From NCBI GenBank assembly GCA_024642665.1, contig JAHEAR010000004.1:6457-70456 (forward strand): DNA of 64,000 nucleotides. The letters run 5' to 3'. Below are positions 1-64,000 of this stretch, piece after piece. How positions within the stretch are numbered: the first letter of the stretch is position 1; each line of letters begins with the position of its first letter. The notes below the pieces were generated by a model, which saw only the letters and a list, made by a program, of their open reading frames with translations, searched no databases and was not told where the DNA came from. The position numbers and the translations under genes were made by a program. The stretch is from Bacteroidota bacterium. Lineage in GTDB: Bacteria; Bacteroidota; Bacteroidia; Chitinophagales; Saprospiraceae.

Positions 1-3
1 CGC

Positions 4-1353
4 ATGCAACGAAAATTATTACTTGAACATATTGATGTCGAAGGAATTCAATCCTTCGATGTGTACCGAAGCAAAGGTGGATATTCTTCCGTGGAAAAAG
101 CATTGAAAGCCATGTCCCCTGACGACGTGTTGGAGGAAGTCAAAAAATCCGGCTTACGAGGTCGTGGTGGTGCAGGCTTTCCAACAGGCATGAAATGGGG
201 ATTTCTGGCTCGCCCGGAAGGCGTTCCAAGATATCTTGTTTGCAATGCTGATGAATCTGAACCGGGCACTTTTAAAGACAGGTACCTGATGGAACACATC
301 CCTCATCTGTTGATTGAGGGAATGATTACTTCGAGTTATGCACTTGGCGCTAATACTTCCTACATATATGTGCGCGGTGAGTTTTTCTATGTCATTCGTA
401 TTCTTGAAAAAGCCATCGCGGAAGCTTATCAAAATGGCTGGTTAGGAAAAAACATTCAGGGCAGTGGCTTTGATCATGATATCTATGTACACCCGGGTGC
501 CGGAGCTTATATCTGCGGAGAAGAAACCGCATTGCTCGAATCATTGGAAGGCAAACGCGGAAATCCAAGAATCAAACCACCGTTTCCTGCGGTCAAAGGT
601 TTATATGGTTGTCCTACAGTAGTCAACAATGTTGAGACTATTGCTGCAGTAGTGCCGATCGTCAATAACGGTGGAGAAGCATATGCAGAAATTGGGGTTG
701 GACGATCCACAGGAACTAAACTCATTTCCGCATCTGGCCACATTAACAAGCCCGGCGTATACGAAATCGAATTAGGCTTACCGGTGGAAGAGTTTATTTA
801 TTCCGATGCTTTTTGTGGAGGCGTACTCAATGGCAAAGAATTAAAAGCCGTTGTGGCAGGAGGTTCATCTGTACCAATCCTGCCTGCTAATTTGATATTA
901 AAGACCGAAGCAGGCGAACCAAGACTAATGTCTTACGAATCTCTTGCGGACGGTGGATTTGCCACGGGCTCTATGCTTGGCTCCGGTGGATTTATTGTGA
1001 TGGATGAAAGTGCAAGCATCGTCCACAACCTGTATACGTTTACCCGATTTTATCATCATGAGAGTTGTGGTCAGTGCAGCCCATGCCGGGAAGGAACCAG
1101 CTGGATGGAGAAAATTCTCCACAAGATTCTGGCCGGTCACGGGACAATGGAAGACATTGATTTATTGTGGGATGTGCAGAGCAAAATTGAAGGCAATACG
1201 ATTTGTCCTTTAGGAGATGCGGCAGCATGGCCTGTAGCCAGTGCCATTCGTCATTTCCGCCATGAATTTGAAGCATATATCAAACATCCGGTCAAACAGA
1301 CTGAAATAAATTATTACAATTACTGCCATAATTTAGAAACGGCAGTGTCATAA
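4..1353 (+). CDS. nuoF: NADH-quinone oxidoreductase subunit F
   Basis: NADH-oxidising subunit of the peripheral arm of respiratory complex I. It accepts hydride from NADH on FMN and passes electrons to a [4Fe-4S] cluster. The glycine-rich GRGGAGFPTGMKW loop is at residues 53-65, NADESEPGTFKDR follows at about 81-93, and a second nucleotide-binding stretch GAGAYICGEETA starts at 165. Cluster ligands are C355, C358, C361 and C401. The length (449 aa) and the N-terminus, MQRKLLLEHIDVEG, fit the family, so the gene looks complete although it begins three bases into the window. It is the first visible gene of a nuoF-N run; nuoA-E would lie to the left of the window. Confidence 0.97.
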   Translation: MQRKLLLEHIDVEGIQSFDVYRSKGGYSSVEKALKAMSPDDVLEEVKKSGLRGRGGAGFPTGMKWGFLARPEGVPRYLVCNADESEPGTFKDRYLMEHIPHLLIEGMITSSYALGANTSYIYVRGEFFYVIRILEKAIAEAYQNGWLGKNIQGSGFDHDIYVHPGAGAYICGEETALLESLEGKRGNPRIKPPFPAVKGLYGCPTVVNNVETIAAVVPIVNNGGEAYAEIGVGRSTGTKLISASGHINKPGVYEIELGLPVEEFIYSDAFCGGVLNGKELKAVVAGGSSVPILPANLILKTEAGEPRLMSYESLADGGFATGSMLGSGGFIVMDESASIVHNLYTFTRFYHHESCGQCSPCREGTSWMEKILHKILAGHGTMEDIDLLWDVQSKIEGNTICPLGDAAAWPVASAIRHFRHEFEAYIKHPVKQTEINYYNYCHNLETAVS

Positions 1354-1416
1354 TAAGTAATTAACCCAATTGATTCAGGATCAAATATCCTGTTGAAGAT
1401 TGATGAATGAAATAGC

Positions 1417-2382
1417 ATGTTTAAAGTAACAATTGATGGCATTGAGGTTGAAGTTCCGGAAGGCACTACCATTCTGAATGCGGCCAGAAAAATAGGTCCG
1501 GAAGTTGCCCCTCCGACTATGTGCTATTATTCTTCGTTGGAGACCAGCGGTGGATATTGCAGAACTTGTCTTGTGGAAGTTACCAAAGGTTCTGACAAAG
1601 ATCCAAGACCAATGCCTAAACTGGTCGCTTCCTGCAGAACAACGGTCATGGACGGCATGGTGGTCACCAATGAATTATCCCCAAAGGTAAAAGAAGCAAG
1701 AGCAGGTGTTACGGAATTCCTTTTGTTCAATCATCCACTGGATTGCCCGGTATGTGATCAGGCAGGCGAATGTCATTTGCAGGATCTCTCTTATGAACAC
1801 GGCAAATACAAAACGCGTACGGATTTCGAAAGAAGAACCTTTGAGAAAATAGATATCGGGGAGACCATTTCGCTTCACATGAACCGCTGCATCTTATGCT
1901 ATCGATGTGTAAAAGTCGCAGAGCAAATTACGGATGGCAGAGTTCATGGCGTCATAAATCGCGGTGACCACTCTGAAATATCCACCTACATCAAAGAAGC
2001 CATCGACAATGATTTTTCAGGAAACATGATTGATGTCTGCCCGGTGGGTGCGCTTACCGATCGAACATTCCGTTTCAAAAGCAGAGTTTGGTTTACGAAA
2101 CCGGTTGATGCGCATCGCGATTGTGAGAAGTGCTCCGGTAAAGTCGTGTTATGGTATAAAGGAGATGATGTGTTGCGCGTAACAGGACGAAAAGACACCT
2201 GGGGAGAAGTCGAAGAATTTATTTGCAATACCTGTCGGTTTGATAAAAAGAAAACGTCAGACTGGACGCTTGAAGGCGTTCGTGAAATCAGTCGACACTC
2301 TGTCATTTCGGCCAACAAGTACAAGAAATTGGTCAAACCAAAAGAGTTTACCTTGAATGATATAAAAGCATTGCCGGAATAA
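1417..2382 (+). CDS. nuoG: NADH-quinone oxidoreductase subunit G, short Bacteroidota form
   Basis: Iron-sulfur electron-wire subunit of complex I. An N-terminal [2Fe-2S] ferredoxin domain has C36, C48, C51 and C73. A His-Cys3 [4Fe-4S] motif has H106, C110, C113 and C119. A further [4Fe-4S] set is C158, C161, C164 and C208. Two more pairs, C236-x2-C239 and C270-x2-C273, stand where the first cluster of the molybdopterin-like domain would be. At 321 residues it ends there, whereas enterobacterial NuoG has about 900; short forms are usual in Bacteroidota, so this is probably not a truncation. Its TAA stop overlaps the ATG of nuoH by one base (TAATG), implying translational coupling. Confidence 0.93.
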   Translation: MFKVTIDGIEVEVPEGTTILNAARKIGPEVAPPTMCYYSSLETSGGYCRTCLVEVTKGSDKDPRPMPKLVASCRTTVMDGMVVTNELSPKVKEARAGVTEFLLFNHPLDCPVCDQAGECHLQDLSYEHGKYKTRTDFERRTFEKIDIGETISLHMNRCILCYRCVKVAEQITDGRVHGVINRGDHSEISTYIKEAIDNDFSGNMIDVCPVGALTDRTFRFKSRVWFTKPVDAHRDCEKCSGKVVLWYKGDDVLRVTGRKDTWGEVEEFICNTCRFDKKKTSDWTLEGVREISRHSVISANKYKKLVKPKEFTLNDIKALPE

Positions 2383-3407
2383 TGGACTGGACCCTACTCA
2401 TCGATAAAACCATATTAATTCTGATCGTATTTTTGATCAGTCTGGGTGTTGCGGCTTATGCGACCTATGGCGAGCGTAAAATTGCGGCCATCCTTCAAGA
2501 CAGAATCGGACCGGACAGAGCGGGACCATTTGGTTTATTACAACCACTGGCCGACGGGGTTAAGTTTTTTCTCAAGGAGGATATCACTCCGGCAGCAGCG
2601 GATAAGTTTCTGTTTATTCTCGGACCCTCGCTCTTTATTGCTACTGCATTAATGACGAGTGCTGTCATCCCATGGGGACAGTCTTTCTTTTTTGGTGAAC
2701 ATGAGTTCAGTCTACAGGTTGCTGATCTGAATGTTGGGATACTATATATTCTAGCCGTTGTTTCTATCGGAGGATATGGCATCATGATCGGAGGCTGGGC
2801 ATCGAATAACAAATTTGCACTGCTAGGTGCCCTTCGGGCCTCTTCCCAAATGATCAGCTATGAGATTCCATTAGGGATGTCCCTGGTAGCACTGCTGCTC
2901 TATTCAAACTCTTTGAGCCTGAGGGACATTGTGGATATGCAACAAGGATTTCACTGGAATGTGTTTTATCAACCTCTTGGATTTCTCATTTTTTTGATCT
3001 GCGCATTTGCAGAATGTAACCGTGCTCCTTTTGACCTCCCGGAATCAGAAAGTGAATTGATCGGAGGATATCATACAGAGTATAGTTCCATGAAACTGGG
3101 CTTCTTTCTTTTTGCGGAATACATCAATATGTTTATTTCGGCAGCACTAATCTCATGCCTCTTTTTTGGTGGATATCATTTTCCCGGATTGGATAGTCTT
3201 GATCTTGCACCAAATCTTGCGGCTATGATTAGCGTGATTGTTTTATTCTCTAAAATCATATTCTTTATTTTCTTTTTCATGTGGGTGCGTTGGACATTGC
3301 CTAGATTCAGGTATGATCAATTAATGCGTATTGGATGGAAAGTATTGATTCCTTTGTCTATTGTAAATGTGCTCATCACCGGCGCGTGGCTCACATTTGT
3401 AAAATAA
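2382..3407 (+). CDS. nuoH: NADH-quinone oxidoreductase subunit H
   Basis: Membrane subunit that joins the peripheral arm to the proton-pumping arm of complex I and forms part of the quinone chamber. The family signature ERKIAAILQDRIGPDRAGP occupies residues 31-49, and the conserved loop DLPESESELIGGYHTEYS lies near residue 215. About eight hydrophobic helices are visible and the length (341 aa) is standard. The start is fixed by the one-base overlap with nuoG; nuoI starts 5 bases after its stop. Confidence 0.97.
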   Translation: MDWTLLIDKTILILIVFLISLGVAAYATYGERKIAAILQDRIGPDRAGPFGLLQPLADGVKFFLKEDITPAAADKFLFILGPSLFIATALMTSAVIPWGQSFFFGEHEFSLQVADLNVGILYILAVVSIGGYGIMIGGWASNNKFALLGALRASSQMISYEIPLGMSLVALLLYSNSLSLRDIVDMQQGFHWNVFYQPLGFLIFLICAFAECNRAPFDLPESESELIGGYHTEYSSMKLGFFLFAEYINMFISAALISCLFFGGYHFPGLDSLDLAPNLAAMISVIVLFSKIIFFIFFFMWVRWTLPRFRYDQLMRIGWKVLIPLSIVNVLITGAWLTFVK

Positions 3408-3412
3408 ATTCA

Positions 3413-3955
3413 ATGAAACTGACCAATAGATCGATTGTAGCAGCTAATAAAGAACTCAACTGGGTTGAAAAACTCTACCTGCCGGCTATTGTCAAAGGTA
3501 TGATGATCACCTTCAGCCATATTTTCAAAAAGAAGGCTACCGTAAAATATCCGGAACAGATAAGACCTATCGCTCCGGTGTATCGCGGAGTCCATGTATT
3601 GAAAAGAGATGAACAAGGTCGGGAAAACTGTACAGCCTGCGGACTTTGTGCCGTAGCCTGTCCGGCGGAAGCCATCACGATGGATGCCGCAGAACGACAG
3701 AAGGGAGAAGAAAACTTGTATCGGGAAGAGAAATATGCTGCGCGCTATGAAATCAATATGCTCCGCTGCATTTTCTGCGGATTGTGTGAAGAGGCCTGTC
3801 CAAAAGATGCGATTTATCTCACGGATAGAATACTCCCATCGAATTATGCCAGAGATACTTTTATTTATGGTAAAGATATTTTAGTGGAAGGGATTACGCC
3901 GGAGGGAAGAGTGGATATAAGCAAAAGAAAAAAGGATTACCACATGAATACATAA
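3413..3955 (+). CDS. nuoI: NADH-quinone oxidoreductase subunit I
   Basis: Ferredoxin-like subunit carrying the last two [4Fe-4S] clusters before quinone. The ligands are two CxxCxxCxxxCP motifs: C73, C76, C79, C83 and C119, C122, C125, C129. The reading frame stays open upstream to 3335, but that extension lies inside nuoH. The ATG at 3413, giving MKLTNRSIVAANK and 180 residues, matches the usual NuoI size and follows nuoH after five bases. The N-terminal helix around residues 17-40 fits the amphipathic membrane-contact helix of the family. Confidence 0.95.
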   Translation: MKLTNRSIVAANKELNWVEKLYLPAIVKGMMITFSHIFKKKATVKYPEQIRPIAPVYRGVHVLKRDEQGRENCTACGLCAVACPAEAITMDAAERQKGEENLYREEKYAARYEINMLRCIFCGLCEEACPKDAIYLTDRILPSNYARDTFIYGKDILVEGITPEGRVDISKRKKDYHMNT

Positions 3956-4001
3956 TGCCGGATGGCTGCGTGTAGTCATCATTTGTAAGTTATAAAGAGA
4001 G

Positions 4002-4499
4002 ATGAACCAACTGATATTTATTTCACTGTCCACATTGACCATCGTCAGTGCACTGTTTATGGTTTTTTCGCGAAAACCAATGTATAGTGTGCTGTCGCTG
4101 ATCTTTTGTTTTTTCACGGTGGCCGGCCACTACATTCTTTTGAATGCCCAGTTTCTGGCGATCACCCATGTGATCGTATATGCCGGAGCGATTATGGTTC
4201 TTTTTTTATTTGTGGTCATGCTGCTGAATTTAAATACAGTTGCAGATCAAATCAAAACAATGGGCTTTCGTGTGGCTGCTATGATTGGGGCAGGAATGCT
4301 CTTCCTGGTTTTGCTGGCGTCATTAAAATCGACGACGTTGGGAACTTTTAGTTTTCCGGAAGACAACGGTATGGGGATGGTCGAACATGTTGGGATGAGA
4401 TTGTTTACGGACTATCTTTTACCCTTTGAGATTTCATCAATACTTTTTCTGTCAGCCATGATTGGAGCTGTATTATTAGCTAAAAAAGAAAAAAGATAA
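4002..4499 (+). CDS. nuoJ: NADH-quinone oxidoreductase subunit J
   Basis: Small integral membrane subunit of the complex I proton-translocating arm. The sequence is almost entirely hydrophobic with about five helices, and contains the family segment [20 protein letters not shown] around residues 54-73. The length (165 aa) is normal. It sits between nuoI (46 bases upstream) and nuoK (one base downstream), the canonical position. Confidence 0.94.
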
Positions 4500-4500
4500 T

Positions 4501-4821
4501 ATGGAACATACAACACAACTCGTTCCGCTAAATTGGTATTTACTGCTGAGCACCTTTCTTTTCTGCCTTGGTGTGATGGGTGTACTCATCCGCCGAAATG
4601 CGATTATCATTCTGATGTGTATTGAGCTCATGCTTAATTCCGTCAACATGCTGCTCGTCGCTTTTTCTTCTTATTCCGGAAATAGTGATGGTCAGGTTTT
4701 TGTCTTTTTTATCATGGTGGTCGCTGCCGCGGAAGTTGCCGTTGGATTGGCACTATTAGTAAGCATATACCGAAATTTAGGAAGTACCGATATCGATCTA
4801 TTGAACAAATTAAAGTGGTAG
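4501..4821 (+). CDS. nuoK: NADH-quinone oxidoreductase subunit K
   Basis: Three-helix MnhC/NuoK-type membrane subunit of complex I. Two membrane glutamates expected to take part in proton transfer are present as E42 (in [10 protein letters not shown]) and E78 (in [11 protein letters not shown]). The length (106 aa) is typical. The ATG lies one base after the nuoJ stop codon, so the two are almost certainly translationally coupled. Confidence 0.95.
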
Positions 4822-4898
4822 TGATGCTCTGCATGACGCCTTTGTTTGTGATTAATAAATAAAGAACAGTGACCGGAACAATAACCAACAATTCAACC

Positions 4899-6797
4899 AT
4901 GACTTTCCTGGGTCTGATGATTCCCTTACTTCCTTTGCTGGGATTTTTGGTGAATGGCTTATTAGGAAAGTATTTGCCTAAGGGCAGTGCAGGGTGGATA
5001 GGCAGCCTCTCGGTGCTGGCCTCCTTCGTTTGTGTGCTGCTGATTTTTAAAGATCTCCAGGCCGAACAGGCGATTAGCATCGATGTTTTTAACTGGATCG
5101 CGCTGGGAGATTTCAGCATTTCATTTGGCTTATGGATTGATGCACTCACCATGATTATGCTCATGGTCGTCACGGGCGTAGGATTTCTTATCCACCTCTA
5201 CTCGATTGGCTATATGCACGGTGATGAGGGCTTCACCCGCTTCTTTACCTATTTAAATCTATTCATCTTTTTCATGTTGCTGCTGGTCATGGGCAGTAAT
5301 TATCTCATGATGTTTATTGGGTGGGAAGGCGTTGGACTATGCTCTTACTTACTGATTGGTTTCTGGTATAAAAACGAACCATTCAATGATGCTGCCCAGA
5401 AAGCTTTCGTCATGAACCGCATCGGTGATCTTGGTTTTCTGTTGGGTATGTTTTTCATTCTTTTCCACTTTGGCACACTGGACATTCAGACCGTTGAGCA
5501 ACTCGCTCCGGGCTTAGCTTCCAATGGCGGATTGATTATGATCATCACCTTGTTGTTATTTATTGGTGCCACCGGAAAATCAGCGCAGTTGCCACTGTAC
5601 ACCTGGCTACCTGATGCGATGGCAGGTCCTACGCCTGTTTCTGCGTTGATCCACGCGGCGACGATGGTGACTGCGGGTATTTATATGATCGTTCGATCCA
5701 ATGTACTTTTTGCTTTGGCACCGGATACGCTCACCATCATTTTATGGGTGGGTGTGATTACATCTCTATTTGCAGCGATCATCGGTTTAAAACAAAATGA
5801 TATTAAAAAGGTACTGGCCTACTCTACCGTTTCACAGCTTGGGTTGATGTTTGTGGCACTTGGACTGGGAGCGTTTAGTAGTGGCATCTTCCATTTGGTC
5901 ACACATGCATTTTTTAAAGCCTTACTTTTTCTTGGCGCCGGCAGTGTGATTCATGCATTACATGGCGAGCAGGATATTCGAAAGATGGGGGGACTCAAAA
6001 AATTAATTCCGATCACCTATATCACCTTTATTCTGGCTTCTTTAGCTATTTCAGGTTTTCCACTTTTATCCGGCTTTTTCTCCAAAGATGAGATTCTGGC
6101 CCATGCCTTTGAACAAAATAAAATTGTATGGATTGTAGTGGCTGTGAGTTCATTTCTGACGGCCATCTATATGTTCCGGTTAGTCTTCCTGACCTTCTTT
6201 AATAATTTCAGAGGAAGTGATGAGACCAGAAGCCATATCCATGAGTCGCCATGGACGATGACTTTCCCACTGGTCGTACTTTGTATTTTAGCAGTGCTGG
6301 GCGGGCTGATTGGCTTACCGGCGATCTTTCATGTTTCGCATTGGTTGAACACTTACCTGGCATCTGTCACCGAACCTTCTGCTGCTTTGATTCATCATGG
6401 GGATGGCATCAGTCATGGATTGGAAATTGGTTTGATGTGCTTTGCCGGATTAGCAGCCATTGTGGCGATCTATTTAATGTATAGAAAGTATGTGATGCAA
6501 AAAGCCATTCCGGAATCAGAGGAAAGCCAGCAAGGATTCATTAAAGCTATCGCCAATAAGTTTTATGTGGATGAATTTTTTGAAAACGCGATCGTGAATC
6601 CGGTTTTCAAATTATCAGAATGGTTTGGCACTTTTTTCGATAAAAAAATAATTGACCAGATCGTAAACAGGACAGCCACCACCATAACTTCAGGTGGTCA
6701 GGCACTGCGATTGTCCCAAGGTGGAAATACCGGCACCTATGTTTTGGCAATGGTAATCGGTATTGTTGTTTTATTCATAATTCGATTGCTGATCTGA
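4899..6797 (+). CDS. nuoL: NADH-quinone oxidoreductase subunit L
   Basis: Distal antiporter-like proton-pumping subunit of complex I. It contains the conserved IGWEGVGLCSYLLIGFW segment and the TM7-8 signature ATGKSAQLPLYTWLPDAMAG with its lysine, followed by TPVSALIHAATMVTAG. A long C-terminal region, including an amphipathic stretch and a final anchor helix, fits the lateral helix of NuoL. Start choice is uncertain: an in-frame GTG at 4869 would add ten polar residues. The ATG at 4899 starts directly before the first membrane helix, as in relatives. The TGA stop overlaps the nuoM ATG by one base. Confidence 0.95.
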   Translation: MTFLGLMIPLLPLLGFLVNGLLGKYLPKGSAGWIGSLSVLASFVCVLLIFKDLQAEQAISIDVFNWIALGDFSISFGLWIDALTMIMLMVVTGVGFLIHLYSIGYMHGDEGFTRFFTYLNLFIFFMLLLVMGSNYLMMFIGWEGVGLCSYLLIGFWYKNEPFNDAAQKAFVMNRIGDLGFLLGMFFILFHFGTLDIQTVEQLAPGLASNGGLIMIITLLLFIGATGKSAQLPLYTWLPDAMAGPTPVSALIHAATMVTAGIYMIVRSNVLFALAPDTLTIILWVGVITSLFAAIIGLKQNDIKKVLAYSTVSQLGLMFVALGLGAFSSGIFHLVTHAFFKALLFLGAGSVIHALHGEQDIRKMGGLKKLIPITYITFILASLAISGFPLLSGFFSKDEILAHAFEQNKIVWIVVAVSSFLTAIYMFRLVFLTFFNNFRGSDETRSHIHESPWTMTFPLVVLCILAVLGGLIGLPAIFHVSHWLNTYLASVTEPSAALIHHGDGISHGLEIGLMCFAGLAAIVAIYLMYRKYVMQKAIPESEESQQGFIKAIANKFYVDEFFENAIVNPVFKLSEWFGTFFDKKIIDQIVNRTATTITSGGQALRLSQGGNTGTYVLAMVIGIVVLFIIRLLI

Positions 6798-8242
6798 TGA
6801 TGACGATACTCCTTTTATTTCTCCCGTTATTAGCTGCGCTGGTTGTTTTGCTCGGCGGATCAAAGCATGCTTCTTCTATTGCGCTTGGTCTGGCTGTCGC
6901 AGAATTGGCAGTGACGGCATATGCGATCAATGTATTCCAAACAGAAGGACCGGAAGCATTTTATGTATTCCACACATGGATCGATTCACCAAAAGTCAGC
7001 TTTCATCTTGGTCTCGATGGCTTAAGTCTTGTCATGGTCATCCTGACCAACTTACTCGTTCCATTGATCATTCTTTCCGGATTTAATCGAACAATACCCA
7101 ATGCTAAAGGATATTTCTCCCTCATCCTGCTCATGCAATTTGCGCTTGTGGGTGTCTTCATGGCGATGGATGGTCTGTTGTATTACATTTTCTGGGAAGT
7201 TGCTCTTATTCCGATCTACTTCATTGCCTTGCGATGGGGAGGCCATAATCGTGTAGCGATTACGTTGAAGTTTTTTATCTACACGCTTGCCGGTAGCTTA
7301 CTCATGCTGTTTGGCTTTATCATGTTATACTGGTATAATCCCGAACAGTCATTTGATATCAGAGAACTCTATACTATGGTGATCTCTCAGGAAAATCAAA
7401 GTTGGTTGTTCTGGATGTTTTTCCTGGCTTTTGCCATCAAGATTCCGATCGTTCCTTTCCACACCTGGCAGGCAGATACCTATCGTGAATCACCGACGCA
7501 GGGCACTATGTTACTCTCCGGTATCATGCTTAAGATGGGAATCTATAGTTTAATTCGATGGTTGCTACCGGTTCTTCCATTGGGCGTTGCCAAATGGGGA
7601 CAGTTAGCCATGATTTTGTGTGTGATAGGAATTGTATATGCATCCATCATTGCACTCAAACAAAAGAATTTAAAGAACCTGCTGGCCTACTCATCTGTGG
7701 CCCACGTAGGCTTAATTGCTGCCGGAATTTTTGCCCTTAATATCCAGGGACTTCAAGGAAGTGTTGTGCAAATGTTTGCCCACGGGGTGAATGTTGTTGG
7801 ACTGTTCTTCTGTGCTGATATTATTTTTAATCGAACTAATACAAACGAAATAAGTGAATTAGGGGGAATCAGAAATCTGGCACCACTTTTTTCCACGATG
7901 TTTACGATTGTGGTTTTGGGAAGTATCGCCCTTCCGCTCACCAATGGATTTATCGGTGAGTTCTTATTATTGTATGGGGTATATGAATACAATGTATGGT
8001 TATCCGTATTTGCCGGACTCACTATTATACTTGGCGCCGCCTATATGCTGCGTATGTTTAAGAAAGTGATGCTGGGACAACCAAGTAGTTATGTGCCTGA
8101 ATTCCCGGACTTGTATTGGAATGAAAAAATTGTATTAGGTGTTTTTGTCCTGATTATTTTCGGCATGGGGATTTATCCTCAACCGATTTTCAATCTGGTC
8201 GAGCCGGTGCTTCAGGATATTTTGAGTCACAGTATACTATAG
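6797..8242 (+). CDS. nuoM: NADH-quinone oxidoreductase subunit M
   Basis: Second antiporter-like proton-pumping subunit of complex I. Visible signatures are the EVALIPIYFIALRWGG helix with its conserved glutamate and KIPIVPFHTWQADTYRESPT in the TM7-8 region. About 14 hydrophobic segments are present and the length (481 aa) is normal. Two consecutive ATG codons lie at the start; the first overlaps the nuoL TGA (TGATG). An 81-base gap separates it from nuoN. Confidence 0.96.
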   Translation: MMTILLLFLPLLAALVVLLGGSKHASSIALGLAVAELAVTAYAINVFQTEGPEAFYVFHTWIDSPKVSFHLGLDGLSLVMVILTNLLVPLIILSGFNRTIPNAKGYFSLILLMQFALVGVFMAMDGLLYYIFWEVALIPIYFIALRWGGHNRVAITLKFFIYTLAGSLLMLFGFIMLYWYNPEQSFDIRELYTMVISQENQSWLFWMFFLAFAIKIPIVPFHTWQADTYRESPTQGTMLLSGIMLKMGIYSLIRWLLPVLPLGVAKWGQLAMILCVIGIVYASIIALKQKNLKNLLAYSSVAHVGLIAAGIFALNIQGLQGSVVQMFAHGVNVVGLFFCADIIFNRTNTNEISELGGIRNLAPLFSTMFTIVVLGSIALPLTNGFIGEFLLLYGVYEYNVWLSVFAGLTIILGAAYMLRMFKKVMLGQPSSYVPEFPDLYWNEKIVLGVFVLIIFGMGIYPQPIFNLVEPVLQDILSHSIL

Positions 8243-8323
8243 AATAAATTAAGCTTTTGAGGTAGCGATTTACTTTTATGAAAAGCGCACTTCGAAGAGC
8301 ATTCAACATAAAGGAAAAAAATT

Positions 8324-9715
8324 GTGAATACATTAATTTATACAGCTGGTCTTGGCATGGTTTGCCTCGCGATGGAAATACTTGATCTGCGCAAGTTACT
8401 GGTTCCTGTCATCCTTCTTGGACTTGCTGTCATCTTCGGCGTCAACCTCATGAGCTGGGCTGATTCCGGACCGGTTATTTTTGCCGGCCTCGATATGTCC
8501 TCCATGCTGCTTGTTGATCATTTCTCTGTGGCTTTTAATGGGGTATTGATTGTAGCTGCAGCATTTCTGTTTGCCATGTCTCATGATTTCTATAAGGATG
8601 AACAGCATCACCTCAGTGATTATCTGACCATCATTGTTTTTATCCTTTGCGGTGCGATGGTGCTCACCAGTTATTCCAATCTGGTGATGATGTTTCTTGG
8701 GATTGAAATCGTTTCTATCTCATTGTATATTCTGGCAGGAAGCCGACGACATGATCTCCGTTCCAATGAAGCAGGGATGAAGTATTTCCTGATGGGTTCT
8801 TTTGCTTCTGCGGTATTACTTTTTGGCATCACCTTACTTTATGGTGCAAGTGGTAGCTTTAAATTGACGGAAATCGCTTCTTATGCAGCTACCTACGGAA
8901 TGGATAGTCCGATGTTTCTGGTCGGTTCATTGCTGGTCGTGTGTGCATTCTTATTTAAAGTAGCGGCCGTACCATTTCATTTCTGGAGTCCGGATGTGTA
9001 TGAAGGTTCGCCATCACTGGTGACTACCCTGATGGCGACGCTGGTCAAGGTATCTTTCTTTGCAGCATTTTATCGTTTGATGTCCTCCGGATTTGCAGGC
9101 ATTGATCCACATACCAGTACGATTCTAGTGATCGTCGCCGCTGCCACCATGATCGTTGGTAATCTCGTGGCGCTAAAGCAGATTAACTTCAAACGACTTC
9201 TGGCCTATTCCGGAATTGCACATGCGGGGTATATGCTTCTCGCTATTCTAAGTCTTAAAACTAACTCTGCCTCTGCCCTATTATTTTATGGTGCGACATA
9301 TATACTTGCCACTATCGGTGCATTTGCTGTTGCCCTACCTGTTTTCAGCTCTACCGGAAAAGAAACCATTGATGCATTCGATGGACTTGGTCGGAAGAAA
9401 CCATTTATCGCGGGTATGCTTACTTTAAGCATGTTGTCGCTGGCCGGGATTCCTCCATTAGCCGGCTTTCTTGGTAAATATTATATCTTCTCAGAGGCGA
9501 TCCACAATGGGTATGTGGCCATCACACTACTCGCTGTGATAACGTCCATTATCGGTGTCTACTACTACTTTAAAGTTATCCTTGCGATGTATACAAAGGC
9601 AGGGGAAGATACAGAGATACAATTTCCGATGCTATATTCTATCGTGGGGATCATCTGTGTGGCTTTGAGTATTCTTTTGGGCCTTTGGCCGGGAGGCTTG
9701 ATGGGACTTCTCTAG
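8324..9715 (+). CDS. nuoN: NADH-quinone oxidoreductase subunit N
   Basis: Third antiporter-like proton-pumping subunit of complex I. The helix GIEIVSISLYILAG carries the conserved glutamate, and KVAAVPFHFWSPDVYEGSP is the TM7-8 signature. The length (463 aa) is normal. The start is a GTG preceded by AAGGA about eight bases upstream, one of the few clear Shine-Dalgarno-like sequences in the window. It is the last gene of the nuo run; an AT-rich inverted repeat lies 40 bases downstream. Confidence 0.95.
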   Translation: MNTLIYTAGLGMVCLAMEILDLRKLLVPVILLGLAVIFGVNLMSWADSGPVIFAGLDMSSMLLVDHFSVAFNGVLIVAAAFLFAMSHDFYKDEQHHLSDYLTIIVFILCGAMVLTSYSNLVMMFLGIEIVSISLYILAGSRRHDLRSNEAGMKYFLMGSFASAVLLFGITLLYGASGSFKLTEIASYAATYGMDSPMFLVGSLLVVCAFLFKVAAVPFHFWSPDVYEGSPSLVTTLMATLVKVSFFAAFYRLMSSGFAGIDPHTSTILVIVAAATMIVGNLVALKQINFKRLLAYSGIAHAGYMLLAILSLKTNSASALLFYGATYILATIGAFAVALPVFSSTGKETIDAFDGLGRKKPFIAGMLTLSMLSLAGIPPLAGFLGKYYIFSEAIHNGYVAITLLAVITSIIGVYYYFKVILAMYTKAGEDTEIQFPMLYSIVGIICVALSILLGLWPGGLMGLL

Positions 9716-9754
9716 GGTATTGTTCCGTATTGGTATGTAAAGGTTTTTAAGAAA

Positions 9755-9784
9755 TCTATACATTTAATGCACCTAATGTATAGA
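9755..9784. promoter_or_regulatory. AT-rich inverted repeat after nuoN
   Basis: Perfect 10-base arms TCTATACATT (9755-9764) and AATGTATAGA (9775-9784) flank a 10-base loop. There is no long T-tract right after it, so it is not a textbook terminator. It could be an operator for msrB, 47 bases downstream, or a weak terminator/processing site for the nuo transcript. Confidence 0.4.
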
Positions 9785-9830
9785 AATAGTGATTTTCTTT
9801 ACAAAAGAACCTATCACTAAATAACTTATC

Positions 9831-10220
9831 ATGTCCTACAATCCACTATCCCCCGAAGAAGCTCGCGTCATTGTTGACAAAGGAACCGAAAGACCCTTTA
9901 CCGGTGAATATGATGGGAACAAGTTGCCGGGCACGTATATCTGTCGTCAATGCAATCAACCCTTATACAAATCAGCTGACAAATTTAATTCAGGCTGTGG
10001 CTGGCCGAGTTTTGATGATGAAATCGAAGGCGCGATTGACAAGCACACCGATGCCGATGGAAGACGTGTTGAAATCATTTGTTCAAACTGCAAAGGACAT
10101 TTAGGCCACGTCTTTACCGGTGAGCGCATGACGAAAAAAAATACACGTCATTGTGTCAACTCCATCTCCATGAAATTTATAAATGATGGAGATGAAATCC
10201 CGGAGACTTGTAGACCTTAG
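9831..10220 (+). CDS. msrB: Peptide-methionine (R)-S-oxide reductase
   Basis: Reduces methionine-R-sulfoxide in proteins using thioredoxin. The zinc-binding pairs are C38/C41 (CRQC) and C84/C87 (CSNC), the catalytic cysteine is C108 in RHCVNS, and C56 in the GCGWPSF motif is a candidate resolving residue. The 129-residue length is that of a stand-alone cytoplasmic MsrB with no signal peptide. The last three codons and the stop (TGT AGA CCT TAG) form part of an AGACC-type intergenic repeat word that continues downstream, so the extreme C-terminus may have been shaped by the repeat. Confidence 0.95.
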
Positions 10221-10913
10221 ACTTTTAGACCTTTTTGATTGGATTTTCTGCGGGAAATTGTGTTGAATCAAGATACCTTTCGGTCTCTTTGGTTTAGTAC
10301 ATAGTACCTTTGGTGCCCGTTGTTTATAAAGTTTAGTAAAATTAATGGGTTACAAGCTGAAAGCCAAGGCTCTCCTTTGCTATGCCGACGGAGCAAAAGC
10401 AACACAGATAAGTAAAATAAACATGCCATCTCTGCAAGAACCCTAAACCAAAATTGCGACAGCCATTCAGCTAAGCTTTCCTACACTAAAGAGACCGACA
10501 GGTATCTTGACCTCATATAATAAGTGATTTGTGATGAGTGATGGGGTGATTGAGTGATTTTGATTAAATGTGTAACTGTTTAAAAGTGTATATACCTTTT
10601 CCGTGCAATCACAATTTAAAGCGAATTATTTTTCTGCTCCAGCTAAGCGGAACAGCGGGAATATTCTTTTTCAGACCTTGAAAAATTTCATGCTGCCGAC
10701 TCTAGTCAAGAAGCATATCGGACAGAACCATCAAAAAACTAAACCTGAATGGCGAAGCAACATTCAACTCAACACGCTAAACCAAAGAAACTGACAGGTC
10801 TCTTGACTCAACTCACCTTCTATTGACTGTTCCTCCCCAACACTTCGCCTTTCGCTACTCAATCACTCAATAAAAAGTCCAAGGTCTGAGGTCCAAAATC
10901 TCAGGTCTAAAAA
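10221..10913. repeat. Repeat-rich spacer between msrB and ftsH
   Basis: The 693-base convergent spacer holds no convincing gene. It opens with TAGACTTTTAGACC next to the msrB stop, and ends with related words read towards the left after the ftsH stop. Three copies of a 25-38 bp element lie at 10262-10299 (inverted), 10485-10510 and 10775-10812; their common core is GAGACCGACAGGTATCTTGA. A block of GTGAT-type words (10525-10560) is the complement of the AATCAC words seen in other spacers. An open frame at 10603-10794 has no recognisable features and crosses repeats. Confidence 0.7.
10262..10812. repeat. Three related 25-38 bp repeats in inverted/direct arrangement
   Basis: The left copy (10262-10299), read as its reverse complement, matches the right copy (10775-10812) at 31 of 38 positions by eye. 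The middle copy (10485-10510) matches the core of the left one, also in inverted orientation. A partial relative with the core GAGACCGCAAGGAATC lies on the minus strand near 15948-15964. The left/middle or left/right pair could act as terminal inverted repeats of a non-coding element or as a long-range stem. No target-site duplication was recognised. Confidence 0.6.
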
Positions 10914-12947
10914 TCACTTCTCCTCTTCAGACTCTGAACTTGTATTCGTCAATTCTTCCTGCCCTGGAATTGGTGGAACCACTACCGTGACATGATCAAC
11001 TGGATTTGTTTCTATCTCCTCATCTTTAGCTGTAGTGCCTTTGATCTGAAATGGTCGTGGGCCAATCATTTTTTCGATATCGGATTTAAGTAAGACTTCT
11101 TTTTCCAGAAGTTGTCTAGCTAACATATCAAGCTCATTTTTATGCGATCTCAATAACTGTTTAGCTCTTTCATACTGGCCATCGATGATCTCACGAACGC
11201 GATTGTCTATCAATGTAGCGGTATCATCAGAGTATGGTTTTTGAAACTGATCCTGAGACAATCCATAGAAAGATACATTCCCCACTTTATCATCCAGGCC
11301 ATATACTGAAACCATACTGTATGCCATCTTGGTTACATGATCCAGATCACTTTGTGCACCGGTAGATATTTTATCAAAAATCACACTCTCAGCGGCACGA
11401 CCCCCTAAAGCCATACACATACGATCGAGCATCTGCTCTGTTCGCGTGATATACTCTTCCTTAGGTAAATACTGTGCATAACCTAATGTCCCAATACCTC
11501 GAGGTACAATAGTCACCTTAACAAGTGGTGAAGCATGTTCAAGATACCAACCACAGATCGCATGTCCTGCTTCATGGTGGGCAATGATCTCTTTCTCTTC
11601 AGGAGAGATCACCTTATTGCGTTTTTCAAGACCACCAATCACACGGTCCAGTGCATAATGGAAATCATCAAGATCAACAGCGGTTTTATTTCTACGCGCA
11701 GCAATCAACGCAGCTTCATTACATACATTCGCGATATCGGCTCCAACAAAACCAGGCGTCATTTCGCTGAGAATTTTTGGATCAACACCCGGAGCGATTT
11801 TAATAGTCTTAATATGTACTTTGAAAATGGCCTCTCTTCCGGCAAGATCCGGACGCTCCAGTCCAATCTGGCGGTCAAAACGACCCGGACGCATCAATGC
11901 ACCATCCAAAATATCCGGACGATTAGTCGCCGCCATAATGATGACGCCTTTGTCCGTACTAAATCCATCCATCTCTACCAATAACTGGTTGAGTGTATTT
12001 TCACGCTCATCATTACCCCCCTGGATAGCATTACGTCCACGCGCTCTACCTATCGCATCAATCTCATCAATGAATACAATGCAAGGTGCCTTCTCTCTCG
12101 CTTGCTTAAATAAATCTCTTACGCGCGAAGCACCCACGCCAACAAACATCTCTACGAAATCTGAACCTGAAATAGAAAAAAACGGGACTGCAGCTTCACC
12201 TGCAACAGCTTTCGCCAACAATGTTTTACCGGTTCCCGGAGGACCAACTAACAAAACCCCTTTTGGAATCTTACCGCCAAGAGACGTATATTTTTTTGGA
12301 TTCTTCAGAAAGTCAACAACTTCCATGACTTCTTCTTTCGCTTCCTCCAATCCGGCTACATCCGCAAACGTAACGGTAACTTTCTGATCCTTTTCAAATA
12401 AGGTAGCCTTACTCTTTCCGATATTAAATATCTGGGCACCCGGTCCACCGGCTCCACCGGATACACGGCGCATCATAAAAATCCACAAGCCCAGAAAAAG
12501 AAAAATAGGAATCAACCAGCCCATGAGCGGACCCATCCAGTTTTCTTTTTCGACATAACTCGGATATACTCTTTTTTCAGGGGTCACCCTGGCATTCAAA
12601 TCCTTGATTTGATCAGCAAAAGATTCCGGAGGACCAATATTAAAGGTATAATGAGGATGTGCTTTGTTAAAGGCAGATTCCTTGAGGTTTGAAAACTCAG
12701 GCTTGGACAAACTTTCCTGCTTAAGGAAAATTCGGGCATCCTTTTTATTCAATACCTCGATTTTAGCGACATCGCCGGATTCCACCAAATTGGTGAACTG
12801 CTGGAAATTGATCACTTCCGTGGATGCTTCATTGAGAAACATCAGGTTAAACACGATCAACCCGAGGATAATACTTCCATAGATCCAATAGGAATTGAAG
12901 GTAAATTTTCCGGGCTTACGGTCTTGATTATTATTTTCTTTACTCAT
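10914..12947 (-). CDS. ftsH: ATP-dependent zinc metalloprotease FtsH
   Basis: Membrane-anchored AAA+ protease that degrades misfolded membrane proteins and short-lived regulators. Two N-terminal membrane segments lie at about residues 20-38 and 138-158 and enclose a periplasmic domain. Then come Walker A GPPGTGKT (235-242), Walker B VFIDEIDA (291-298), the second region of homology ending near residue 360, and the zinc motif HEAGH (458-462). The 677-residue length is typical and the acidic C-terminus (ESEEEK) is common in Bacteroidota. It lies about 100 bases downstream of rsfS and is probably co-transcribed with it. Confidence 0.97.
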
Positions 12948-13048
12948 GGAATGTTTTCTAACTAAAAACTATTTTGAACTGGTTCCCTAATAACGAAGGG
13001 AGACCCTATAAGGTTGCAGATGTCAGACACACCCGCCTTTTGTATCGA

Positions 13049-13435
13049 TTAACTATCCTCAATATCCGTGCGTCGGGCGTCACTCCAAAGCTGTTCCAGT
13101 TCGTAAAACTGCCTGGCTTCAGGATGAAATATGTGCACCACGGTATCAAAATAATCCATGCAGATCCATTTGGCATGCTCCAATCCTTCCACATGTCCGG
13201 AATAGAGATTTCGCTCCGTTTTGAGCCTTCGATCAATATTATTCGCTATTCCCCGCACCTGCGTGGTAGAATCCCCTTCACAGATAATAAAAAAATCTAA
13301 AGAAGCATCATTCAGTGCCCGGAGGTCAAGTAATACTATATTTTTACCCTTGATATCTGTAATGCAGTCAATAATCAAATCCTGAAGGTTTTCGGATTCT
13401 TCATTTGCCTGAATGGCTTTGTTTGTGTTTACCAA
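13049..13435 (-). CDS. rsfS: Ribosomal silencing factor
   Basis: RsfS/Iojap-family protein that binds ribosomal protein L14 and blocks subunit joining during nutrient limitation. Family features are the KGKNIVLLDL strand, the LDFFIICEGDSTTQVRGIA segment and EGLEHAKWICMDYFDTVVHI. The length (128 aa) fits. No ATG is available near the N-terminus; the likely start is TTG at 13435-13433, with GTG excluded because it is out of frame. It leads the rsfS-ftsH unit, an arrangement seen in other Bacteroidota. Confidence 0.92.
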   Translation of the reverse strand: MVNTNKAIQANEESENLQDLIIDCITDIKGKNIVLLDLRALNDASLDFFIICEGDSTTQVRGIANNIDRRLKTERNLYSGHVEGLEHAKWICMDYFDTVVHIFHPEARQFYELEQLWSDARRTDIEDS

Positions 13436-13496
13436 ATGTTCACTTTTTATATTAAATCTTATTTGTTAAGCCTCAGATTCAAACTAATATACGCCT

Positions 13497-13546
13497 CAAA
13501 TATACGACAAATGTCACCCCTAATCCGAGCCCTGGATACAAAAGTA
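13497..13546 (-). promoter_or_regulatory. Two candidate Bacteroidota -7 boxes for rsfS-ftsH
   Basis: On the minus strand TATATTTG (13504-13497) and TACTTTTG (13546-13539) match the TAnnTTTG -7 consensus of the Bacteroidota primary sigma factor. They lie roughly 60 and 105 bases upstream of the rsfS TTG start. No clear TTTG-type -33 element was assigned. Confidence 0.5.
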
Positions 13547-13565
13547 AGGGTCTTTTAAGCTATAA

Positions 13566-14294
13566 ATGGACTATTTGAAAATCTATACCAGCCTTGATTC
13601 TACTAACAAAGAAGCTCAGCGTTTGTTGGCAACCGGTCCGGTCAGCAGTGGTTTGACGATTTTAGCCCGACACCAGACCGCCGGACACGGACAATATGGG
13701 CGAACCTGGGTTTCGGCCCCGGATAGCCATCTGGCGATGTCAATTGTCTATAAACCAGTCGATTTTGACGCCATCGCCCTCCCGACCATTGGGATGAAAG
13801 TCAGTCTGGGCATCATCAGGGCGCTGAAACAAATCGACCCGCAGCTGATGCCACTTATTAAATGGCCAAATGATATCTATGTGAATGGAAAGAAACTCTG
13901 CGGCATTCTGATAGAAAATGTCTTAGCCGGTTCAAGAGTACAGCATTCTATAATTGGTATTGGTATGAATGTCAACGAATCCCAATTTCCTTCAGAAATC
14001 CCAAATGCAACATCTCTTTTTATGAATACCGGCATGTCCTATGAAGTTGAGAAAATTGCCCTCATCCTTCGCCAACATATGCTGACTCTTTTAGAAAAAA
14101 ATAAATTTGATTGGAAAAACGAATATGATCAATCGTTGTTTGGTTTGGAATCCCTGCATGCATTTCAAATTGGACCGGATAACGTTTTTGCCAAAGCTAA
14201 AGGTGTATCTATTCAGGGACATCTCATTTTAGAAATGGCTGATGGCGCCATAGCGCATTTTGGTAGTCATGAACTAAAATGGGAGATAAGCTAA
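13566..14294 (+). CDS. birA: Biotin-[acetyl-CoA-carboxylase] ligase
   Basis: Activates biotin to biotinyl-AMP and attaches it to the lysine of biotin carboxyl carrier proteins. The adenylate-binding loop is present as GHGQYGRTW (residues 40-48), a variant of the usual GRGRxGRxW, and the KWPNDI motif is at 99-104 followed by KKLCGILIE. There is no N-terminal helix-turn-helix, so this is a group I enzyme without repressor function; 242 residues fits. It is divergent from rsfS. A repeat block starts a few bases after its stop. Confidence 0.94.
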   Translation: MDYLKIYTSLDSTNKEAQRLLATGPVSSGLTILARHQTAGHGQYGRTWVSAPDSHLAMSIVYKPVDFDAIALPTIGMKVSLGIIRALKQIDPQLMPLIKWPNDIYVNGKKLCGILIENVLAGSRVQHSIIGIGMNVNESQFPSEIPNATSLFMNTGMSYEVEKIALILRQHMLTLLEKNKFDWKNEYDQSLFGLESLHAFQIGPDNVFAKAKGVSIQGHLILEMADGAIAHFGSHELKWEIS

Positions 14295-14574
14295 AGACAC
14301 TCGTAGACCTGGGACTCGTAGACCTGGGACTATTGGACTTTAGACCCGAGACTTTTCGACACGCGACACGCGACTCTTGGGCGCAGGGCGCAGAGCAGAG
14401 GGTAGAGGATTTTTCATAACCTTTATAGCCATATAATCCTCATAAACAAATAAACAGAATCACTAAATCACCTTCCGCAACAGCGGAACACCACATCACT
14501 AAATCACCACATCACGTATCACCAATCACTAAATCACTCGATCACAGAATAACCAAATCGCTACATTTGCCTTC
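14295..14574. repeat. Composite intergenic repeat between birA and cinA
   Basis: The 280-base spacer is built almost entirely of repeated words. It begins with two tandem copies of CGTAGACCTGGGACT (about 14302-14331). The segment 14348-14470 runs through GACTTTTCGACACGCGAC, GGGCGCAGAGCA, TTTTTCATAACC and TAAACAGAATCAC, and has a second copy on the minus strand at 29397-29260. It ends in AATCACTAAATCACC-like words up to about 14560. No gene was seen. Confidence 0.75.
14562..14569 (+). promoter_or_regulatory. -7 box abutting the cinA start codon
   Basis: TACATTTG matches TAnnTTTG and ends five bases before the cinA ATG at 14575. If used, transcription would begin at or next to the A of the start codon, giving a leaderless mRNA. 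Confidence 0.5.
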
Positions 14575-15813
14575 ATGGAAAACTTCAAAAAAGCTGCTAT
14601 ACTGACAATCGGTGATGAATTGATGATCGGTCAAATCGTCGATACCAACAGCACCTGGATTGCCGCCTTTCTGGATCAGCTGGGATGGAAGGTGAGTCGT
14701 AAATTGGGTGTACCGGATAGTATAGAAGAAATTATAGAGGGCATGAACATCTGTCTGGATGCAGCAGACTTACTCATCATGACAGGTGGTCTCGGGCCTA
14801 CCAATGATGATCTGACCGTAGATGCCCTGTGTCAGTTTTTTAATTGCGAAAAAGTATGGCATGAAGATACGTGGCAGCGATTTATAGAAATTCTCAAGCG
14901 ATTTGGAAGAGAACCAACAGAAGAACACAAGCAACAATGCTATCAACCTGAGACCGCCGAAATTCTTTCTAATAATCATGGTTCGGCGCCGGGGACACTC
15001 TTTCGACGAGAGGATAAAATCATTATTTCATTACCGGGCGTGCCCAATGAAATGAAATATATTCTGGAACATAAGGCTGCACCACTGCTCCCAAAAGGCA
15101 ATATCATTGAACATCGTATTATCCGCACAGCAGGAGAAGGTGAAACTATTCTCGCCCATAAAATTGAAGACATCGAGGCGTCATTACCGGTCGATATCAA
15201 ATTGGCTTATCTCCCTAATTTTAGTCAGGTCACCCTGAGACTTTCCGCCTATGGCGAAAACAAAAAGGACGCGCTCGATCAATTCGAACAACAGATTATT
15301 GACCGATTGGGTCAGCTTGTGTATGGTACGGGAAACTGCACCCTTTCACAATCCATTGGAGAAATGTTAGCCAAACGAGGAGAATCATTGGGGACTGCAG
15401 AAAGTTGTACCGGAGGATATATCGCCCACCTGATTACTTCCGTGCCCGGTTCATCTAACTATTATCTGGGTTCCGTCATACCTTATGCGTATGAATTAAA
15501 AACCTCTCTCCTATCCATATCGACTGAAATGCTCATGGAATATGGTGCCGTCAGTCAGGAAGTGATCACGAAAATGGCTGAAGGTGTGAAAGAAAAACTG
15601 GATGTTACCTGGTCCATTGCTACCAGCGGAATTGCAGGACCCGGAGGAGCGACTCCTCATAAACCAGTTGGCACCATTTGGATCGCCTGTTCAGGGCCGG
15701 GAGGCACAAAGTCAAGACTCCTCAAACTCACCCGTGATCGCAAAAGCAATATAGAATATACCGCTATTGCTGCGTTGGTGATGCTCAGGAATATGATACT
15801 GGAGGAAAATTAA
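14575..15813 (+). CDS. cinA: CinA family nicotinamide-nucleotide amidohydrolase
   Basis: Two-domain CinA. The N-terminal MoCF/molybdopterin-binding-like domain (about residues 1-170; TIGDELMIGQIVDTNS near the start, TGGLGPTNDD near 64) carries the ADP-ribose pyrophosphatase-type activity in studied homologues. The C-terminal PncC domain (about 255-410) has GTAESCTGGYIAHLITSVPG and TSGIAGPGGATPHKPVGT and deamidates NMN for pyridine-nucleotide salvage. The length (412 aa) is normal. AATTACGAA-type repeats start directly after the TAA. Confidence 0.95.
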   Translation: MENFKKAAILTIGDELMIGQIVDTNSTWIAAFLDQLGWKVSRKLGVPDSIEEIIEGMNICLDAADLLIMTGGLGPTNDDLTVDALCQFFNCEKVWHEDTWQRFIEILKRFGREPTEEHKQQCYQPETAEILSNNHGSAPGTLFRREDKIIISLPGVPNEMKYILEHKAAPLLPKGNIIEHRIIRTAGEGETILAHKIEDIEASLPVDIKLAYLPNFSQVTLRLSAYGENKKDALDQFEQQIIDRLGQLVYGTGNCTLSQSIGEMLAKRGESLGTAESCTGGYIAHLITSVPGSSNYYLGSVIPYAYELKTSLLSISTEMLMEYGAVSQEVITKMAEGVKEKLDVTWSIATSGIAGPGGATPHKPVGTIWIACSGPGGTKSRLLKLTRDRKSNIEYTAIAALVMLRNMILEEN

Positions 15814-16104
15814 TTACGAATGTGCAAATTACGAATTACGAAAAATGACGTGAGACACGAAACCCCACTCACTCACTAATAAACCTAAGCTCATGTGCAT
15901 TGATTATTGTGTTGTCCGTGTGTTGAGAAGGTTTAGTTTCGATTCCTTGCGGTCTCGAGGTTGAGTTCTATCATCTGAAGATGATAGTGTTTAATTTTTA
16001 ATCATCGTGTGATTCCCATTTCCACATTTATACACCAGTCAAAAACTAAACCCTCTAAACCTAAGCGCCAAAGGCGCTGATCTAAACCTTCTAAACTCAT
16101 GAAC
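15814..16104. repeat. Repeat-bearing spacer downstream of cinA
   Basis: The spacer (291 bases) opens with three AATTACGAA-like units (15812-15843) and TGACGTGAGAC, words that recur together at 60245-60295. A diverged minus-strand relative of the 10262-10812 element lies near 15945-15970. A compact palindrome AGCGCC-aaa-GGCGCT lies at 16064-16078, before the stop of the minus-strand DinB-like gene. No gene was seen. Confidence 0.6.
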
Positions 16105-16626
16105 TCACAGAACAGACCTGACATGCCCAAGATGATGCTCACAATGCCAGGCATACAACATAGCAGCCTGCTCCAACCGCTGTTCTGTTTGATATTCAGG
16201 ATGAAAAAAACTTCGCTTCCAATCTGATTCGTTCATCGCTTCCATAACGGCTACCCATCGCTGATGTACCCCTTTAAGGATTGAAATAGAAATCGCAGGG
16301 TCAAGATTATTATCAGAAAGATTGGCCCACTGCGCCTGATCATAAGGTTTGATCGTTGGCTTTTGTTCCGTGAGACCAAGTTTAAATCGAATCAATGCAT
16401 TCATATGGCTATCTGCACAATGGTGAATCACCTGTCTTGCAGTCCAACCACCCGGTCGATAGGGTTGCTCAAGTGTTATCGGACTTAATGCATTAAAAAC
16501 ATCCTCCATCTTTTTGGGAAATGAAGCAATCGTTGAAATCGCTTGGAGGATCTCATCCGAGGAAACCTGCGGGGGCAATTTAAATCGACCAATCGGATAC
16601 TGAAGTTGTCCTATTGAATTTTCCAT
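16105..16626 (-). CDS. DinB/YfiT-like putative metal-dependent transferase or hydrolase
   Basis: Member of the DinB/YfiT four-helix-bundle superfamily; characterised relatives use a metal held by three histidines, including bacillithiol S-transferases. Metal-ligand candidates are H68 or H69 (VIHHCADSH), H161 and H165 (WHCEHHLGHV). The opening LQYPIGRF and GGWTARQVIHH are typical of the YfiT subgroup. The frame is open to 16722, but the ATG at 16626 puts the N-terminus where the family starts and gives 173 residues. The substrate is unknown. It is divergent from the ECF sigma factor gene. Confidence 0.85.
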   Translation of the reverse strand: MENSIGQLQYPIGRFKLPPQVSSDEILQAISTIASFPKKMEDVFNALSPITLEQPYRPGGWTARQVIHHCADSHMNALIRFKLGLTEQKPTIKPYDQAQWANLSDNNLDPAISISILKGVHQRWVAVMEAMNESDWKRSFFHPEYQTEQRLEQAAMLYAWHCEHHLGHVRSVL

Positions 16627-16761
16627 ATCCGAAAGATAAAAATAGATTTTCCCGTATCGATCAATCTTACTGATACCATTAGAAATAATTGCTATCTGCA
16701 AGTCAAATGGCAAATCTGCCATCCTTGTTTTATCAGAATATGATTATATTTCTACCTGATT

Positions 16762-17325
16762 ATGAGTATTAGTATCAACCTGCAGCACCAAGAAAAGGAC
16801 TTTATTGAGGCCTGTATTGCCAAAGAAAGGTGGGCCCAAAAGCAACTTTACGAGGATCATTACACCCTTTTGCTGGGTGTGTGTCATCGATATGCCACGA
16901 ATCAGGAAGATGCCATGGATATTCTTCATGAGGCATTTATCAAGATTCTTAAAAACATTCATAAATATCAACCCGGAACCTCCCTGATCGCCTGGATGCG
17001 GCGCATTGTGATCAATACCGCCATTGATTACTATCGCATGCAATCCCGCCGAAGAACGGATGATTTAGATACCGCTTACGATGTTCAGGGAAATGAACCA
17101 GATGCGATCAGCAAGCTGACCGTTCAGGAAATTGTCAGGTGCATACAGCAGTTATCCCCTGCGTATCGTTCTGTATTTAACCTTTATGTGGTAGAAGGCT
17201 ATTCTCACCGGGAAATAGCGGAAATGCTCGAAATTACTGAAAGCACAAGCCGCTCAAACCTGGTAAAAGCCAGATTAAAACTCAAAGGACTATTGACGTC
17301 AAGTCAGGTGCATTATGGAAAATAA
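16762..17325 (+). CDS. ECF-type RNA polymerase sigma factor
   Basis: Extracytoplasmic-function sigma-70 family protein. Region 2 covers about residues 22-95 (YEDHYTLLLGVCHRYATNQEDAMDILHEAFIK, then AWMRRIVINTAIDYYR). Region 4 is at about 125-175, with the helix-turn-helix YSHREIAEMLEITESTSRSN. Its last 11 bases overlap the start of the next gene, which encodes a membrane protein with a cytoplasmic N-terminus, so the two probably form a sigma/anti-sigma pair. Confidence 0.93.
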   Translation: MSISINLQHQEKDFIEACIAKERWAQKQLYEDHYTLLLGVCHRYATNQEDAMDILHEAFIKILKNIHKYQPGTSLIAWMRRIVINTAIDYYRMQSRRRTDDLDTAYDVQGNEPDAISKLTVQEIVRCIQQLSPAYRSVFNLYVVEGYSHREIAEMLEITESTSRSNLVKARLKLKGLLTSSQVHYGK

Positions 17326-18931
17326 GGACTGGGATAGCTATTTACAGCGGATTTTGGGTGAATTTGAAGCCAATGAGGATTCTCATTGGGAGGATCTGAA
17401 CAGCAAGCTGAATGCCTCTTCCATGGACCCGGACAAGGATGACGTACCAAGTGACGAAGTACTCCGAGAATCATTATCTGAATATAAACCCACTGACGAA
17501 ATTCAGGGATGGGAAGCACTGGCCTCCAGTCTTGATCAGGCCGACAAAGCGTTTGATAAAGAGATCAATGAAAAAGTCAAACATTATAATGCCCCACATG
17601 ATCCTGACGCATGGTCTTTATTCCTGAAAAATTTCAGTGCCTATAAAGCCTTACGCCTAAAACTCATAGCCCTTAAAGCTTTTGAAGCAAGTGCTGTGCT
17701 GTTACTTGTATTTACTGTTTTTCAAATGCATCAGAAAGGTGCTTTCCAATTGTATGATCAACAAGAGAAATTATCCTATAGCGAGACAGCCACTGAATCC
17801 TCAAACAAGCCATGGAGTGCTGAACAATTAGATCCATCCAAAAGCATAACAGGCATTAGCGAAAGTGCTGAGCAATCAGAACGTTTTCAGTCCAATGGTG
17901 TAAACCACCTTTCAGCACATTCAACAGATCATACATCCCTCGCAAACGGTGTAACAGGGTCTGACGAGTCAGGCACCATTCATACTGACCAAATATTTAC
18001 ACTACCCTTTCTTCCAAGTCAAAACGTAGCCTATTTTAACTCGGTAAGTGATGATAGAAATGATATCTTATCAGACCTTACCCATGTGTCTGCCGGAGCG
18101 AGTAGCATGGCTGCATCCCATCGACTAGATTACGTCACTGAAACACTTGCTCAAACAGAAATAGGCGTTAAAAATAATTTTGCAGGTCTTATCCCCTACC
18201 CTGTTTATGTCAAACCTGCAAGTAAAAAGTTTCTGGAATTTGGCATGTTGGCTCAGGTCGATTTTAATACGCTGAAAATGCCACAGGATATACTATATAC
18301 AAATCGCAAACAGTTTGTATTTCCTCTTCAAGGTCTTCCATGCACAGGATATGGCGCCGGATTTACAGTAGCACTAGTTCATAATCGTTGGGCGGTTGAA
18401 TCAGGTGTTATCTATAATTCAAAAACATTTAAACCCGGCCGTAGCCTGACAGTTGGCGAAGCAACTGATCACAGCAAAGTTGAATTTGATGCTATGCAGA
18501 TTCAGATCATATCCGCACCGATTCAACTCAGATACAAAATCACTCCGCAAAACCGATTTCAATGGTACGCCATTGCCGGGGTAGGTATGCACATCATCGC
18601 GCAATCTGATATTGATGTGGATGTCAATTACAATTTCTCTTCACTCCCTGTAGGAGAGAATCCAAATAATCATCCTGCCCTCGCTAAAACTATTCGTGAA
18701 TCTCAAAGATTACGAGACAATTTCCGGCAAAAAGCACCCTTTAGCACCAAGAGCTTTATTACGGCCAATCTGGGACTCGGTTTTGAGTATGCTGTGGCCG
18801 CAAGGAAATCTTTATTCCTTCAATCCACTTATCAATATCAAATTCCAAATTTGCGGTTTAGCAATCACAATGGAAAACAACTTGTATCCACGGCTATTCA
18901 GGTCGGTGTGAGGACGCCATTGGGGTATTAA
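17315..18931 (+). CDS. Putative anti-sigma protein with single membrane helix and C-terminal outer-membrane beta-barrel-like domain
   Basis: A 538-residue protein overlapping the ECF sigma gene by 11 bases. Residues 1-110 are acidic and predicted cytoplasmic, with three W-x2-L motifs (HWEDLNSKL, GWEALASSL, AWSLFLKNF). One membrane segment lies at about 117-137, followed by a Ser/Thr-rich linker (about 150-290). From about 305 to the end the alternating pattern resembles the porin-like outer-membrane beta-barrel domain of Bacteroidota, ending in VGVRTPLGY. Function is inferred from the layout: a membrane sensor holding the sigma factor. Whether the C-terminal region forms a real barrel in a protein with an inner-membrane helix is not clear. 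Confidence 0.7.
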   Translation: MENKDWDSYLQRILGEFEANEDSHWEDLNSKLNASSMDPDKDDVPSDEVLRESLSEYKPTDEIQGWEALASSLDQADKAFDKEINEKVKHYNAPHDPDAWSLFLKNFSAYKALRLKLIALKAFEASAVLLLVFTVFQMHQKGAFQLYDQQEKLSYSETATESSNKPWSAEQLDPSKSITGISESAEQSERFQSNGVNHLSAHSTDHTSLANGVTGSDESGTIHTDQIFTLPFLPSQNVAYFNSVSDDRNDILSDLTHVSAGASSMAASHRLDYVTETLAQTEIGVKNNFAGLIPYPVYVKPASKKFLEFGMLAQVDFNTLKMPQDILYTNRKQFVFPLQGLPCTGYGAGFTVALVHNRWAVESGVIYNSKTFKPGRSLTVGEATDHSKVEFDAMQIQIISAPIQLRYKITPQNRFQWYAIAGVGMHIIAQSDIDVDVNYNFSSLPVGENPNNHPALAKTIRESQRLRDNFRQKAPFSTKSFITANLGLGFEYAVAARKSLFLQSTYQYQIPNLRFSNHNGKQLVSTAIQVGVRTPLGY

Positions 18932-19395
18932 GTGAGTGGTAATGAGTGATGGGGTGATTTGGTGATGCAGTCAATTATTTTCTCTTTTTGTCTTTACTTT
19001 TTTTCTCTACTGTCCTCATGCCAAATTGGACTAACCCCCTATTCTACGATTAGCGCCTTCAGCGCTTACTTTCTTTTTTCATGCTTCCGCTATTGGCTTT
19101 TCACATATTTTTCTTTGCCCTTTGCGACTTTGCGAGAAACTTACCAAGCATAGCCCTTGCTTTTCACTTAATTAAATGGTATTCCAAAAAACGAAATATC
19201 AATCTCCCAGGGAATAAGCCTTTTAAAATGTGCGATTAGAAATTAATGCTCTCAACAAAAAGTACCGAAGGTGCTGCATGCTCAACTTTCTCAACACTGT
19301 GGCCAATAACCTTTTACTTCAGTCTTTCGCTAAAGCCTTTGCCCATCAAACTCAATTTCCGACCTTTACCTATTGAAAATTTCGAAAAAGCTACT
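18932..19395. other. Spacer with GTGAT-type repeats and a small palindrome
   Basis: The spacer (464 bases) starts immediately after the stop codon with GTGAGTGGTAATGAGTGATG-type words (18932-18967). These are the reverse complement of the CATCAC words found elsewhere. A hairpin AGCGC-cttca-GCGCT (19052-19066) is followed by a broken T-rich tract. TTTGCCCTTTGCGACTTTGC (about 19110-19130) resembles a string near 63710-63735. Two open frames (18959-19153 and the extension of the peptidase frame from 19246) look non-coding. Confidence 0.55.
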
Positions 19396-21621
19396 ATGAA
19401 AATCCATTTTCCTCTTTTCCTGTTGACCTTAGCTGGTCTGGTTTTTACTGCCATAAAATCCTCAGCGCAAAACCAAATCACCATTGACAACATATGGACC
19501 AATGGTACCTACAATACGAAGGATGTGCCTGGCTTTCGGTTTATGAATGATGGCCGCCATTACACGACATTGGAAAACAATTATATCCTGCAATATGATT
19601 GCACTACCGGCCTATTAACGGATACAGTGCTGGATATATCCCGGCTGCATTTTGAGAATGAACATAAAACCGTACAAGGCTATTCCTTTAGCGATGATGA
19701 ATCGCAGTTGTTACTTACCACAGAACTTGAATCCATCTATCGGCGCTCAACAAAATCATGGCATTACATCTACAACCTGAATACTAAGCAGCTGGCCAGT
19801 CTGAATGATAGCGGCAAACAAATGCATGCTACATTTTCACCGGATGGTCAAAAGATAGCTTATGTACTAGCCAATAACCTTTACCTCAAAGATCTGACCA
19901 ACAGTAAAACATTACAAATCACCTTCGATGGAAAATATAACTCCATCATCAACGGATCCTGCGACTGGGTATATGAAGAGGAATTTACTTTTACCAAAGC
20001 ATTTGAATGGTCTCCTGACAACCGCTATATCGCGTATTATCGGTTTGATGAAAGTGCGGTGAAGGAGTTTACGATGACCAATTATACCGGCGAACTATAT
20101 CCGGAATACGAGACTTTTAAATACCCAAAAGTGGGGATGGAAAATTCAAAAGTGAGTATCCATATCTATGATACCCATCAGAAAATGGAAAAAACTGTTG
20201 ACCGAACAAGTGAACCGAATGGGTATATCCCACGCATTAAGTGGTCGGCAGATCCCTCGATGCTCTGCGTGTTCTGGATGAACCGCCATCAAAATCATCT
20301 TGAAATTTTACTGGCCAATGCCGTAACTGGTAAAACCACGCTGCTACTGAATGAGGATAACAAATACTACATTGATATTGACGACAACCTGATTTTTCTG
20401 AAAGGTGGCAAAGGCTTCATCCGGACGAGTGAACAGGATGGCTTCAACCATATCTATCACTATGACATGGATGGAAATTTAAAGAAGCAAATAACTTCCG
20501 GGGAATGGGAAGTAACAAATTTTTATGGCGTTGATGAAAAGTACCAACGCATATTTTATCAAACAGCATCTGTTTCTCCCATGGAGCGAGAAATATTTAG
20601 CATCGCTATCGATGGTGGGGACAAAAAACAATTAACGCTTCAAAAGGGTGCTAACGGCGGACAGTTTTCGACGACCTTCGACTACTTTGTATTAAACCAT
20701 TCAACCATCAACTCAGCGCCGGTATACACTGTGTATGATCGAGAGGGCCAATTAGTCCGTACGCTGGAAGACAATAATCATACTTCTGTTTTACAAAAAG
20801 AAGCCGGAACACAACCGGTGGAATTTTTCTCATTTACTACATCTGAAGGGGTTGATCTCAATGGCTATATGATCAAACCATACAATTTTGATCCCGCAAA
20901 AAAATATCCGGTTTTTATGACGCAATATGGTGGCCCGGGCTCTCAAAAAGTACTTGACGGATGGTTAGGCAATGACTATTGGTGGTATCAATCGCTGGCG
21001 CAGCAAGGATATATCGTTGCCTGTGTGGACAACCGCGGCACCGGAGGACGTGGTGAAGCATTTAAAAAAATGACCTACCTGCAATTAGGGCACTATGAAA
21101 CCATCGATCAAATAGAAGCCGCTAAATATTTAGGAAGTCTCCCTTATTCGGATGCCAAACGTATAGGCATTTTTGGCTGGAGTTACGGAGGGTACATGTC
21201 ATCCCTTTGTATATTACAAGGGAATGATGTATTCAACACTGCCATCGCAGTTGCGCCGGTGACCAATTGGAAATGGTATGATTCCATCTACACCGAAAGG
21301 TTTATGCGGGATGAATCTGAAAATGCCAAAGGTTATGAAGAAAACTCTCCGGTCAACTTTGCAGATCGTTTAACCGGAAATTACTTACTAGTGCATGGCA
21401 ACTCGGATGATAATGTACACTTCCAGCATTCGGCGGAAATGGCAGCTGCTTTAATCAAGGCCAACAAACAATTTGAAACCTATTACTATCCAAACCGAAA
21501 TCATGGCATTCGTGGGGATAATGCCAGAAGGCATCTGTATACGAAAATGACAGACTTCTTAAACAAAAACCTTTTACCTGAAAACCCTGTTAGCTTCCGA
21601 AACGAACCTTCAAAGTCATAA
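19396..21621 (+). CDS. Secreted S9 family peptidase, dipeptidyl peptidase IV type
   Basis: Serine exopeptidase that removes N-terminal dipeptides, usually X-Pro. A signal peptide (residues 1-25, ending SSAQ) leads to the DPP IV beta-propeller, which contains DWVYEEEF, the glutamates that bind the substrate N-terminus. The C-terminal alpha/beta-hydrolase domain has S596 in GWSYGGY, D671 in HGNSDDNVHF and H703 in NRNHGIRG as the catalytic triad. The frame is open to 19246, but the ATG at 19396 directly precedes the signal peptide and gives a standard 741 residues. It probably acts in the periplasm or outside the cell in peptide nutrition. Confidence 0.94.
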   Translation: MKIHFPLFLLTLAGLVFTAIKSSAQNQITIDNIWTNGTYNTKDVPGFRFMNDGRHYTTLENNYILQYDCTTGLLTDTVLDISRLHFENEHKTVQGYSFSDDESQLLLTTELESIYRRSTKSWHYIYNLNTKQLASLNDSGKQMHATFSPDGQKIAYVLANNLYLKDLTNSKTLQITFDGKYNSIINGSCDWVYEEEFTFTKAFEWSPDNRYIAYYRFDESAVKEFTMTNYTGELYPEYETFKYPKVGMENSKVSIHIYDTHQKMEKTVDRTSEPNGYIPRIKWSADPSMLCVFWMNRHQNHLEILLANAVTGKTTLLLNEDNKYYIDIDDNLIFLKGGKGFIRTSEQDGFNHIYHYDMDGNLKKQITSGEWEVTNFYGVDEKYQRIFYQTASVSPMEREIFSIAIDGGDKKQLTLQKGANGGQFSTTFDYFVLNHSTINSAPVYTVYDREGQLVRTLEDNNHTSVLQKEAGTQPVEFFSFTTSEGVDLNGYMIKPYNFDPAKKYPVFMTQYGGPGSQKVLDGWLGNDYWWYQSLAQQGYIVACVDNRGTGGRGEAFKKMTYLQLGHYETIDQIEAAKYLGSLPYSDAKRIGIFGWSYGGYMSSLCILQGNDVFNTAIAVAPVTNWKWYDSIYTERFMRDESENAKGYEENSPVNFADRLTGNYLLVHGNSDDNVHFQHSAEMAAALIKANKQFETYYYPNRNHGIRGDNARRHLYTKMTDFLNKNLLPENPVSFRNEPSKS

Positions 21622-21635
21622 AGGCAACAAATCAT

Positions 21636-21643
21636 TAACTTTG
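21636..21643 (+). promoter_or_regulatory. -7 box upstream of smpB
   Basis: TAACTTTG matches TAnnTTTG and ends 19 bases before the TTG start codon of smpB, which would give a very short 5' leader. Confidence 0.5.
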
Positions 21644-21662
21644 GGCTACAATTCTGAACACC

Positions 21663-22097
21663 TTGGAAATCGTCAACAGAAAGGCAAGACATGAGTATAC
21701 CCTCCTGCAAAAGTATGAGGCAGGTCTGGTATTGAAAGGGACCGAAGTCAAATCACTGCGCTTAGGGCAAGCCAATATGAGTGATGCCTACTGTATGTTT
21801 AGTCATGACGAGCTGTTTATTAAAAATCTGCATATTCATGAATATGAGCGTGCGGGGCAGTTTCAGCATGAAGCCAAAGGCACCAGAAAACTTTTACTCC
21901 GGAAGGCTGAACTTAAAAAACTAAAGCGTCGAATTGACGAAAAAGGACTTACCATTGTTCCTTATCGAATCTACTTCTCTGAAAGGGGGCATGCGAAATG
22001 TGAAATTTGGCTTGCCCAGGGCAAGAAGTCTTTCGATAAGCGAAATACAATCAAGGAAAGGGATATTCAAAGGGATGTAGATCGCCGGCTGGCTTAA
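21663..22097 (+). CDS. smpB: SsrA-binding protein
   Basis: Partner of tmRNA in trans-translation; it positions tmRNA-Ala in stalled ribosomes. Family features are NRKARHEYTLLQKYEAGLVL, GTEVKSLR, the GYYxRxR-like region and the C-terminal KKSFDKRNTIKERD tail. The length (144 aa) is normal. No ATG is available: the likely start is TTG at 21663, since the frame is closed by TAA at 21636 and only CTG or ATT lie between. No tmRNA (ssrA) gene was recognised in the window. Confidence 0.94.
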   Translation: MEIVNRKARHEYTLLQKYEAGLVLKGTEVKSLRLGQANMSDAYCMFSHDELFIKNLHIHEYERAGQFQHEAKGTRKLLLRKAELKKLKRRIDEKGLTIVPYRIYFSERGHAKCEIWLAQGKKSFDKRNTIKERDIQRDVDRRLA

Positions 22098-22222
22098 AAT
22101 CAAACAAGCCGCAGTCTTTTTCTTATCCCTTCGATCACTTCCGTATTTCTCAAAAATGCCTGTGAGAATGTCATTATATTAGCTAATCATTTTAGCCCAA
22201 CAAAAATAATTGAGCTATATTG

Positions 22223-22960
22223 ATGCAAGCGCTTAATACGACTTCTATGAAGAAACCGCATCTGGAAAAATTTTTTATCAATCCCCGCGCAGAGGAAAAG
22301 GCTTATACCTATGGGACGATCCCAATGCGGTTAAAAAACATCAAAGCGATATGGAACAATGATTTCGATAATGACACCGGCATCGAAAAAATGCTCCGTT
22401 TGTTTCTGGCTTTTTCTCAGTTTTTATTTCCCGGGCTTTATATTAAGCATCTCTTTAGCAAGAAATATGCACTTTATCAGGATTTGGCAGTCGACCTGTA
22501 TGTCATTTTGAAACTGATCTTCCCATTTATTCTGATCACCTATAATCTTACCGACAACAAAACATGTCTGGTCATCTTAGTCTGGCTGATGATAGAGACC
22601 ATGCTATATGTTCCCAGATTGATTTTCGCTTCTGATATCATCGAAAAGCCCCGATCTTATCGACGGTCAATGTTGTTATTGTTTATCAACTATATTGAAA
22701 TCATCTTTGACTTTGCAGCTATTTATGCGCATGGCGAATATCTGAACAAAGCCTTTGTACACTGGTTTGATCCGTTATACTTCAGCTTTATTACCGCTGC
22801 TACCATCGGATTTGGGGACTTCCATCCGATCACCCCAATGGGAAAATTTTTAGTTAGTTTTCAATCAACTTTAATCATCGTTTTCATCGCTATGTTCCTT
22901 AATTTCTTTACAGGCAAAGTAGAAAGCAAAGGTTATTTCGGAGAAGATAAAAAGCCTTAA
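22223..22960 (+). CDS. Potassium channel family protein
   Basis: Inner-membrane ion channel with the K+ selectivity filter TIGFGD in the re-entrant loop near residue 197, followed by a last helix (about 213-233). Two to three extra hydrophobic segments lie before the pore module (about 85-110, 115-135, 150-170), with a short positively charged loop (PRSYRRS). The N-terminal 60 residues are hydrophilic, and there is no RCK/TrkA domain at the C-terminus. The ATG at 22223 is used; MKKPHLEKFF at 22247 is an alternative. It lies 26 bases upstream of the next gene, so the two may form an operon. Confidence 0.85.
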   Translation: MQALNTTSMKKPHLEKFFINPRAEEKAYTYGTIPMRLKNIKAIWNNDFDNDTGIEKMLRLFLAFSQFLFPGLYIKHLFSKKYALYQDLAVDLYVILKLIFPFILITYNLTDNKTCLVILVWLMIETMLYVPRLIFASDIIEKPRSYRRSMLLLFINYIEIIFDFAAIYAHGEYLNKAFVHWFDPLYFSFITAATIGFGDFHPITPMGKFLVSFQSTLIIVFIAMFLNFFTGKVESKGYFGEDKKP

Positions 22961-22986
22961 GCATACAGCCGGACTATACCCAAATA

Positions 22987-23532
22987 ATGAAAATTGAATT
23001 TGAAATATCAGAAGAGGATTTATTAGCCCATCAATTGTTTGCCACTTCCAATGCAATCAGCATCAGAAAACGCCGCGGGCGAGGACGAATTTTTCTTATC
23101 CTTATTTATCTCGTAGCAGGTGTACTGATTTGGAACAGCAGTGGACCTCTGATCGGTGTTCTTTTCTTTCTGGCATGCATCCCATTGTATTTTCTCTATA
23201 TCCGCTTGGAAAGCAAACAGTATCTCAAACATATCAAGGTTTTTGTCAAAGAACAAATGAAGGAAAGGGAAAGTGCTATGACCACCCTCCATTTTGAGGA
23301 TCATCAGGTCACTATGGCTGATGGCTCCAATGCGAGTTCCATCCCCCTGTCAGAAATAAATACGATTTTTGAAATCAATCAATTATACTCGCTGAAATTG
23401 AATAATGGCCAGGCTATTGTTTTGCCTAAAAACCATATAAACCCATCCAATGATACGGATGAACAACTTCATCAATTAGCTAAAACATTAGGTATTCCGT
23501 TTATCCGACAATTGGATTGGAAGTGGAAATAA
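22987..23532 (+). CDS. YcxB-like membrane protein
   Basis: A 181-residue protein with the layout of the YcxB-like family. It has a short N-terminal strand region (MKIEFEISEEDLLAHQLF), two adjacent membrane helices (about 34-51 and 54-73), and a soluble C-terminal domain with LHFEDHQVTM and LSEINTIFEI strands. The family's function is unknown. It follows the K+ channel by 26 bases and ends two bases before the convergent asnS stop codon. Confidence 0.75.
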   Translation: MKIEFEISEEDLLAHQLFATSNAISIRKRRGRGRIFLILIYLVAGVLIWNSSGPLIGVLFFLACIPLYFLYIRLESKQYLKHIKVFVKEQMKERESAMTTLHFEDHQVTMADGSNASSIPLSEINTIFEINQLYSLKLNNGQAIVLPKNHINPSNDTDEQLHQLAKTLGIPFIRQLDWKWK

Positions 23533-23534
23533 AA

Positions 23535-24965
23535 TTAAAATTCGGCATTACCCGGTGTGCGTGGAAATGGAATCACATCACGAATATTGGTCATGCCCGT
23601 GACGAAGAGCACTAATCGCTCAAAACCCAGGCCAAAACCGGCATGCTGACAGGTCCCAAACCTTCTGGTATCCAGATACCACTGCATTTCATCCAAAGGA
23701 ATATCCATTTCTTCCATGCGTTGTGTCAACACATCAAAGCGCTCCTCCCGCTGTGATCCACCTATAATCTCACCGATTGCAGGAAATAATATATCCATCG
23801 CGGAAACAGTCTTTCCATCATCATCCAGACGCATATAGAACGATTTGATTTCCTTTGGATAATTAGTCAGTATGACGGGTTTTTTAAAATGCTTCTCAAC
23901 AAGATATCGCTCGTGTTCGGATTGAAGATCGGCTCCCCATCCTTCTACCAAATATTGAAATTTCTTTTTCTTATTTGGCGTAGAATTTTTCAAAATCTCA
24001 ATGGCCTCACCATACGTCAGTCTTTCAAATTTGTTGTCAATTACAAATTTCAATTTAGTGGTTAGGTCCATCTGGCTTCTTTCAGCCTCCGGCTTTGATT
24101 TCTCCTCCTGGATTTGTCGGTCTTGCAAAAACAAAATGTCTTCTTCGCATTGCTCGAGCGTATAGCGGATCACATACTGTAACATCTCCTCCGCCAGATC
24201 CATGTTATCCTTAAGATCAAAAAAGGCTACTTCCGGTTCGATCATCCAGAATTCTGCCAGGTGTCGAGAGGTATTGCTATTTTCTGCCCGGAATGTAGGT
24301 CCGAAGGTATATACCCTACTCAGTGCTAAGGCTGCTAATTCTGCTTCTAATTGACCGGAAACTGTGAGGTTGGTAGTTTTACCAAAAAAGTCCTGCTTCA
24401 CATCCACCTCGCCTTCCGGCGTCTTAGGCACATTTTCCAATGGAAGCGTCGTTACTCTAAACATTTCTCCAGCTCCTTCTGCATCTGATCCGGTGATCAC
24501 GGGACTATGGAAATAGAAAAAGCCCCGATCATTGAAAAACTTATGCACCGCATATGCCAGCGTATGACGTACGCGCATGACCGCTCCAAATGTATTTGTC
24601 CGGATGCGCAAATGGGCTATCTCTCGCAGAAACTCCATCCCGTGACGCTTGGGTTGTAATGGATATTTATCCGGATCCGCATCACCTACGACTTCAATGG
24701 TCCTGACTTTGACTTCCACTGCCTGTCCTTTTCCTTGTGATTCAAGCAATGTACCGGTGGCCATAATCGCTGCCCCCGTCGTGATACGCTTTAACACTGT
24801 GGAATCCAGTATTTCATGGTCCACCACCACCTGCATTGTTTGAATACAGGAACCATCGCTGACCGCGATGAACTGATTATTTCTAAACGTCCTTACCCAT
24901 CCACAAATCGTTACCTCCCGGCCAATAGGCTTACTAGCCAGTATTTCTTTGATTGACTGTTTCAT
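23535..24965 (-). CDS. asnS: Asparagine-tRNA ligase
   Basis: Class IIb aminoacyl-tRNA synthetase that charges tRNA-Asn. An N-terminal OB-fold anticodon-binding domain (about residues 15-105) is followed by the class II catalytic core. Motif 2 is within [20 protein letters not shown], and motif 3 within [15 protein letters not shown] near the C-terminus. The 476-residue length is normal. The convergent YcxB-like gene ends two bases away. A -7 box lies about 27 bases upstream. Confidence 0.97.
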
Positions 24966-24991
24966 ATGATTGTCTCCTGCAATTAAGGGGG

Positions 24992-24999
24992 CAAAGATA
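24992..24999 (-). promoter_or_regulatory. -7 box for asnS
   Basis: On the minus strand TATCTTTG matches TAnnTTTG. It lies 27 bases before the asnS ATG, so the expected leader is about 20 bases and includes GGAGACAATCAT, with an AGGAG-like stretch. Confidence 0.5.
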
Positions 25000-25102
25000 G
25001 TTAGTTTGCCAGCATTTAGGCAGACCCGGCGATCCTCAACCGATTAATGCTTGTACTTGATGTGAAACTTTGTGTTTGCAGAAAAATCCGGCTGACAAAC
25101 CG

Positions 25103-26980
25103 CTATTTATAATCCTGGCACTTTTCAAAAATGTATGGCTCTGCTTCCTGCGTGCCTAATGCCAATGCCTTTTTCCAATCTGCACAGGCTAATTCAAGAC
25201 TTCCCAGGGCCTCATAAGTCCTTCCTCTGAAAAAATAAGAAGGGCCATGATTTGGCTGATACGCCAGCGATTGCGTCATATCTTCTTTCGCTTGCGGAAA
25301 CAAACCCATTTTGCCATAACAAAAACCTCTTTCGTAATAAGCATTTGGAAAATCAGGTTGTGCCACGATCAGCTGCGAAAACATCTCCACTGCCAGATTT
25401 AATTGATTAGCATCTTTGTAGGCAACACCCAGATTGAACATGCCATGTACATTGGCCGGATCGAGATCCAGAATCGTTTTAAAATCCTGTGCCGCTGCCG
25501 CTGACTGACCACTGGCGCCAAGCGCACTGCCTCTGAATTGAAGTGCAGATACATTTTGCGGTTCTTTTTCAATGACCTGATTAGTCACCAGAATGGCTTC
25601 ATTATACTTCCCTGTTTTGAAATAAGCTTCCGCCAATCGAATTTTTGCATCACTATAGTCGGGGCTCAGTTGGACGCCCTTTTGCATATAACTTATAGCC
25701 TCTTCCCAATTTCCTTCATCACGAAGTAAGGAACCATAATTAAGATTGGCCAGCCCAGATTGTGGGTTTGTACGAATAGCATTGGTATAATATGGTTTCC
25801 AACCATCATAAATACCCACTCGCCATACATTCATACCGGCCCATAATAAAAGCATGCTGAAAAAAAGCGCAGGCGCCAACTTGTGCGAAGGCCATTTTGC
25901 CTGATCTGCCATGCCCAGGAGGATCATCCACAACCCGACGAAAGGAAACCATGCTCTGTGATCAAGATAATCATATGCTACTCCCGCAAAAGATGGTTCA
26001 TAGGCCATGGAAGGTAATAACGAGATCAACCAGATAGCACCTCCGGTCATCAACACTTTATAAGCCGGGGGATATTTTTTCAACAAAAAAAACAAGCCCC
26101 CTATTAAAACCACACCTGCTACCGTCCAGATAATACTATATCCCGGCATCACACTAAAACCTAATGGAATGACCATTTTAAAAAACTCTTCCGGTAAGGA
26201 TCGAAGGTTGCTGAAAAAAGCAAGAACCGACATATTACCTGCATCGGCAATGGCTGAGCCACGCATCAGGTAGTATGCTCCGAACAAGGCTGTATTGACA
26301 GTGAGCCATATCCACTCCATGCTTGCAGGGAGTGATCGCTTTTCAGCATAGAGCATCACAAAAGCAATGGGTAGGAGTGCTACAGCAGACTCCTTTGACA
26401 ACAACGCCAGAAAAAATACAGGAATCGTCAATATCAAACTCATTCTTGACCGCGACTTCATATAATTTTGAACCAGGATGAGAAATCCTAAAGCAAAAAC
26501 CATAAGATAAAGGTCCCCGCGGGCAGCAATCCATCCGGTCACGTGCGGTGTCAGCAGGTTCAGGCTATAGAGCAGTGCTCCGGCCCAGGCAATGACAGGT
26601 TTAAAATAATAACCTAAAAAAACAAACAATAAAATCACTCCGATCATATACACCATGAGATTGTGTATATGATAAACCATAGGATTCGTCTTTCCAATGG
26701 CATAGTCGATCATGTAACTGATGCTTTGCACCGGTCGATATAATTCAATGCGGGCATCCATAAACCAAGCATCGGTGTTAAAGGCTAAACCGGAATTAAA
26801 TCCCTGAGCAAGAACCGGGTTATCGCGAATCATTTTATCATCATCATGCATGACATAGTCAAAACCAATCGTCCGGCTGAAGACGGCAAGTGGAATGAGT
26901 ACTAACAGCAGATAATGCCAAAGCTTAAGCGATTGGGCTGTTTTTTTTCGGGAAGAAGTTTTTTTCTTTTTGGCAACCAT
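25103..26980 (-). CDS. TMTC-like membrane glycosyltransferase with C-terminal TPR repeats
   Basis: A 625-residue protein whose N-terminal two thirds (about 20-385) has about ten membrane helices. It carries the GT-C hallmarks HDDDK near residue 45 in the first periplasmic loop and an RPVQSISYMIDY motif near 82. Residues about 400-620 hold five to six tetratricopeptide repeats (for example GNWEEAISYMQKGVQLSPDY). This layout matches TMTC-type O-mannosyltransferase-like proteins. Transfer of a sugar from a lipid carrier to protein or glycan is inferred, not shown. It occupies the place after batD where many Bacteroidota have batE. Confidence 0.75.
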   Translation of the reverse strand: MVAKKKKTSSRKKTAQSLKLWHYLLLVLIPLAVFSRTIGFDYVMHDDDKMIRDNPVLAQGFNSGLAFNTDAWFMDARIELYRPVQSISYMIDYAIGKTNPMVYHIHNLMVYMIGVILLFVFLGYYFKPVIAWAGALLYSLNLLTPHVTGWIAARGDLYLMVFALGFLILVQNYMKSRSRMSLILTIPVFFLALLSKESAVALLPIAFVMLYAEKRSLPASMEWIWLTVNTALFGAYYLMRGSAIADAGNMSVLAFFSNLRSLPEEFFKMVIPLGFSVMPGYSIIWTVAGVVLIGGLFFLLKKYPPAYKVLMTGGAIWLISLLPSMAYEPSFAGVAYDYLDHRAWFPFVGLWMILLGMADQAKWPSHKLAPALFFSMLLLWAGMNVWRVGIYDGWKPYYTNAIRTNPQSGLANLNYGSLLRDEGNWEEAISYMQKGVQLSPDYSDAKIRLAEAYFKTGKYNEAILVTNQVIEKEPQNVSALQFRGSALGASGQSAAAAQDFKTILDLDPANVHGMFNLGVAYKDANQLNLAVEMFSQLIVAQPDFPNAYYERGFCYGKMGLFPQAKEDMTQSLAYQPNHGPSYFFRGRTYEALGSLELACADWKKALALGTQEAEPYIFEKCQDYK

Positions 26981-27072
26981 AGCATTAATTAACTGGCGTC
27001 AGTGTAGTGTTCCGGGAAGGGTGAAATGCTATGACAATGATATGAAGAAAATACTAAATATGATAATATAGA

Positions 27073-28815
27073 TCATTCGTGCAATGCGCTGATCAATTCA
27101 CGGCTTACACGCATCATCTCTGATCTGGAAAATCCTCCCGGTGTACCGCCATATCTCACCGATAGGCACTGTCCGAAAAATGTTTTTGTTCGATCAGCCA
27201 GTGAAGCATCTATTTTGGATTCTGTGAGATACCTTACAAGACCAGCTTCATCCAATTCAGAAGAAGGAATCGTAAAACGATCCATCAGAAACGAATAAAA
27301 TATTTCAGTGGCCGTTCCATAAAATTCATGCAAAGGCAGTCCCTCCATGGATGTTTCCAAAACCCTTAATTTTTCTAATGCTTTTTGAGCTGCATCTCGG
27401 CGGATCCGCAGAGCTTCCGGAATATCCTGTTCGCGCACTTGTCGCCAGACGCGCACAAACCCCACTCCTGATCCGGTCAAGAAAAGTCCAAATAATAATA
27501 AATGAGGAATGGACAACCAGAACTTGTCCTTAAACCAAGGTGGGCTGACAGCCATAAGGTCCGGTACAAAAGATTCCTTCGAATCAGCATCAACCGTCCG
27601 AGATTTTTTTTGTCCCTGGGTGGCCGAGATATTCATGGTATCTGAATATATGGTAGAATATGTCTTTGTTGATGGATCGAAAAAAGTGAATGGAACGCTG
27701 ATCGAATAATTTCCCGGAGCGGCTGGTATCATTTGATAGACAATGGTCTTCCTTTGATTTATCTGTTCGTTAAGTTCAAAATTTTCTTCCTTTAGTATCT
27801 TTGGTTCGTATACTTCAAAATCGCCATCGACCACAGCAGCAGGCAAGGCCCATCGTCGAGCATCTCCATTACCTGTGATCTCCAATTGAAACGTAAACGC
27901 ATCATTGGTGGATATCTGTGACCGTCCTTGTGAAACACGCATTTGGTACTGACCCACTGCCCCGGAAAATGAATCAGGGGCATCTGTAGGTAATGACTCG
28001 ACATGGATTGTTACCGGTGAAGAAGCTACCTGAATATTTTGCATTCTTCTCATACCAAAAAAACCACGATCAGTCTCAAATGGCGAATTGATACCAGCAC
28101 TTAAAATCAATGGATCTAACTCATAGATTCCTGACTGATGGGCGTACAATGCTATTGATTTAATGACTCTCGAGGTATACTGCTGACCATTAATGGTTTC
28201 GTACTCAGCAAGCGGATTCAAATTGGAAAATGGCTGCACAAAAAAATCAGTATAATCATCTTCAGCGATTGGATTGACCGTCTGCACATTCTCTTTGAAT
28301 AAAAGTTTATAGTTCATTATAATTTGCTGACCGGGATAATAAACAGAATCATTTAATTCGGCCCGCAGAAAAACCGGATCCTTTGTATCTGTCGCCGAAC
28401 TCTGGCTTGCAAGATCCGCCGGTGCCACCACTTCGATTACTACCGGATTTGCTTTTAAGGGCTTGCCGTTGACAATCACTTTTGCGCCATCAATCGTTTG
28501 CTTACCCTGTTTTGTGGCTAAAATTGAATACGTCCAGGATTGACTCTGACTGACTACTCCATTGACAATCATCGTACTTGAGCTGGTGGAAGGGCCGCCC
28601 ACCACCCGAAAATCCTTAAAGAATGGTGGCTGAAATTGGCTGCTCGAAGCATTCTTCAATTCAAACTGAATACTTAATACACTGTGCTGCGCGACTTTGG
28701 TTCCGGAAGTTTTTGCTACAAATACGGGGTCCTGCGCATGCATTTGTGCTCCCAAAAATAACAGGAACAGCACGGGCATGACCCATCGCAAATAGTTAAA
28801 AGACTCTTTTCTCAC
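27073..28815 (-). CDS. batD: BatD family protein (oxygen tolerance)
   Basis: Large BatD protein of the aerotolerance system. It has a signal peptide ending near AQMHAQ and tandem beta-sandwich domains (QSQSWTYSILATKQGKQTI is typical of the first). A membrane helix lies at about 430-450 of the mature numbering, followed by a cytoplasmic helical tail. The frame is open to 28890, but the GTG at 28815 (VRKESFNYLRW) gives a proper signal peptide; an ATG at 28779 is the alternative. It overlaps the end of the upstream small BatD-like gene by 20 bases. Last gene of the batB-C-D half. Confidence 0.88.
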   Translation of the reverse strand: MRKESFNYLRWVMPVLFLLFLGAQMHAQDPVFVAKTSGTKVAQHSVLSIQFELKNASSSQFQPPFFKDFRVVGGPSTSSSTMIVNGVVSQSQSWTYSILATKQGKQTIDGAKVIVNGKPLKANPVVIEVVAPADLASQSSATDTKDPVFLRAELNDSVYYPGQQIIMNYKLLFKENVQTVNPIAEDDYTDFFVQPFSNLNPLAEYETINGQQYTSRVIKSIALYAHQSGIYELDPLILSAGINSPFETDRGFFGMRRMQNIQVASSPVTIHVESLPTDAPDSFSGAVGQYQMRVSQGRSQISTNDAFTFQLEITGNGDARRWALPAAVVDGDFEVYEPKILKEENFELNEQINQRKTIVYQMIPAAPGNYSISVPFTFFDPSTKTYSTIYSDTMNISATQGQKKSRTVDADSKESFVPDLMAVSPPWFKDKFWLSIPHLLLFGLFLTGSGVGFVRVWRQVREQDIPEALRIRRDAAQKALEKLRVLETSMEGLPLHEFYGTATEIFYSFLMDRFTIPSSELDEAGLVRYLTESKIDASLADRTKTFFGQCLSVRYGGTPGGFSRSEMMRVSRELISALHE

Positions 28816-29239
28816 GCTTTGATTTTGATAATTTACTCTCCGTATTTTCTGATGTAGCAGCAGACTGTCCCATTGCTTTTCCAACAACAATTTCTACAGG
28901 TTCAATGAATATAATTTCCTCTTCGGTGACATAGGATGCTTCCGGTACGCGCAAGGTACCATCTTCAAGACCCAACAGAACAAAAGAATATGACTGACTA
29001 TAACTTTGCTCACCATTCTGATACATAAAACTTGATGAGGAGTTCGGTCCACTGACTACCGGGAGGCTATCTAACACAGGCATGCTGAACTTGCCATTCC
29101 CATTCTGAATCGTGTATTTAATCTCTACCGTTTTCCCTGTTTCAATCGTATCTGCACTGACTTCTACGCTGATGGCCGGCTGACCATATGCGATCATGGT
29201 AATCAGAACCAATTTAAAGACTAGAAAATATTTTATCAT
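28796..29239 (-). CDS. Small secreted BatD-like single-domain protein
   Basis: A 147-residue protein with a signal peptide (MIKYFLVFKLVLITMIAYGQ) and one beta-sandwich domain that resembles the first domain of the downstream BatD. Shared features are an opening strand on a possible Ig-like fold, PVVSGPNSSSS against RVVGGPSTSSS, and YSQSYSFVLLGLEDGTLRVP against SQSWTYSILATKQGKQTI. It ends in a basic tail and has no membrane anchor. It is likely a domain duplication of BatD kept as a separate periplasmic protein; its role is unknown. Confidence 0.75.
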   Translation of the reverse strand: MIKYFLVFKLVLITMIAYGQPAISVEVSADTIETGKTVEIKYTIQNGNGKFSMPVLDSLPVVSGPNSSSSFMYQNGEQSYSQSYSFVLLGLEDGTLRVPEASYVTEEEIIFIEPVEIVVGKAMGQSAATSENTESKLSKSKREKRVF

Positions 29240-29399
29240 TTTGTGATTGAGTGATTTATATAATGCGTGATTCTGTTTAAATGTTTATGAAGGTTATGTT
29301 GGTTATAATGGTTATGAAAAATAGTATGCTCTCTACCCGTTGCTCTGCGCCCTTTGCCGAAGTGTCGCGCGTCGCTTGTCGAAAAGTCGCACGTCTCCT
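29240..29399. repeat. Second copy of the composite intergenic repeat
   Basis: Within this spacer, 29397-29260 on the minus strand matches 14348-14470 on plus in word order and sequence. The shared words are CTTTTCGACA, GCGCAGAGCA, GGGTAGAG, TTTTTCATAACC, CATAAACA and TAAACAGAATCAC. It lies inside the bat cluster, directly after the batC stop codon and before the small BatD-like gene. Confidence 0.75.
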
Positions 29400-30131
29400 C
29401 TACCAATCTTTCTCTCTTGGTGTAGATTTCGCTGATGCCTTTTTAACTTTTTCCTGTACCCGTTGATCTTCTCTTTCTATCGCCTTCAATATTTCTTTGG
29501 CTTCTTCCTGGCTTATTTCTTCTGCTGTTTGTTCCTGTTCTTCTGCTTTCTCCTCCGCTGATTGTTCCTGTTGCGATTGGTTTTGTTGTTGGCCTTGGTT
29601 GTCTTGCTGCTGGTCTTGTTGTTGCTGTTGCTGATCCTGTTGTTGCTCCTGATGATCGCTGTTTTCCTGATTTTGCTGTTGCTGCTGCTGTTGCTGTTGC
29701 TGGAATTGTTGCATGGCTAACATCAGATTCTTTTTAGCATCGACATCATCGGGTGAGAGTTTAAGTGATTCGCGGTAGGCCTGAACACTTTCTTTAAATT
29801 CCTTATTTTGAAAATGCGCATTGCCAAGATTATACCATGCACTGGATTTCAATGCAGGCTCATCAGCAGATTCAATGGCCTCCTGATAATATTGTATGGA
29901 TTCAGGAATTCGATTCTGATTATAAATCGTATTGCCGAGATTATAAGAGGTGCCTGGTGCTTCTTTTTCTTCAACGGCCTTTCGATATGAAGTTTCTGCA
30001 TCTGTGTAAAGATGTTTTTTGTACAATTCATCCCCCATTCGCAACCAGGGATAATCTGCCTGGGCAGAAACTATTTCAGCCAAACAAAGGACCATAAAAA
30101 GCAGTATATGTTTTTTATCCTTATGCTTCAT
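29400..30131 (-). CDS. batC: BatC-like tetratricopeptide repeat protein
   Basis: TPR protein of the aerotolerance operon. A signal peptide (ending EIVSAQ) is followed by about three TPR units (residues 30-140; TSYNLGNTIYNQNRIPESIQ is one). A very glutamine-rich low-complexity region follows (about 145-205) with runs of up to nine Q, and then a charged helical tail. The start overlaps the batB stop (TGATG), so it is translationally coupled. A dispersed repeat begins at its stop codon. Confidence 0.9.
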   Translation of the reverse strand: MKHKDKKHILLFMVLCLAEIVSAQADYPWLRMGDELYKKHLYTDAETSYRKAVEEKEAPGTSYNLGNTIYNQNRIPESIQYYQEAIESADEPALKSSAWYNLGNAHFQNKEFKESVQAYRESLKLSPDDVDAKKNLMLAMQQFQQQQQQQQQQNQENSDHQEQQQDQQQQQQDQQQDNQGQQQNQSQQEQSAEEKAEEQEQTAEEISQEEAKEILKAIEREDQRVQEKVKKASAKSTPREKDW

Positions 30132-31126
30132 CAGATGACATCATATTTATAATTCAAACTTACGAGTGCAAAAATCAATAGCAAAGCCGGTAATAAAAAC
30201 CATTGAAAGTAACTTTTGTGTTCGGAAAAGGAACGTTTTTCCAACTGGCTTCGCTCAAGGCCGGCTAACTCCACTTTCAAATCATCAATAATGGTCGAGC
30301 CTTCCTCCGCATCATAATATTTGCCACTACCGGTCTGAGCTAATTCCTGCATCAATGGTTTGTTTAAAGAAGTATGAACAGGTTGCCCGTTTTGATCGCG
30401 TTTTACATCTTTTCTCCCTGCAATGGAAATGGGTATCATCGCCCCTGTGCTGGTTCCAAATCCAATGATATACGTTGCCCAACCATTTTGGGCCGCATCT
30501 TTTATGGCTTCCGGAGCGTCCTGATCATGATCCTCTCCATCCGTAAGGACTATCAAAGCACCCTGACCTTTATCTTCTTCCGATTTATTCTTTGAGGCAA
30601 GCCGGATCGCTTCACCGATGGCAGTGCCCTGTGTGCCGGCCTGATTCGGGTTGGCGGCATTGAGAAATAATTGAATCGCATGCCAGTCGGTGGTCAATGG
30701 ACTTTGCATATAGGCATTACCGGCAAATAGAATCAGTCCTACTCTGTCAGTTCTGAAGGCGGTAGATAAATCCAAAGCCATTCGTCTGGCACGTTCCAGG
30801 CGACTTGGAGCAATATCTTCAGCAAACATGCTATTGGAAATATCCATGACGATGTAGATATCAGCTGATTTGCTTTCTACGGAAATAGCTCTGTATCCCC
30901 ATTGTGGATTAGCTGCCGCAAAAACCAGACATAGGGAAGTGATCAACCCTAACCAAAGCCATCCGGGCCCAGGCTTCTTTTCTGTCTGTGCACGTTGATT
31001 TGAGATCGAGCTTCCCCAGACCAGCCAATCCGCACCGGTCATATATTTTCTCAGCAGAAATAACCCTGCCAAAATGATTGGAAGAGCCGCTAACCAAAAA
31101 AATTCAGGATGTTCAAAACGAAACAT
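30131..31126 (-). CDS. batB: BatB-like von Willebrand factor A membrane protein
   Basis: VWA-domain protein of the aerotolerance system, exposed to the periplasm. Two membrane segments lie at about residues 9-25 and 57-72, and the VWA domain follows with an intact MIDAS motif D95-x-S97-x-S99 (MDISNSM). A C-terminal helix (YFQWFLLPALLLIFALV) anchors it. It is coupled to batC by a one-base overlap. In other Bacteroidota batA normally lies directly upstream; here batA is 6.5 kb away, beyond an oppositely oriented operon. Confidence 0.92.
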   Translation of the reverse strand: MFRFEHPEFFWLAALPIILAGLFLLRKYMTGADWLVWGSSISNQRAQTEKKPGPGWLWLGLITSLCLVFAAANPQWGYRAISVESKSADIYIVMDISNSMFAEDIAPSRLERARRMALDLSTAFRTDRVGLILFAGNAYMQSPLTTDWHAIQLFLNAANPNQAGTQGTAIGEAIRLASKNKSEEDKGQGALIVLTDGEDHDQDAPEAIKDAAQNGWATYIIGFGTSTGAMIPISIAGRKDVKRDQNGQPVHTSLNKPLMQELAQTGSGKYYDAEEGSTIIDDLKVELAGLERSQLEKRSFSEHKSYFQWFLLPALLLIFALVSLNYKYDVI

Positions 31127-31732
31127 AGTCTCTGATCGATTATCGTGTCTGTAGGTAAACGCATTTTGATCCCATAGTTATTTATAAAAATCAAAGAAAA
31201 TGTAAAAAGACACCATTAATTATACTGCAAGCGTAATGAGTATCCCTTGATACCACAACAAAAATAGACATATCCCTTATCGGTTCCGTTATTTAATGGA
31301 CATTTTTGGATTTGCAACAGGGGCTTCCATTAAAATCCGGGGGGCGGTAAGCACATCAATCCGGGTTGAATTAATGATTCTCATGGCAATATTAGCCCTT
31401 GGAGCAATTTTTAGTTCAAATGACCTGTTCTCGTAAAATATTTGTCAAAACATCAAAAGAATCAGGGAAGGCCTGTTTTTCAAATTATCCTTGCTATTAT
31501 TCCCTAGTACTTTGGTTTTCAGAGAAAAATACGTGGCACAATTGTACCATATCAACTCTGAATTCGCATTATATTAATTCTGAGGTAATTCTATCGGCCA
31601 AAATTTAATTATTTGAGGAGTCGTAATCAAAAAATAAAAATATTTTTGTCTCGCTGCTTTCATCAATAATGAAGGTTTGCATGCTATTTTCAGCGAACTG
31701 TATAAACTAATAACATTAAATCAGCCTACTTT
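31127..31732. other. Divergent spacer between batB and exbB
   Basis: The 606-base region is AT-rich and has to hold the promoters for the batB-C-D unit (minus) and the exbB operon (plus). No good TAnnTTTG box was found next to either start. One small open frame (31296-31436) encodes a 46-residue peptide with a hydrophobic stretch and is listed separately. The rest shows no recognised element. Confidence 0.4.
31296..31436 (+). CDS. Possible small membrane peptide (doubtful)
   Basis: ATG at 31296 opens a 46-codon frame starting MDIFGFATGASIKIRG and containing the hydrophobic stretch ELMILMAILALGAIFSS, which could span a membrane. It is not recognised as a family. There is no Shine-Dalgarno sequence, and codon use cannot be judged at this length. 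It may be chance. Confidence 0.2.
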   Translation: MDIFGFATGASIKIRGAVSTSIRVELMILMAILALGAIFSSNDLFS

Positions 31733-32557
31733 ATGAGTAATCCAAAAGTTAAATCTGAGAATTCTAACTCAACCGGAACTTTCAGCAGATTGTTTGCTTC
31801 AATACTGATCCCTGTGGCTATAGGTATTGGTGTTTTAATTTACCTGTACATTCTTGGTAATCCGATCAACTTTGAAGACGGTAATCCTGAAGGACATCCG
31901 CTTCCGGGAAATTATCTTGGGATGATGTATAAAGGTGGTTTAATGGTGCCTATCCTGATGGCCAGTATGATCATTGTAATCTCTGTCTCCATTGAGCGCG
32001 CTATATCACTTAGTGTTGCGAGTGGTAAAGGTTCAATTCCATTGTTTGTGAGAAAGATCAAAGGATATCTTGATAGTAATGATCTCAACAGTGCAATGAA
32101 AGAATGCGACAAGCAAAAAGGTTCTGTGGGTAATGTCATCCATGAAGGATTAAAGAAATACACAGAAATGGCCACTGCCACCGGCATGGACAAGGAGCAG
32201 AAAATGCTTGCCATTCAAAAAGAAATCGAAGAGTCTACTTCATTGGAGCTCCCGATGCTGGAAAAAAATCTCGTGATCCTGGCTACGTTCGCTTCTGTTG
32301 CTACCCTGTTAGGATTGTTTGGAACTGTATTGGGTATGATTCGCGCCTTCTCAGCGATTGCGACTGCAGGAGCACCGGATGCGGTAGCGTTGTCCACAGG
32401 TATCTCAGAGGCCTTGATCAACACGGCTCTGGGGATTGGAACTTCTGCACTTGCGATTATCTTTTACAATGTCTATACTACTAAGATTGATGGTATGACT
32501 TACGGCATTGATGAGGCTGGATTTAGTATTGCACAAAGTTTTGCTGCAAAACATTAA
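31733..32557 (+). CDS. exbB: MotA/TolQ/ExbB proton channel family protein
   Basis: Proton-channel subunit that, with ExbD, converts proton-motive force into movement of TonB. Hydrophobic helices lie at about residues 22-43, 68-88, 180-205 and 220-245. The TolQ/ExbB signature appears as LATFASVATLLGLFGTVLGM followed by STGISEALINTALGIGTSALAI. At 274 residues it has the N-terminal extra helix common in Bacteroidota. It is the first gene of an exbB-exbD-exbD-tonB operon (31-bp gap to the next). Confidence 0.93.
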   Translation: MSNPKVKSENSNSTGTFSRLFASILIPVAIGIGVLIYLYILGNPINFEDGNPEGHPLPGNYLGMMYKGGLMVPILMASMIIVISVSIERAISLSVASGKGSIPLFVRKIKGYLDSNDLNSAMKECDKQKGSVGNVIHEGLKKYTEMATATGMDKEQKMLAIQKEIEESTSLELPMLEKNLVILATFASVATLLGLFGTVLGMIRAFSAIATAGAPDAVALSTGISEALINTALGIGTSALAIIFYNVYTTKIDGMTYGIDEAGFSIAQSFAAKH

Positions 32558-32588
32558 TTCATCGCTCACCGTTTATTAATTACAACTT

Positions 32589-33194
32589 ATGCCAAAGGTT
32601 AAAATACCAAGGAAGAGTACAGCAGTTGACATGACCGCGATGTGTGATGTGGCTTTTCTATTGCTGACCTTCTTCATCCTCACCACTAAATTCAGACCTC
32701 AGGAGGCTGTTCAGATTGATATACCGTCGTCCACGGCACAGATTCCCATTCCGGAATCGAATATCATGATGTTTCAGATTTCTCCGGATGGAAGATTGTT
32801 TTTTGGTTTGGATGATCAGTTTACCCGAATGAAATTACTGGACAGATTGTCCTCCACCTATAACCTATCGTTTACCGAAGAGGAAAGAGAAACCTTCCGC
32901 CTGCTGGAAACCTGGGGAGTAGATATTCGCAACTTACCTCAATTTCTGGGGATGGATCCCGATGCAAGGGCGAAGTTCCAGCAACCCGGTCTCAACATCG
33001 ATACGACAGGAGGAAATCATCAGGTAGAAGATCTTATTTTATTTTCCAGACAGGAAAATAATGACCTCCGTATTGCGATCAAAGGGGACAAAACAACCGA
33101 GTACAGATATTTTGATAAATTGATCAATGCGTTGCAAAATCGCAAAGTCAATAAATTCAATCTGATCACTTCAGCCAGGACGGCACAGGAATAG
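32589..33194 (+). CDS. exbD: ExbD/TolR family biopolymer transport protein, first copy
   Basis: Single-pass ExbD with the membrane aspartate that carries protons, in MCDVAFLLLTFFILT (about residues 18-32). The periplasmic part is longer than in classical ExbD (about 140 aa): an inserted segment around residues 90-130 (TEEERETFRLLETWGVDIRN) separates the two halves of the TolR-like fold. It differs clearly from the ExbD encoded next, which suggests a heteromeric stator. Confidence 0.9.
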   Translation: MPKVKIPRKSTAVDMTAMCDVAFLLLTFFILTTKFRPQEAVQIDIPSSTAQIPIPESNIMMFQISPDGRLFFGLDDQFTRMKLLDRLSSTYNLSFTEEERETFRLLETWGVDIRNLPQFLGMDPDARAKFQQPGLNIDTTGGNHQVEDLILFSRQENNDLRIAIKGDKTTEYRYFDKLINALQNRKVNKFNLITSARTAQE

Positions 33195-33224
33195 AATATA
33201 TCCACCAAAGGAAAATAGAGTATC

Positions 33225-33800
33225 ATGGCAGAAATGAATGTCGCCGGAGGAGGCGGTCATAAAAAAGGACCCAAAAAAGTACGGGGGAAGAAAATGTCCA
33301 CACGGGTTGATTTAACAGCCATGGTGGATCTGGGCTTCCTGCTGATTACCTTTTTTATGCTGGCTACCACGATGAATAAGCCAAAAACCATGGAGGTCAA
33401 TAAACCGGCCAAAGAGGATAAAAAGGATGAAAAAGAGGAACCACCTATCAAAATGTCCAAAACGGCTACGTTGATGCTTGGTGCCAATAATAAGCTCTAT
33501 GCGTATGTGTCCCCGGATGCGATTGATCCAGATACCGAATTGGAAATTGATAGCCTGGACTATAGCCCTAGAGGCTTGCGCAAATTCATTCAGCGACGTC
33601 AAAGTGAAGTAGGTGCTCAATGGGGAGATCCTGAATTGCTTTTTGTAATGATAAAGCCTCTTCCTTCATCCAGTGTCAAAAACATTGTGGATGTGCTGGA
33701 TGAAATGACCATCTCCGATGTCAAGCGATATGCCATCATGGAGCCCAATGACCCTATTGATTCGCTGATCGCCTTGATGACCGGACAGAGTCGAGAATAA
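33225..33800 (+). CDS. exbD: ExbD/TolR family biopolymer transport protein, second copy
   Basis: Second ExbD, 191 residues. A glycine- and lysine-rich cytoplasmic N-terminus (about 25 aa) precedes the membrane helix containing the key aspartate in MVDLGFLLITFFML. A highly charged linker (KPAKEDKKDEKEEPP) follows, then a periplasmic domain. It begins 30 bases after the first exbD stop. Confidence 0.9.
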   Translation: MAEMNVAGGGGHKKGPKKVRGKKMSTRVDLTAMVDLGFLLITFFMLATTMNKPKTMEVNKPAKEDKKDEKEEPPIKMSKTATLMLGANNKLYAYVSPDAIDPDTELEIDSLDYSPRGLRKFIQRRQSEVGAQWGDPELLFVMIKPLPSSSVKNIVDVLDEMTISDVKRYAIMEPNDPIDSLIALMTGQSRE

Positions 33801-33859
33801 TATTTATGCATTTGTGGTGTTTTTTGCATCATTATATTGAATTGTAAATACAGACAGCT

Positions 33860-34687
33860 ATGGCAAATGAAAACTGGACAAAAAATACGATGGATGACAT
33901 CGTTTTCAGTGGTCGCAACAAGGACTACGGAGCTTTCCAGTTAAGAAAACTGTACGACAAACATATGTCTCGCGCTATGTTAGTGGGTATGTTGTTCTTT
34001 CTGCTGGCGGTAAGCACACCACATATTATTCGCCTGGTGAAAGGGCTTTTGCCTGAAAAGGAGAATAAGTTTGAAATGAGGGAAGTGACGCTTGCCGAAC
34101 CACCCCCAATCGATCCTTTGAAGCCACCACCACCGCCACCGCCAAAAATAGATCCACCGCCAATCAAGGACCAGATTAAGTTTGTTCCTCCCGTGGTGAA
34201 AAAGGATGAAGAGGTGATTGAAGAAGAGCCACCACCACCAACCATCGAGGAATTGGTTGACAAGGAGATTGCGACGGTAACGAAGAAAGGAGAAGAAGGG
34301 GGTATTGATGCGTCACTTGCAGAACCGGATAATCCACCCGGACCACCTGTACTCGAAGAACCCGTTGAAGAAAAGCCTTTTGCATATGTCGAACAGATGC
34401 CTACTTTTCCGGACGGACAGGAAGCGATGTACAAATACATTTATGACAAAATAAAGTATCCGGCCATTGCCAGAGAAAATGGTATCTCCGGTCAGGTGAT
34501 TCTGCAGTTTGTCGTATCAAAGAACGGAGATATTCAGGATGCGAAAGTTGTCCGTGGCATTGGCGGAGGTTGCAATGAAGAAGCACTGCGTGTTGTAAAT
34601 GGCATGCCGCGATGGAAACCGGGGAAACATAATGGTAGAGCAGTACCGGTAACCTTTACTTTGCCGATCAAGTTTGTCCTTCAATAA
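33860..34687 (+). CDS. tonB: Energy transducer TonB
   Basis: TonB family protein linking the ExbB/ExbD motor to outer-membrane receptors. It has a cytoplasmic N-terminus of about 38 residues and a membrane helix at about 39-60. The proline-rich periplasmic spacer (about 78-190) contains PPPPPPPK and other proline runs. The TonB C-terminal domain (about 190-275) has YPAIARENGISGQVILQFVV and CNEEALRVVNGMPRWKPGK. The long N-terminus (DIVFSGRNKDYGAFQLRKLY) is typical of Bacteroidota TonB. Confidence 0.94.
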   Translation: MANENWTKNTMDDIVFSGRNKDYGAFQLRKLYDKHMSRAMLVGMLFFLLAVSTPHIIRLVKGLLPEKENKFEMREVTLAEPPPIDPLKPPPPPPPKIDPPPIKDQIKFVPPVVKKDEEVIEEEPPPPTIEELVDKEIATVTKKGEEGGIDASLAEPDNPPGPPVLEEPVEEKPFAYVEQMPTFPDGQEAMYKYIYDKIKYPAIARENGISGQVILQFVVSKNGDIQDAKVVRGIGGGCNEEALRVVNGMPRWKPGKHNGRAVPVTFTLPIKFVLQ

Positions 34688-34689
34688 AA

Positions 34690-34869
34690 ATGGATCCGGA
34701 CAAGATCAAAAGGTTCTTTCTGGTAGCATTAGGACTCACTTATATTGTACTGGGGATTTTTATGTTCATCAACAAAATCGTCCCCTATTCACCCTGGGGA
34801 GAGATTCTGTACATCTTGTTTGTCGTCTATGGCGCATGGCGAGTGTACCGGGCCATTAAGAAAAATTAA
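34690..34869 (+). CDS. Small membrane protein of the TonB operon
   Basis: A 59-residue protein beginning MDPDKIKRFFLVALGLTYIV, starting two bases after the tonB stop. It has two membrane helices (about 9-27 and 38-54) and ends in RVYRAIKKN, a positive tail suggesting both termini are cytoplasmic. It is not recognised as a named family. The tight spacing and clean hydrophobic pattern argue for a real gene that works with ExbB/ExbD/TonB. Confidence 0.75.
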   Translation: MDPDKIKRFFLVALGLTYIVLGIFMFINKIVPYSPWGEILYILFVVYGAWRVYRAIKKN

Positions 34870-34890
34870 AATTAACAATCGATACTATTT

Positions 34891-34926
34891 AAGGTCTGAT
34901 ATCCTGCTGAGGGCATCAGGCCTTTT
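34891..34926 (+). terminator. Hairpin between the TonB genes and the PstS-like gene
   Basis: GGTCTGAT (34893-34900) pairs with ATCAGGCC (34915-34922), extended by two A-T pairs, around a 14-base loop, and is followed by TTTT. It is a plausible leaky Rho-independent terminator or attenuator that could lower expression of the two downstream genes. Confidence 0.5.
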
Positions 34927-35037
34927 CATTCAAAGAGGCCACTCTTAATCAATCATTAACAGTACACTTAACAGTGGCTTAACGAAAGCAGGAATGATTT
35001 TGCGTCATCCTTGTAACAATGCAATGATCAGATCATC

Positions 35038-35955
35038 ATGAAACAGCTGACTGCACATATATTCTTTTTTCTGATTTTAATCACGCTTGGGTGTGTGAAA
35101 AAAGTAGAAGACATGGAAGGTCCGACGATCGGTCGACTGAATGTCTGGGCAGATGTATCCATCAAAGACTTAGTGGAACAGGAAGAAGAAATCTTTGAAC
35201 GCCAATATCAGTATGCGCACATAGACATCCGATATACTAACGAACATGATATGTTCAAGGCATTTATTGATGATACCATTGATGCGATAGTGGCCAATCG
35301 GATGTTGACTACCAAAGAGTTGGATTATCTGCATTCGCTGCAATCCATCCCAAGACACTATGCATTTGCGACTAGTGCGATTGCATTTGTTGTCAATAAA
35401 ACTGTCCCGGATACCAACTACACTTACGAACAAATGATTGGTATGCTTGGTCAACCGAAAGATGATGAATTGTTTGTTATCGAAAATGTTAAATCAGGCA
35501 TCACCAATGAGGTCTTGAGACGCATCGCACAAGAGACATTACCGGCTCACTTTTATGCGCTCAACTCAAAACAAGAGGTGCTTGCCTATGTGGATACCCA
35601 TGACAATGCCATCGGTATTATAGATTACAGTGATATCAGTGACAGCGATATGGCCTATACCAGGGAAGTCTTGGCGCAGATCAATCTGTTAGGTATCTCC
35701 AGGCCATTGGATTCGATACAAGCTGGTTTTGTGAAGCCCTATCAGTACAATCTGCAGGATAGAAAATACCCGTTTACCCGTGATCTTTACTTCATCAGCA
35801 AAACAGGGAAAAATGATGTGGGGTTAGGCTTTGCAACATTCCTTTGTGCTGAGATCGGACAGAAAATAGTACTGAAGGCCGGATTACTTCCGAAGTATCA
35901 AACCTTGCGAAGCATTGAAATAAACTATACAAACGACATAAAAGTTATAAAATGA
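35038..35955 (+). CDS. PstS-like substrate-binding lipoprotein
   Basis: A 305-residue lipoprotein with a type II signal peptide and lipobox cysteine C19 (LITLGC). The rest resembles the PstS-like phosphate-binding fold: GRLNVWADVSIKDLVEQE at the start, VANRMLTTKEL, and FATSAIAFVVNKTVPD as the hinge strand. No ABC permease or ATPase genes are nearby. In Bacteroidota such genes often follow exbB-exbD-tonB, so a role linked to TonB rather than phosphate import is possible. This is inference from context. Confidence 0.75.
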   Translation: MKQLTAHIFFFLILITLGCVKKVEDMEGPTIGRLNVWADVSIKDLVEQEEEIFERQYQYAHIDIRYTNEHDMFKAFIDDTIDAIVANRMLTTKELDYLHSLQSIPRHYAFATSAIAFVVNKTVPDTNYTYEQMIGMLGQPKDDELFVIENVKSGITNEVLRRIAQETLPAHFYALNSKQEVLAYVDTHDNAIGIIDYSDISDSDMAYTREVLAQINLLGISRPLDSIQAGFVKPYQYNLQDRKYPFTRDLYFISKTGKNDVGLGFATFLCAEIGQKIVLKAGLLPKYQTLRSIEINYTNDIKVIK

Positions 35956-36014
35956 ACAGAATAGATCAAATCGATGTTGCATTTTTACATTCCTAATGAA
36001 CAAATCTTACTAAC

Positions 36015-37625
36015 ATGAAAAAGTTAATTTTCGCCTTTGCATTCCTTTCCTGCGCTACCATCGTGCGGACGCAGGTTCCTTCCATGGAGGCAGGTATTAA
36101 GCAATTGGAAAATGAGAATTACAATGCTGCAATGAATACCTTCACGGCCATTGCTAAAAATGATCCAAAAAACAGCACGATCTATTACTATATCGGAGAG
36201 GTATATTATCGTGGAGAAGATTATAGTGCAGCAGAAAAGGCTTACAATAAAGGATTGGATATTAATTCCACTTGTGCAGAATGCAAGGTGGGGTTAGGCA
36301 AGTTATTGCTTGATCAGAAAAAGATTGAAGAATCTGAAGAATACTTTCTCTCAGCCTCACGACTGGGCAAAAAGGATGACAAAATAATTGCCTTGATTGG
36401 GGAAGGATATCTGCGAAGCAAAAATCCTAATGGGGATAAAGCTATTTATTTTCTATCTCAGGCAAGAGACATGAATCCAAAAGTGGCCAGATATTGGGCA
36501 CTCCTTGGAGAAGCTTATTTGTTGGTTGGGAATAATGGCGAAGCCATGACTGCTTTTGAAACTGCCGTTTCAAAAGATCCTACCACCACCTCCGCCTATA
36601 TCAGTATGGGAAGAATATGGTCTGCTGCTAAGCAGGATGATCTGGCTATTGACCAATTAGAAAAAGCAATAGAACTATCTCCCAATGATGCGCTTCCATA
36701 CAAGGATCTGATAGAAATCTACATCAGAGACAATCAATATGGAAAAGTTACTCCTCTGCTGGAGAAATATAGTTCATTGGCGGGGGATGATGTCGGGGCA
36801 AAAGTGCGACTGATCAAATTCCTGACTTTTCAGGCAAAGGACTATGATAGCGCCATTTCAAAGGGAGAGGCACTCATCCATTCCAATCCTGATCAGTACA
36901 CCGTCTATCGCTGGTTAGCCTGGTCCTATGCAGAAAAAGAAATGTGGCAACAGTCTTATGACAATAGTAAAAAACTCTTTGATGAAATCAGCAAGAAGAA
37001 AGACCGTACTACCTTTCCTTCTGATTATGACTATTGGGGAAAGGCGGCTTTCCATCTCAACAACCTGGATGAGGCATGGCATATCTACAAGAAGTATCTT
37101 GAATTAGTCCCTGAACGCGCACAGGAAATCATCGGCATGTTTGCCAAGACCTACTACGATCAAAAAGATTATGCAAAGAGTATTAAGTTCTATCATCTCA
37201 AAGGGGATGATAAACCACTTTCCATTACTGATAATTATTATCTGGGATTGGCATATTATTATGAGGATGAAGATGTGAAGGCAGATTCTGTGTTTATCAA
37301 AATCCTGGAAGCAAGTCCGGAATATGCACAAGGCTGGATGATGCGTGCAAAAATCGGGCTTCAATTAGATATTGCAGATTCAACTGAAGTAAAGCAGTAC
37401 CGCTCTATGATACCCTATGAAAAGTATATTGAGTTTTCAGCTGAAAATCCTGACAATGATCCCAGAATCACTAAAAACCTGATCGAAGCTTATGATTACC
37501 TGGGCGTGTATTGGGTCCAACATGAAGACAATAAGAAAGCGATTGAGTACTACCAAAAAATACTGGCGCTTGACCCTGAAAATGAAAGGGCAATGGAAGT
37601 GATAAAGCTTATCAAACAACAATAA
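36015..37625 (+). CDS. Tetratricopeptide repeat protein
   Basis: A 536-residue secreted or periplasmic protein with a signal peptide (ending IVRTQ) and at least ten TPR units over its whole length, for example ENYNAAMNTFTAIAKNDPKN near 34 and NKKAIEYYQKILALDPENE near 508. It probably acts as a scaffold at the inner face of the envelope. It is the last gene of the plus-strand TonB operon and is followed by a strong terminator. Confidence 0.85.
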   Translation: MKKLIFAFAFLSCATIVRTQVPSMEAGIKQLENENYNAAMNTFTAIAKNDPKNSTIYYYIGEVYYRGEDYSAAEKAYNKGLDINSTCAECKVGLGKLLLDQKKIEESEEYFLSASRLGKKDDKIIALIGEGYLRSKNPNGDKAIYFLSQARDMNPKVARYWALLGEAYLLVGNNGEAMTAFETAVSKDPTTTSAYISMGRIWSAAKQDDLAIDQLEKAIELSPNDALPYKDLIEIYIRDNQYGKVTPLLEKYSSLAGDDVGAKVRLIKFLTFQAKDYDSAISKGEALIHSNPDQYTVYRWLAWSYAEKEMWQQSYDNSKKLFDEISKKKDRTTFPSDYDYWGKAAFHLNNLDEAWHIYKKYLELVPERAQEIIGMFAKTYYDQKDYAKSIKFYHLKGDDKPLSITDNYYLGLAYYYEDEDVKADSVFIKILEASPEYAQGWMMRAKIGLQLDIADSTEVKQYRSMIPYEKYIEFSAENPDNDPRITKNLIEAYDYLGVYWVQHEDNKKAIEYYQKILALDPENERAMEVIKLIKQQ

Positions 37626-37626
37626 T

Positions 37627-37655
37627 AAAAAAGGGGCAGTTACTGCCCCTTTTTT
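37627..37655. terminator. Bidirectional Rho-independent terminator
   Basis: Seven GC-rich base pairs, GGGGCAG (37633-37639) with CTGCCCC (37643-37649), surround a TTA loop and are flanked by six A on the left and six T on the right. It terminates both the TPR gene (+) and the batA unit (-), whose stop codons are 1 and 12 bases away. Confidence 0.92.
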
Positions 37656-37666
37656 ATTTCTCACTA

Positions 37667-38674
37667 CTAATAAGGAAGTGCCCTTAGAAAAGTGGATCGC
37701 AAAAGAAAAATAAATAATAACAATGCGACTCCTGCCAGTAAGGGCCAATAATATAGCTCCACATAACGCTTATAGACGGTTATTTCAACTTCCGTTTTTT
37801 CTAACTGATCGATTTCATCGTACACTTGCTTCAATGCCTCTGCAGAAGCAGCGCGATAGTATTTTCCTCCTGTCTCTTTAGCGATGTCTTTCAGCAGATC
37901 TTCATCTATTTCTACATTTGTGACCCCAAACATATACTCCCCCGTCACTCGTCTGCGCACCGGTGATAACGCCTGCCCGTAACTTCCAACCCCTATTGTA
38001 TACACTTTGATTCCAAATTCTTTCGCAATACCGGCAGCGGTCGCCGGTCGGATATACCCTGCATTATTAACACCATCTGTTAGCAGGACCACTACCTTAC
38101 TTTTCGCTTCACTATCCTGAAGGCGATTGACAGCAGCAGCCAGACCCATGCCAATAGCTGTCCCATCTTCCACAGCACCACAGGCCAGTCCGTTAAGGTA
38201 TTCCTTCAATACCTCATGATCATTCGTTAATGGGCATTGGGTGTAGCTTTCTCCTGCAAACACGGCAAGACCGATTCGATCATACGTTCTATGGGAAACA
38301 AAATCAATGGCCACCTGCTTACTGACCGATAATCTGTCCGGCTCAAAGTCACGTGCCAGCATCGAGGAAGATAAGTCCATCACGAGAAAAATATCAATGC
38401 CCTCTCCTTTTACTGATTCTTCTGCATGCTCAGACTGTGGTCTGGCCATGGCAATGATTAATAAGGCAACAGCAAGCCAGAAAAGGGGTTCGAGCCAGGA
38501 GAAAACAACCGTTCTCCAGGTCGTTGGAATTGCTACCTGATCAAATGGCATATCAATCACCACCGAACCGGATTCCTGCCGTTTCCAGCGTCGCCAAAAT
38601 ATCGTCAGCGGAATCAATCCAAGGCATAGCAACCACCATGGCGCTTGCAGAATTATATTATTCCATAGCTGCAT
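37667..38674 (-). CDS. batA: BatA-like von Willebrand factor A membrane protein
   Basis: VWA protein of the aerotolerance system. Two N-terminal membrane segments (about 11-27 and 60-77) precede a VWA domain with intact MIDAS D100-x-S102-x-S104 (MDLSSSM), and a C-terminal helix (YYWPLLAGVALLLFIFLL) follows. The frame is open to 38767; the ATG at 38674 gives the standard N-terminus (MQLWNNIILQAPWW) and overlaps the upstream gene by 17 bases. Its normal partner batB is not next to it but at 31126. Confidence 0.93.
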   Translation of the reverse strand: MQLWNNIILQAPWWLLCLGLIPLTIFWRRWKRQESGSVVIDMPFDQVAIPTTWRTVVFSWLEPLFWLAVALLIIAMARPQSEHAEESVKGEGIDIFLVMDLSSSMLARDFEPDRLSVSKQVAIDFVSHRTYDRIGLAVFAGESYTQCPLTNDHEVLKEYLNGLACGAVEDGTAIGMGLAAAVNRLQDSEAKSKVVVLLTDGVNNAGYIRPATAAGIAKEFGIKVYTIGVGSYGQALSPVRRRVTGEYMFGVTNVEIDEDLLKDIAKETGGKYYRAASAEALKQVYDEIDQLEKTEVEITVYKRYVELYYWPLLAGVALLLFIFLLRSTFLRALPY

Positions 38675-39599
38675 TCGAAATGGCTTTACTGGTGTCTGTA
38701 TCGTCCAGTCGGAATATAGGAGTGGTCTCCTCGACAAAACTATGCACGCGCTTAATCGTATCGACATGAATATTCATACCGGGATCTGCTTTGGCAAACT
38801 TAATCAGATCGGCTACTGAAAGGAGTTGTTCAGTATCTGTCAACAAATCCTGACTGAGATTTCTCTTTTTAAGTTGACCAATAATTTCATCGGAAGTTTG
38901 TTCCAATGCATGAATACCATAACGTCTTTCCAGATACTCTCTGAGAATCCCTGTCAATTCTGTGTAATGTTCTTTTACTTCCCCACCCTGCCATAATTTT
39001 TTTTCTGCCAGCGCATTCAACGCAGCTAATGCCCATTCTTCGGGAAGTGGTGGCGGAGGTGATGGTGGCGCATCGACATGTTTTGATTTTCGCTGTCGCA
39101 ACCAGAAATACAATCCGGTCAGAAGCAGTAAAACGATAAGGACATGTGGAATATACTTTTTATAATACCCCGGATTAAATGGCTGCACATAAATTCCTTT
39201 TATTGCCTCAAGCCCCATCGAATCAGGTATGACGGGTAGCACCTTAATGGGCACATCATTGGTATAAAGAGAATCTAATTGTCCTTCTTTTTGAAACACT
39301 AAAAGCAGTCGAGGAATTCTGATCCAACCGGTATCAAAAAAAGCTACTTTCCACCTGGCAGTTGTTGCTGATGGGTTTGATTTTTCCCACTCAGGCCCTG
39401 ATACTAACTCTATGGCTTCAATGGAATCCGGCCATACTGTTTCAGTGTTGATCAGCTCCATATTATTTGATAGGTCCAGCATGATAGTAGCACTGATCTG
39501 ATCGCCAATCATAATCTCCGATCGATCGACGGAAAGTTTCGCTTGTCCAATACAAGCAAAGGGAAATAAACAAACAATTGTCAGCAGAAAACTTTTCAT
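38658..39599 (-). CDS. BatD-like N-terminal domain protein with membrane helix
   Basis: A 313-residue protein with a signal peptide (ending CIGQ). It has one beta-sandwich domain (about 20-145; KLSVDRSEIMIGDQISATI is similar to BatD openings), a membrane helix at about 172-190, a proline stretch (PPSPPPPLPEE) and a cytoplasmic helical domain. Such proteins commonly sit between the DUF58 and batA genes in Bacteroidota. The ATG overlaps the DUF58 stop by four bases (ATGA). Confidence 0.8.
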   Translation of the reverse strand: MKSFLLTIVCLFPFACIGQAKLSVDRSEIMIGDQISATIMLDLSNNMELINTETVWPDSIEAIELVSGPEWEKSNPSATTARWKVAFFDTGWIRIPRLLLVFQKEGQLDSLYTNDVPIKVLPVIPDSMGLEAIKGIYVQPFNPGYYKKYIPHVLIVLLLLTGLYFWLRQRKSKHVDAPPSPPPPLPEEWALAALNALAEKKLWQGGEVKEHYTELTGILREYLERRYGIHALEQTSDEIIGQLKKRNLSQDLLTDTEQLLSVADLIKFAKADPGMNIHVDTIKRVHSFVEETTPIFRLDDTDTSKAISNAAME

Positions 39600-40468
39600 G
39601 CAGAGGCTCTTCGTTTAAAAAACTTATGCAGCTCCTGAATATACGATTGCTCAATGGCCAACGACATGGTATCGCATTTGGCGCGTCGAAACATTTCTTT
39701 GAACGCACTTAATCTTTTTTCATAATTCTGTTGAAAGGCTTCGCGGACTGCAGATTCATTCGCGTCAATTAATTTAATGTGCCCCGTTTCCGGATCTCTT
39801 AAACGAATCAGTCCAACCGTTGGCAAAATTGACTCTGCCGGATCATATACATGCATCCCGATGATATCATGTCTTTTGGCAGCTAATTTTAAGGCAAGTT
39901 CATAAGATGGTGTGATAAAATCACTGAATACAAAAGCTATGCATTTCTTTTTAATGACATTCATCAGATATTCCAGCGGAACATTGATATCAGTTTTCGT
40001 GCCAGACGGTTTATAAAAAAGTAACTCCCGTATGATTCGAAGCAGATGCTGACGACCCTTTTTGGGTGGTATATACATCTCAATCTGATCAGTGAATAAG
40101 ATGAGCCCAACCTTGTCATTATTTTGCAGCGCTGAAAAACCAAGGACTGCTGAAATCTCCGCCATCCATTCGTCTTTCCACAAATCTTTTGTACCAAACC
40201 TAACAGATTTGCTGATGTCCACCAACAACATGATGGTGAGCTCGCGTTCCTCCTCAAAGACTTTAATGTGGGGCTCGCCGGTTCGTGCAGTGACATTCCA
40301 GTCAATATCCCGAACTTCATCACCGTATTGATACGATCGCACTTCACTAAATGACATACCTCTTCCTTTAAACGCAGAGTGATACTCCCCGGAAAAGATA
40401 TGACTGCTCAAGCTTCGGGTCTTGATTTCTACTTTTCTAACGCGCTTCAGTAAGGCTGTTGTATCCAC
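39596..40468 (-). CDS. DUF58 domain-containing protein
   Basis: A 290-residue cytoplasmic protein of the DUF58 family. It has the hallmark GMSFSEVRSYQYGDEVRDIDWNVTAR-type segment (residues 37-62), which is long in this family, followed by a VWA-like fold with D84-x-S86-x-S88 (VDISKS). DUF58 proteins are encoded next to MoxR ATPases and are thought to be their clients or partners. Coupled to the downstream gene by an ATGA overlap. Confidence 0.92.
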   Translation of the reverse strand: MDTTALLKRVRKVEIKTRSLSSHIFSGEYHSAFKGRGMSFSEVRSYQYGDEVRDIDWNVTARTGEPHIKVFEEERELTIMLLVDISKSVRFGTKDLWKDEWMAEISAVLGFSALQNNDKVGLILFTDQIEMYIPPKKGRQHLLRIIRELLFYKPSGTKTDINVPLEYLMNVIKKKCIAFVFSDFITPSYELALKLAAKRHDIIGMHVYDPAESILPTVGLIRLRDPETGHIKLIDANESAVREAFQQNYEKRLSAFKEMFRRAKCDTMSLAIEQSYIQELHKFFKRRASA

Positions 40469-40496
40469 GATTCAATTTTCAGTTTGTTCAATCAGA

Positions 40497-41744
40497 CTAC
40501 CATCCAAAATACTTCCAGTACTTTTTCCTAATCAGTGATTTGCTTTCCGACTTTGATAGCAATCGTAGTTCATCACCATAAATAGTATTGAACTCTGTGG
40601 CCATCACGAGACCTTTGCCGGTAGGGATCAATACGGAATAGCCTACATTTTCCAACCAGGCGTAAAATACTTTGTCATACGCCTGATCGGCTGAAGCCAG
40701 AGCCATCTCAGCCCCTTTGGAAAAATCTTCCGGAGCATTTAAAAGATCTTTCGGATTTATTATCTGACCTTCTTTTTTCAATAGCATGAAGGCTTCCCGA
40801 TGACTACCGGTAGGATTCAGAAAAGTCACCATGCCACTTACATAATCATCTGTCTCATCGACGAGCTCTACCCAACCGGAGGATCGATAGGCAAGTCTAG
40901 GTGCACCATCTAACATACCTGCTTCGGCCAATCTTCTGGTATCTGATATCCAGAAAGAATCAATCCAATTGTTATAGACACTACTTTCCAGTTTTGGATA
41001 AATCAAATCAATGAAACCGGCAGAATGATCTTTTAATCGTAGTTCCAGCGGGGAGGAGTAGGCTACATTGGCTGTATACGATTGATCTCCGAAGGTGGCT
41101 TTATACACCAGAGGTGATTTTTGTAGCATTTGCAAATTGACCTCTTTTCCACTAGCATCCCTACAGGAAGCTTTCCAAATGGAACATGATCCATCCATAC
41201 AAGCGCCTTCAAAGCGCATAAAACTCTGATCATTAATAACGAATCCGGCGACTCTTCCATTCCCTATCTTTTGAACAGAAATCGCCATCGAAGGAACTGA
41301 AGAAATCACAATCCACTCAGCCACCGGAGCTTGCTTATTGATCTTTACTAATTTTTCTGTCGTGGCATGTATTTCAAACAATCTGTCCTGATTTACAGAG
41401 ATCCATTTCAGATCGAGCTGATCATCTTTTATTTTTCCTGTTAAATAGCCGGTTAGCCGACCATGATCATCGCGTTCCTGTAGTTGAAATAATCTGTTGT
41501 CACTCCATTCGCCCAACAATCTATGTTTCTGTGGGTCACCTTTATGGATGAGATACCCTGCCATCTCTTTTTGATCAGAGGCGAGTATAATTGTTACAGG
41601 ATGATAATCGGCTAAAGCCCCTTCATAGGTTTTAAGCCAGGTGACTTCTCCTAATTGTTCAGTCATCCAATCATCGACACCTCCCTGGGCATGGATGGAT
41701 TGAAAGAAAAGACATAGGAACAAAAAAGAAATAAGTTTTATCAT
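40497..41744 (-). CDS. Secreted protein of unknown function inside the MoxR/bat cluster
   Basis: A 415-residue protein with a signal peptide (MIKLISFLFLCLFFQSIHAQ), not recognised as a named family. The N-terminal half has two beta-rich units of similar pattern: MAGYLIHKGDPQ..LLGEW then GRLTGYLTGK, and later GRVAGFVINDQS..FEGAC. Three cysteines are clustered at C182, C187 and C194. The C-terminus is basic and aromatic (RKKYWKYFGW). It lies 12 bases after moxR and 28 bases before the DUF58 gene, so it is part of the same transcript and probably a periplasmic component or client. Confidence 0.7.
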   Translation of the reverse strand: MIKLISFLFLCLFFQSIHAQGGVDDWMTEQLGEVTWLKTYEGALADYHPVTIILASDQKEMAGYLIHKGDPQKHRLLGEWSDNRLFQLQERDDHGRLTGYLTGKIKDDQLDLKWISVNQDRLFEIHATTEKLVKINKQAPVAEWIVISSVPSMAISVQKIGNGRVAGFVINDQSFMRFEGACMDGSCSIWKASCRDASGKEVNLQMLQKSPLVYKATFGDQSYTANVAYSSPLELRLKDHSAGFIDLIYPKLESSVYNNWIDSFWISDTRRLAEAGMLDGAPRLAYRSSGWVELVDETDDYVSGMVTFLNPTGSHREAFMLLKKEGQIINPKDLLNAPEDFSKGAEMALASADQAYDKVFYAWLENVGYSVLIPTGKGLVMATEFNTIYGDELRLLSKSESKSLIRKKYWKYFGW

Positions 41745-41756
41745 GAGTCGTTGGAT

Positions 41757-42755
41757 CTATGGTACCTCAATACTATTCAGGATGGAGGTAATGATATCTT
41801 CCTGACTGATATTTTCAGCTTCTGCTTCATAGCTTAATCCAATTCGATGTCTTAAAATATCAGGACATACTTGTCGGACATCTTCAGGAATGACATAAGC
41901 GCGCCTTTTCATAAAGGCCATTGCTTTTGAAGCGATTAATAAATTAATACTGGCTCTCGGAGAAGCTCCGTAAGAAATCAAAGGCTTCAATTCAGGAAGT
42001 GATGAATTTTCGGGTTCACGTGTTGCAAAAACTATATCGAGAATATAATTTTCAATTTTCTCATCAACATAAACCCGTCTGACGATATTTCTGGCTTTCA
42101 GGATATCATCCGTATGCACCACCGGTTTTAAATCTAATTTAGTTTCACCGGAAAGGCTGCGCTGCATGATCAGGCGTTCTTCCTGTTTATCCGGATAGCC
42201 AATTTTTACTTTAAACATAAATCGGTCTACCTGGGCTTCCGGAAGATTATAGGTGCCTTCCTGTTCGATCGGATTTTGCGTCGCCAGCACCAGAAATGGC
42301 TCTTTCAACTTATGTGTTTCTCCTCCAATCGTGACTTGTCTTTCCTGCATCGCTTCCAAAAGGGCACTTTGCACCTTGGCCGGCGCCCGGTTGATCTCAT
42401 CTGCCAGAATAAACTGAGCAAAAATGGGTCCTCGCTTAACAGAAAACTGACTACTGGCGGGGTTATAAATCATCGTCCCTATGATATCAGCCGGTAAGAG
42501 GTCCGGCGTAAACTGGATTCGGCTGAAACTGCCATCCACGCATGAGGACAAGGTCTTGATTGCGAGAGTTTTAGCCAATCCAGGCAAGCCTTCAAGCAGT
42601 ACATGCCCATCCGCTAAAAGACCCAGCAGCAGTCGGCTCACCATATACGATTGTCCAACAATCACGCGTCCGCTGGCCTCAATGATTTTGTCTACGAAAG
42701 CACTTTCATTGTATATCTCCTGACTTAGTGCTTCAATATCTACCCTTTCATGCAT
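41757..42755 (-). CDS. MoxR family AAA+ ATPase
   Basis: MoxR-type chaperone ATPase, 332 residues. Walker A is GLPGLAKT near residue 56. Walker B with the sensor region is FILADEINRAPAKVQSALLE near 113, and the arginine-finger region NLPEAQVDRFMFKV follows. Members act with VWA proteins in maturation or insertion of envelope complexes. It heads the minus-strand moxR-unknown-DUF58-BatD-like-batA unit. Confidence 0.95.
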   Translation of the reverse strand: MHERVDIEALSQEIYNESAFVDKIIEASGRVIVGQSYMVSRLLLGLLADGHVLLEGLPGLAKTLAIKTLSSCVDGSFSRIQFTPDLLPADIIGTMIYNPASSQFSVKRGPIFAQFILADEINRAPAKVQSALLEAMQERQVTIGGETHKLKEPFLVLATQNPIEQEGTYNLPEAQVDRFMFKVKIGYPDKQEERLIMQRSLSGETKLDLKPVVHTDDILKARNIVRRVYVDEKIENYILDIVFATREPENSSLPELKPLISYGASPRASINLLIASKAMAFMKRRAYVIPEDVRQVCPDILRHRIGLSYEAEAENISQEDIITSILNSIEVP

Positions 42756-42796
42756 AATGTCGTTGTATTTTTATCGCGTTGCGAAAATATAATTCT

Positions 42797-43489
42797 ATGA
42801 ACGATTTCAGGTATTGTAGTTCTTTTTTTAGATCAACTTCCTCCACTTTCAGGCTATTAGTTCAATTGGGGCTTTATAGCCTGTTTATTTTTTCTTCCAA
42901 TTCAATAGCTGCTCAGAGCATAGAACCGGAGACTTGTATCAAAGAACTCCGCAAAGGAACCCTTATTATTAGAATTCCCACGAACAAACCTAAAATTGAT
43001 ACCTTAACTGCCATGGTCAGCCGATCCACTGATCCTGCTAAAAAGGATCGTCTGGAAAAACAACTAAACGAGGCAATAGAAGAACGAGATTCTTTGTTTG
43101 CAGATTATATGTTTGCCTTCAAAAATAATTTTGATTTCTGCACGGTTGGCTATATGTATGATTATGATGCCAAAGATTTAAATACGGCCCACTATTACAA
43201 TCTGGAAGAACAAGAAATAGCGGTAGCGGATCTCAGCGAAAAACCACTTTTCTATCTATATTTTGAACGGACCACAGATAGCAAAATTGATGCATTGGTG
43301 GTTTACAATCGGAGCATTCGCCAAATACCCGGTCCTTTTCCAAATAATTTTTCAAGAGGCGGACTCAATATTATATTCCTGAAACTATCCGGTAAAAATT
43401 TCCCCTTCTGGCGTGTTGGAAAAATGAATGATCAATTTCATAAATACATTGACAAAGTGTTGCAGTATGAGAAATACACGGAGAAGTGA
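42797..43489 (+). CDS. Secreted protein of unknown function
   Basis: A 230-residue protein divergent from moxR by 41 bases. Hydrophobic residues around 22-38 followed by SIAAQ indicate a signal peptide. The mature part has the segment LIIRIPTNKPKIDTL, a charged coiled-coil-like stretch (KKDRLEKQLNEAIEERD) and an aromatic C-terminal domain ending FWRVGKMNDQFHKYIDKVL. It is not recognised as a family. The frame is open to a TTG at 42779, but the ATG at 42797 is preferred. GGTTTAA heptamer repeats begin about ten bases after its stop. Confidence 0.7.
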   Translation: MNDFRYCSSFFRSTSSTFRLLVQLGLYSLFIFSSNSIAAQSIEPETCIKELRKGTLIIRIPTNKPKIDTLTAMVSRSTDPAKKDRLEKQLNEAIEERDSLFADYMFAFKNNFDFCTVGYMYDYDAKDLNTAHYYNLEEQEIAVADLSEKPLFYLYFERTTDSKIDALVVYNRSIRQIPGPFPNNFSRGGLNIIFLKLSGKNFPFWRVGKMNDQFHKYIDKVLQYEKYTEK

Positions 43490-43647
43490 TGTGTGAAAGG
43501 TTTAAGGTTTAAGGTTTAAGGGAATTACGAATAGACTTTAGGTGGAAAGGCAGAAAGGCGGAAGGAAAATTAATAAATTGCGAATTACAATTAATCATTG
43601 GTCTTTCTGCTCTTCTGCCCATAAAATCCTATGAACGATTTGAATAA
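43490..43647. repeat. Convergent spacer with (GGTTTAA)3 and AATTACGAA words
   Basis: Three perfect tandem GGTTTAA heptamers occupy 43499-43519, followed by GGGAATTACGAA, GGCAGAAAGGCGGAAGG and GCGAATTAC words shared with other spacers. No terminator hairpin is obvious. Confidence 0.7.
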
Positions 43648-43974
43648 TTATTCCTCCTTTTTATAAATGCGGTCCACCTTAATGCTATCGGGTTTATTTT
43701 TAAACAAGGGTTTTGGTGGTCGGTCAGGTTTACTGGCTTTGGGAATGGTATCTAATTTTGTTTCGAGTGAAATCGCCACCAGCAAAGAATCGACATAATC
43801 TTCAGCGTTTCGATACGCATTTTCCTTGCATTCATTCAGCTGATTTGTTCGATACTGTCCTAATTTAATTTCAACGGCACTCTGTATCAGTTCTTCCTGA
43901 GCAACTTCTTTCCCACAGGATGATAAAGCAAGGCAGCCTGCAAGACAAATGATATGTATAATAAGTCTGATCAT
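43648..43974 (-). CDS. Small lipoprotein
   Basis: A 108-residue predicted lipoprotein with lipobox LSSC (C20) after a short hydrophobic signal. The mature part has a helical segment (QEELIQSAVEIKLGQYRTNQLNECKENAY, residues about 25-53) and a proline/lysine-rich tail. Not recognised as a family. The start overlaps the upstream lipoprotein gene stop by four bases, placing it third in an lptB operon. Confidence 0.75.
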   Translation of the reverse strand: MIRLIIHIICLAGCLALSSCGKEVAQEELIQSAVEIKLGQYRTNQLNECKENAYRNAEDYVDSLLVAISLETKLDTIPKASKPDRPPKPLFKNKPDSIKVDRIYKKEE

Positions 43975-44213
43975 TTGATGAGTGCGTTCATTTCTGCCTG
44001 TCGTTCATGTAAAATAGAATCTACCGCTACTGCGTAAATGGAATCATATACATGGGTGCACATAGAGTCAATCGCCGGCTGTACCAACATGACATTATTC
44101 TTATAAATGGTATCAATGGCCCGTCGGCTCTCCCTACTGGGCTGAACGCGCCTTGATGTACAGGACACCAGCAACAGGATCATAGAAATCAACAACCACC
44201 CACGCATCATCAA
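43971..44213 (-). CDS. Small lipoprotein overlapping lptB
   Basis: An 80-residue predicted lipoprotein: hydrophobic signal [18 protein letters not shown] with the lipid-acceptor C18, then a short charged helical region. Its ATG overlaps the lptB stop codon by four bases (ATGA) and its end overlaps the next lipoprotein gene by four bases, so all three are coupled. Not recognised as a family. Confidence 0.75.
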
Positions 44214-44944
44214 ATCAATTTCTTTTTCAATTCAAACTGCTGGCCGAGGTAAACTTTACGCACCATTTCATCTCCTGCCAATTCTTCAGCAGTGCCTGCT
44301 TTTAATATTTTACCTTCAAACATCAGGTAAGCTCTGTCTGTTATTGAAAGCGTCTCGCGCACATTATGATCGGTAATGAGAATGCCAATATTCCTGTTTT
44401 TTAATTCCGCGACAATCGACTGTATATCTTCCACAGCAATTGGATCGATTCCGGCAAAAGGCTCATCCAGAAGAATAAATTTTGGATCTGTGGCCAGCGC
44501 ACGGGCGATTTCTGTTCGCCGGCGTTCGCCCCCGGACAAACTGTCACCAATATTATTTCTGACTGTTTCGAGTCTGAATTCTGCAATTAGACTTTCCAGT
44601 TTTTCTCTCTGCTGGGCACGACTGAGCGCAGTAAGTTCAAGCACAGCCTTGATATTATTAGCTACAGTTAATTTGCGAAAGACTGATGGTTCCTGAGGAA
44701 GATACCCTACACCTAGTCGGGCTCTTCTATACATTGGCAATTGGGTAATCTCCCGATCATCTAAATATACATGCCCATCCGTAGGTTTAATAAAACCCAC
44801 CGTTATGTAAAAGGAGGTCGTCTTTCCGGCACCATTAGGGCCCAGCAATCCTACTATTTCACCTTGCGTAACCTCCAGTGAAACTTCATCAACCACTTTT
44901 CGTCGTCCATAATATTTGACCAAACTATCCGTCCACAATTTCAT
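44210..44944 (-). CDS. lptB: LPS export ABC transporter ATP-binding protein
   Basis: Cytoplasmic ATPase that powers LPS extraction from the inner membrane with LptFG. Walker A GPNGAGKT is at residues 35-42, the signature [15 protein letters not shown] at 136-150, Walker B FILLDEP at 156-162, and the switch H193. The [11 protein letters not shown] segment is characteristic of LptB. The 244-residue length is normal. Two lipoprotein genes are coupled downstream. Confidence 0.95.
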
Positions 44945-45039
44945 AATGGTGTCATTTTTTACCTGCTGTCCACAAAATACACCTCTTATACTTTATCTCC
45001 ATCACTCGTTTGTCTGTTCACTAATTCTTAACCAAATTA

Positions 45040-46623
45040 TTATTTCTGCCAGGTGATCACGGATTCTACCTCCCAGGCGGCTCTGAGACTTTCCAGTTCA
45101 TAGATCATCTTCCTTTCCGCTTGTCGACGGAGATCATAGTTTCCTGTATCCCAGAATCCATTGCGATTTAGGTCTTCCACGATTTCGACCTGATACTTTC
45201 CCGGCATCAGGCGATTAAGTTCAAATACGGTATCAGCTTTTTGATGTATACTATTGTTGATAATCTCTTTGTCCCCGGATCTTAATGTTAGCAGATACGT
45301 CAAATTGGAATCCAATCCATTAACTTTTATTGTATAATCACCAAAAGCATCTGAATCTGCTACCTGAATGGAAATTCTGATTGTATCATTTACATGCCCC
45401 ATAGCATTTTGAAACGCTCCCGGTGATATGGTGAGCAGATGATTAGAATTCAATTTCCAGGGTGCTTTAACCAACAGTAGTCTACCATCCTCATCGTCTT
45501 TGTGAATGGTAAACGGAAGCTGCTGCATAGAATCGACCATCAGACTTATTCCGGAAGTGTCAATCAGGGTAACCGGCACCGGGAGATACAATTTGGCAAC
45601 ACCATAGGGGGGCAACTTTCCGGTCAGGTTTGTAATACTAAAATCATGTATCTCAGTTTTTGAAATCTTTGGCAGTAAAATTTTTACGGTATCATCTGCC
45701 AGTACAACACTCCCCTGATAATTGATTTCAGGTGGATACCAAAAATGAATAGTGTCTCCGGTCCAGGCCGTAACTGCATTATCAATGGGTGGCAAGATCG
45801 ATGGTTTTTGCAGAGGTTTTGGTCCATCCACCATCACTTTGATCCAACCCGGCGTATCATGAATAACATCTCTGATGGCTTTCCTGCTTTCCTTAGGAAA
45901 CATCATTATATCCGGTACAATGATTTTGGGAATATTTGTCAACAGGGTTGAGTCGTACCAACCAAAATATTCGGTTTGTAAATCATATAGAAAATTAAGA
46001 TTGTCATCTATCAGTGCCACCACCTGAAATGCATCGGATCTGATATTAGAAAAATTCCATCGGCCTTCTTTATTTGATCTGGAAATATATTCAGGCTTGA
46101 TTTTGTAAACCGCACTATCCTCCTGTATCGAATGCAACATCACTAAGACATCTGACATAGGTTTTAATGATTTTGAATCCATGACCCGCCCGGAAATGTA
46201 TACCGAATCCAAAACCGGACCGGTGGAAAAAACAAAAGAGAAATTCTCCAACACATTTCCCTCATTCAGATCTGCAATAGATCTGCCAAAGTTGATGGTA
46301 TAGGTAGTTTCTTCTTTAAGGCTATCCGGCAAAGCAATAAGTATCGACTTCCCTTTTTGTTTTACAGTTGGTTGTTTGGGCATCAATGGCGAAATCACCA
46401 GCTGTGAAATGACATCTTTCAGCGTAAACCATTCGTCAAACGTGAGCAGGATCTCCCTTTCTTTAAAGTTTACTTGCTGATTGGGAGTAGACTCTTCCTC
46501 TAAAAGGACCGGTGGCAACTCATCTTTATCCCCTCCGGTTGGTGCCCGTGGAGACGCACAGCCGGTAAAAACGAGCACAAGGGTGATATAGAGCAAGCCC
46601 GAAAAGAGGCGATTTAACAACAT
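45040..46623 (-). CDS. Ig-like domain-containing lipoprotein
   Basis: A 527-residue predicted outer-membrane or periplasmic lipoprotein with lipobox FTGC (C22), followed by the ASPRAPTGGDKDELPP N-terminus common in Bacteroidota. A bacterial Ig-like (SbsA-type) domain covers about 35-130 (NFKEREILLTFDEWFTLKD, TTYTINFGRSIADLNEGN). A carboxypeptidase-regulatory-like segment (DSVYISGRVMD) and further beta-rich domains follow. Function is unknown; a structural or cargo role in the envelope is inferred. A -7 box sits directly before its start. Confidence 0.8.
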   Translation of the reverse strand: MLLNRLFSGLLYITLVLVFTGCASPRAPTGGDKDELPPVLLEEESTPNQQVNFKEREILLTFDEWFTLKDVISQLVISPLMPKQPTVKQKGKSILIALPDSLKEETTYTINFGRSIADLNEGNVLENFSFVFSTGPVLDSVYISGRVMDSKSLKPMSDVLVMLHSIQEDSAVYKIKPEYISRSNKEGRWNFSNIRSDAFQVVALIDDNLNFLYDLQTEYFGWYDSTLLTNIPKIIVPDIMMFPKESRKAIRDVIHDTPGWIKVMVDGPKPLQKPSILPPIDNAVTAWTGDTIHFWYPPEINYQGSVVLADDTVKILLPKISKTEIHDFSITNLTGKLPPYGVAKLYLPVPVTLIDTSGISLMVDSMQQLPFTIHKDDEDGRLLLVKAPWKLNSNHLLTISPGAFQNAMGHVNDTIRISIQVADSDAFGDYTIKVNGLDSNLTYLLTLRSGDKEIINNSIHQKADTVFELNRLMPGKYQVEIVEDLNRNGFWDTGNYDLRRQAERKMIYELESLRAAWEVESVITWQK

Positions 46624-47017
46624 CCTGCAAATATATTAGTATTAGCAGGAAACATGGTTATTAGAATATCTCATATGATTCATATGTTGAGTGAGTTGAG
46701 CACTATGCGCTTAAGGCACATATGGTTAAGAGCGTTTAGATTCAAATCGCTGGCGTTCTTTGGGATGAAAAGTTAAGGGTGCATCGCCTACGCTATGGCT
46801 ACTGTCTCTTGCGCCAAAGCTTCGTCCGACGCCATAGGCTCTGGTCGAAGGTGTCAGCGACGGAGCACGATCAAAGACGGCTAAAAAGGTTAGGAGGTTA
46901 AGTGTTTGTTTGTTTAATAGTTTATGATGGTTATATCGGGTGATGATTGGTGATGAGGTAATATGTTTATTTTGTTCGCCGAAGCCTTGGCGTAGGAGAA
47001 TGCCCTAAGCTCTCTGC
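46624..47017. repeat. Repeat-rich spacer downstream of xerD
   Basis: The 394-base region has no gene. An imperfect inverted repeat pairs 46804-46824 with 46980-46999 (CGAAGCYTTGGCGYARGAGA on the minus/plus strands, about 17 of 20). GGTGATGATTGGTGATGAGG (46940-46959) is the complement of the CATCAC words. TGCCCTAAGCTC (47001-47012) is the complement of GAGCTTAGGGCA at 60197-60208. The last lies right after the xerD stop codon. Confidence 0.65.
46628..46635 (-). promoter_or_regulatory. -7 box abutting the start of the Ig-like lipoprotein gene
   Basis: On the minus strand TATATTTG is followed by CAGG and then the ATG at 46623. As at cinA, transcription would be expected to start at the initiation codon, giving a leaderless mRNA. 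Confidence 0.5.
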
Positions 47018-47932
47018 CTATTTGAATCCTCGATTGAGGGGGTGAAATGAATTGATCGTCTCTCGCAGATACTCGGCATTCAAATGGGTATAAATTTCGG
47101 TAGTGGTTATGGATGCATGCCCTAACATTTCCTGAACAGCCCGAAGATCGGCACCACCCTCCACTAAATGGGTAGCAAAAGAATGCCTGAAACTGTGTGG
47201 TGAAATTATCTTAGTGATTCCGGCATTCCGGGCAGCATCTTTAATAATATTGAACACCATCACGCGGGAAAGTTGTTTCCCGCGTCGATTGAGAAAAAGA
47301 ATATCTCTGGCACTCTTATCGATATTCATCATCCGGTTTCGATCCCCTTCCAGGTACAAATCAATCTGACGCAATGCCTCTTCTCCAATTGGAATCAACC
47401 GCTCTTTATTGTTTTTTCCTAAGACCCTCACAAACTCATGTTCTGCACTGATATGACTGATACGCAATCCCGTCAATTCGGAAACCCGCAGGCCACATGC
47501 ATACAAGGTCTCCAGTATAGCAACATTTCTTGTGCCCTGTGGATGACTTCGATCGATTCCATCAATCATCTCACGAATTTCATCATAGCTGAGAACTTCC
47601 GGCAGATACTGTTCTGTTTTCGGTCCTTCAATCAAGCCGGTCGGATCATTCGTGAGCAGACCTTCCAATATCAAATACTGAAAAAATGAACGCATCCCGG
47701 ATAGCATTCTTGCCTGCGACCTGGAACTAATCTCCACCTCATTGAGCAGGTGAATATATTTTTGCAGATGAAGTAAAACAACTTCTGCCGGAGAGCTGAT
47801 TTTCATCTCCTCAAACATAAATCGTCCCATACCTTTCACATCGCGGGCATAGGCTTCTATACTATGCGCAGAAAGTCCTTTCTCTAACGTGAGATAAGAG
47901 ATATATCCCTTTATTGTTGAATCCCAATCCAT
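47018..47932 (-). CDS. xerD: Site-specific tyrosine recombinase XerD
   Basis: Tyrosine recombinase resolving chromosome dimers at dif. The N-terminal SAM-like core-binding domain covers about residues 1-95. The catalytic residues are R149 (ACGLRVSEL), K173 (LGKNNKERL), H246 and R249 (HSFRHSFATHL), H272 (GHASITTTEIY) and Y281. The length (304 aa) is typical of XerC/D rather than of mobile-element integrases. The frame is open to 47944, but the ATG at 47932 fits the family. No dif-like site was recognised here. Confidence 0.93.
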   Translation of the reverse strand: MDWDSTIKGYISYLTLEKGLSAHSIEAYARDVKGMGRFMFEEMKISSPAEVVLLHLQKYIHLLNEVEISSRSQARMLSGMRSFFQYLILEGLLTNDPTGLIEGPKTEQYLPEVLSYDEIREMIDGIDRSHPQGTRNVAILETLYACGLRVSELTGLRISHISAEHEFVRVLGKNNKERLIPIGEEALRQIDLYLEGDRNRMMNIDKSARDILFLNRRGKQLSRVMVFNIIKDAARNAGITKIISPHSFRHSFATHLVEGGADLRAVQEMLGHASITTTEIYTHLNAEYLRETINSFHPLNRGFK

Positions 47933-47974
47933 TTGAAAGCACAAGGTACAGCCTCATCATGAAATCTCAAGTGG

Positions 47975-50455
47975 CTACCCCTGACCACCGGCCGCAGCCC
48001 GCTGTTTTTCTTCTGTGGCGCCTCCTGCTCTTCTCCTGGAAGGAGCTACCTGTGCATTGCCAAATCGATGTGTATAAGATAGCGTAGCCAAACGCGTATC
48101 CCGGTACACATCAAAAGTTTCAACATAGTTCGTATAGGTAATAACCGCTGCGGGTAGATTTGTCCAAAAGATATCTGTAAAAGTCAGTTTCACCGTAGCC
48201 TGCTTTTCAAACAACTGTTTTTGAATTCCGGCACTCAGCCCCCATCTTGGATCAAGATTCATAAAAGCATATTGTTCCCGGGAGTGATAAGAGAAATTAA
48301 GCTCGGCCGACCAGTCATTTCCTAATACAAATGAATTATTTGTATTAAAATCATACACTACGTTTCCATTATTCAATTCAGTATCTGCGTAATTTCCTTT
48401 ATAGTTTCCGTAGTAACAGGAAAATGAATTAATACTGCTCCACCACTTTCCAATTGAAATCGGAGCATTCAATAACAAGGAGAAGTAATCCACTTCATTG
48501 AGATTCTTGTCTGTCTGCACGGTGATGCGGTCCTCCCCCTCCACAGGGCCAATGACCTGTGTGATATTGTCAGTGGTTCTTGAAAAAGCTACTGTCGCCG
48601 TAAATCGTTGAAACAAGGTATGATTCCATTCAAAAGACCACGTAAACTGTGGATTGAGATAAGGATTACCTTCCCGATAGGTGCTGGGATCAAGATAATA
48701 CTTGAACGGATTCATTTGCTGATAGGATGGACGATCCAGACGACGGCTCATATTGACACCCATCGCATAATTATCCGAAAAGGAATAATTCAGGAAAATA
48801 CTCGGAAATAGATTGGTATAATTACGGTTGAAGGATATTCCATTAATGAGTTGTGTGCCATCTGCTACGGTTTGCTCCACACGCAAGCCGGATTGGATAC
48901 TAAACTTTGTCCAGTTCTGTGAAAAATTCAAGTAGGCTGCATTTATCAATTCATCATATAAAAAATGATTGCTGATCGAACTATCAATCACCGGTTGATT
49001 GACATCACTCGCATTGACAAATTTCAGATCACTATCCGCTTGCACGAAACTGGATTTAATGCCCGCTTCAAAACGAATATACTCAGCTACAGGATAGATA
49101 TAATCAGCCTTCACTGATCGAATATCCAGGATGGCATTGAGATCCCCAAGCAATAAATAATATGGAAGATATTCTTCACCGTCTAAATTATAATACCGGG
49201 TGATGAATTCCTGTCCGGTCGCATTTTCGTACCTGGCCATGTCCAGATCTACAGTCAGCTCCTGTTTTCCTTTCGGGAAGGTGTGTTTTATATTTGCGTT
49301 TAAGGAGTAAGATGGTCGGCTTTCGTTACTCCGGCTATTTGTGGTAAAAGACGAAACTACTTCCTGCATTTCGTTTTCCACTAAACTATGGTTTTCGCCA
49401 TCAGGATGGCCGTTGGATATACTTCCATTGGCCAGAACACCGACGATGGTATTTGGCGAAAGATTGTAATCCACACCAAAACGAAGTGAATGGTATTGAT
49501 ATGGTGATACCAGATAATTTTTTTGATCATAGGCACCAATGGATTTGTTATCCTCAAAAAAGGCGCGATATAATCGCAGATCATTGAATCGTTCCCCCAG
49601 ATTATAATTATACCCTCCATAGAAATTGACCTTCTTTGTTCTATGGTTCATCGACAGTCCAATGCCGCCGTTTCCATACACCCCTTGTCGGTAGTTTGCG
49701 AGAACCGTTCCATTCGTACCCATGCTGGAATCCTTCTTTAATCGTACATCAATGATACCGGCATTGCCTGCAGCATCATATTTGGCCGAAGGGTTGGTGA
49801 TGATTTCAATTCGATCAATACTTCCGGCAGGAAGAGACCGAAGATAGTTGGCCAGTTCCGGCCCGGACATAGGTGTTACTTTCCCATCGATCATAAAGAT
49901 GACGCCGGCTCTACCTCGAATAGAAATCGCATCTGTTGCACTGACCACGATACCCGGTGCTCTTTCCAATACCTCGAGAGCATTTGACCCGGAGGCCAGA
50001 ATACTATTTTCAACATTAATGATCATGCGATCAGCCCGCCGTTCAATAAATGGTTTCTGCGCAACGACGGTGACTTCTGATAGTTGCAAATCATCCGGAC
50101 GAAGAATGATTTCAGGCAGATGGGACATCGGATCTCCTTCAATAATAGTAAATGGCTCTGTGCTATAGGGCTTGAAACCCAGAAATGAAACGTTCAAATA
50201 ATATTCACCGGACGGTATATTTAAAAACTCAAATTTCCCTTCATTATCTGTGAACTCTGCTTTAACAAAAATTGAATCCGGTAATAAAAATAAACTCACC
50301 GTGGCTACATCGACCGGGAGACTTTCATCATCCATTACCACCCCTGCAACGTTATATGCCAGACATGATGATATACCGTACCATGAAAGCAAAAAACACA
50401 AAACTATTTTGGTATAGCAATTCTTTGGAACAATAACCAGCAAGGTGGATTTCAT
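47975..50455 (-). CDS. TonB-dependent outer-membrane receptor
   Basis: An 826-residue outer-membrane protein. Its signal region precedes a carboxypeptidase-like regulatory domain (about 35-120; NVAGVVMDDESLPVDVATVSL). A plug domain follows (about 125-230, with IERRADRMIINVENS and PAGSIDRIEIITNPSAKYD), then an OMP_b-brl_3-type barrel (about 235-805). Substrate unknown; no SusD-like gene is nearby, so it is not a classical glycan-uptake pair. The C-terminus after the last strand (ARRRAGGATEEKQ...) is a basic, glycine-rich tail. It is 42 bases upstream of xerD. Confidence 0.9.
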   Translation of the reverse strand: MKSTLLVIVPKNCYTKIVLCFLLSWYGISSCLAYNVAGVVMDDESLPVDVATVSLFLLPDSIFVKAEFTDNEGKFEFLNIPSGEYYLNVSFLGFKPYSTEPFTIIEGDPMSHLPEIILRPDDLQLSEVTVVAQKPFIERRADRMIINVENSILASGSNALEVLERAPGIVVSATDAISIRGRAGVIFMIDGKVTPMSGPELANYLRSLPAGSIDRIEIITNPSAKYDAAGNAGIIDVRLKKDSSMGTNGTVLANYRQGVYGNGGIGLSMNHRTKKVNFYGGYNYNLGERFNDLRLYRAFFEDNKSIGAYDQKNYLVSPYQYHSLRFGVDYNLSPNTIVGVLANGSISNGHPDGENHSLVENEMQEVVSSFTTNSRSNESRPSYSLNANIKHTFPKGKQELTVDLDMARYENATGQEFITRYYNLDGEEYLPYYLLLGDLNAILDIRSVKADYIYPVAEYIRFEAGIKSSFVQADSDLKFVNASDVNQPVIDSSISNHFLYDELINAAYLNFSQNWTKFSIQSGLRVEQTVADGTQLINGISFNRNYTNLFPSIFLNYSFSDNYAMGVNMSRRLDRPSYQQMNPFKYYLDPSTYREGNPYLNPQFTWSFEWNHTLFQRFTATVAFSRTTDNITQVIGPVEGEDRITVQTDKNLNEVDYFSLLLNAPISIGKWWSSINSFSCYYGNYKGNYADTELNNGNVVYDFNTNNSFVLGNDWSAELNFSYHSREQYAFMNLDPRWGLSAGIQKQLFEKQATVKLTFTDIFWTNLPAAVITYTNYVETFDVYRDTRLATLSYTHRFGNAQVAPSRRRAGGATEEKQRAAAGGQG

Positions 50456-50856
50456 ATCAGATGCATTTGATTTAAAACCAAATTAAATAAGAATACATTG
50501 GAGTCTGTTGGCTTATCGCCTAACCTTCGATATTATTCCCCGAGGAGTGTGGTGCACACGACAGACGTAAAATATTACTTTCAATTATGGATATGCACCA
50601 TCACTTTGGCTAAAATTTTATTTACACAACAATGAGAAGCACTTTGCCAAACTGATTTCAATTCGATGTGATTTCATCAGTATCTATTAACGGATTGATT
50701 CATTGGACAAACAAAGGAATATTGCTCATGAAATGAATGAATACATGGCGAAATGTATTCAGTGGATCACGCATATCAATGACATGATGTTATCATCAAC
50801 CCACCGAAATTCGTTATATTTGTTTTGTACCGACACCCAACGCTGGTATCAGCCAA
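50456..50856. other. Divergent spacer between the TonB-dependent receptor and SDR genes
   Basis: The 401-base region contains a TATATTTG -7 box for the SDR gene (50815-50822). A possible folded element lies near the receptor: GTCTGT (50503-50508) can pair with ACAGAC (50561-50566), and the inner stem GTGTG-gtg-CACAC is at 50547-50559. No gene or repeat word was recognised. Confidence 0.45.
50815..50822 (+). promoter_or_regulatory. -7 box for the SDR gene
   Basis: TATATTTG matches TAnnTTTG and lies 34 bases before the SDR ATG at 50857, giving a leader of about 30 bases. Confidence 0.5.
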
Positions 50857-51687
50857 ATGTCACATATTCTTAAAAACAAGACAGCGATTATCACCGGAGG
50901 AAGCCGAGGTATAGGTCTTGCTATTGCCAGGAAATTAGCAACTTTCGGTGCTAATGTGGTTATTGCCTCCAAAACCACCGAACCTCACCCAAATCTACCA
51001 GGAACTATATATCAGGCTGCGGAAGAGATTAATGCACTTGGCGGAAATGCACTTCCACTGGTGCTTGATCTCCGAAAGGAAGAGCAGATCACGCAGGTGG
51101 TAAAAGATACGGTAGACCATTTTGGAGGCATTGATATTTTGGTCAACAACGCCAGTGCAATCTATCTGGCTGGCATAGAACATACTCCTGCTAAGCGTTT
51201 CGACCTTATGCATCAAATTAATGTCCGTGGTTCATTTTTAATGTCTCAGGCTTGCATTCCATTTCTCAAAGAATCCGCACATGGTCATATCTTAAGTTTA
51301 TGTCCACCGATTGACCTCGATGCTAAATGGTTTGATCACTTTACGGCATATACCATCAGTAAATATGGTATGAGCATGGTGATCAAAGGGCTTGCACAGG
51401 AATTGAAGCCCTACCCTATTGGTGTAAATGGATTGTGGCCACGGACGACGATTGCAACTGCTGCCATTCAAAATCTTCTGGGGGGTGATGCGCTAATCCA
51501 ACAATCCAGATGGCCGACTATTGTCGCGGATGCTGCAGAACAAATTCTTTCATTACCTCCGGGAGAAGTCACCGGTGAATTTTTCATCGACGAAGAAGTG
51601 TTAAGGGAGAATGGGCATACGGACTTCACCAGTTATGCAGTAAATCCTGCAACCGATCTTGCTCCGGATTTGTTTATCCATTTATGA
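50857..51687 (+). CDS. HSDL2-like short-chain dehydrogenase/reductase
   Basis: NAD(P)-dependent SDR of the hydroxysteroid dehydrogenase-like 2 group, 276 residues. It has the nucleotide-binding TGGSRGIG (13-20), the structural ILVNNASAIY (about 94-103), the active-site Tyr and Lys in AYTISKYG and the typical GLWPRTTIATAAIQNLLGG (about 190-208). The SCP2 domain of animal HSDL2 is absent. The substrate is unknown; acyl or lipid-like alcohols are likely. Its stop overlaps the next gene by four bases. Confidence 0.88.
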   Translation: MSHILKNKTAIITGGSRGIGLAIARKLATFGANVVIASKTTEPHPNLPGTIYQAAEEINALGGNALPLVLDLRKEEQITQVVKDTVDHFGGIDILVNNASAIYLAGIEHTPAKRFDLMHQINVRGSFLMSQACIPFLKESAHGHILSLCPPIDLDAKWFDHFTAYTISKYGMSMVIKGLAQELKPYPIGVNGLWPRTTIATAAIQNLLGGDALIQQSRWPTIVADAAEQILSLPPGEVTGEFFIDEEVLRENGHTDFTSYAVNPATDLAPDLFIHL

Positions 51688-52181
51688 AGAAAACAAGGAA
51701 GGACAAAGACTTTATCAAGTCCCCCTATTTTGAGGGTGGGCGAACAGCCTTAGATGCCCATGTCAAAAAAGATCTTCGCTATCCAAAAGAAGCACTGGAG
51801 AAAAAGATTGAAGGTCGGGTATCCGTTCAATATACCGTTGATTTCAAAGGAAAAGTGATTGAAGCGCATGTGATTTCAGGTATTGGACATGGTTGTGATG
51901 AAGAAGCGCTCAGAATTGTGCGTAACCTCCCTTTTAAAGTACCAGAACACGGGAAAATAAAATCGAAATACAGCAGGAAACTTCATATCCATTTCAGATT
52001 ACCCGGTAGTGGATCCGTAAGCACAAAATCCGCTATTAAAAAAGTGGACATAAACCAGATTCCTGCTCAGGGAGTTCAGTTCCAGTATCAGATTACACCC
52101 ACGAAAAAATTGGATACCTCCGTCAAAAAAAATCCTTCTGCTTCGTATCAGATCAATATCACCATCCCGGTCAAAAAGTAA
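51684..52181 (+). CDS. TonB C-terminal domain protein without membrane anchor
   Basis: A 165-residue protein whose residues about 28-112 match the TonB C-terminal fold: RYPKEALEKKIEGRVSVQYT, IGHGCDEEALRIVRNLPFK. The N-terminus is MKKTRKDKDFIKSPYFEGG, with no signal peptide or membrane helix, and there is no proline-rich spacer. As read, it would be cytoplasmic, unlike classical TonB. The start overlaps the SDR stop (ATGA), implying co-translation. Function unknown. Confidence 0.78.
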   Translation: MKKTRKDKDFIKSPYFEGGRTALDAHVKKDLRYPKEALEKKIEGRVSVQYTVDFKGKVIEAHVISGIGHGCDEEALRIVRNLPFKVPEHGKIKSKYSRKLHIHFRLPGSGSVSTKSAIKKVDINQIPAQGVQFQYQITPTKKLDTSVKKNPSASYQINITIPVKK

Positions 52182-52302
52182 AGCAATTATGGCTTATTCA
52201 GCAATTTGCTGCAATCTATAAAATGCACCCTTCGTTATGCTTAGTAATTTGATTTGATTTAACGCAATCGTCGAATACAGGAAATAATAAACGCAAAATA
52301 TC

Positions 52303-54081
52303 ATGGCAAATTCAAGCGCATTAAGAGGAGGTGAATTTATCATCAGGGATACGCCGGCCAGCGAAGTATTTATTCCTGAGGAATTCTCTGAAGAACATAA
52401 AATGATTCGGAAGATGTGTAAGGATTTTGTCAACAAAATCAGAGAAAAAGCACATCTTCTGGAAAATCAGGTTGAACTCATGGAACAGTCGGGTGAACTT
52501 GGTTTGTTGGGTGCTCACATTCCTGAAGAATTTGGAGGACAAACCTTAGATACGAATGCCAATACACTGATTGCTGATGAATTGGGAAAAGCTGGCGGAT
52601 CATTTGATACAACTTTTGCAGCGCACATTGGTATCGGAATGCTGCCTTTATTGTACTATGGCACTGCCGAGCAAAAGAAAAAATATCTACCTAAACTCTG
52701 TTCCGGTGAAATGCAGGCAGCTTATTGCCTGACGGAACCTGGTTCCGGATCAGATGCGCTTGCAGCAAAAACTCGGGCAGACCTATCGGCGGATGGTAAA
52801 AACTATATTCTGAACGGACAGAAAATGTGGATTACGAATGCAGGATTTGCCGATGTATTTACAGTTTTCGCTAAGATCAATGGAGAGCAGTTTACCGGAT
52901 TTATTGTGGATGCTTCCACCGAAGGACTCACGCTGGGACCGGAAGAAAGAAAAATGGGTATCAAAGGATCTTCTACCCGACAGGTGTTTTTTGAAAAAAT
53001 GGCTATTCCGGTAGAAAATATACTCGGTGAAATTGGCAAAGGGCATTTGATTGCATTTAATACCCTCAATATTGGCAGATTCAAATTAGGATCCATGGCT
53101 ATGGGTGGATCAAAACATAGTTTGGAGATCGCGGTGAAGTATGCGAATGAACGACACCAATTTGGCAAACCAATTTCAAGTTTTGGAGCTATCAAGCACA
53201 AACTTGGGGAGATGGGGGCTAAAATCTTTTCCATAGAATCGGCCATCTACAGATTATCTGATATGATGGGAAAACATAAGGACAGTCTGATTGCAGGCGG
53301 AAGCTCTTATGAGATGGCCATGCTTGGGGCAGCCAAAGAATTTGCTTCTGAGTGTGCGATCATTAAAGTGGCCGGATCTGAATACCTTGATTTTGTCATC
53401 GATGAAACCGTCCAGATTTATGGCGGCAACGGTTACTCCGAAGAATATCCGCCGGCCAGAGCCTATCGTGATGCACGCATCAACAGAATTTATGAAGGTA
53501 CCAATGAAATTAATCGGCTGTTACTCGTTGACCGAATCATTCAGAAGGCCATCAAGGGCGAGTTGGATCTTGTAAATCCTGCGTGGGCTGTACAAAAAGA
53601 ATTGATGACCATGCCTTCAAAGATTGAGGAGGATACACCCTGGTCAGCAGAACATCAGGCGATTCAACATTTCAAAAAGAGTATGCTTTTAGTGGCTGGA
53701 GCCGCAGTTAAATACCAAATGGATGGCAAGCATGATCTCCGGGAAGAGCAGGAGATCGTCATGCATATCGCAGATATTGGCATCGAATGTTTCATTTCGG
53801 AATCCCAATTATTGCGTGCAGAAAAACTCAGTTCCTCCCAAATTGAATATCCTCAAGACGTGGTAAAAGCGATTACGCAACTCACAATTTGTGAGAGTCA
53901 GGCCAAAATTCAGAAAATTGCTTCTGATGCGTTAATGGCCTTTGCGACCGGTGACGAGCTCATTATTATGCTCAAAGGAATAAAAAGATTTAGTCAATAT
54001 CCGGCTATGAATACCATCCGCGCAAGAAGAATTATTGCCGATTATCTGATCAAAGGAAACGGGTATAGTTTAGAATTTTAG
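52303..54081 (+). CDS. Long acyl-CoA dehydrogenase
   Basis: FAD-dependent first enzyme of fatty acid beta-oxidation, or a related acyl-CoA dehydrogenase. The core (about 25-410) contains the AYCLTEPGSGSDA flavin segment, WITNAG, RHQFGKPISSF, and the catalytic glutamate E398 in IYEGTNEINR. A C-terminal helical extension (about 420-592) makes it 592 residues against about 380 for short/medium-chain enzymes. This layout recalls very-long-chain types. No other beta-oxidation gene is adjacent. The MOSC gene follows after four bases. Confidence 0.9.
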   Translation: MANSSALRGGEFIIRDTPASEVFIPEEFSEEHKMIRKMCKDFVNKIREKAHLLENQVELMEQSGELGLLGAHIPEEFGGQTLDTNANTLIADELGKAGGSFDTTFAAHIGIGMLPLLYYGTAEQKKKYLPKLCSGEMQAAYCLTEPGSGSDALAAKTRADLSADGKNYILNGQKMWITNAGFADVFTVFAKINGEQFTGFIVDASTEGLTLGPEERKMGIKGSSTRQVFFEKMAIPVENILGEIGKGHLIAFNTLNIGRFKLGSMAMGGSKHSLEIAVKYANERHQFGKPISSFGAIKHKLGEMGAKIFSIESAIYRLSDMMGKHKDSLIAGGSSYEMAMLGAAKEFASECAIIKVAGSEYLDFVIDETVQIYGGNGYSEEYPPARAYRDARINRIYEGTNEINRLLLVDRIIQKAIKGELDLVNPAWAVQKELMTMPSKIEEDTPWSAEHQAIQHFKKSMLLVAGAAVKYQMDGKHDLREEQEIVMHIADIGIECFISESQLLRAEKLSSSQIEYPQDVVKAITQLTICESQAKIQKIASDALMAFATGDELIIMLKGIKRFSQYPAMNTIRARRIIADYLIKGNGYSLEF

Positions 54082-54085
54082 ATCC

Positions 54086-54523
54086 ATGGGAATCATACAA
54101 TCAATTGTCATAAGACCTAAAAAAAAAGAATCAACCTTGTCGGTCGATGAAATAAATATACTAAAAACAGGTATCGAAGGAGACCATCATTTCAAACCGA
54201 TGTCAAAGCGAACGGTAACGCTCATCTCAAGTATCGCACTTGCTGAAGTAGCTGCTGCTGTTGGGTTTCAAGGCAATGCGCACGCCGCTTCCCGTCGCAA
54301 TATTTGTCTGGATACCTTGCCGAACGAAAACATGATTGGCAAGAAAATTTCGCTTGGCAAAGAAGTCCTTTTAGAAGTAACATGCTACTGTTCACCATGC
54401 AAACAAATGGATGAAAATCTTGGCAAAGGAGCACTCAACGCTTTCTATGAAAAAGCCGGTTGGGGGGCAATCGTACTTCGTGAAGGGCATGTAAAAACAG
54501 GTGACCATTTCGAGGTCCTGTAA
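54086..54523 (+). CDS. MOSC domain-containing protein
   Basis: A 145-residue stand-alone MOSC domain; the family carries sulfur from, or relates to, molybdenum-cofactor sulfurase. Family features are IEGDHHF near the N-terminus, SRRNICLD (about 69-76), IGKKISLG, and the conserved cysteine region with C100, C102 and C105 (CYCSPCKQMD). It begins four bases after the acyl-CoA dehydrogenase stop. Its physiological substrate is unknown. Confidence 0.88.
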   Translation: MGIIQSIVIRPKKKESTLSVDEINILKTGIEGDHHFKPMSKRTVTLISSIALAEVAAAVGFQGNAHAASRRNICLDTLPNENMIGKKISLGKEVLLEVTCYCSPCKQMDENLGKGALNAFYEKAGWGAIVLREGHVKTGDHFEVL

Positions 54524-54622
54524 AAAAATATTTCCTGAGATGCACAATTATTCAATCTGTAGTATATCTTTGGAATTGGGTACTTGATATCCACTACTAT
54601 CAATATCCAAATTCGTATCAAG

Positions 54623-54656
54623 AAGATCAGCGCTTCATCGCGCTGATTTTTTTTTG
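54623..54656 (+). terminator. Rho-independent terminator after the MOSC gene
   Basis: ATCAGCGC (54626-54633) and GCGCTGAT (54640-54647) form a perfect 8-bp stem with a 6-base loop, followed by nine T. It closes the SDR-to-MOSC transcript about 100 bases after the last stop codon. Confidence 0.88.
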
Positions 54657-54774
54657 TGCCATTCCATCAAAGAAAATACAAGGGCTATCCTTCGCGTATT
54701 TTTAAGTGACCAATCCATGAACATCTCATTTAAATCCTCGGCCTGAATGTATGTTCGCTTGTTTCAGATTTTCG

Positions 54775-54782
54775 TATATTTG
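54775..54782 (+). promoter_or_regulatory. -7 box for the beta-helix gene
   Basis: TATATTTG ends two bases before an in-frame ATG at 54785. Transcription would begin a few bases downstream of the box, so that ATG could not be used, which supports the ATG at 54824. Confidence 0.5.
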
Positions 54783-54823
54783 AAATGCTCACACCCGATT
54801 TGAACCTTCAATATCGGACGCCT

Positions 54824-56362
54824 ATGAAATCCTCCTTCCCTTTTCTACCAGTAATCATTTACTGTTGTTGCATTATATTGATTTCTTTGCCGGTTTCCGC
54901 CGCCACCAGGTTTGTATCGCCTGCAGGTAATAATAGCAATTCCGGCAATTCCTGGGCTGAAGCCTGGCAAACACTTCAATATGCTGCCGACCAGGTGACA
55001 GCAGGAGATTCCGTTTGGGTAGCGGATGGAAACTACATCGGATTTGATCTGCGAACAACCGGAACAGCGGTTGATCCAATCGTTTTCATTGCATCCGCCA
55101 GTAATTGTGTCATCGATACTGACAATCCGGTCACCACAGATGGGATCAATATTGAAAATGCAGATTATATTGAAGTGAATGGATTCAGGGTCATTGATCA
55201 GCCAAGGAATGGAATTCGTTTGGTGAATGCCCATTTTTGTATTGTCCGTAACACATATTGTGACAACAACTTCGAGCGGGGAATCTTTACAGGCTTTACT
55301 GATGATATCCTGATTGAGTATAATGAGTGCTTAAACTCGATTGATGAACATGGGATTTATGTTTCCAACAGCAGTGATCGATCAATTCTCCGATACAATA
55401 TATGTCACCACAACAATCGCGGAGGTATTCAAATCAATGCGGATGGGAGCCAGGGTGGGGATGGCATCAGCACCGATCCGCAGATCTATGGGAATATCAT
55501 TTATGAAAATGGTTTAGCAGGAGGAGCTGCCATCAATCTCGATGGTGTCCAGGGGGCATTCATTTACAATAATCTGCTTTATCAAAATCATGCTACCGGT
55601 ATTGCTTTATTCCAACAAGATGGAGCAGAACCCTCCTATAATGGGATCATCGTGCACAATACGATCATCAATGCTTCCGATGCCAGATGGTGCATTTTGG
55701 CGGTAAATGGGTCATCCGGTGCTCAGGTTTTTAATAACATATTAATCAACCAGCATCCCTGGCGTGGAAGCATTGCACTGGATGCGGATGCAGTGCCAGG
55801 ATTTGATTCAGATTATAACATTGTCGTCAACGCATTAAGTAATGATGGTGATGGTCAGTCAATGACGCTTGCGGAGTGGCAGGCATTTGGTTATGATGCA
55901 AATAGTATGTTGGCAGATCCGTTGGGGGATATTTTTATTTCACCAGGAACAGGCGATTTTCACCTCAAGAATGATGCGCAGGCGCTTAATAGCGGAAGTG
56001 CTGCCTCATCATTTGGCGTTAGTGAAGACATAGAAGGGATCACTCGCCCACAAGGTCCTGAGCATGATATCGGTGCTTATGAAGCAGAAAGTTCTCTGGC
56101 TATTGATGAAGAGGAGGTAGTGGACACCAAGCTACCCCATCAAAAAGGCATCCTGATCAATCAGTCTGCTATTATCTGGTCCAGGGATTTGTATGGCACC
56201 TTGTCTTTGTTCAGCATGGATGGAAAGCGAATTGACCATTGGGATATCAGCCAGTCAGGTCAATATGCTTTATCTTCACTTATACCGGGGATATATGTTG
56301 CCACGGTGCATACATCGGGAGGCCGACAGTGGAGTAAAGTTTTTGTTTACGCAGGAAATTAA
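54824..56362 (+). CDS. Secreted right-handed beta-helix protein with T9SS sorting domain
   Basis: A 512-residue protein with a signal peptide (ending SAA), then a pectate-lyase-like parallel beta-helix (about 30-340) opening FVSPAGNNSNSGNSWAEAWQ, and repeated short strands such as RGIFTGFTDDILIEYNECLN. The C-terminal 75 residues, with LSLFSMDGKRID, GIYVATVHTSGGRQWSKVFV, form a type A sorting domain of the type IX secretion system. It is probably exported to the cell surface to cleave or bind polysaccharide; active-site residues were not assigned. The start at 54785 is less likely, given the promoter position. Confidence 0.85.
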   Translation: MKSSFPFLPVIIYCCCIILISLPVSAATRFVSPAGNNSNSGNSWAEAWQTLQYAADQVTAGDSVWVADGNYIGFDLRTTGTAVDPIVFIASASNCVIDTDNPVTTDGINIENADYIEVNGFRVIDQPRNGIRLVNAHFCIVRNTYCDNNFERGIFTGFTDDILIEYNECLNSIDEHGIYVSNSSDRSILRYNICHHNNRGGIQINADGSQGGDGISTDPQIYGNIIYENGLAGGAAINLDGVQGAFIYNNLLYQNHATGIALFQQDGAEPSYNGIIVHNTIINASDARWCILAVNGSSGAQVFNNILINQHPWRGSIALDADAVPGFDSDYNIVVNALSNDGDGQSMTLAEWQAFGYDANSMLADPLGDIFISPGTGDFHLKNDAQALNSGSAASSFGVSEDIEGITRPQGPEHDIGAYEAESSLAIDEEEVVDTKLPHQKGILINQSAIIWSRDLYGTLSLFSMDGKRIDHWDISQSGQYALSSLIPGIYVATVHTSGGRQWSKVFVYAGN

Positions 56363-56372
56363 GATGAGAATC

Positions 56373-57713
56373 TTACTTGAGCCGCTGAATGATCTCTTCG
56401 ATGGTTAGCGAATCTTGTTCACCGCTGGTCAGATCTTTAAGATTTAGGGTATTGTTTTGCATCTCTTCATCTCCGACGATGGCAATGTAGGCACAGCCCA
56501 GATCGGTAGCATACTTAAACTGCTTTTTTAACTTTCCCGGATCAGGATAGAGATCTGCAGCTATACCGGCTTCCCTGATTTTGGAAACGCATTTAAAAGC
56601 GTAGAGGTGTGATACCTCATCAAACGCCGCTACTAAAACTTTAGGTCCATTTTGCAAGTCAGCCGGAAACAGGCCTTTGGCTTCAAGGACATCATATATG
56701 CGCTCAGCGCCAAATGAAATACCTACTCCCGGCACATCCGGCCAGCCAAAAACACCTGTCAGGTTATCATATCGACCACCGCCTCCAAGGCTTCCCATTT
56801 CCGCATCAACTGCGGTCACTTCGAAAATGCAACCTGTATAATAACCCAGTCCGCGAGCAAGCGTAATGTCAAATTGTAGTTGGTTTTTGAGATTCAGATT
56901 TTCTAAATATGCAAACACTTTTTCAACCTCTCCCAGACTTGCCAACACTTGCGGATCATTCAATATCAACGAACGAAAAGAGGCTAAATCCTTTTGCGCC
57001 AAAAAATCAAAAATCTTATCCTGTGCTTTCTCAGCAATTCCACGTTCAGTCAATTCCTTTCGAACGCCTTCTTCCCCTATTTTGTCAAGCTTGTCGATCG
57101 CCATCGTCATCTCAAGCCACTGGTCGCCAATCCCTGCAATACCTGCTATTCCTGAAAGGAGCTGACGGTGATTGAGTCGAATGATGACAGGAATATTCAG
57201 TCTGGCAAATACATCATCATAGATTTGAATCAGTTCAGCCTCATAGGACAAAGATTTACTGCCTACAACATCCACATCACATTGATAAAACTCCTGATAA
57301 CGTCCCTTCTGCGGACGATCTGCGCGCCAAACCGGTTGAATCTGATACCGTTTGAATGGCAAGGAAATATCATTTCGATGCATGACCACATATCGCGCAA
57401 ATGGGACCGTGAGATCATAGCGCATACCCCTTTTAGAAATGGAGGTGGTAAATGAATTGCTATCTTTTGATTGATACGCCTGATCATCCGATTTGCTGAG
57501 GTAGTCGCCGTTATTTAAAACCTTGAACAACAAACGATCCCCTTCCTCCCCATATTTACCGGTCAGTGTACTTAGGTTTTCCATCACCGGGGTTTCAATA
57601 GGTACATAGGCATAGGTTTTAAAAACCTCCTCGATGATGCCAAACATCCACTTGCGTTTCGCCAATTCAATGGGCAAAAAATCGCGTGTACCTTTTGGAA
57701 GACCTACCTTCAT
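56373..57713 (-). CDS. hisS: Histidine-tRNA ligase
   Basis: Class II synthetase for tRNA-His, 446 residues. Features are the N-terminal GLPKGTRDFLP, motif 2 around FQIQPVWRADRPQKGRYQEF-type sequence near 125, the His-A signature LGYYTGCIFEV (residue about 275) and GGGGRYDNL (about 296-304), and a C-terminal anticodon-binding domain (about 355-446). It follows pheS by 37 bases on the same strand and is probably co-transcribed with it. It is convergent with the beta-helix gene, 10 bases away. Confidence 0.96.
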   Translation of the reverse strand: MKVGLPKGTRDFLPIELAKRKWMFGIIEEVFKTYAYVPIETPVMENLSTLTGKYGEEGDRLLFKVLNNGDYLSKSDDQAYQSKDSNSFTTSISKRGMRYDLTVPFARYVVMHRNDISLPFKRYQIQPVWRADRPQKGRYQEFYQCDVDVVGSKSLSYEAELIQIYDDVFARLNIPVIIRLNHRQLLSGIAGIAGIGDQWLEMTMAIDKLDKIGEEGVRKELTERGIAEKAQDKIFDFLAQKDLASFRSLILNDPQVLASLGEVEKVFAYLENLNLKNQLQFDITLARGLGYYTGCIFEVTAVDAEMGSLGGGGRYDNLTGVFGWPDVPGVGISFGAERIYDVLEAKGLFPADLQNGPKVLVAAFDEVSHLYAFKCVSKIREAGIAADLYPDPGKLKKQFKYATDLGCAYIAIVGDEEMQNNTLNLKDLTSGEQDSLTIEEIIQRLK

Positions 57714-57750
57714 GAAGTGCTGATTGATTTAATGGATTACTACGCTACTG

Positions 57751-58779
57751 CTAAACTACAGAAGCAAACTGCTTTAAAAATCTTACATCGTTTTCGAACA
57801 ACAATCGGATATCATTGATTCGATACTTAATCATGGCTTGTCGTTCGATCCCCATACCGCAGGCAAAGCCGGAATATTTTGTGGAATCAATTCCACAGGT
57901 TTCGAGTACAGCAGGATCTACCATTCCACAGCCCATAATTTCGAGCCACCCGGTGCCTTTTGTGATTCTATGGGCATGTTCATCTGCCAGACCATAATAC
58001 ACATCCATCTCTGCGGACGGTTCCGTAAATGGAAAATAGGATGGACGCAATCGCGTGACCACATCCTTTCCATACATGGCCTGAGCAAATTGATGCAGCG
58101 TTTGCTTCATATCGGCGAAAGAAACATTTTCATCAATGTATAATACTTCCACCTGATGAAACTGACAGTGTGATCTGGCAGAAACAGTTTCGTTACGATA
58201 GACACGTCCAGGAGCAATAATCCTAATGGGTGGCTTACGCGTTGTCATCACTCTGGCCTGCACGGACGACGTATGTGTTCTTAATAACCATCCCGGAGGG
58301 GAGGCAACATAATACGTATCCTGCATATCTCTGGCCGGGTGATCTACAGGTGTATTCATGGCGGTAAAATTATGCCAGTCATCTTCTATCTCGCGATCTT
58401 CCGCCACTTCAAATCCCATTCTGGAAAACACATCGATGATTTCCTCCATCACCAGACTTACCGGATGCCGGCTCCCTACAGGAAGCGCTAATTCAGGAAG
58501 ACTTAAATCAGGCGTTTCTGTAGTCTTCGAGTTACCGCTTTGCAAACGATTTTGTTCCTTCTGGAAAACATCCTCTGCTTTTTGTTTGGCCTCATTCACT
58601 AAAAGCCCGAATTCGCGTTTTTGCTCATTTGGCACCTCCCGGATTAAAGCGGAAAGCGGTTTTAAAATATTTTTGCTGCCCAGAAATCTGATGCGAAAAG
58701 CCTCAAGCGCTGCAGCATCATTTGTCGTGGCTTGTTCAATTTCTGAAATTATTGCCTTTAATTGCTCTAATGGATCCAT
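57751..58779 (-). CDS. pheS: Phenylalanine-tRNA ligase alpha subunit
   Basis: Catalytic subunit of the heterotetrameric class II enzyme, 342 residues. An N-terminal coiled coil (about 1-85) leads to the catalytic core with HPVSLVMEEI, VDHPARDMQDTYYV, RTHTSSVQAR, and motif 3 FACGMGIERQAMIKY near the C-terminus. The partner pheT is not in this window. The pair pheS-hisS appears to share a promoter. Confidence 0.96.
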   Translation of the reverse strand: MDPLEQLKAIISEIEQATTNDAAALEAFRIRFLGSKNILKPLSALIREVPNEQKREFGLLVNEAKQKAEDVFQKEQNRLQSGNSKTTETPDLSLPELALPVGSRHPVSLVMEEIIDVFSRMGFEVAEDREIEDDWHNFTAMNTPVDHPARDMQDTYYVASPPGWLLRTHTSSVQARVMTTRKPPIRIIAPGRVYRNETVSARSHCQFHQVEVLYIDENVSFADMKQTLHQFAQAMYGKDVVTRLRPSYFPFTEPSAEMDVYYGLADEHAHRITKGTGWLEIMGCGMVDPAVLETCGIDSTKYSGFACGMGIERQAMIKYRINDIRLLFENDVRFLKQFASVV

Positions 58780-58903
58780 ACTTTATATGATGTGATAAGG
58801 GTCAGTTCGTTATTCTGCCTGACCTTAAACTTTACAACCTAATGTTTCAAACAAGGATGGAGACCCGTGCTCGTTTCATAACAAGGAATTCCATCCAATG
58901 ACA

Positions 58904-58911
58904 CAAAAGTA
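58904..58911 (-). promoter_or_regulatory. -7 box for pheS-hisS
   Basis: On the minus strand TACTTTTG matches TAnnTTTG about 125 bases upstream of the pheS start codon. The leader would be long enough for a regulatory structure, but no T-box or attenuator was recognised. Confidence 0.4.
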
Positions 58912-58935
58912 ACGAACTGTGCTTACCCAAACTTA

Positions 58936-60204
58936 ATGCCTAACTTTCGCCCCATGTCCATTCGCCAGCCAATTGCGGTTTTTCTATGTATCGCGATGGC
59001 CATCGCCTTACTTTGGTCGGTGGCTTTACTGTCTATTTCGGCAGTTGCACTGGTCTTCTTCGCGGTCACTGATATTCAAATTGAACCCTTGAAAATCAAG
59101 TGGTTACTCACCCCTAAGGCTATCAGGAGCAGTATCCGGGAGAAGCCTTACCTATGGAGCTTCACCCTTTTCTTCCTGCTTTATCTGGGGAGTGTTATGT
59201 ATGCCGGAAATATTTCAGAATGGTGGAGCCTGACACATATGAAAATTGTCTTTCTGATCATTCCGATGGCCTTTGCCTTCCTAAAGCCTTTCTCACGGAA
59301 GGAATATATGCTGGTTGTTGTCAGTATGATCCTCATGACGTTTTGGAGTTCCATTTGGGTTCAGGTGGCCTATTTTCAGAATTATTATTTATTCAATACG
59401 AGCCTTGGCTTTGGAGGATCGCTTCCGACCCCTACCGGTCATATTCGCTATAGCGTCATTATCGCTATTTGTATGATCCTTAGTATTTCGTTTGCACTGG
59501 AAAAAATGAGTATAAAATATGCCTGGGAACGATGGGTGTATGGTCTGCTGGGCCTCTATTTTTTTTACTTCCTTCATATTCTTTCCGTGCGCACCGGCAT
59601 TGCAGTTGGCTATGCAGGACTTTTATTACTTGTATTTTTTTATCTGAAACGCATGAAAGTCTGGCTTCGGGCAGGGATTGTCCTGATGATCATACTTTTC
59701 CCATTTATCGCCTACCATACGATTCCCACATTTAATCAAAAAATCAATTACTCCCTGTATGATTTAAAGCAATTCAATTTGGGAGATGGTGAAAATTATT
59801 CTGATGCTGAACGCTGGCAATCATGGCGCGCCGGTATAGAAGTTGGAAATCAACACCCGTTTTTTGGAACCGGGACCGGTCATTTCCGCAGTGCTTTAAA
59901 GGATTATTATAAAACAAACTTTAATCGCGACTCTTTTGAACGACCGCATAATCAATTCATTAATGTGTTTACCCTCTTTGGTCTTTTTGGGCTTACCATT
60001 TTTATTTTTATCCTGATCTATCCAATGACTTTTAAGATGTTCTGGAGTCCCCCCTGGATACCCATTATATTTATCATGCAAATATTATCAATGATGGTAG
60101 AGCATCCCCTGGATGTCACTGTTGGTACTTCGCTGTTTTTACTCATAAGCCTCCTTGGACTAAGTTATCAAAGTGGAGAGAGTAGCGAAGGGCGGGGAGC
60201 TTAG
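58936..60204 (+). CDS. O-antigen ligase/polymerase family membrane protein
   Basis: A 422-residue protein with about ten to twelve membrane helices and one large periplasmic loop (about 265-345). In that loop ERWQSWRAGIEVGNQHPFFG and GTGHFRS are typical of the Wzy_C/O-antigen ligase family, followed by ERPHNQFINVFTLFGLFGL. Such proteins join or polymerise undecaprenyl-linked glycans in the periplasm. An alternative start is the ATG at 58954. The C-terminal residues (SGESSEGRGA) and the stop codon merge into an intergenic repeat (GAGCTTAGGGCA then GGGGCAT units). Confidence 0.82.
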   Translation: MPNFRPMSIRQPIAVFLCIAMAIALLWSVALLSISAVALVFFAVTDIQIEPLKIKWLLTPKAIRSSIREKPYLWSFTLFFLLYLGSVMYAGNISEWWSLTHMKIVFLIIPMAFAFLKPFSRKEYMLVVVSMILMTFWSSIWVQVAYFQNYYLFNTSLGFGGSLPTPTGHIRYSVIIAICMILSISFALEKMSIKYAWERWVYGLLGLYFFYFLHILSVRTGIAVGYAGLLLLVFFYLKRMKVWLRAGIVLMIILFPFIAYHTIPTFNQKINYSLYDLKQFNLGDGENYSDAERWQSWRAGIEVGNQHPFFGTGTGHFRSALKDYYKTNFNRDSFERPHNQFINVFTLFGLFGLTIFIFILIYPMTFKMFWSPPWIPIIFIMQILSMMVEHPLDVTVGTSLFLLISLLGLSYQSGESSEGRGA

Positions 60205-60423
60205 GGCACGGGGCATGGGGCATGGGGCATGGGGCATGGGGCAAATTAAAAATTACGATCGATCGAGAGAATTACGAAAAAAGACATGAGACTTTTAACC
60301 TGCTGAAACATAGTATTTTAATACCCCTTTAACCTTCTTAACCCTTTAAACATAATCACCCCATCACTTATCACCCATCACTAAATGACCCATCACTAAC
60401 TCACTAAATCACCCCATCACCAA
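60205..60423. repeat. Heptamer and word repeats between the ligase and helicase genes
   Basis: Nearly the whole 219-base spacer is repeated words. GGGGCAT occurs four times plus a partial unit at 60210-60243. Next come AATTAAAAATTACG and GAATTACGAAAAA, then GACATGAGAC, CCCTTTAACC and TTTAAACATAATCACC. About ten ATCACC/ATCACT units (60354-60421) follow, in mostly 7-8-base steps, and stop right before the helicase ATG. Confidence 0.85.
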
Positions 60424-63400
60424 ATGCTCATGACTTTTGACGAAAAAATAGCCAAACTAAATACCAATCAACGTATTGCGGTAGATACCATTGAAGGACC
60501 GGTCATGGTGATCGCCGGACCCGGCACCGGAAAGACAGAAATACTCTCCCTTAGAATTGGGAATATTCTAAAACAAACAGATTCTTCTCCGAATAATATT
60601 CTTTGTTTGACATATACCGATGCAGCGGCTTCCGAAATGCGACATCGACTCATAGACTATATCGGGCCGGAAGCTTATGGACTTCAGGTCAGCACATTCC
60701 ATAGTTTCTGTAATCTGGTCATACAGGAAAATCCAGGTGCTTTTCAAAAAGCGCGAGAATTGGAACCAATTTCAGAAATCGATCGATTTAATATTCTTAA
60801 AAATCTGATTGATGGATTTGGAGATGATCATCCGCTCAAGCGCTTTAAGGGTCAGACGTATTATGAGTGGAAAAAACTCAATGATCTCTTCATGACGATG
60901 AAGAAAGAAAACTGGAATCCTGAATACATGCATCAGCAAATTGCAGACTACATTTCGAACATTGAGTCAGGGGATGAATACAGATATAAAAACACTCGCA
61001 AAGGATATTACGAGAAGGGGCAGCTAAAACCTGATTTTAAGAAGAAGGTGCTTGATCCAATGGAAGCGTTAACGGCAGCAGTCAATGAATATGATCACTA
61101 CAATGCCCTCATGGAAACTGAGGGAAAATATGATTTTGAAGACATGCTGCTTTGGGTGAATGAGGCCTTTGAAAAAGATGCTGACCTGCTGGCTAATTAT
61201 CAGGAACGCTTTTTATATGTACTGGTGGATGAGTTTCAGGATACCAATGGCATTCAAATGGGGATTCTTCAGAAAATCATTGACCATGAATGGATCGATC
61301 GACCAAATGTATTTGTCGTAGGAGATGATGATCAGGCCATCTTTCGTTTTCAGGGAGCGAACATTAAAAATCTCATGGAGTTTCAGGAGAAATATTCACC
61401 TGAAATCATTCTGCTGGAGGAGAACTATCGAAGTTCACAGCTAATCCTGGATACCGCACGAACGATCATGAATCCGGTTTCGAATTCTGTAATTCAAAAA
61501 TTATTTAACCAATCAAAAAAATTACGGGCTTCCGGAACGCATGCCACAAATCATCACCCGGTGCACATAAAAGCATATCCGTCATTTACCTATGAAAATG
61601 CTGATATATTTAACCAATTAAAACACTGGCATGAAGAAAAGACTGCAGGCTCCTTTGCAGTTCTTTATAATAAGCATGAGCATGGTCGCGAACTGGGCAT
61701 GGCCTTGAAAGGAGCCGGCATTCCATTTCAAATCGCCAAAACGAACGATGCGCTGCATCACATGCTCATCAATCATTTGCTGGACATCATAACCTGTATC
61801 AGCAATTTAAGTGAAGGTGCAGGCAATGATGATGCTTTGCTTTACAGAGTATTGCATCTCGCCTATCTCGATCCGAGGCCCTATGATCTGCAACGGCTTA
61901 TACTTTCCTATACAGCAAGAGACAGAAACGATCATTCCTCCTTGTACATGTGGATTAGTGATCCTGAGATAGTGCATCAGCTCAAACTCAAAGACAGCAC
62001 TTGGATGGATAAAACAGCAAAATTGCTGTCAGAAAGTATTACGGCTTACCACTCGAGGACACTGACAGGATTTTTGGAATGGGTGGTCAACCAGTTTGGG
62101 ATTATGCCATGGATTCTCAGGCAGCCGGAAAAGTTTTCGCATCTCTATGCGATTAAGACCTTTTTCACTTTTGCAGATATGCAGGGTGCCGGAAAAACTA
62201 CTTTCCGTATTCCGGACTTGCTGGAGATCATCGATTTGATGAAGACGTATGGTATTCTCCTCCCTGTACAATCTCTGGCCCCACCCCCAAAAGGAATATT
62301 CTTATCCACCCTCCATAGTGCCAAAGGATTGGAATATGAAAAAGTCATCATCAAAAACATGACTGAAAACGAATGGGAAAAAAAGAAGCCCTATAACCAA
62401 ACATTTAAATTGCCTGATAACCTGGTACGTCAGGACATGGATGAATTTACCGTATCATCGGAAGGGGATATCAATGATCAGGATCGAAGACGACTATTGT
62501 ATGTGGGTATGACCAGGGCTAAGCACGATCTGACCCTCTCCTACCCCAGGAAAAAAGACGATGGAAAAGACCTGATCCCCAGCTTATATCTTACGGAAAT
62601 TCAACAAGGTGATACGGATGTCGCGTTGATAAAACCTGAAGTAGATGAAAACTTACAAGCAGAATATCTCCTGGCGCTCTTGTCCGGGGAGCAAACATTT
62701 GATCTGCAATTGGATGATGTCGAAATAAACGATCGCATCAAAAACTATGTAATGAATGTCTCCGCGCTGAATGTATATCTCGAATGTCAGGTCCGGTTTT
62801 ACTATGAGAAGATACTGCAAGTGCCCTCCACACAATCATCTTTTATGCTATTTGGCAGCGGACTACACGAAGCGCTGCAACTTTTGTTTAGAAAGCGATT
62901 TGAAGAAAAAGATGAGTCCGTTGGTAAAGATTATCTCCTCCGTATCTATGAATATTATATGGAGCGACATAAACACCGATTTACTGATAAGGAATACATG
63001 GACCTGATGACCTATGGTAAAATGGTCCTGGATAAATACTACGATCATTACCATTCCACCTGGTCAGCGGACATCCAATATCTGACAGAATATCGTATAC
63101 GGGATATACATATTGGTGGTGTTCCCGTCTCCGGATTTATTGATCGACTGGACAAAACCAAGGATACTATTATTGTGTATGACTATAAATCCGGCAAGGC
63201 GGAGAATTTAAGAAAGAAGACTTACCCGCCAAACGAAAACTATCCCAATGGTGGTGACTACTGGCGCCAAATGGTTTTCTATGATCTGATGCTACAACAA
63301 GATCCAAAATTTAAAACATTTATGGATCATGGCTATATCCAGGGGCTGGAGCCGAAAAAGGATGGATTGTTTGAGGAAAAGAAATTTAATATCTCACCTG

Positions 63401-63552
63401 AAGACAGGGATTTTGTCACCAATCAGATTACAGAGACTTATCAAAAAATTCAAAACAAGGAATTTTCCAGAGGATGTGGGGAATGTGCCTGGTGTGAGAT
63501 GCATGGTATTACAGCTGCGAAGGAGGAGGAAGAAGGTATGAGTGAGGAGTGA
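60424..63552 (+). CDS. UvrD/Rep-type helicase fused to a PD-(D/E)XK nuclease
   Basis: A 1042-residue superfamily 1A helicase-nuclease. Walker A AGPGTGKT is at 31-38, motif II LVDEFQDTN near 270, motif III GDDDQAIFRFQGA near 300, motif IV ENYRSS near 337, motif V STLHSAKGLEYE near 630 and motif VI LLYVGMTRAKHDL near 695. The C-terminal RecB-like nuclease has GFIDRLD and YDYKSGK (near 905 and 920). C788, C1018, C1021 and C1024 probably bind an iron-sulfur cluster, as in AddB. It probably processes DNA ends in repair or defence. A second in-frame ATG lies two codons downstream. Confidence 0.9.
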   Translation: MLMTFDEKIAKLNTNQRIAVDTIEGPVMVIAGPGTGKTEILSLRIGNILKQTDSSPNNILCLTYTDAAASEMRHRLIDYIGPEAYGLQVSTFHSFCNLVIQENPGAFQKARELEPISEIDRFNILKNLIDGFGDDHPLKRFKGQTYYEWKKLNDLFMTMKKENWNPEYMHQQIADYISNIESGDEYRYKNTRKGYYEKGQLKPDFKKKVLDPMEALTAAVNEYDHYNALMETEGKYDFEDMLLWVNEAFEKDADLLANYQERFLYVLVDEFQDTNGIQMGILQKIIDHEWIDRPNVFVVGDDDQAIFRFQGANIKNLMEFQEKYSPEIILLEENYRSSQLILDTARTIMNPVSNSVIQKLFNQSKKLRASGTHATNHHPVHIKAYPSFTYENADIFNQLKHWHEEKTAGSFAVLYNKHEHGRELGMALKGAGIPFQIAKTNDALHHMLINHLLDIITCISNLSEGAGNDDALLYRVLHLAYLDPRPYDLQRLILSYTARDRNDHSSLYMWISDPEIVHQLKLKDSTWMDKTAKLLSESITAYHSRTLTGFLEWVVNQFGIMPWILRQPEKFSHLYAIKTFFTFADMQGAGKTTFRIPDLLEIIDLMKTYGILLPVQSLAPPPKGIFLSTLHSAKGLEYEKVIIKNMTENEWEKKKPYNQTFKLPDNLVRQDMDEFTVSSEGDINDQDRRRLLYVGMTRAKHDLTLSYPRKKDDGKDLIPSLYLTEIQQGDTDVALIKPEVDENLQAEYLLALLSGEQTFDLQLDDVEINDRIKNYVMNVSALNVYLECQVRFYYEKILQVPSTQSSFMLFGSGLHEALQLLFRKRFEEKDESVGKDYLLRIYEYYMERHKHRFTDKEYMDLMTYGKMVLDKYYDHYHSTWSADIQYLTEYRIRDIHIGGVPVSGFIDRLDKTKDTIIVYDYKSGKAENLRKKTYPPNENYPNGGDYWRQMVFYDLMLQQDPKFKTFMDHGYIQGLEPKKDGLFEEKKFNISPEDRDFVTNQITETYQKIQNKEFSRGCGECAWCEMHGITAAKEEEEGMSEE

Positions 63553-63875
63553 TGGGTGGTGAGTGGTGAGTGGTGAGTGGTGAGTGGTGAGTGGTGAGTG
63601 GTGAAAAATTAAAAAAGTGTGAATTACCATTAGGAAACTTCATAAAAAGGGAAATTTATCACTGCGATTCTGCGTGATATTTTTTTACGTGAGAAGGAAG
63701 GGATCAACTTTGCGGTTCTTTGCCTTTGCGAGAAATAAATTTAAATATCTAAATATCTCTGCGGTGAAAATTAGTGGAACTCCCATTTGCCCTTCCTTGT
63801 GGGATTGAGAGAAGTAAAAATCAACAATTCATTCTAAGGCAAAGATTACTACGAAAGATTCTTATTTTACACACA
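63553..63875. repeat. (GAGTGGT)6 array and word repeats downstream of the helicase
   Basis: Six perfect GAGTGGT heptamers occupy 63561-63602, starting nine bases after the helicase stop. They continue a GTGAGGAGTGATGGGTGGT stretch that overlaps the last codons. GTGTGAATTACC and TTTGCGGTTCTTTGCCTTTG words follow (63618-63737). The remainder to the glgB start is AT-rich without recognised elements. Confidence 0.8.
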
Positions 63876-64000
63876 ATGAACAACACACAACCAACCACCA
63901 TTCTGACATCCTATGATATCACTCTTTTTCAAGGAGGGAATCACTGTCGGCTTTACCAAAAGCTAGGATCGCATCTAACAGAAATTGACGGTGTCAAAGG
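63876..64000 (+). CDS. glgB: 1,4-alpha-glucan branching enzyme, 5' end only
   Basis: The window ends after 41 complete codons. The visible sequence TSYDITLFQGGNHCRLYQKL followed by GSHLTEIDGVK matches the opening of the GlgB N-terminal carbohydrate-binding domain (LFxxGxHxRLYxKLGAHxxxxxGVxG). The enzyme introduces alpha-1,6 branches in glycogen. Identification rests on this short stretch only; no Shine-Dalgarno sequence is visible. Confidence 0.72.
   Translation, partial: MNNTQPTTILTSYDITLFQGGNHCRLYQKLGSHLTEIDGVK

Follow-up and report, generated by a model that had tools for sequence, protein, structure and literature searches.

The ECF sigma factor gene and the overlapping partner gene that we analyzed within a 64,000-nucleotide stretch of DNA (the window) are probably a Dma-type system of a published class, in a tandem-unit variant and with a predicted regulon. 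The envelope-spanning architecture of such systems is already known; the new parts of the finding are an array of tandem units in the cytoplasmic region of the partner protein, a predicted promoter motif, and four further candidate pairs in the same genome. Envelope-spanning anti-sigma factors are known from gut Bacteroidales. The present pair belongs to another family, in which a search with the sigma alignment found an ortholog of the sigma factor in 93 of 100 genomes (the ortholog line was set at an E-value of 1e-74, because the next group of sequences starts at 1.6e-61).

The sigma factor and partner genes are a conserved pair

The sigma factor gene (16762..17325, plus strand) encodes a protein of 187 amino acids in which regions 2 and 4 are clear (Sigma70_r2, E = 7.7e-18, and Sigma70_r4_2, E = 2.3e-17, by Pfam) and which also matches TIGR02937 (E = 1.9e-30). 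As the earlier note had stated, this gene overlaps the next one: both open reading frames are present and have 11 nt in common (17315..17325, plus strand), which suggests that their translation may be coupled. The partner gene (17315..18931, plus strand) encodes a one-piece putative anti-sigma/barrel protein of 538 amino acids, which was single-copy in its own genome when the window protein was used as the query. The pair is flanked by a DinB-like gene and a gene for a DPP-IV-like peptidase; the DinB-like gene is divergent, and just 39 bp (16723-16761) separate it from the sigma gene. No RNA family was detected at gathering thresholds within the window, and shuffled sequences gave equally good RNA structures at the gene overlap.

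The partner protein had a match at E≤1e-3 in 76 of the 100 family genomes searched, its own included, and most matches lay within open frames of 440–660 residues. Comparison of the loci of all 75 relatives with a match (of 99) showed that the orthologous sigma gene was directly upstream and on the same strand in 72; the other three loci all begin at a contig end. This indicates that the pair is conserved and is no chance assembly. Among 72 pairs, a count that includes the window and omits L081, the two genes overlapped in 58, and 21 of these overlaps were exactly 11 nt long. Identity to the window protein was 48–89% for the sigma orthologs (n = 72) and 15–57% for the full-length partner orthologs (n = 70), indicating that the sigma factor is strongly kept, whereas the partner changes fast. 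A phylum-wide search gave partner matches in 64 genomes, and an ECF gene adjoined the match in all 20 of the loci examined from these genomes. Fourteen of the 20 loci were from outside the family; some belong to a different family of the same order, others to further families of the class or to at least one other class of the phylum.

We inspected 13 further ECF genes in the genome, and four of them were directly followed by a gene for a helix-linker-barrel-like protein of 468–512 residues (L149:2877-4328, L147:16751-18178, and, on the minus strand, L108:2897-4435 and L155:4002-5408). Together with the window, there are thus five candidate pairs among 14 ECF genes. The gene overlap was 4 nt in three of the four further pairs, and the Pfam cut-off for a barrel was passed by the L108 protein, the matches of the L149, L147 and L155 proteins being weaker. 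One other ECF pair contained a FecR domain in the Pfam scan (L147:3541-4509). Sigma region 2 was matched 16 times in the genome; the sigma profile missed two of these matches, which lie in frames of 294 and 295 codons. In a midpoint-rooted tree of 28 sigma factors (the 13 others of the genome, the window sigma factor, 5 of the 72 family orthologs and 9 of the 14 from outside the family), the barrel-linked sigma factors grouped together with a local support of 0.88; the FecR-linked sigma factor fell outside this group, and the sigma factor of one non-barrel pair (C67) fell inside it. The sigma factor at L151, which clusters with the barrel-linked ones, is accompanied by an anti-sigma candidate of 167 aa that lacks a barrel (L151:4802-5305, minus strand).

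Helix, linker and barrel-like domain of the partner protein

To compare the parts of the protein, 71 partner sequences were aligned; L034 and L081 were omitted for runs of N, and L052, L105 and L106 for contig ends. The order of the parts, all in one gene, was kept in all 71 proteins. G364 and G531 were invariant, and W25, D81, W100, K121, E124, P402 and G422 were conserved in 93–99%.

The single membrane helix that had been claimed from the sequence was borne out by hydropathy, which gave only one hydrophobic stretch, at about residues 115–138 (best 19-residue Kyte-Doolittle mean, 2.1). The helix itself was placed at about residues 117–138 (17663..17728, plus strand), with K121 and E124 at its start. 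Lys and Arg were more numerous on the N-terminal than on the C-terminal side of the helix in 62 of the 71 proteins, equal in 6 and fewer in 3. Hydropathy and charge thus point to a cytoplasmic N-terminal region followed by one helix. At the predicted cytoplasmic entry to the helix there is a K-x2-E pattern (17675-17686), in which K121 is kept in 93% and E124 in 99% of the aligned proteins.

The helix is followed by a linker of 156 aa (residues 145–300; 17747..18214, plus strand), which is rich in Ser and Thr, as had been noticed earlier (26% Ser+Thr in residues 151–290). Its length in the 71 proteins ranged from 111 to 207 aa (median, 161), and its conservation was low except for proline columns at ≥90%, whose exact place differed between two alignments. 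A linker this long and poorly conserved would tolerate cleavage, and the partner protein might be cut after export, so that its N-terminal part would act as an ordinary inner-membrane anti-sigma factor and the barrel as a separate outer-membrane sensor, with no intact chain at steady state. FecR-type anti-sigma factors do self-cleave, and the L151 sigma factor, from the same clade, has its anti-sigma candidate without a barrel. We consider cleavage after export unlikely, because each of the 71 aligned proteins has all its parts encoded by a single gene and because little is conserved in the linker apart from the proline columns. An intact chain that spans the envelope is the reading we prefer.

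The C-terminal part (residues 301–538; 18215..18928, plus strand) is an outer-membrane beta-barrel-like domain. This assignment, made in the earlier note for the window protein, stood for the ortholog set by Pfam matches and by residue alternation, whereas the match of the window protein itself was below threshold (OMP_b-brl, residues 345–532, E = 5.3e-5, 23.9 bits against a Pfam cut-off of 28.7). OMP_b-brl_2 (PF13568) was matched by 54 of the 71 proteins at E≤0.1 and by 16 at E≤3e-6, with a best E-value of 3.4e-14. Alternating hydrophobic/polar 9-mers occurred 5.0 times per 100 residues in the barrel domains, compared with 1.2 times in shuffled sequences, and every one of the 71 domains lay above the mean of its shuffles; the linkers and N-terminal regions of the same proteins showed no excess of alternation over their shuffles. 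A profile search of the PDB returned no credible match, the four matches obtained being at chance level (best E, 0.32). AlphaFold with a two-sequence input gave a mean pLDDT of 30 for the full protein and 32 for the barrel alone, which was unusable, and the topology was therefore deduced from sequence.

The sub-threshold window match and the unusable AlphaFold output would also suit a C-terminal domain that is a soluble beta-sandwich, or a barrel retained in the periplasm, in which case the partner would be a conventional inner-membrane anti-sigma factor. We regard this as highly improbable in view of the 16 strong OMP_b-brl_2 matches, the alternation in every protein, and the description of the closest published relatives, in the accessible text of those reports, as outer-membrane barrels. 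Insertion of the domain in the outer membrane is thus the predicted state.

Tandem units in the cytoplasmic region

The cytoplasmic region was found to consist of tandem units of about 35 residues. Two of the three W-x2-L motifs previously claimed for this region were confirmed, at W25 (WEDL) and W66 (WEAL), whereas the third, at W100, reads WSLF and is therefore W-x2-F; a fourth W motif at W6 (WDSY), absent from the earlier note, lies in the same region. In the window protein, unit 1 surrounds W25 (residues 23–34; 17381..17416, plus strand) and matched the unit profile weakly, at 5.9 bits. Unit 2 surrounds W66 (residues 47–75; 17453..17539, plus strand; 12.5 bits), and unit 3 surrounds W100 (residues 78–107; 17546..17635, plus strand; 34.7 bits, the stretch itself being in the profile).

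Because this profile was built from the family's own last unit, matches to last units arise by construction. With a threshold of 5 bits, at least two units were present in 66 of the 71 family proteins; five proteins had one unit, 37 had two, 25 had three, three had four and one had five. Earlier units, which do not arise by construction, numbered 105 in 66 proteins at ≥3 bits. In the 14 relatives from outside the family, the helix is preceded by about 45–55 residues, which contain a single conserved W motif and leave room for one unit. A profile made from these 14 outside relatives alone detected 117 units at ≥3 bits in 64 of the 71 N-terminal regions, with two or more in 44, compared with 1.3 matches per set of 71 shuffled N-terminal regions. 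From these matches we therefore conclude that the cytoplasmic region is a repeat array. When the unit profile of the relatives was applied to the barrel-linked proteins of the four further pairs in the genome, the scores were 15.7, 6.8, 4.5 and 1.5 bits against a shuffled maximum of 4.0, which is a weak signal.

The number of units depends on the method, as illustrated by a same-genus relative (L032), which has one unit by the profile at 5 bits, yet has W motifs at positions 6, 25 and 67. In this relative, W100, otherwise 99% conserved in the 71 proteins, is replaced by Cys, which argues against every unit being strictly required. Unit number showed no phylogenetic signal on the sigma tree (28 changes, compared with 28.6 for shuffled labels).

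Most simply, the array may be read as an amplified sigma-binding module. The partner carries no Pfam anti-sigma domain, so that the second gene might encode merely a co-transcribed envelope protein that does not inhibit the sigma factor, but this is very hard to reconcile with the pairing with one sigma lineage in 72 of the 75 loci, the rest being cut by contig ends, with the recurrence of the helix-proximal unit in 14 outside relatives, each beside an ECF gene, and with the dependence of the Dma2 phenotype on the sigma factor Das2 reported in the accessible text on that system (PMC13088901). For the amplified module, a tentative and rather doubtful proposal is that each unit of about 35 residues binds one sigma molecule. 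One protein would then be a multivalent sigma store, with about three sites here. The count of units, which ranges from one to five among the orthologs, would determine how many sigma molecules each disturbed barrel releases and thereby the threshold and the gain of the response. The natural series of one to five units would lend itself to dissection of the binding step. In a literature search and in the accessible portions of the Dma and Reo reports, we found no description of tandem anti-sigma units, and we do not claim that they are absent from print.

Predicted promoter, proposed mechanism and comparison with known systems

We examined the 200 bp preceding each of 72 sigma genes, the window's among them and L039 omitted for a shorter upstream stretch, and 52 contained a motif of the form GCAGC-N16/17-CGTT. 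It took the exact form GCAGC-N17-CGTT in 44 of the 72, the same form with the first base changed in 3 more, and GCAGC-N16-CGTT in another 5. The remaining 19 spacings between 8 and 28 together yielded three motifs, and the best word pair in resampled upstream sequences reached 6–7 of 72. The motif is what a self-regulating ECF promoter would look like. It was absent upstream of the window sigma gene and of that of its same-genus relative, a point against the overall reading given below.

Possible targets were surveyed at hand-picked sites, including 20 regions from the genomes G078, G030, G082 and G095. Of 98 sites, 16 lay between genes and before a gene, and such sites recurred at a single-copy polysaccharide deacetylase gene (PF01522), which was found in 90 of the 100 family genomes at E≤1e-40. 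The window's own genome has the motif 108 bp upstream of the deacetylase start. We tested the 90 genomes with this gene, minus G074, in which the TFDDG word was not found. Of 82 genomes with the sigma factor, 42, the window's own among them, had the motif upstream of the deacetylase gene (spacing 17 in 37 and spacing 16 in 5) and 40 did not; each of 13 other spacings occurred in 0–1 genomes. The motif was also present in 2 of the 7 genomes scored as lacking the sigma factor. In one of these seven, G009, the partner gene lies at the end of a contig, and the sigma gene may simply be missing from the assembly.

The spacing supports the motif as a promoter, and its position at the sigma gene itself in relatives suggests that this sigma factor may read it. 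We predict that this sigma factor recognizes GCAGC-N16/17-CGTT and that the deacetylase gene is a target, a dependence that these data do not prove. The predicted promoter and the single-copy target would make a simple reporter possible. A gene for a SusC-type receptor (L186) was rejected as a conserved target, since the motif occurred at only 3 of 30 homologs, itself included; it is possibly a local target only.

Over the 100 genomes there were 1005 motif sites and 427 sites of the backwards pattern, a weak comparison, as the base rates of the two patterns differ. The window's own genome contained 17 motif sites, 13 of them inside frames of ≥150 codons, and 10 backwards-pattern sites. A generic scan for sigma-70 promoters showed no excess. 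In one genome (G057), a motif was located 215 bp before the gene for a 377-aa protein (L240), which looks like PorP/SprF of type IX secretion. Identical motif matches about 5 kb apart in frames of 993 and 1008 codons (L182 and L183, on G000:C30) probably reflect a duplicated gene.

Taken as a whole, the pair is probably a dual-membrane-spanning sigma/anti-sigma system of the Dma/Reo type. The membrane helix would be an N-in signal anchor that is not cleaved, with the linker crossing the periplasm and the C-terminal domain inserted in the outer membrane, and the cytoplasmic units would keep the ECF sigma factor tethered at the inner membrane. A single polypeptide would thereby span both membranes and report directly to the sigma factor, an idea already published for Dma and Reo. 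Disturbed assembly or integrity of the outer membrane would destabilize the partner protein, most simply through proteolysis in the periplasm and then cleavage within the membrane, and free the sigma factor; this release step is modelled on RseA-type systems. The freed sigma factor would then start transcription at GCAGC-N16/17-CGTT promoters, and its targets would be the single-copy polysaccharide deacetylase gene and, in most relatives although not in the window's genus, its own operon.

The pair resembles FecR-type systems in that a signal would pass from the outer membrane to an ECF sigma factor. FecR, however, acts with a separate TonB-dependent receptor; the Pfam scan found no FecR domain (PF04773) in the window protein, and no TonB-dependent receptor gene adjoins the window pair. 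For the promoter, the SM6 motif of Flavobacterium psychrophilum is an ECF-type motif with a CGT -10 box, and its associated genes include one ECF/anti-sigma pair and several T9SS genes according to the accessible text (PMC9723704). Unlike the predicted regulon described here, SM6 has several T9SS genes among its targets; the comparison of the motifs covers the -10 part.

Reo/EcfO of Phocaeicola vulgatus and Bacteroides fragilis combines an ECF sigma factor with a large anti-sigma factor that has a C-terminal outer-membrane barrel. The available portions of the reports describe Reo as spanning all five compartments and as a presumed sensor of outer-membrane stress; in P. vulgatus, exposure to BcpT raised the sigma gene of its pair 33-fold (PMC9308784, PMC13114119). 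By this description, the window pair is alike in having an ECF sigma factor and a barrel-bearing anti-sigma candidate, and differs in its tandem repeats, of which the accessible text on Reo makes no mention (PMC9308784, PMC13114119).

There is also a close likeness to the Dma proteins of Bacteroides thetaiotaomicron, which, in the accessible text of their report, consist of an anti-sigma domain, a helix, a disordered tether and a barrel (PMC13088901). That text describes a family restricted to Bacteroidota, made up of Dma1/Das1, Dma2/Das2 and Dma3, whose genes lie beside those of ECF21 sigma factors except for Dma3, which carries its own sigma domain; it speaks of NigD1 and PULs for Dma1 and Dma2 (PMC13088901). 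As in these systems, an ECF sigma gene directly adjoins the gene of the window protein, a single helix follows the cytoplasmic N-terminal region by hydropathy and charge, and a long tether (156 aa here) leads to a C-terminal barrel domain, recognized in the ortholog set and below threshold in the window protein alone. The window pair would thus work like a Dma protein, the likeness being one of architecture. It differs from Dma in its lineage, in a cytoplasmic region composed of tandem units, and in its predicted target, a polysaccharide deacetylase.
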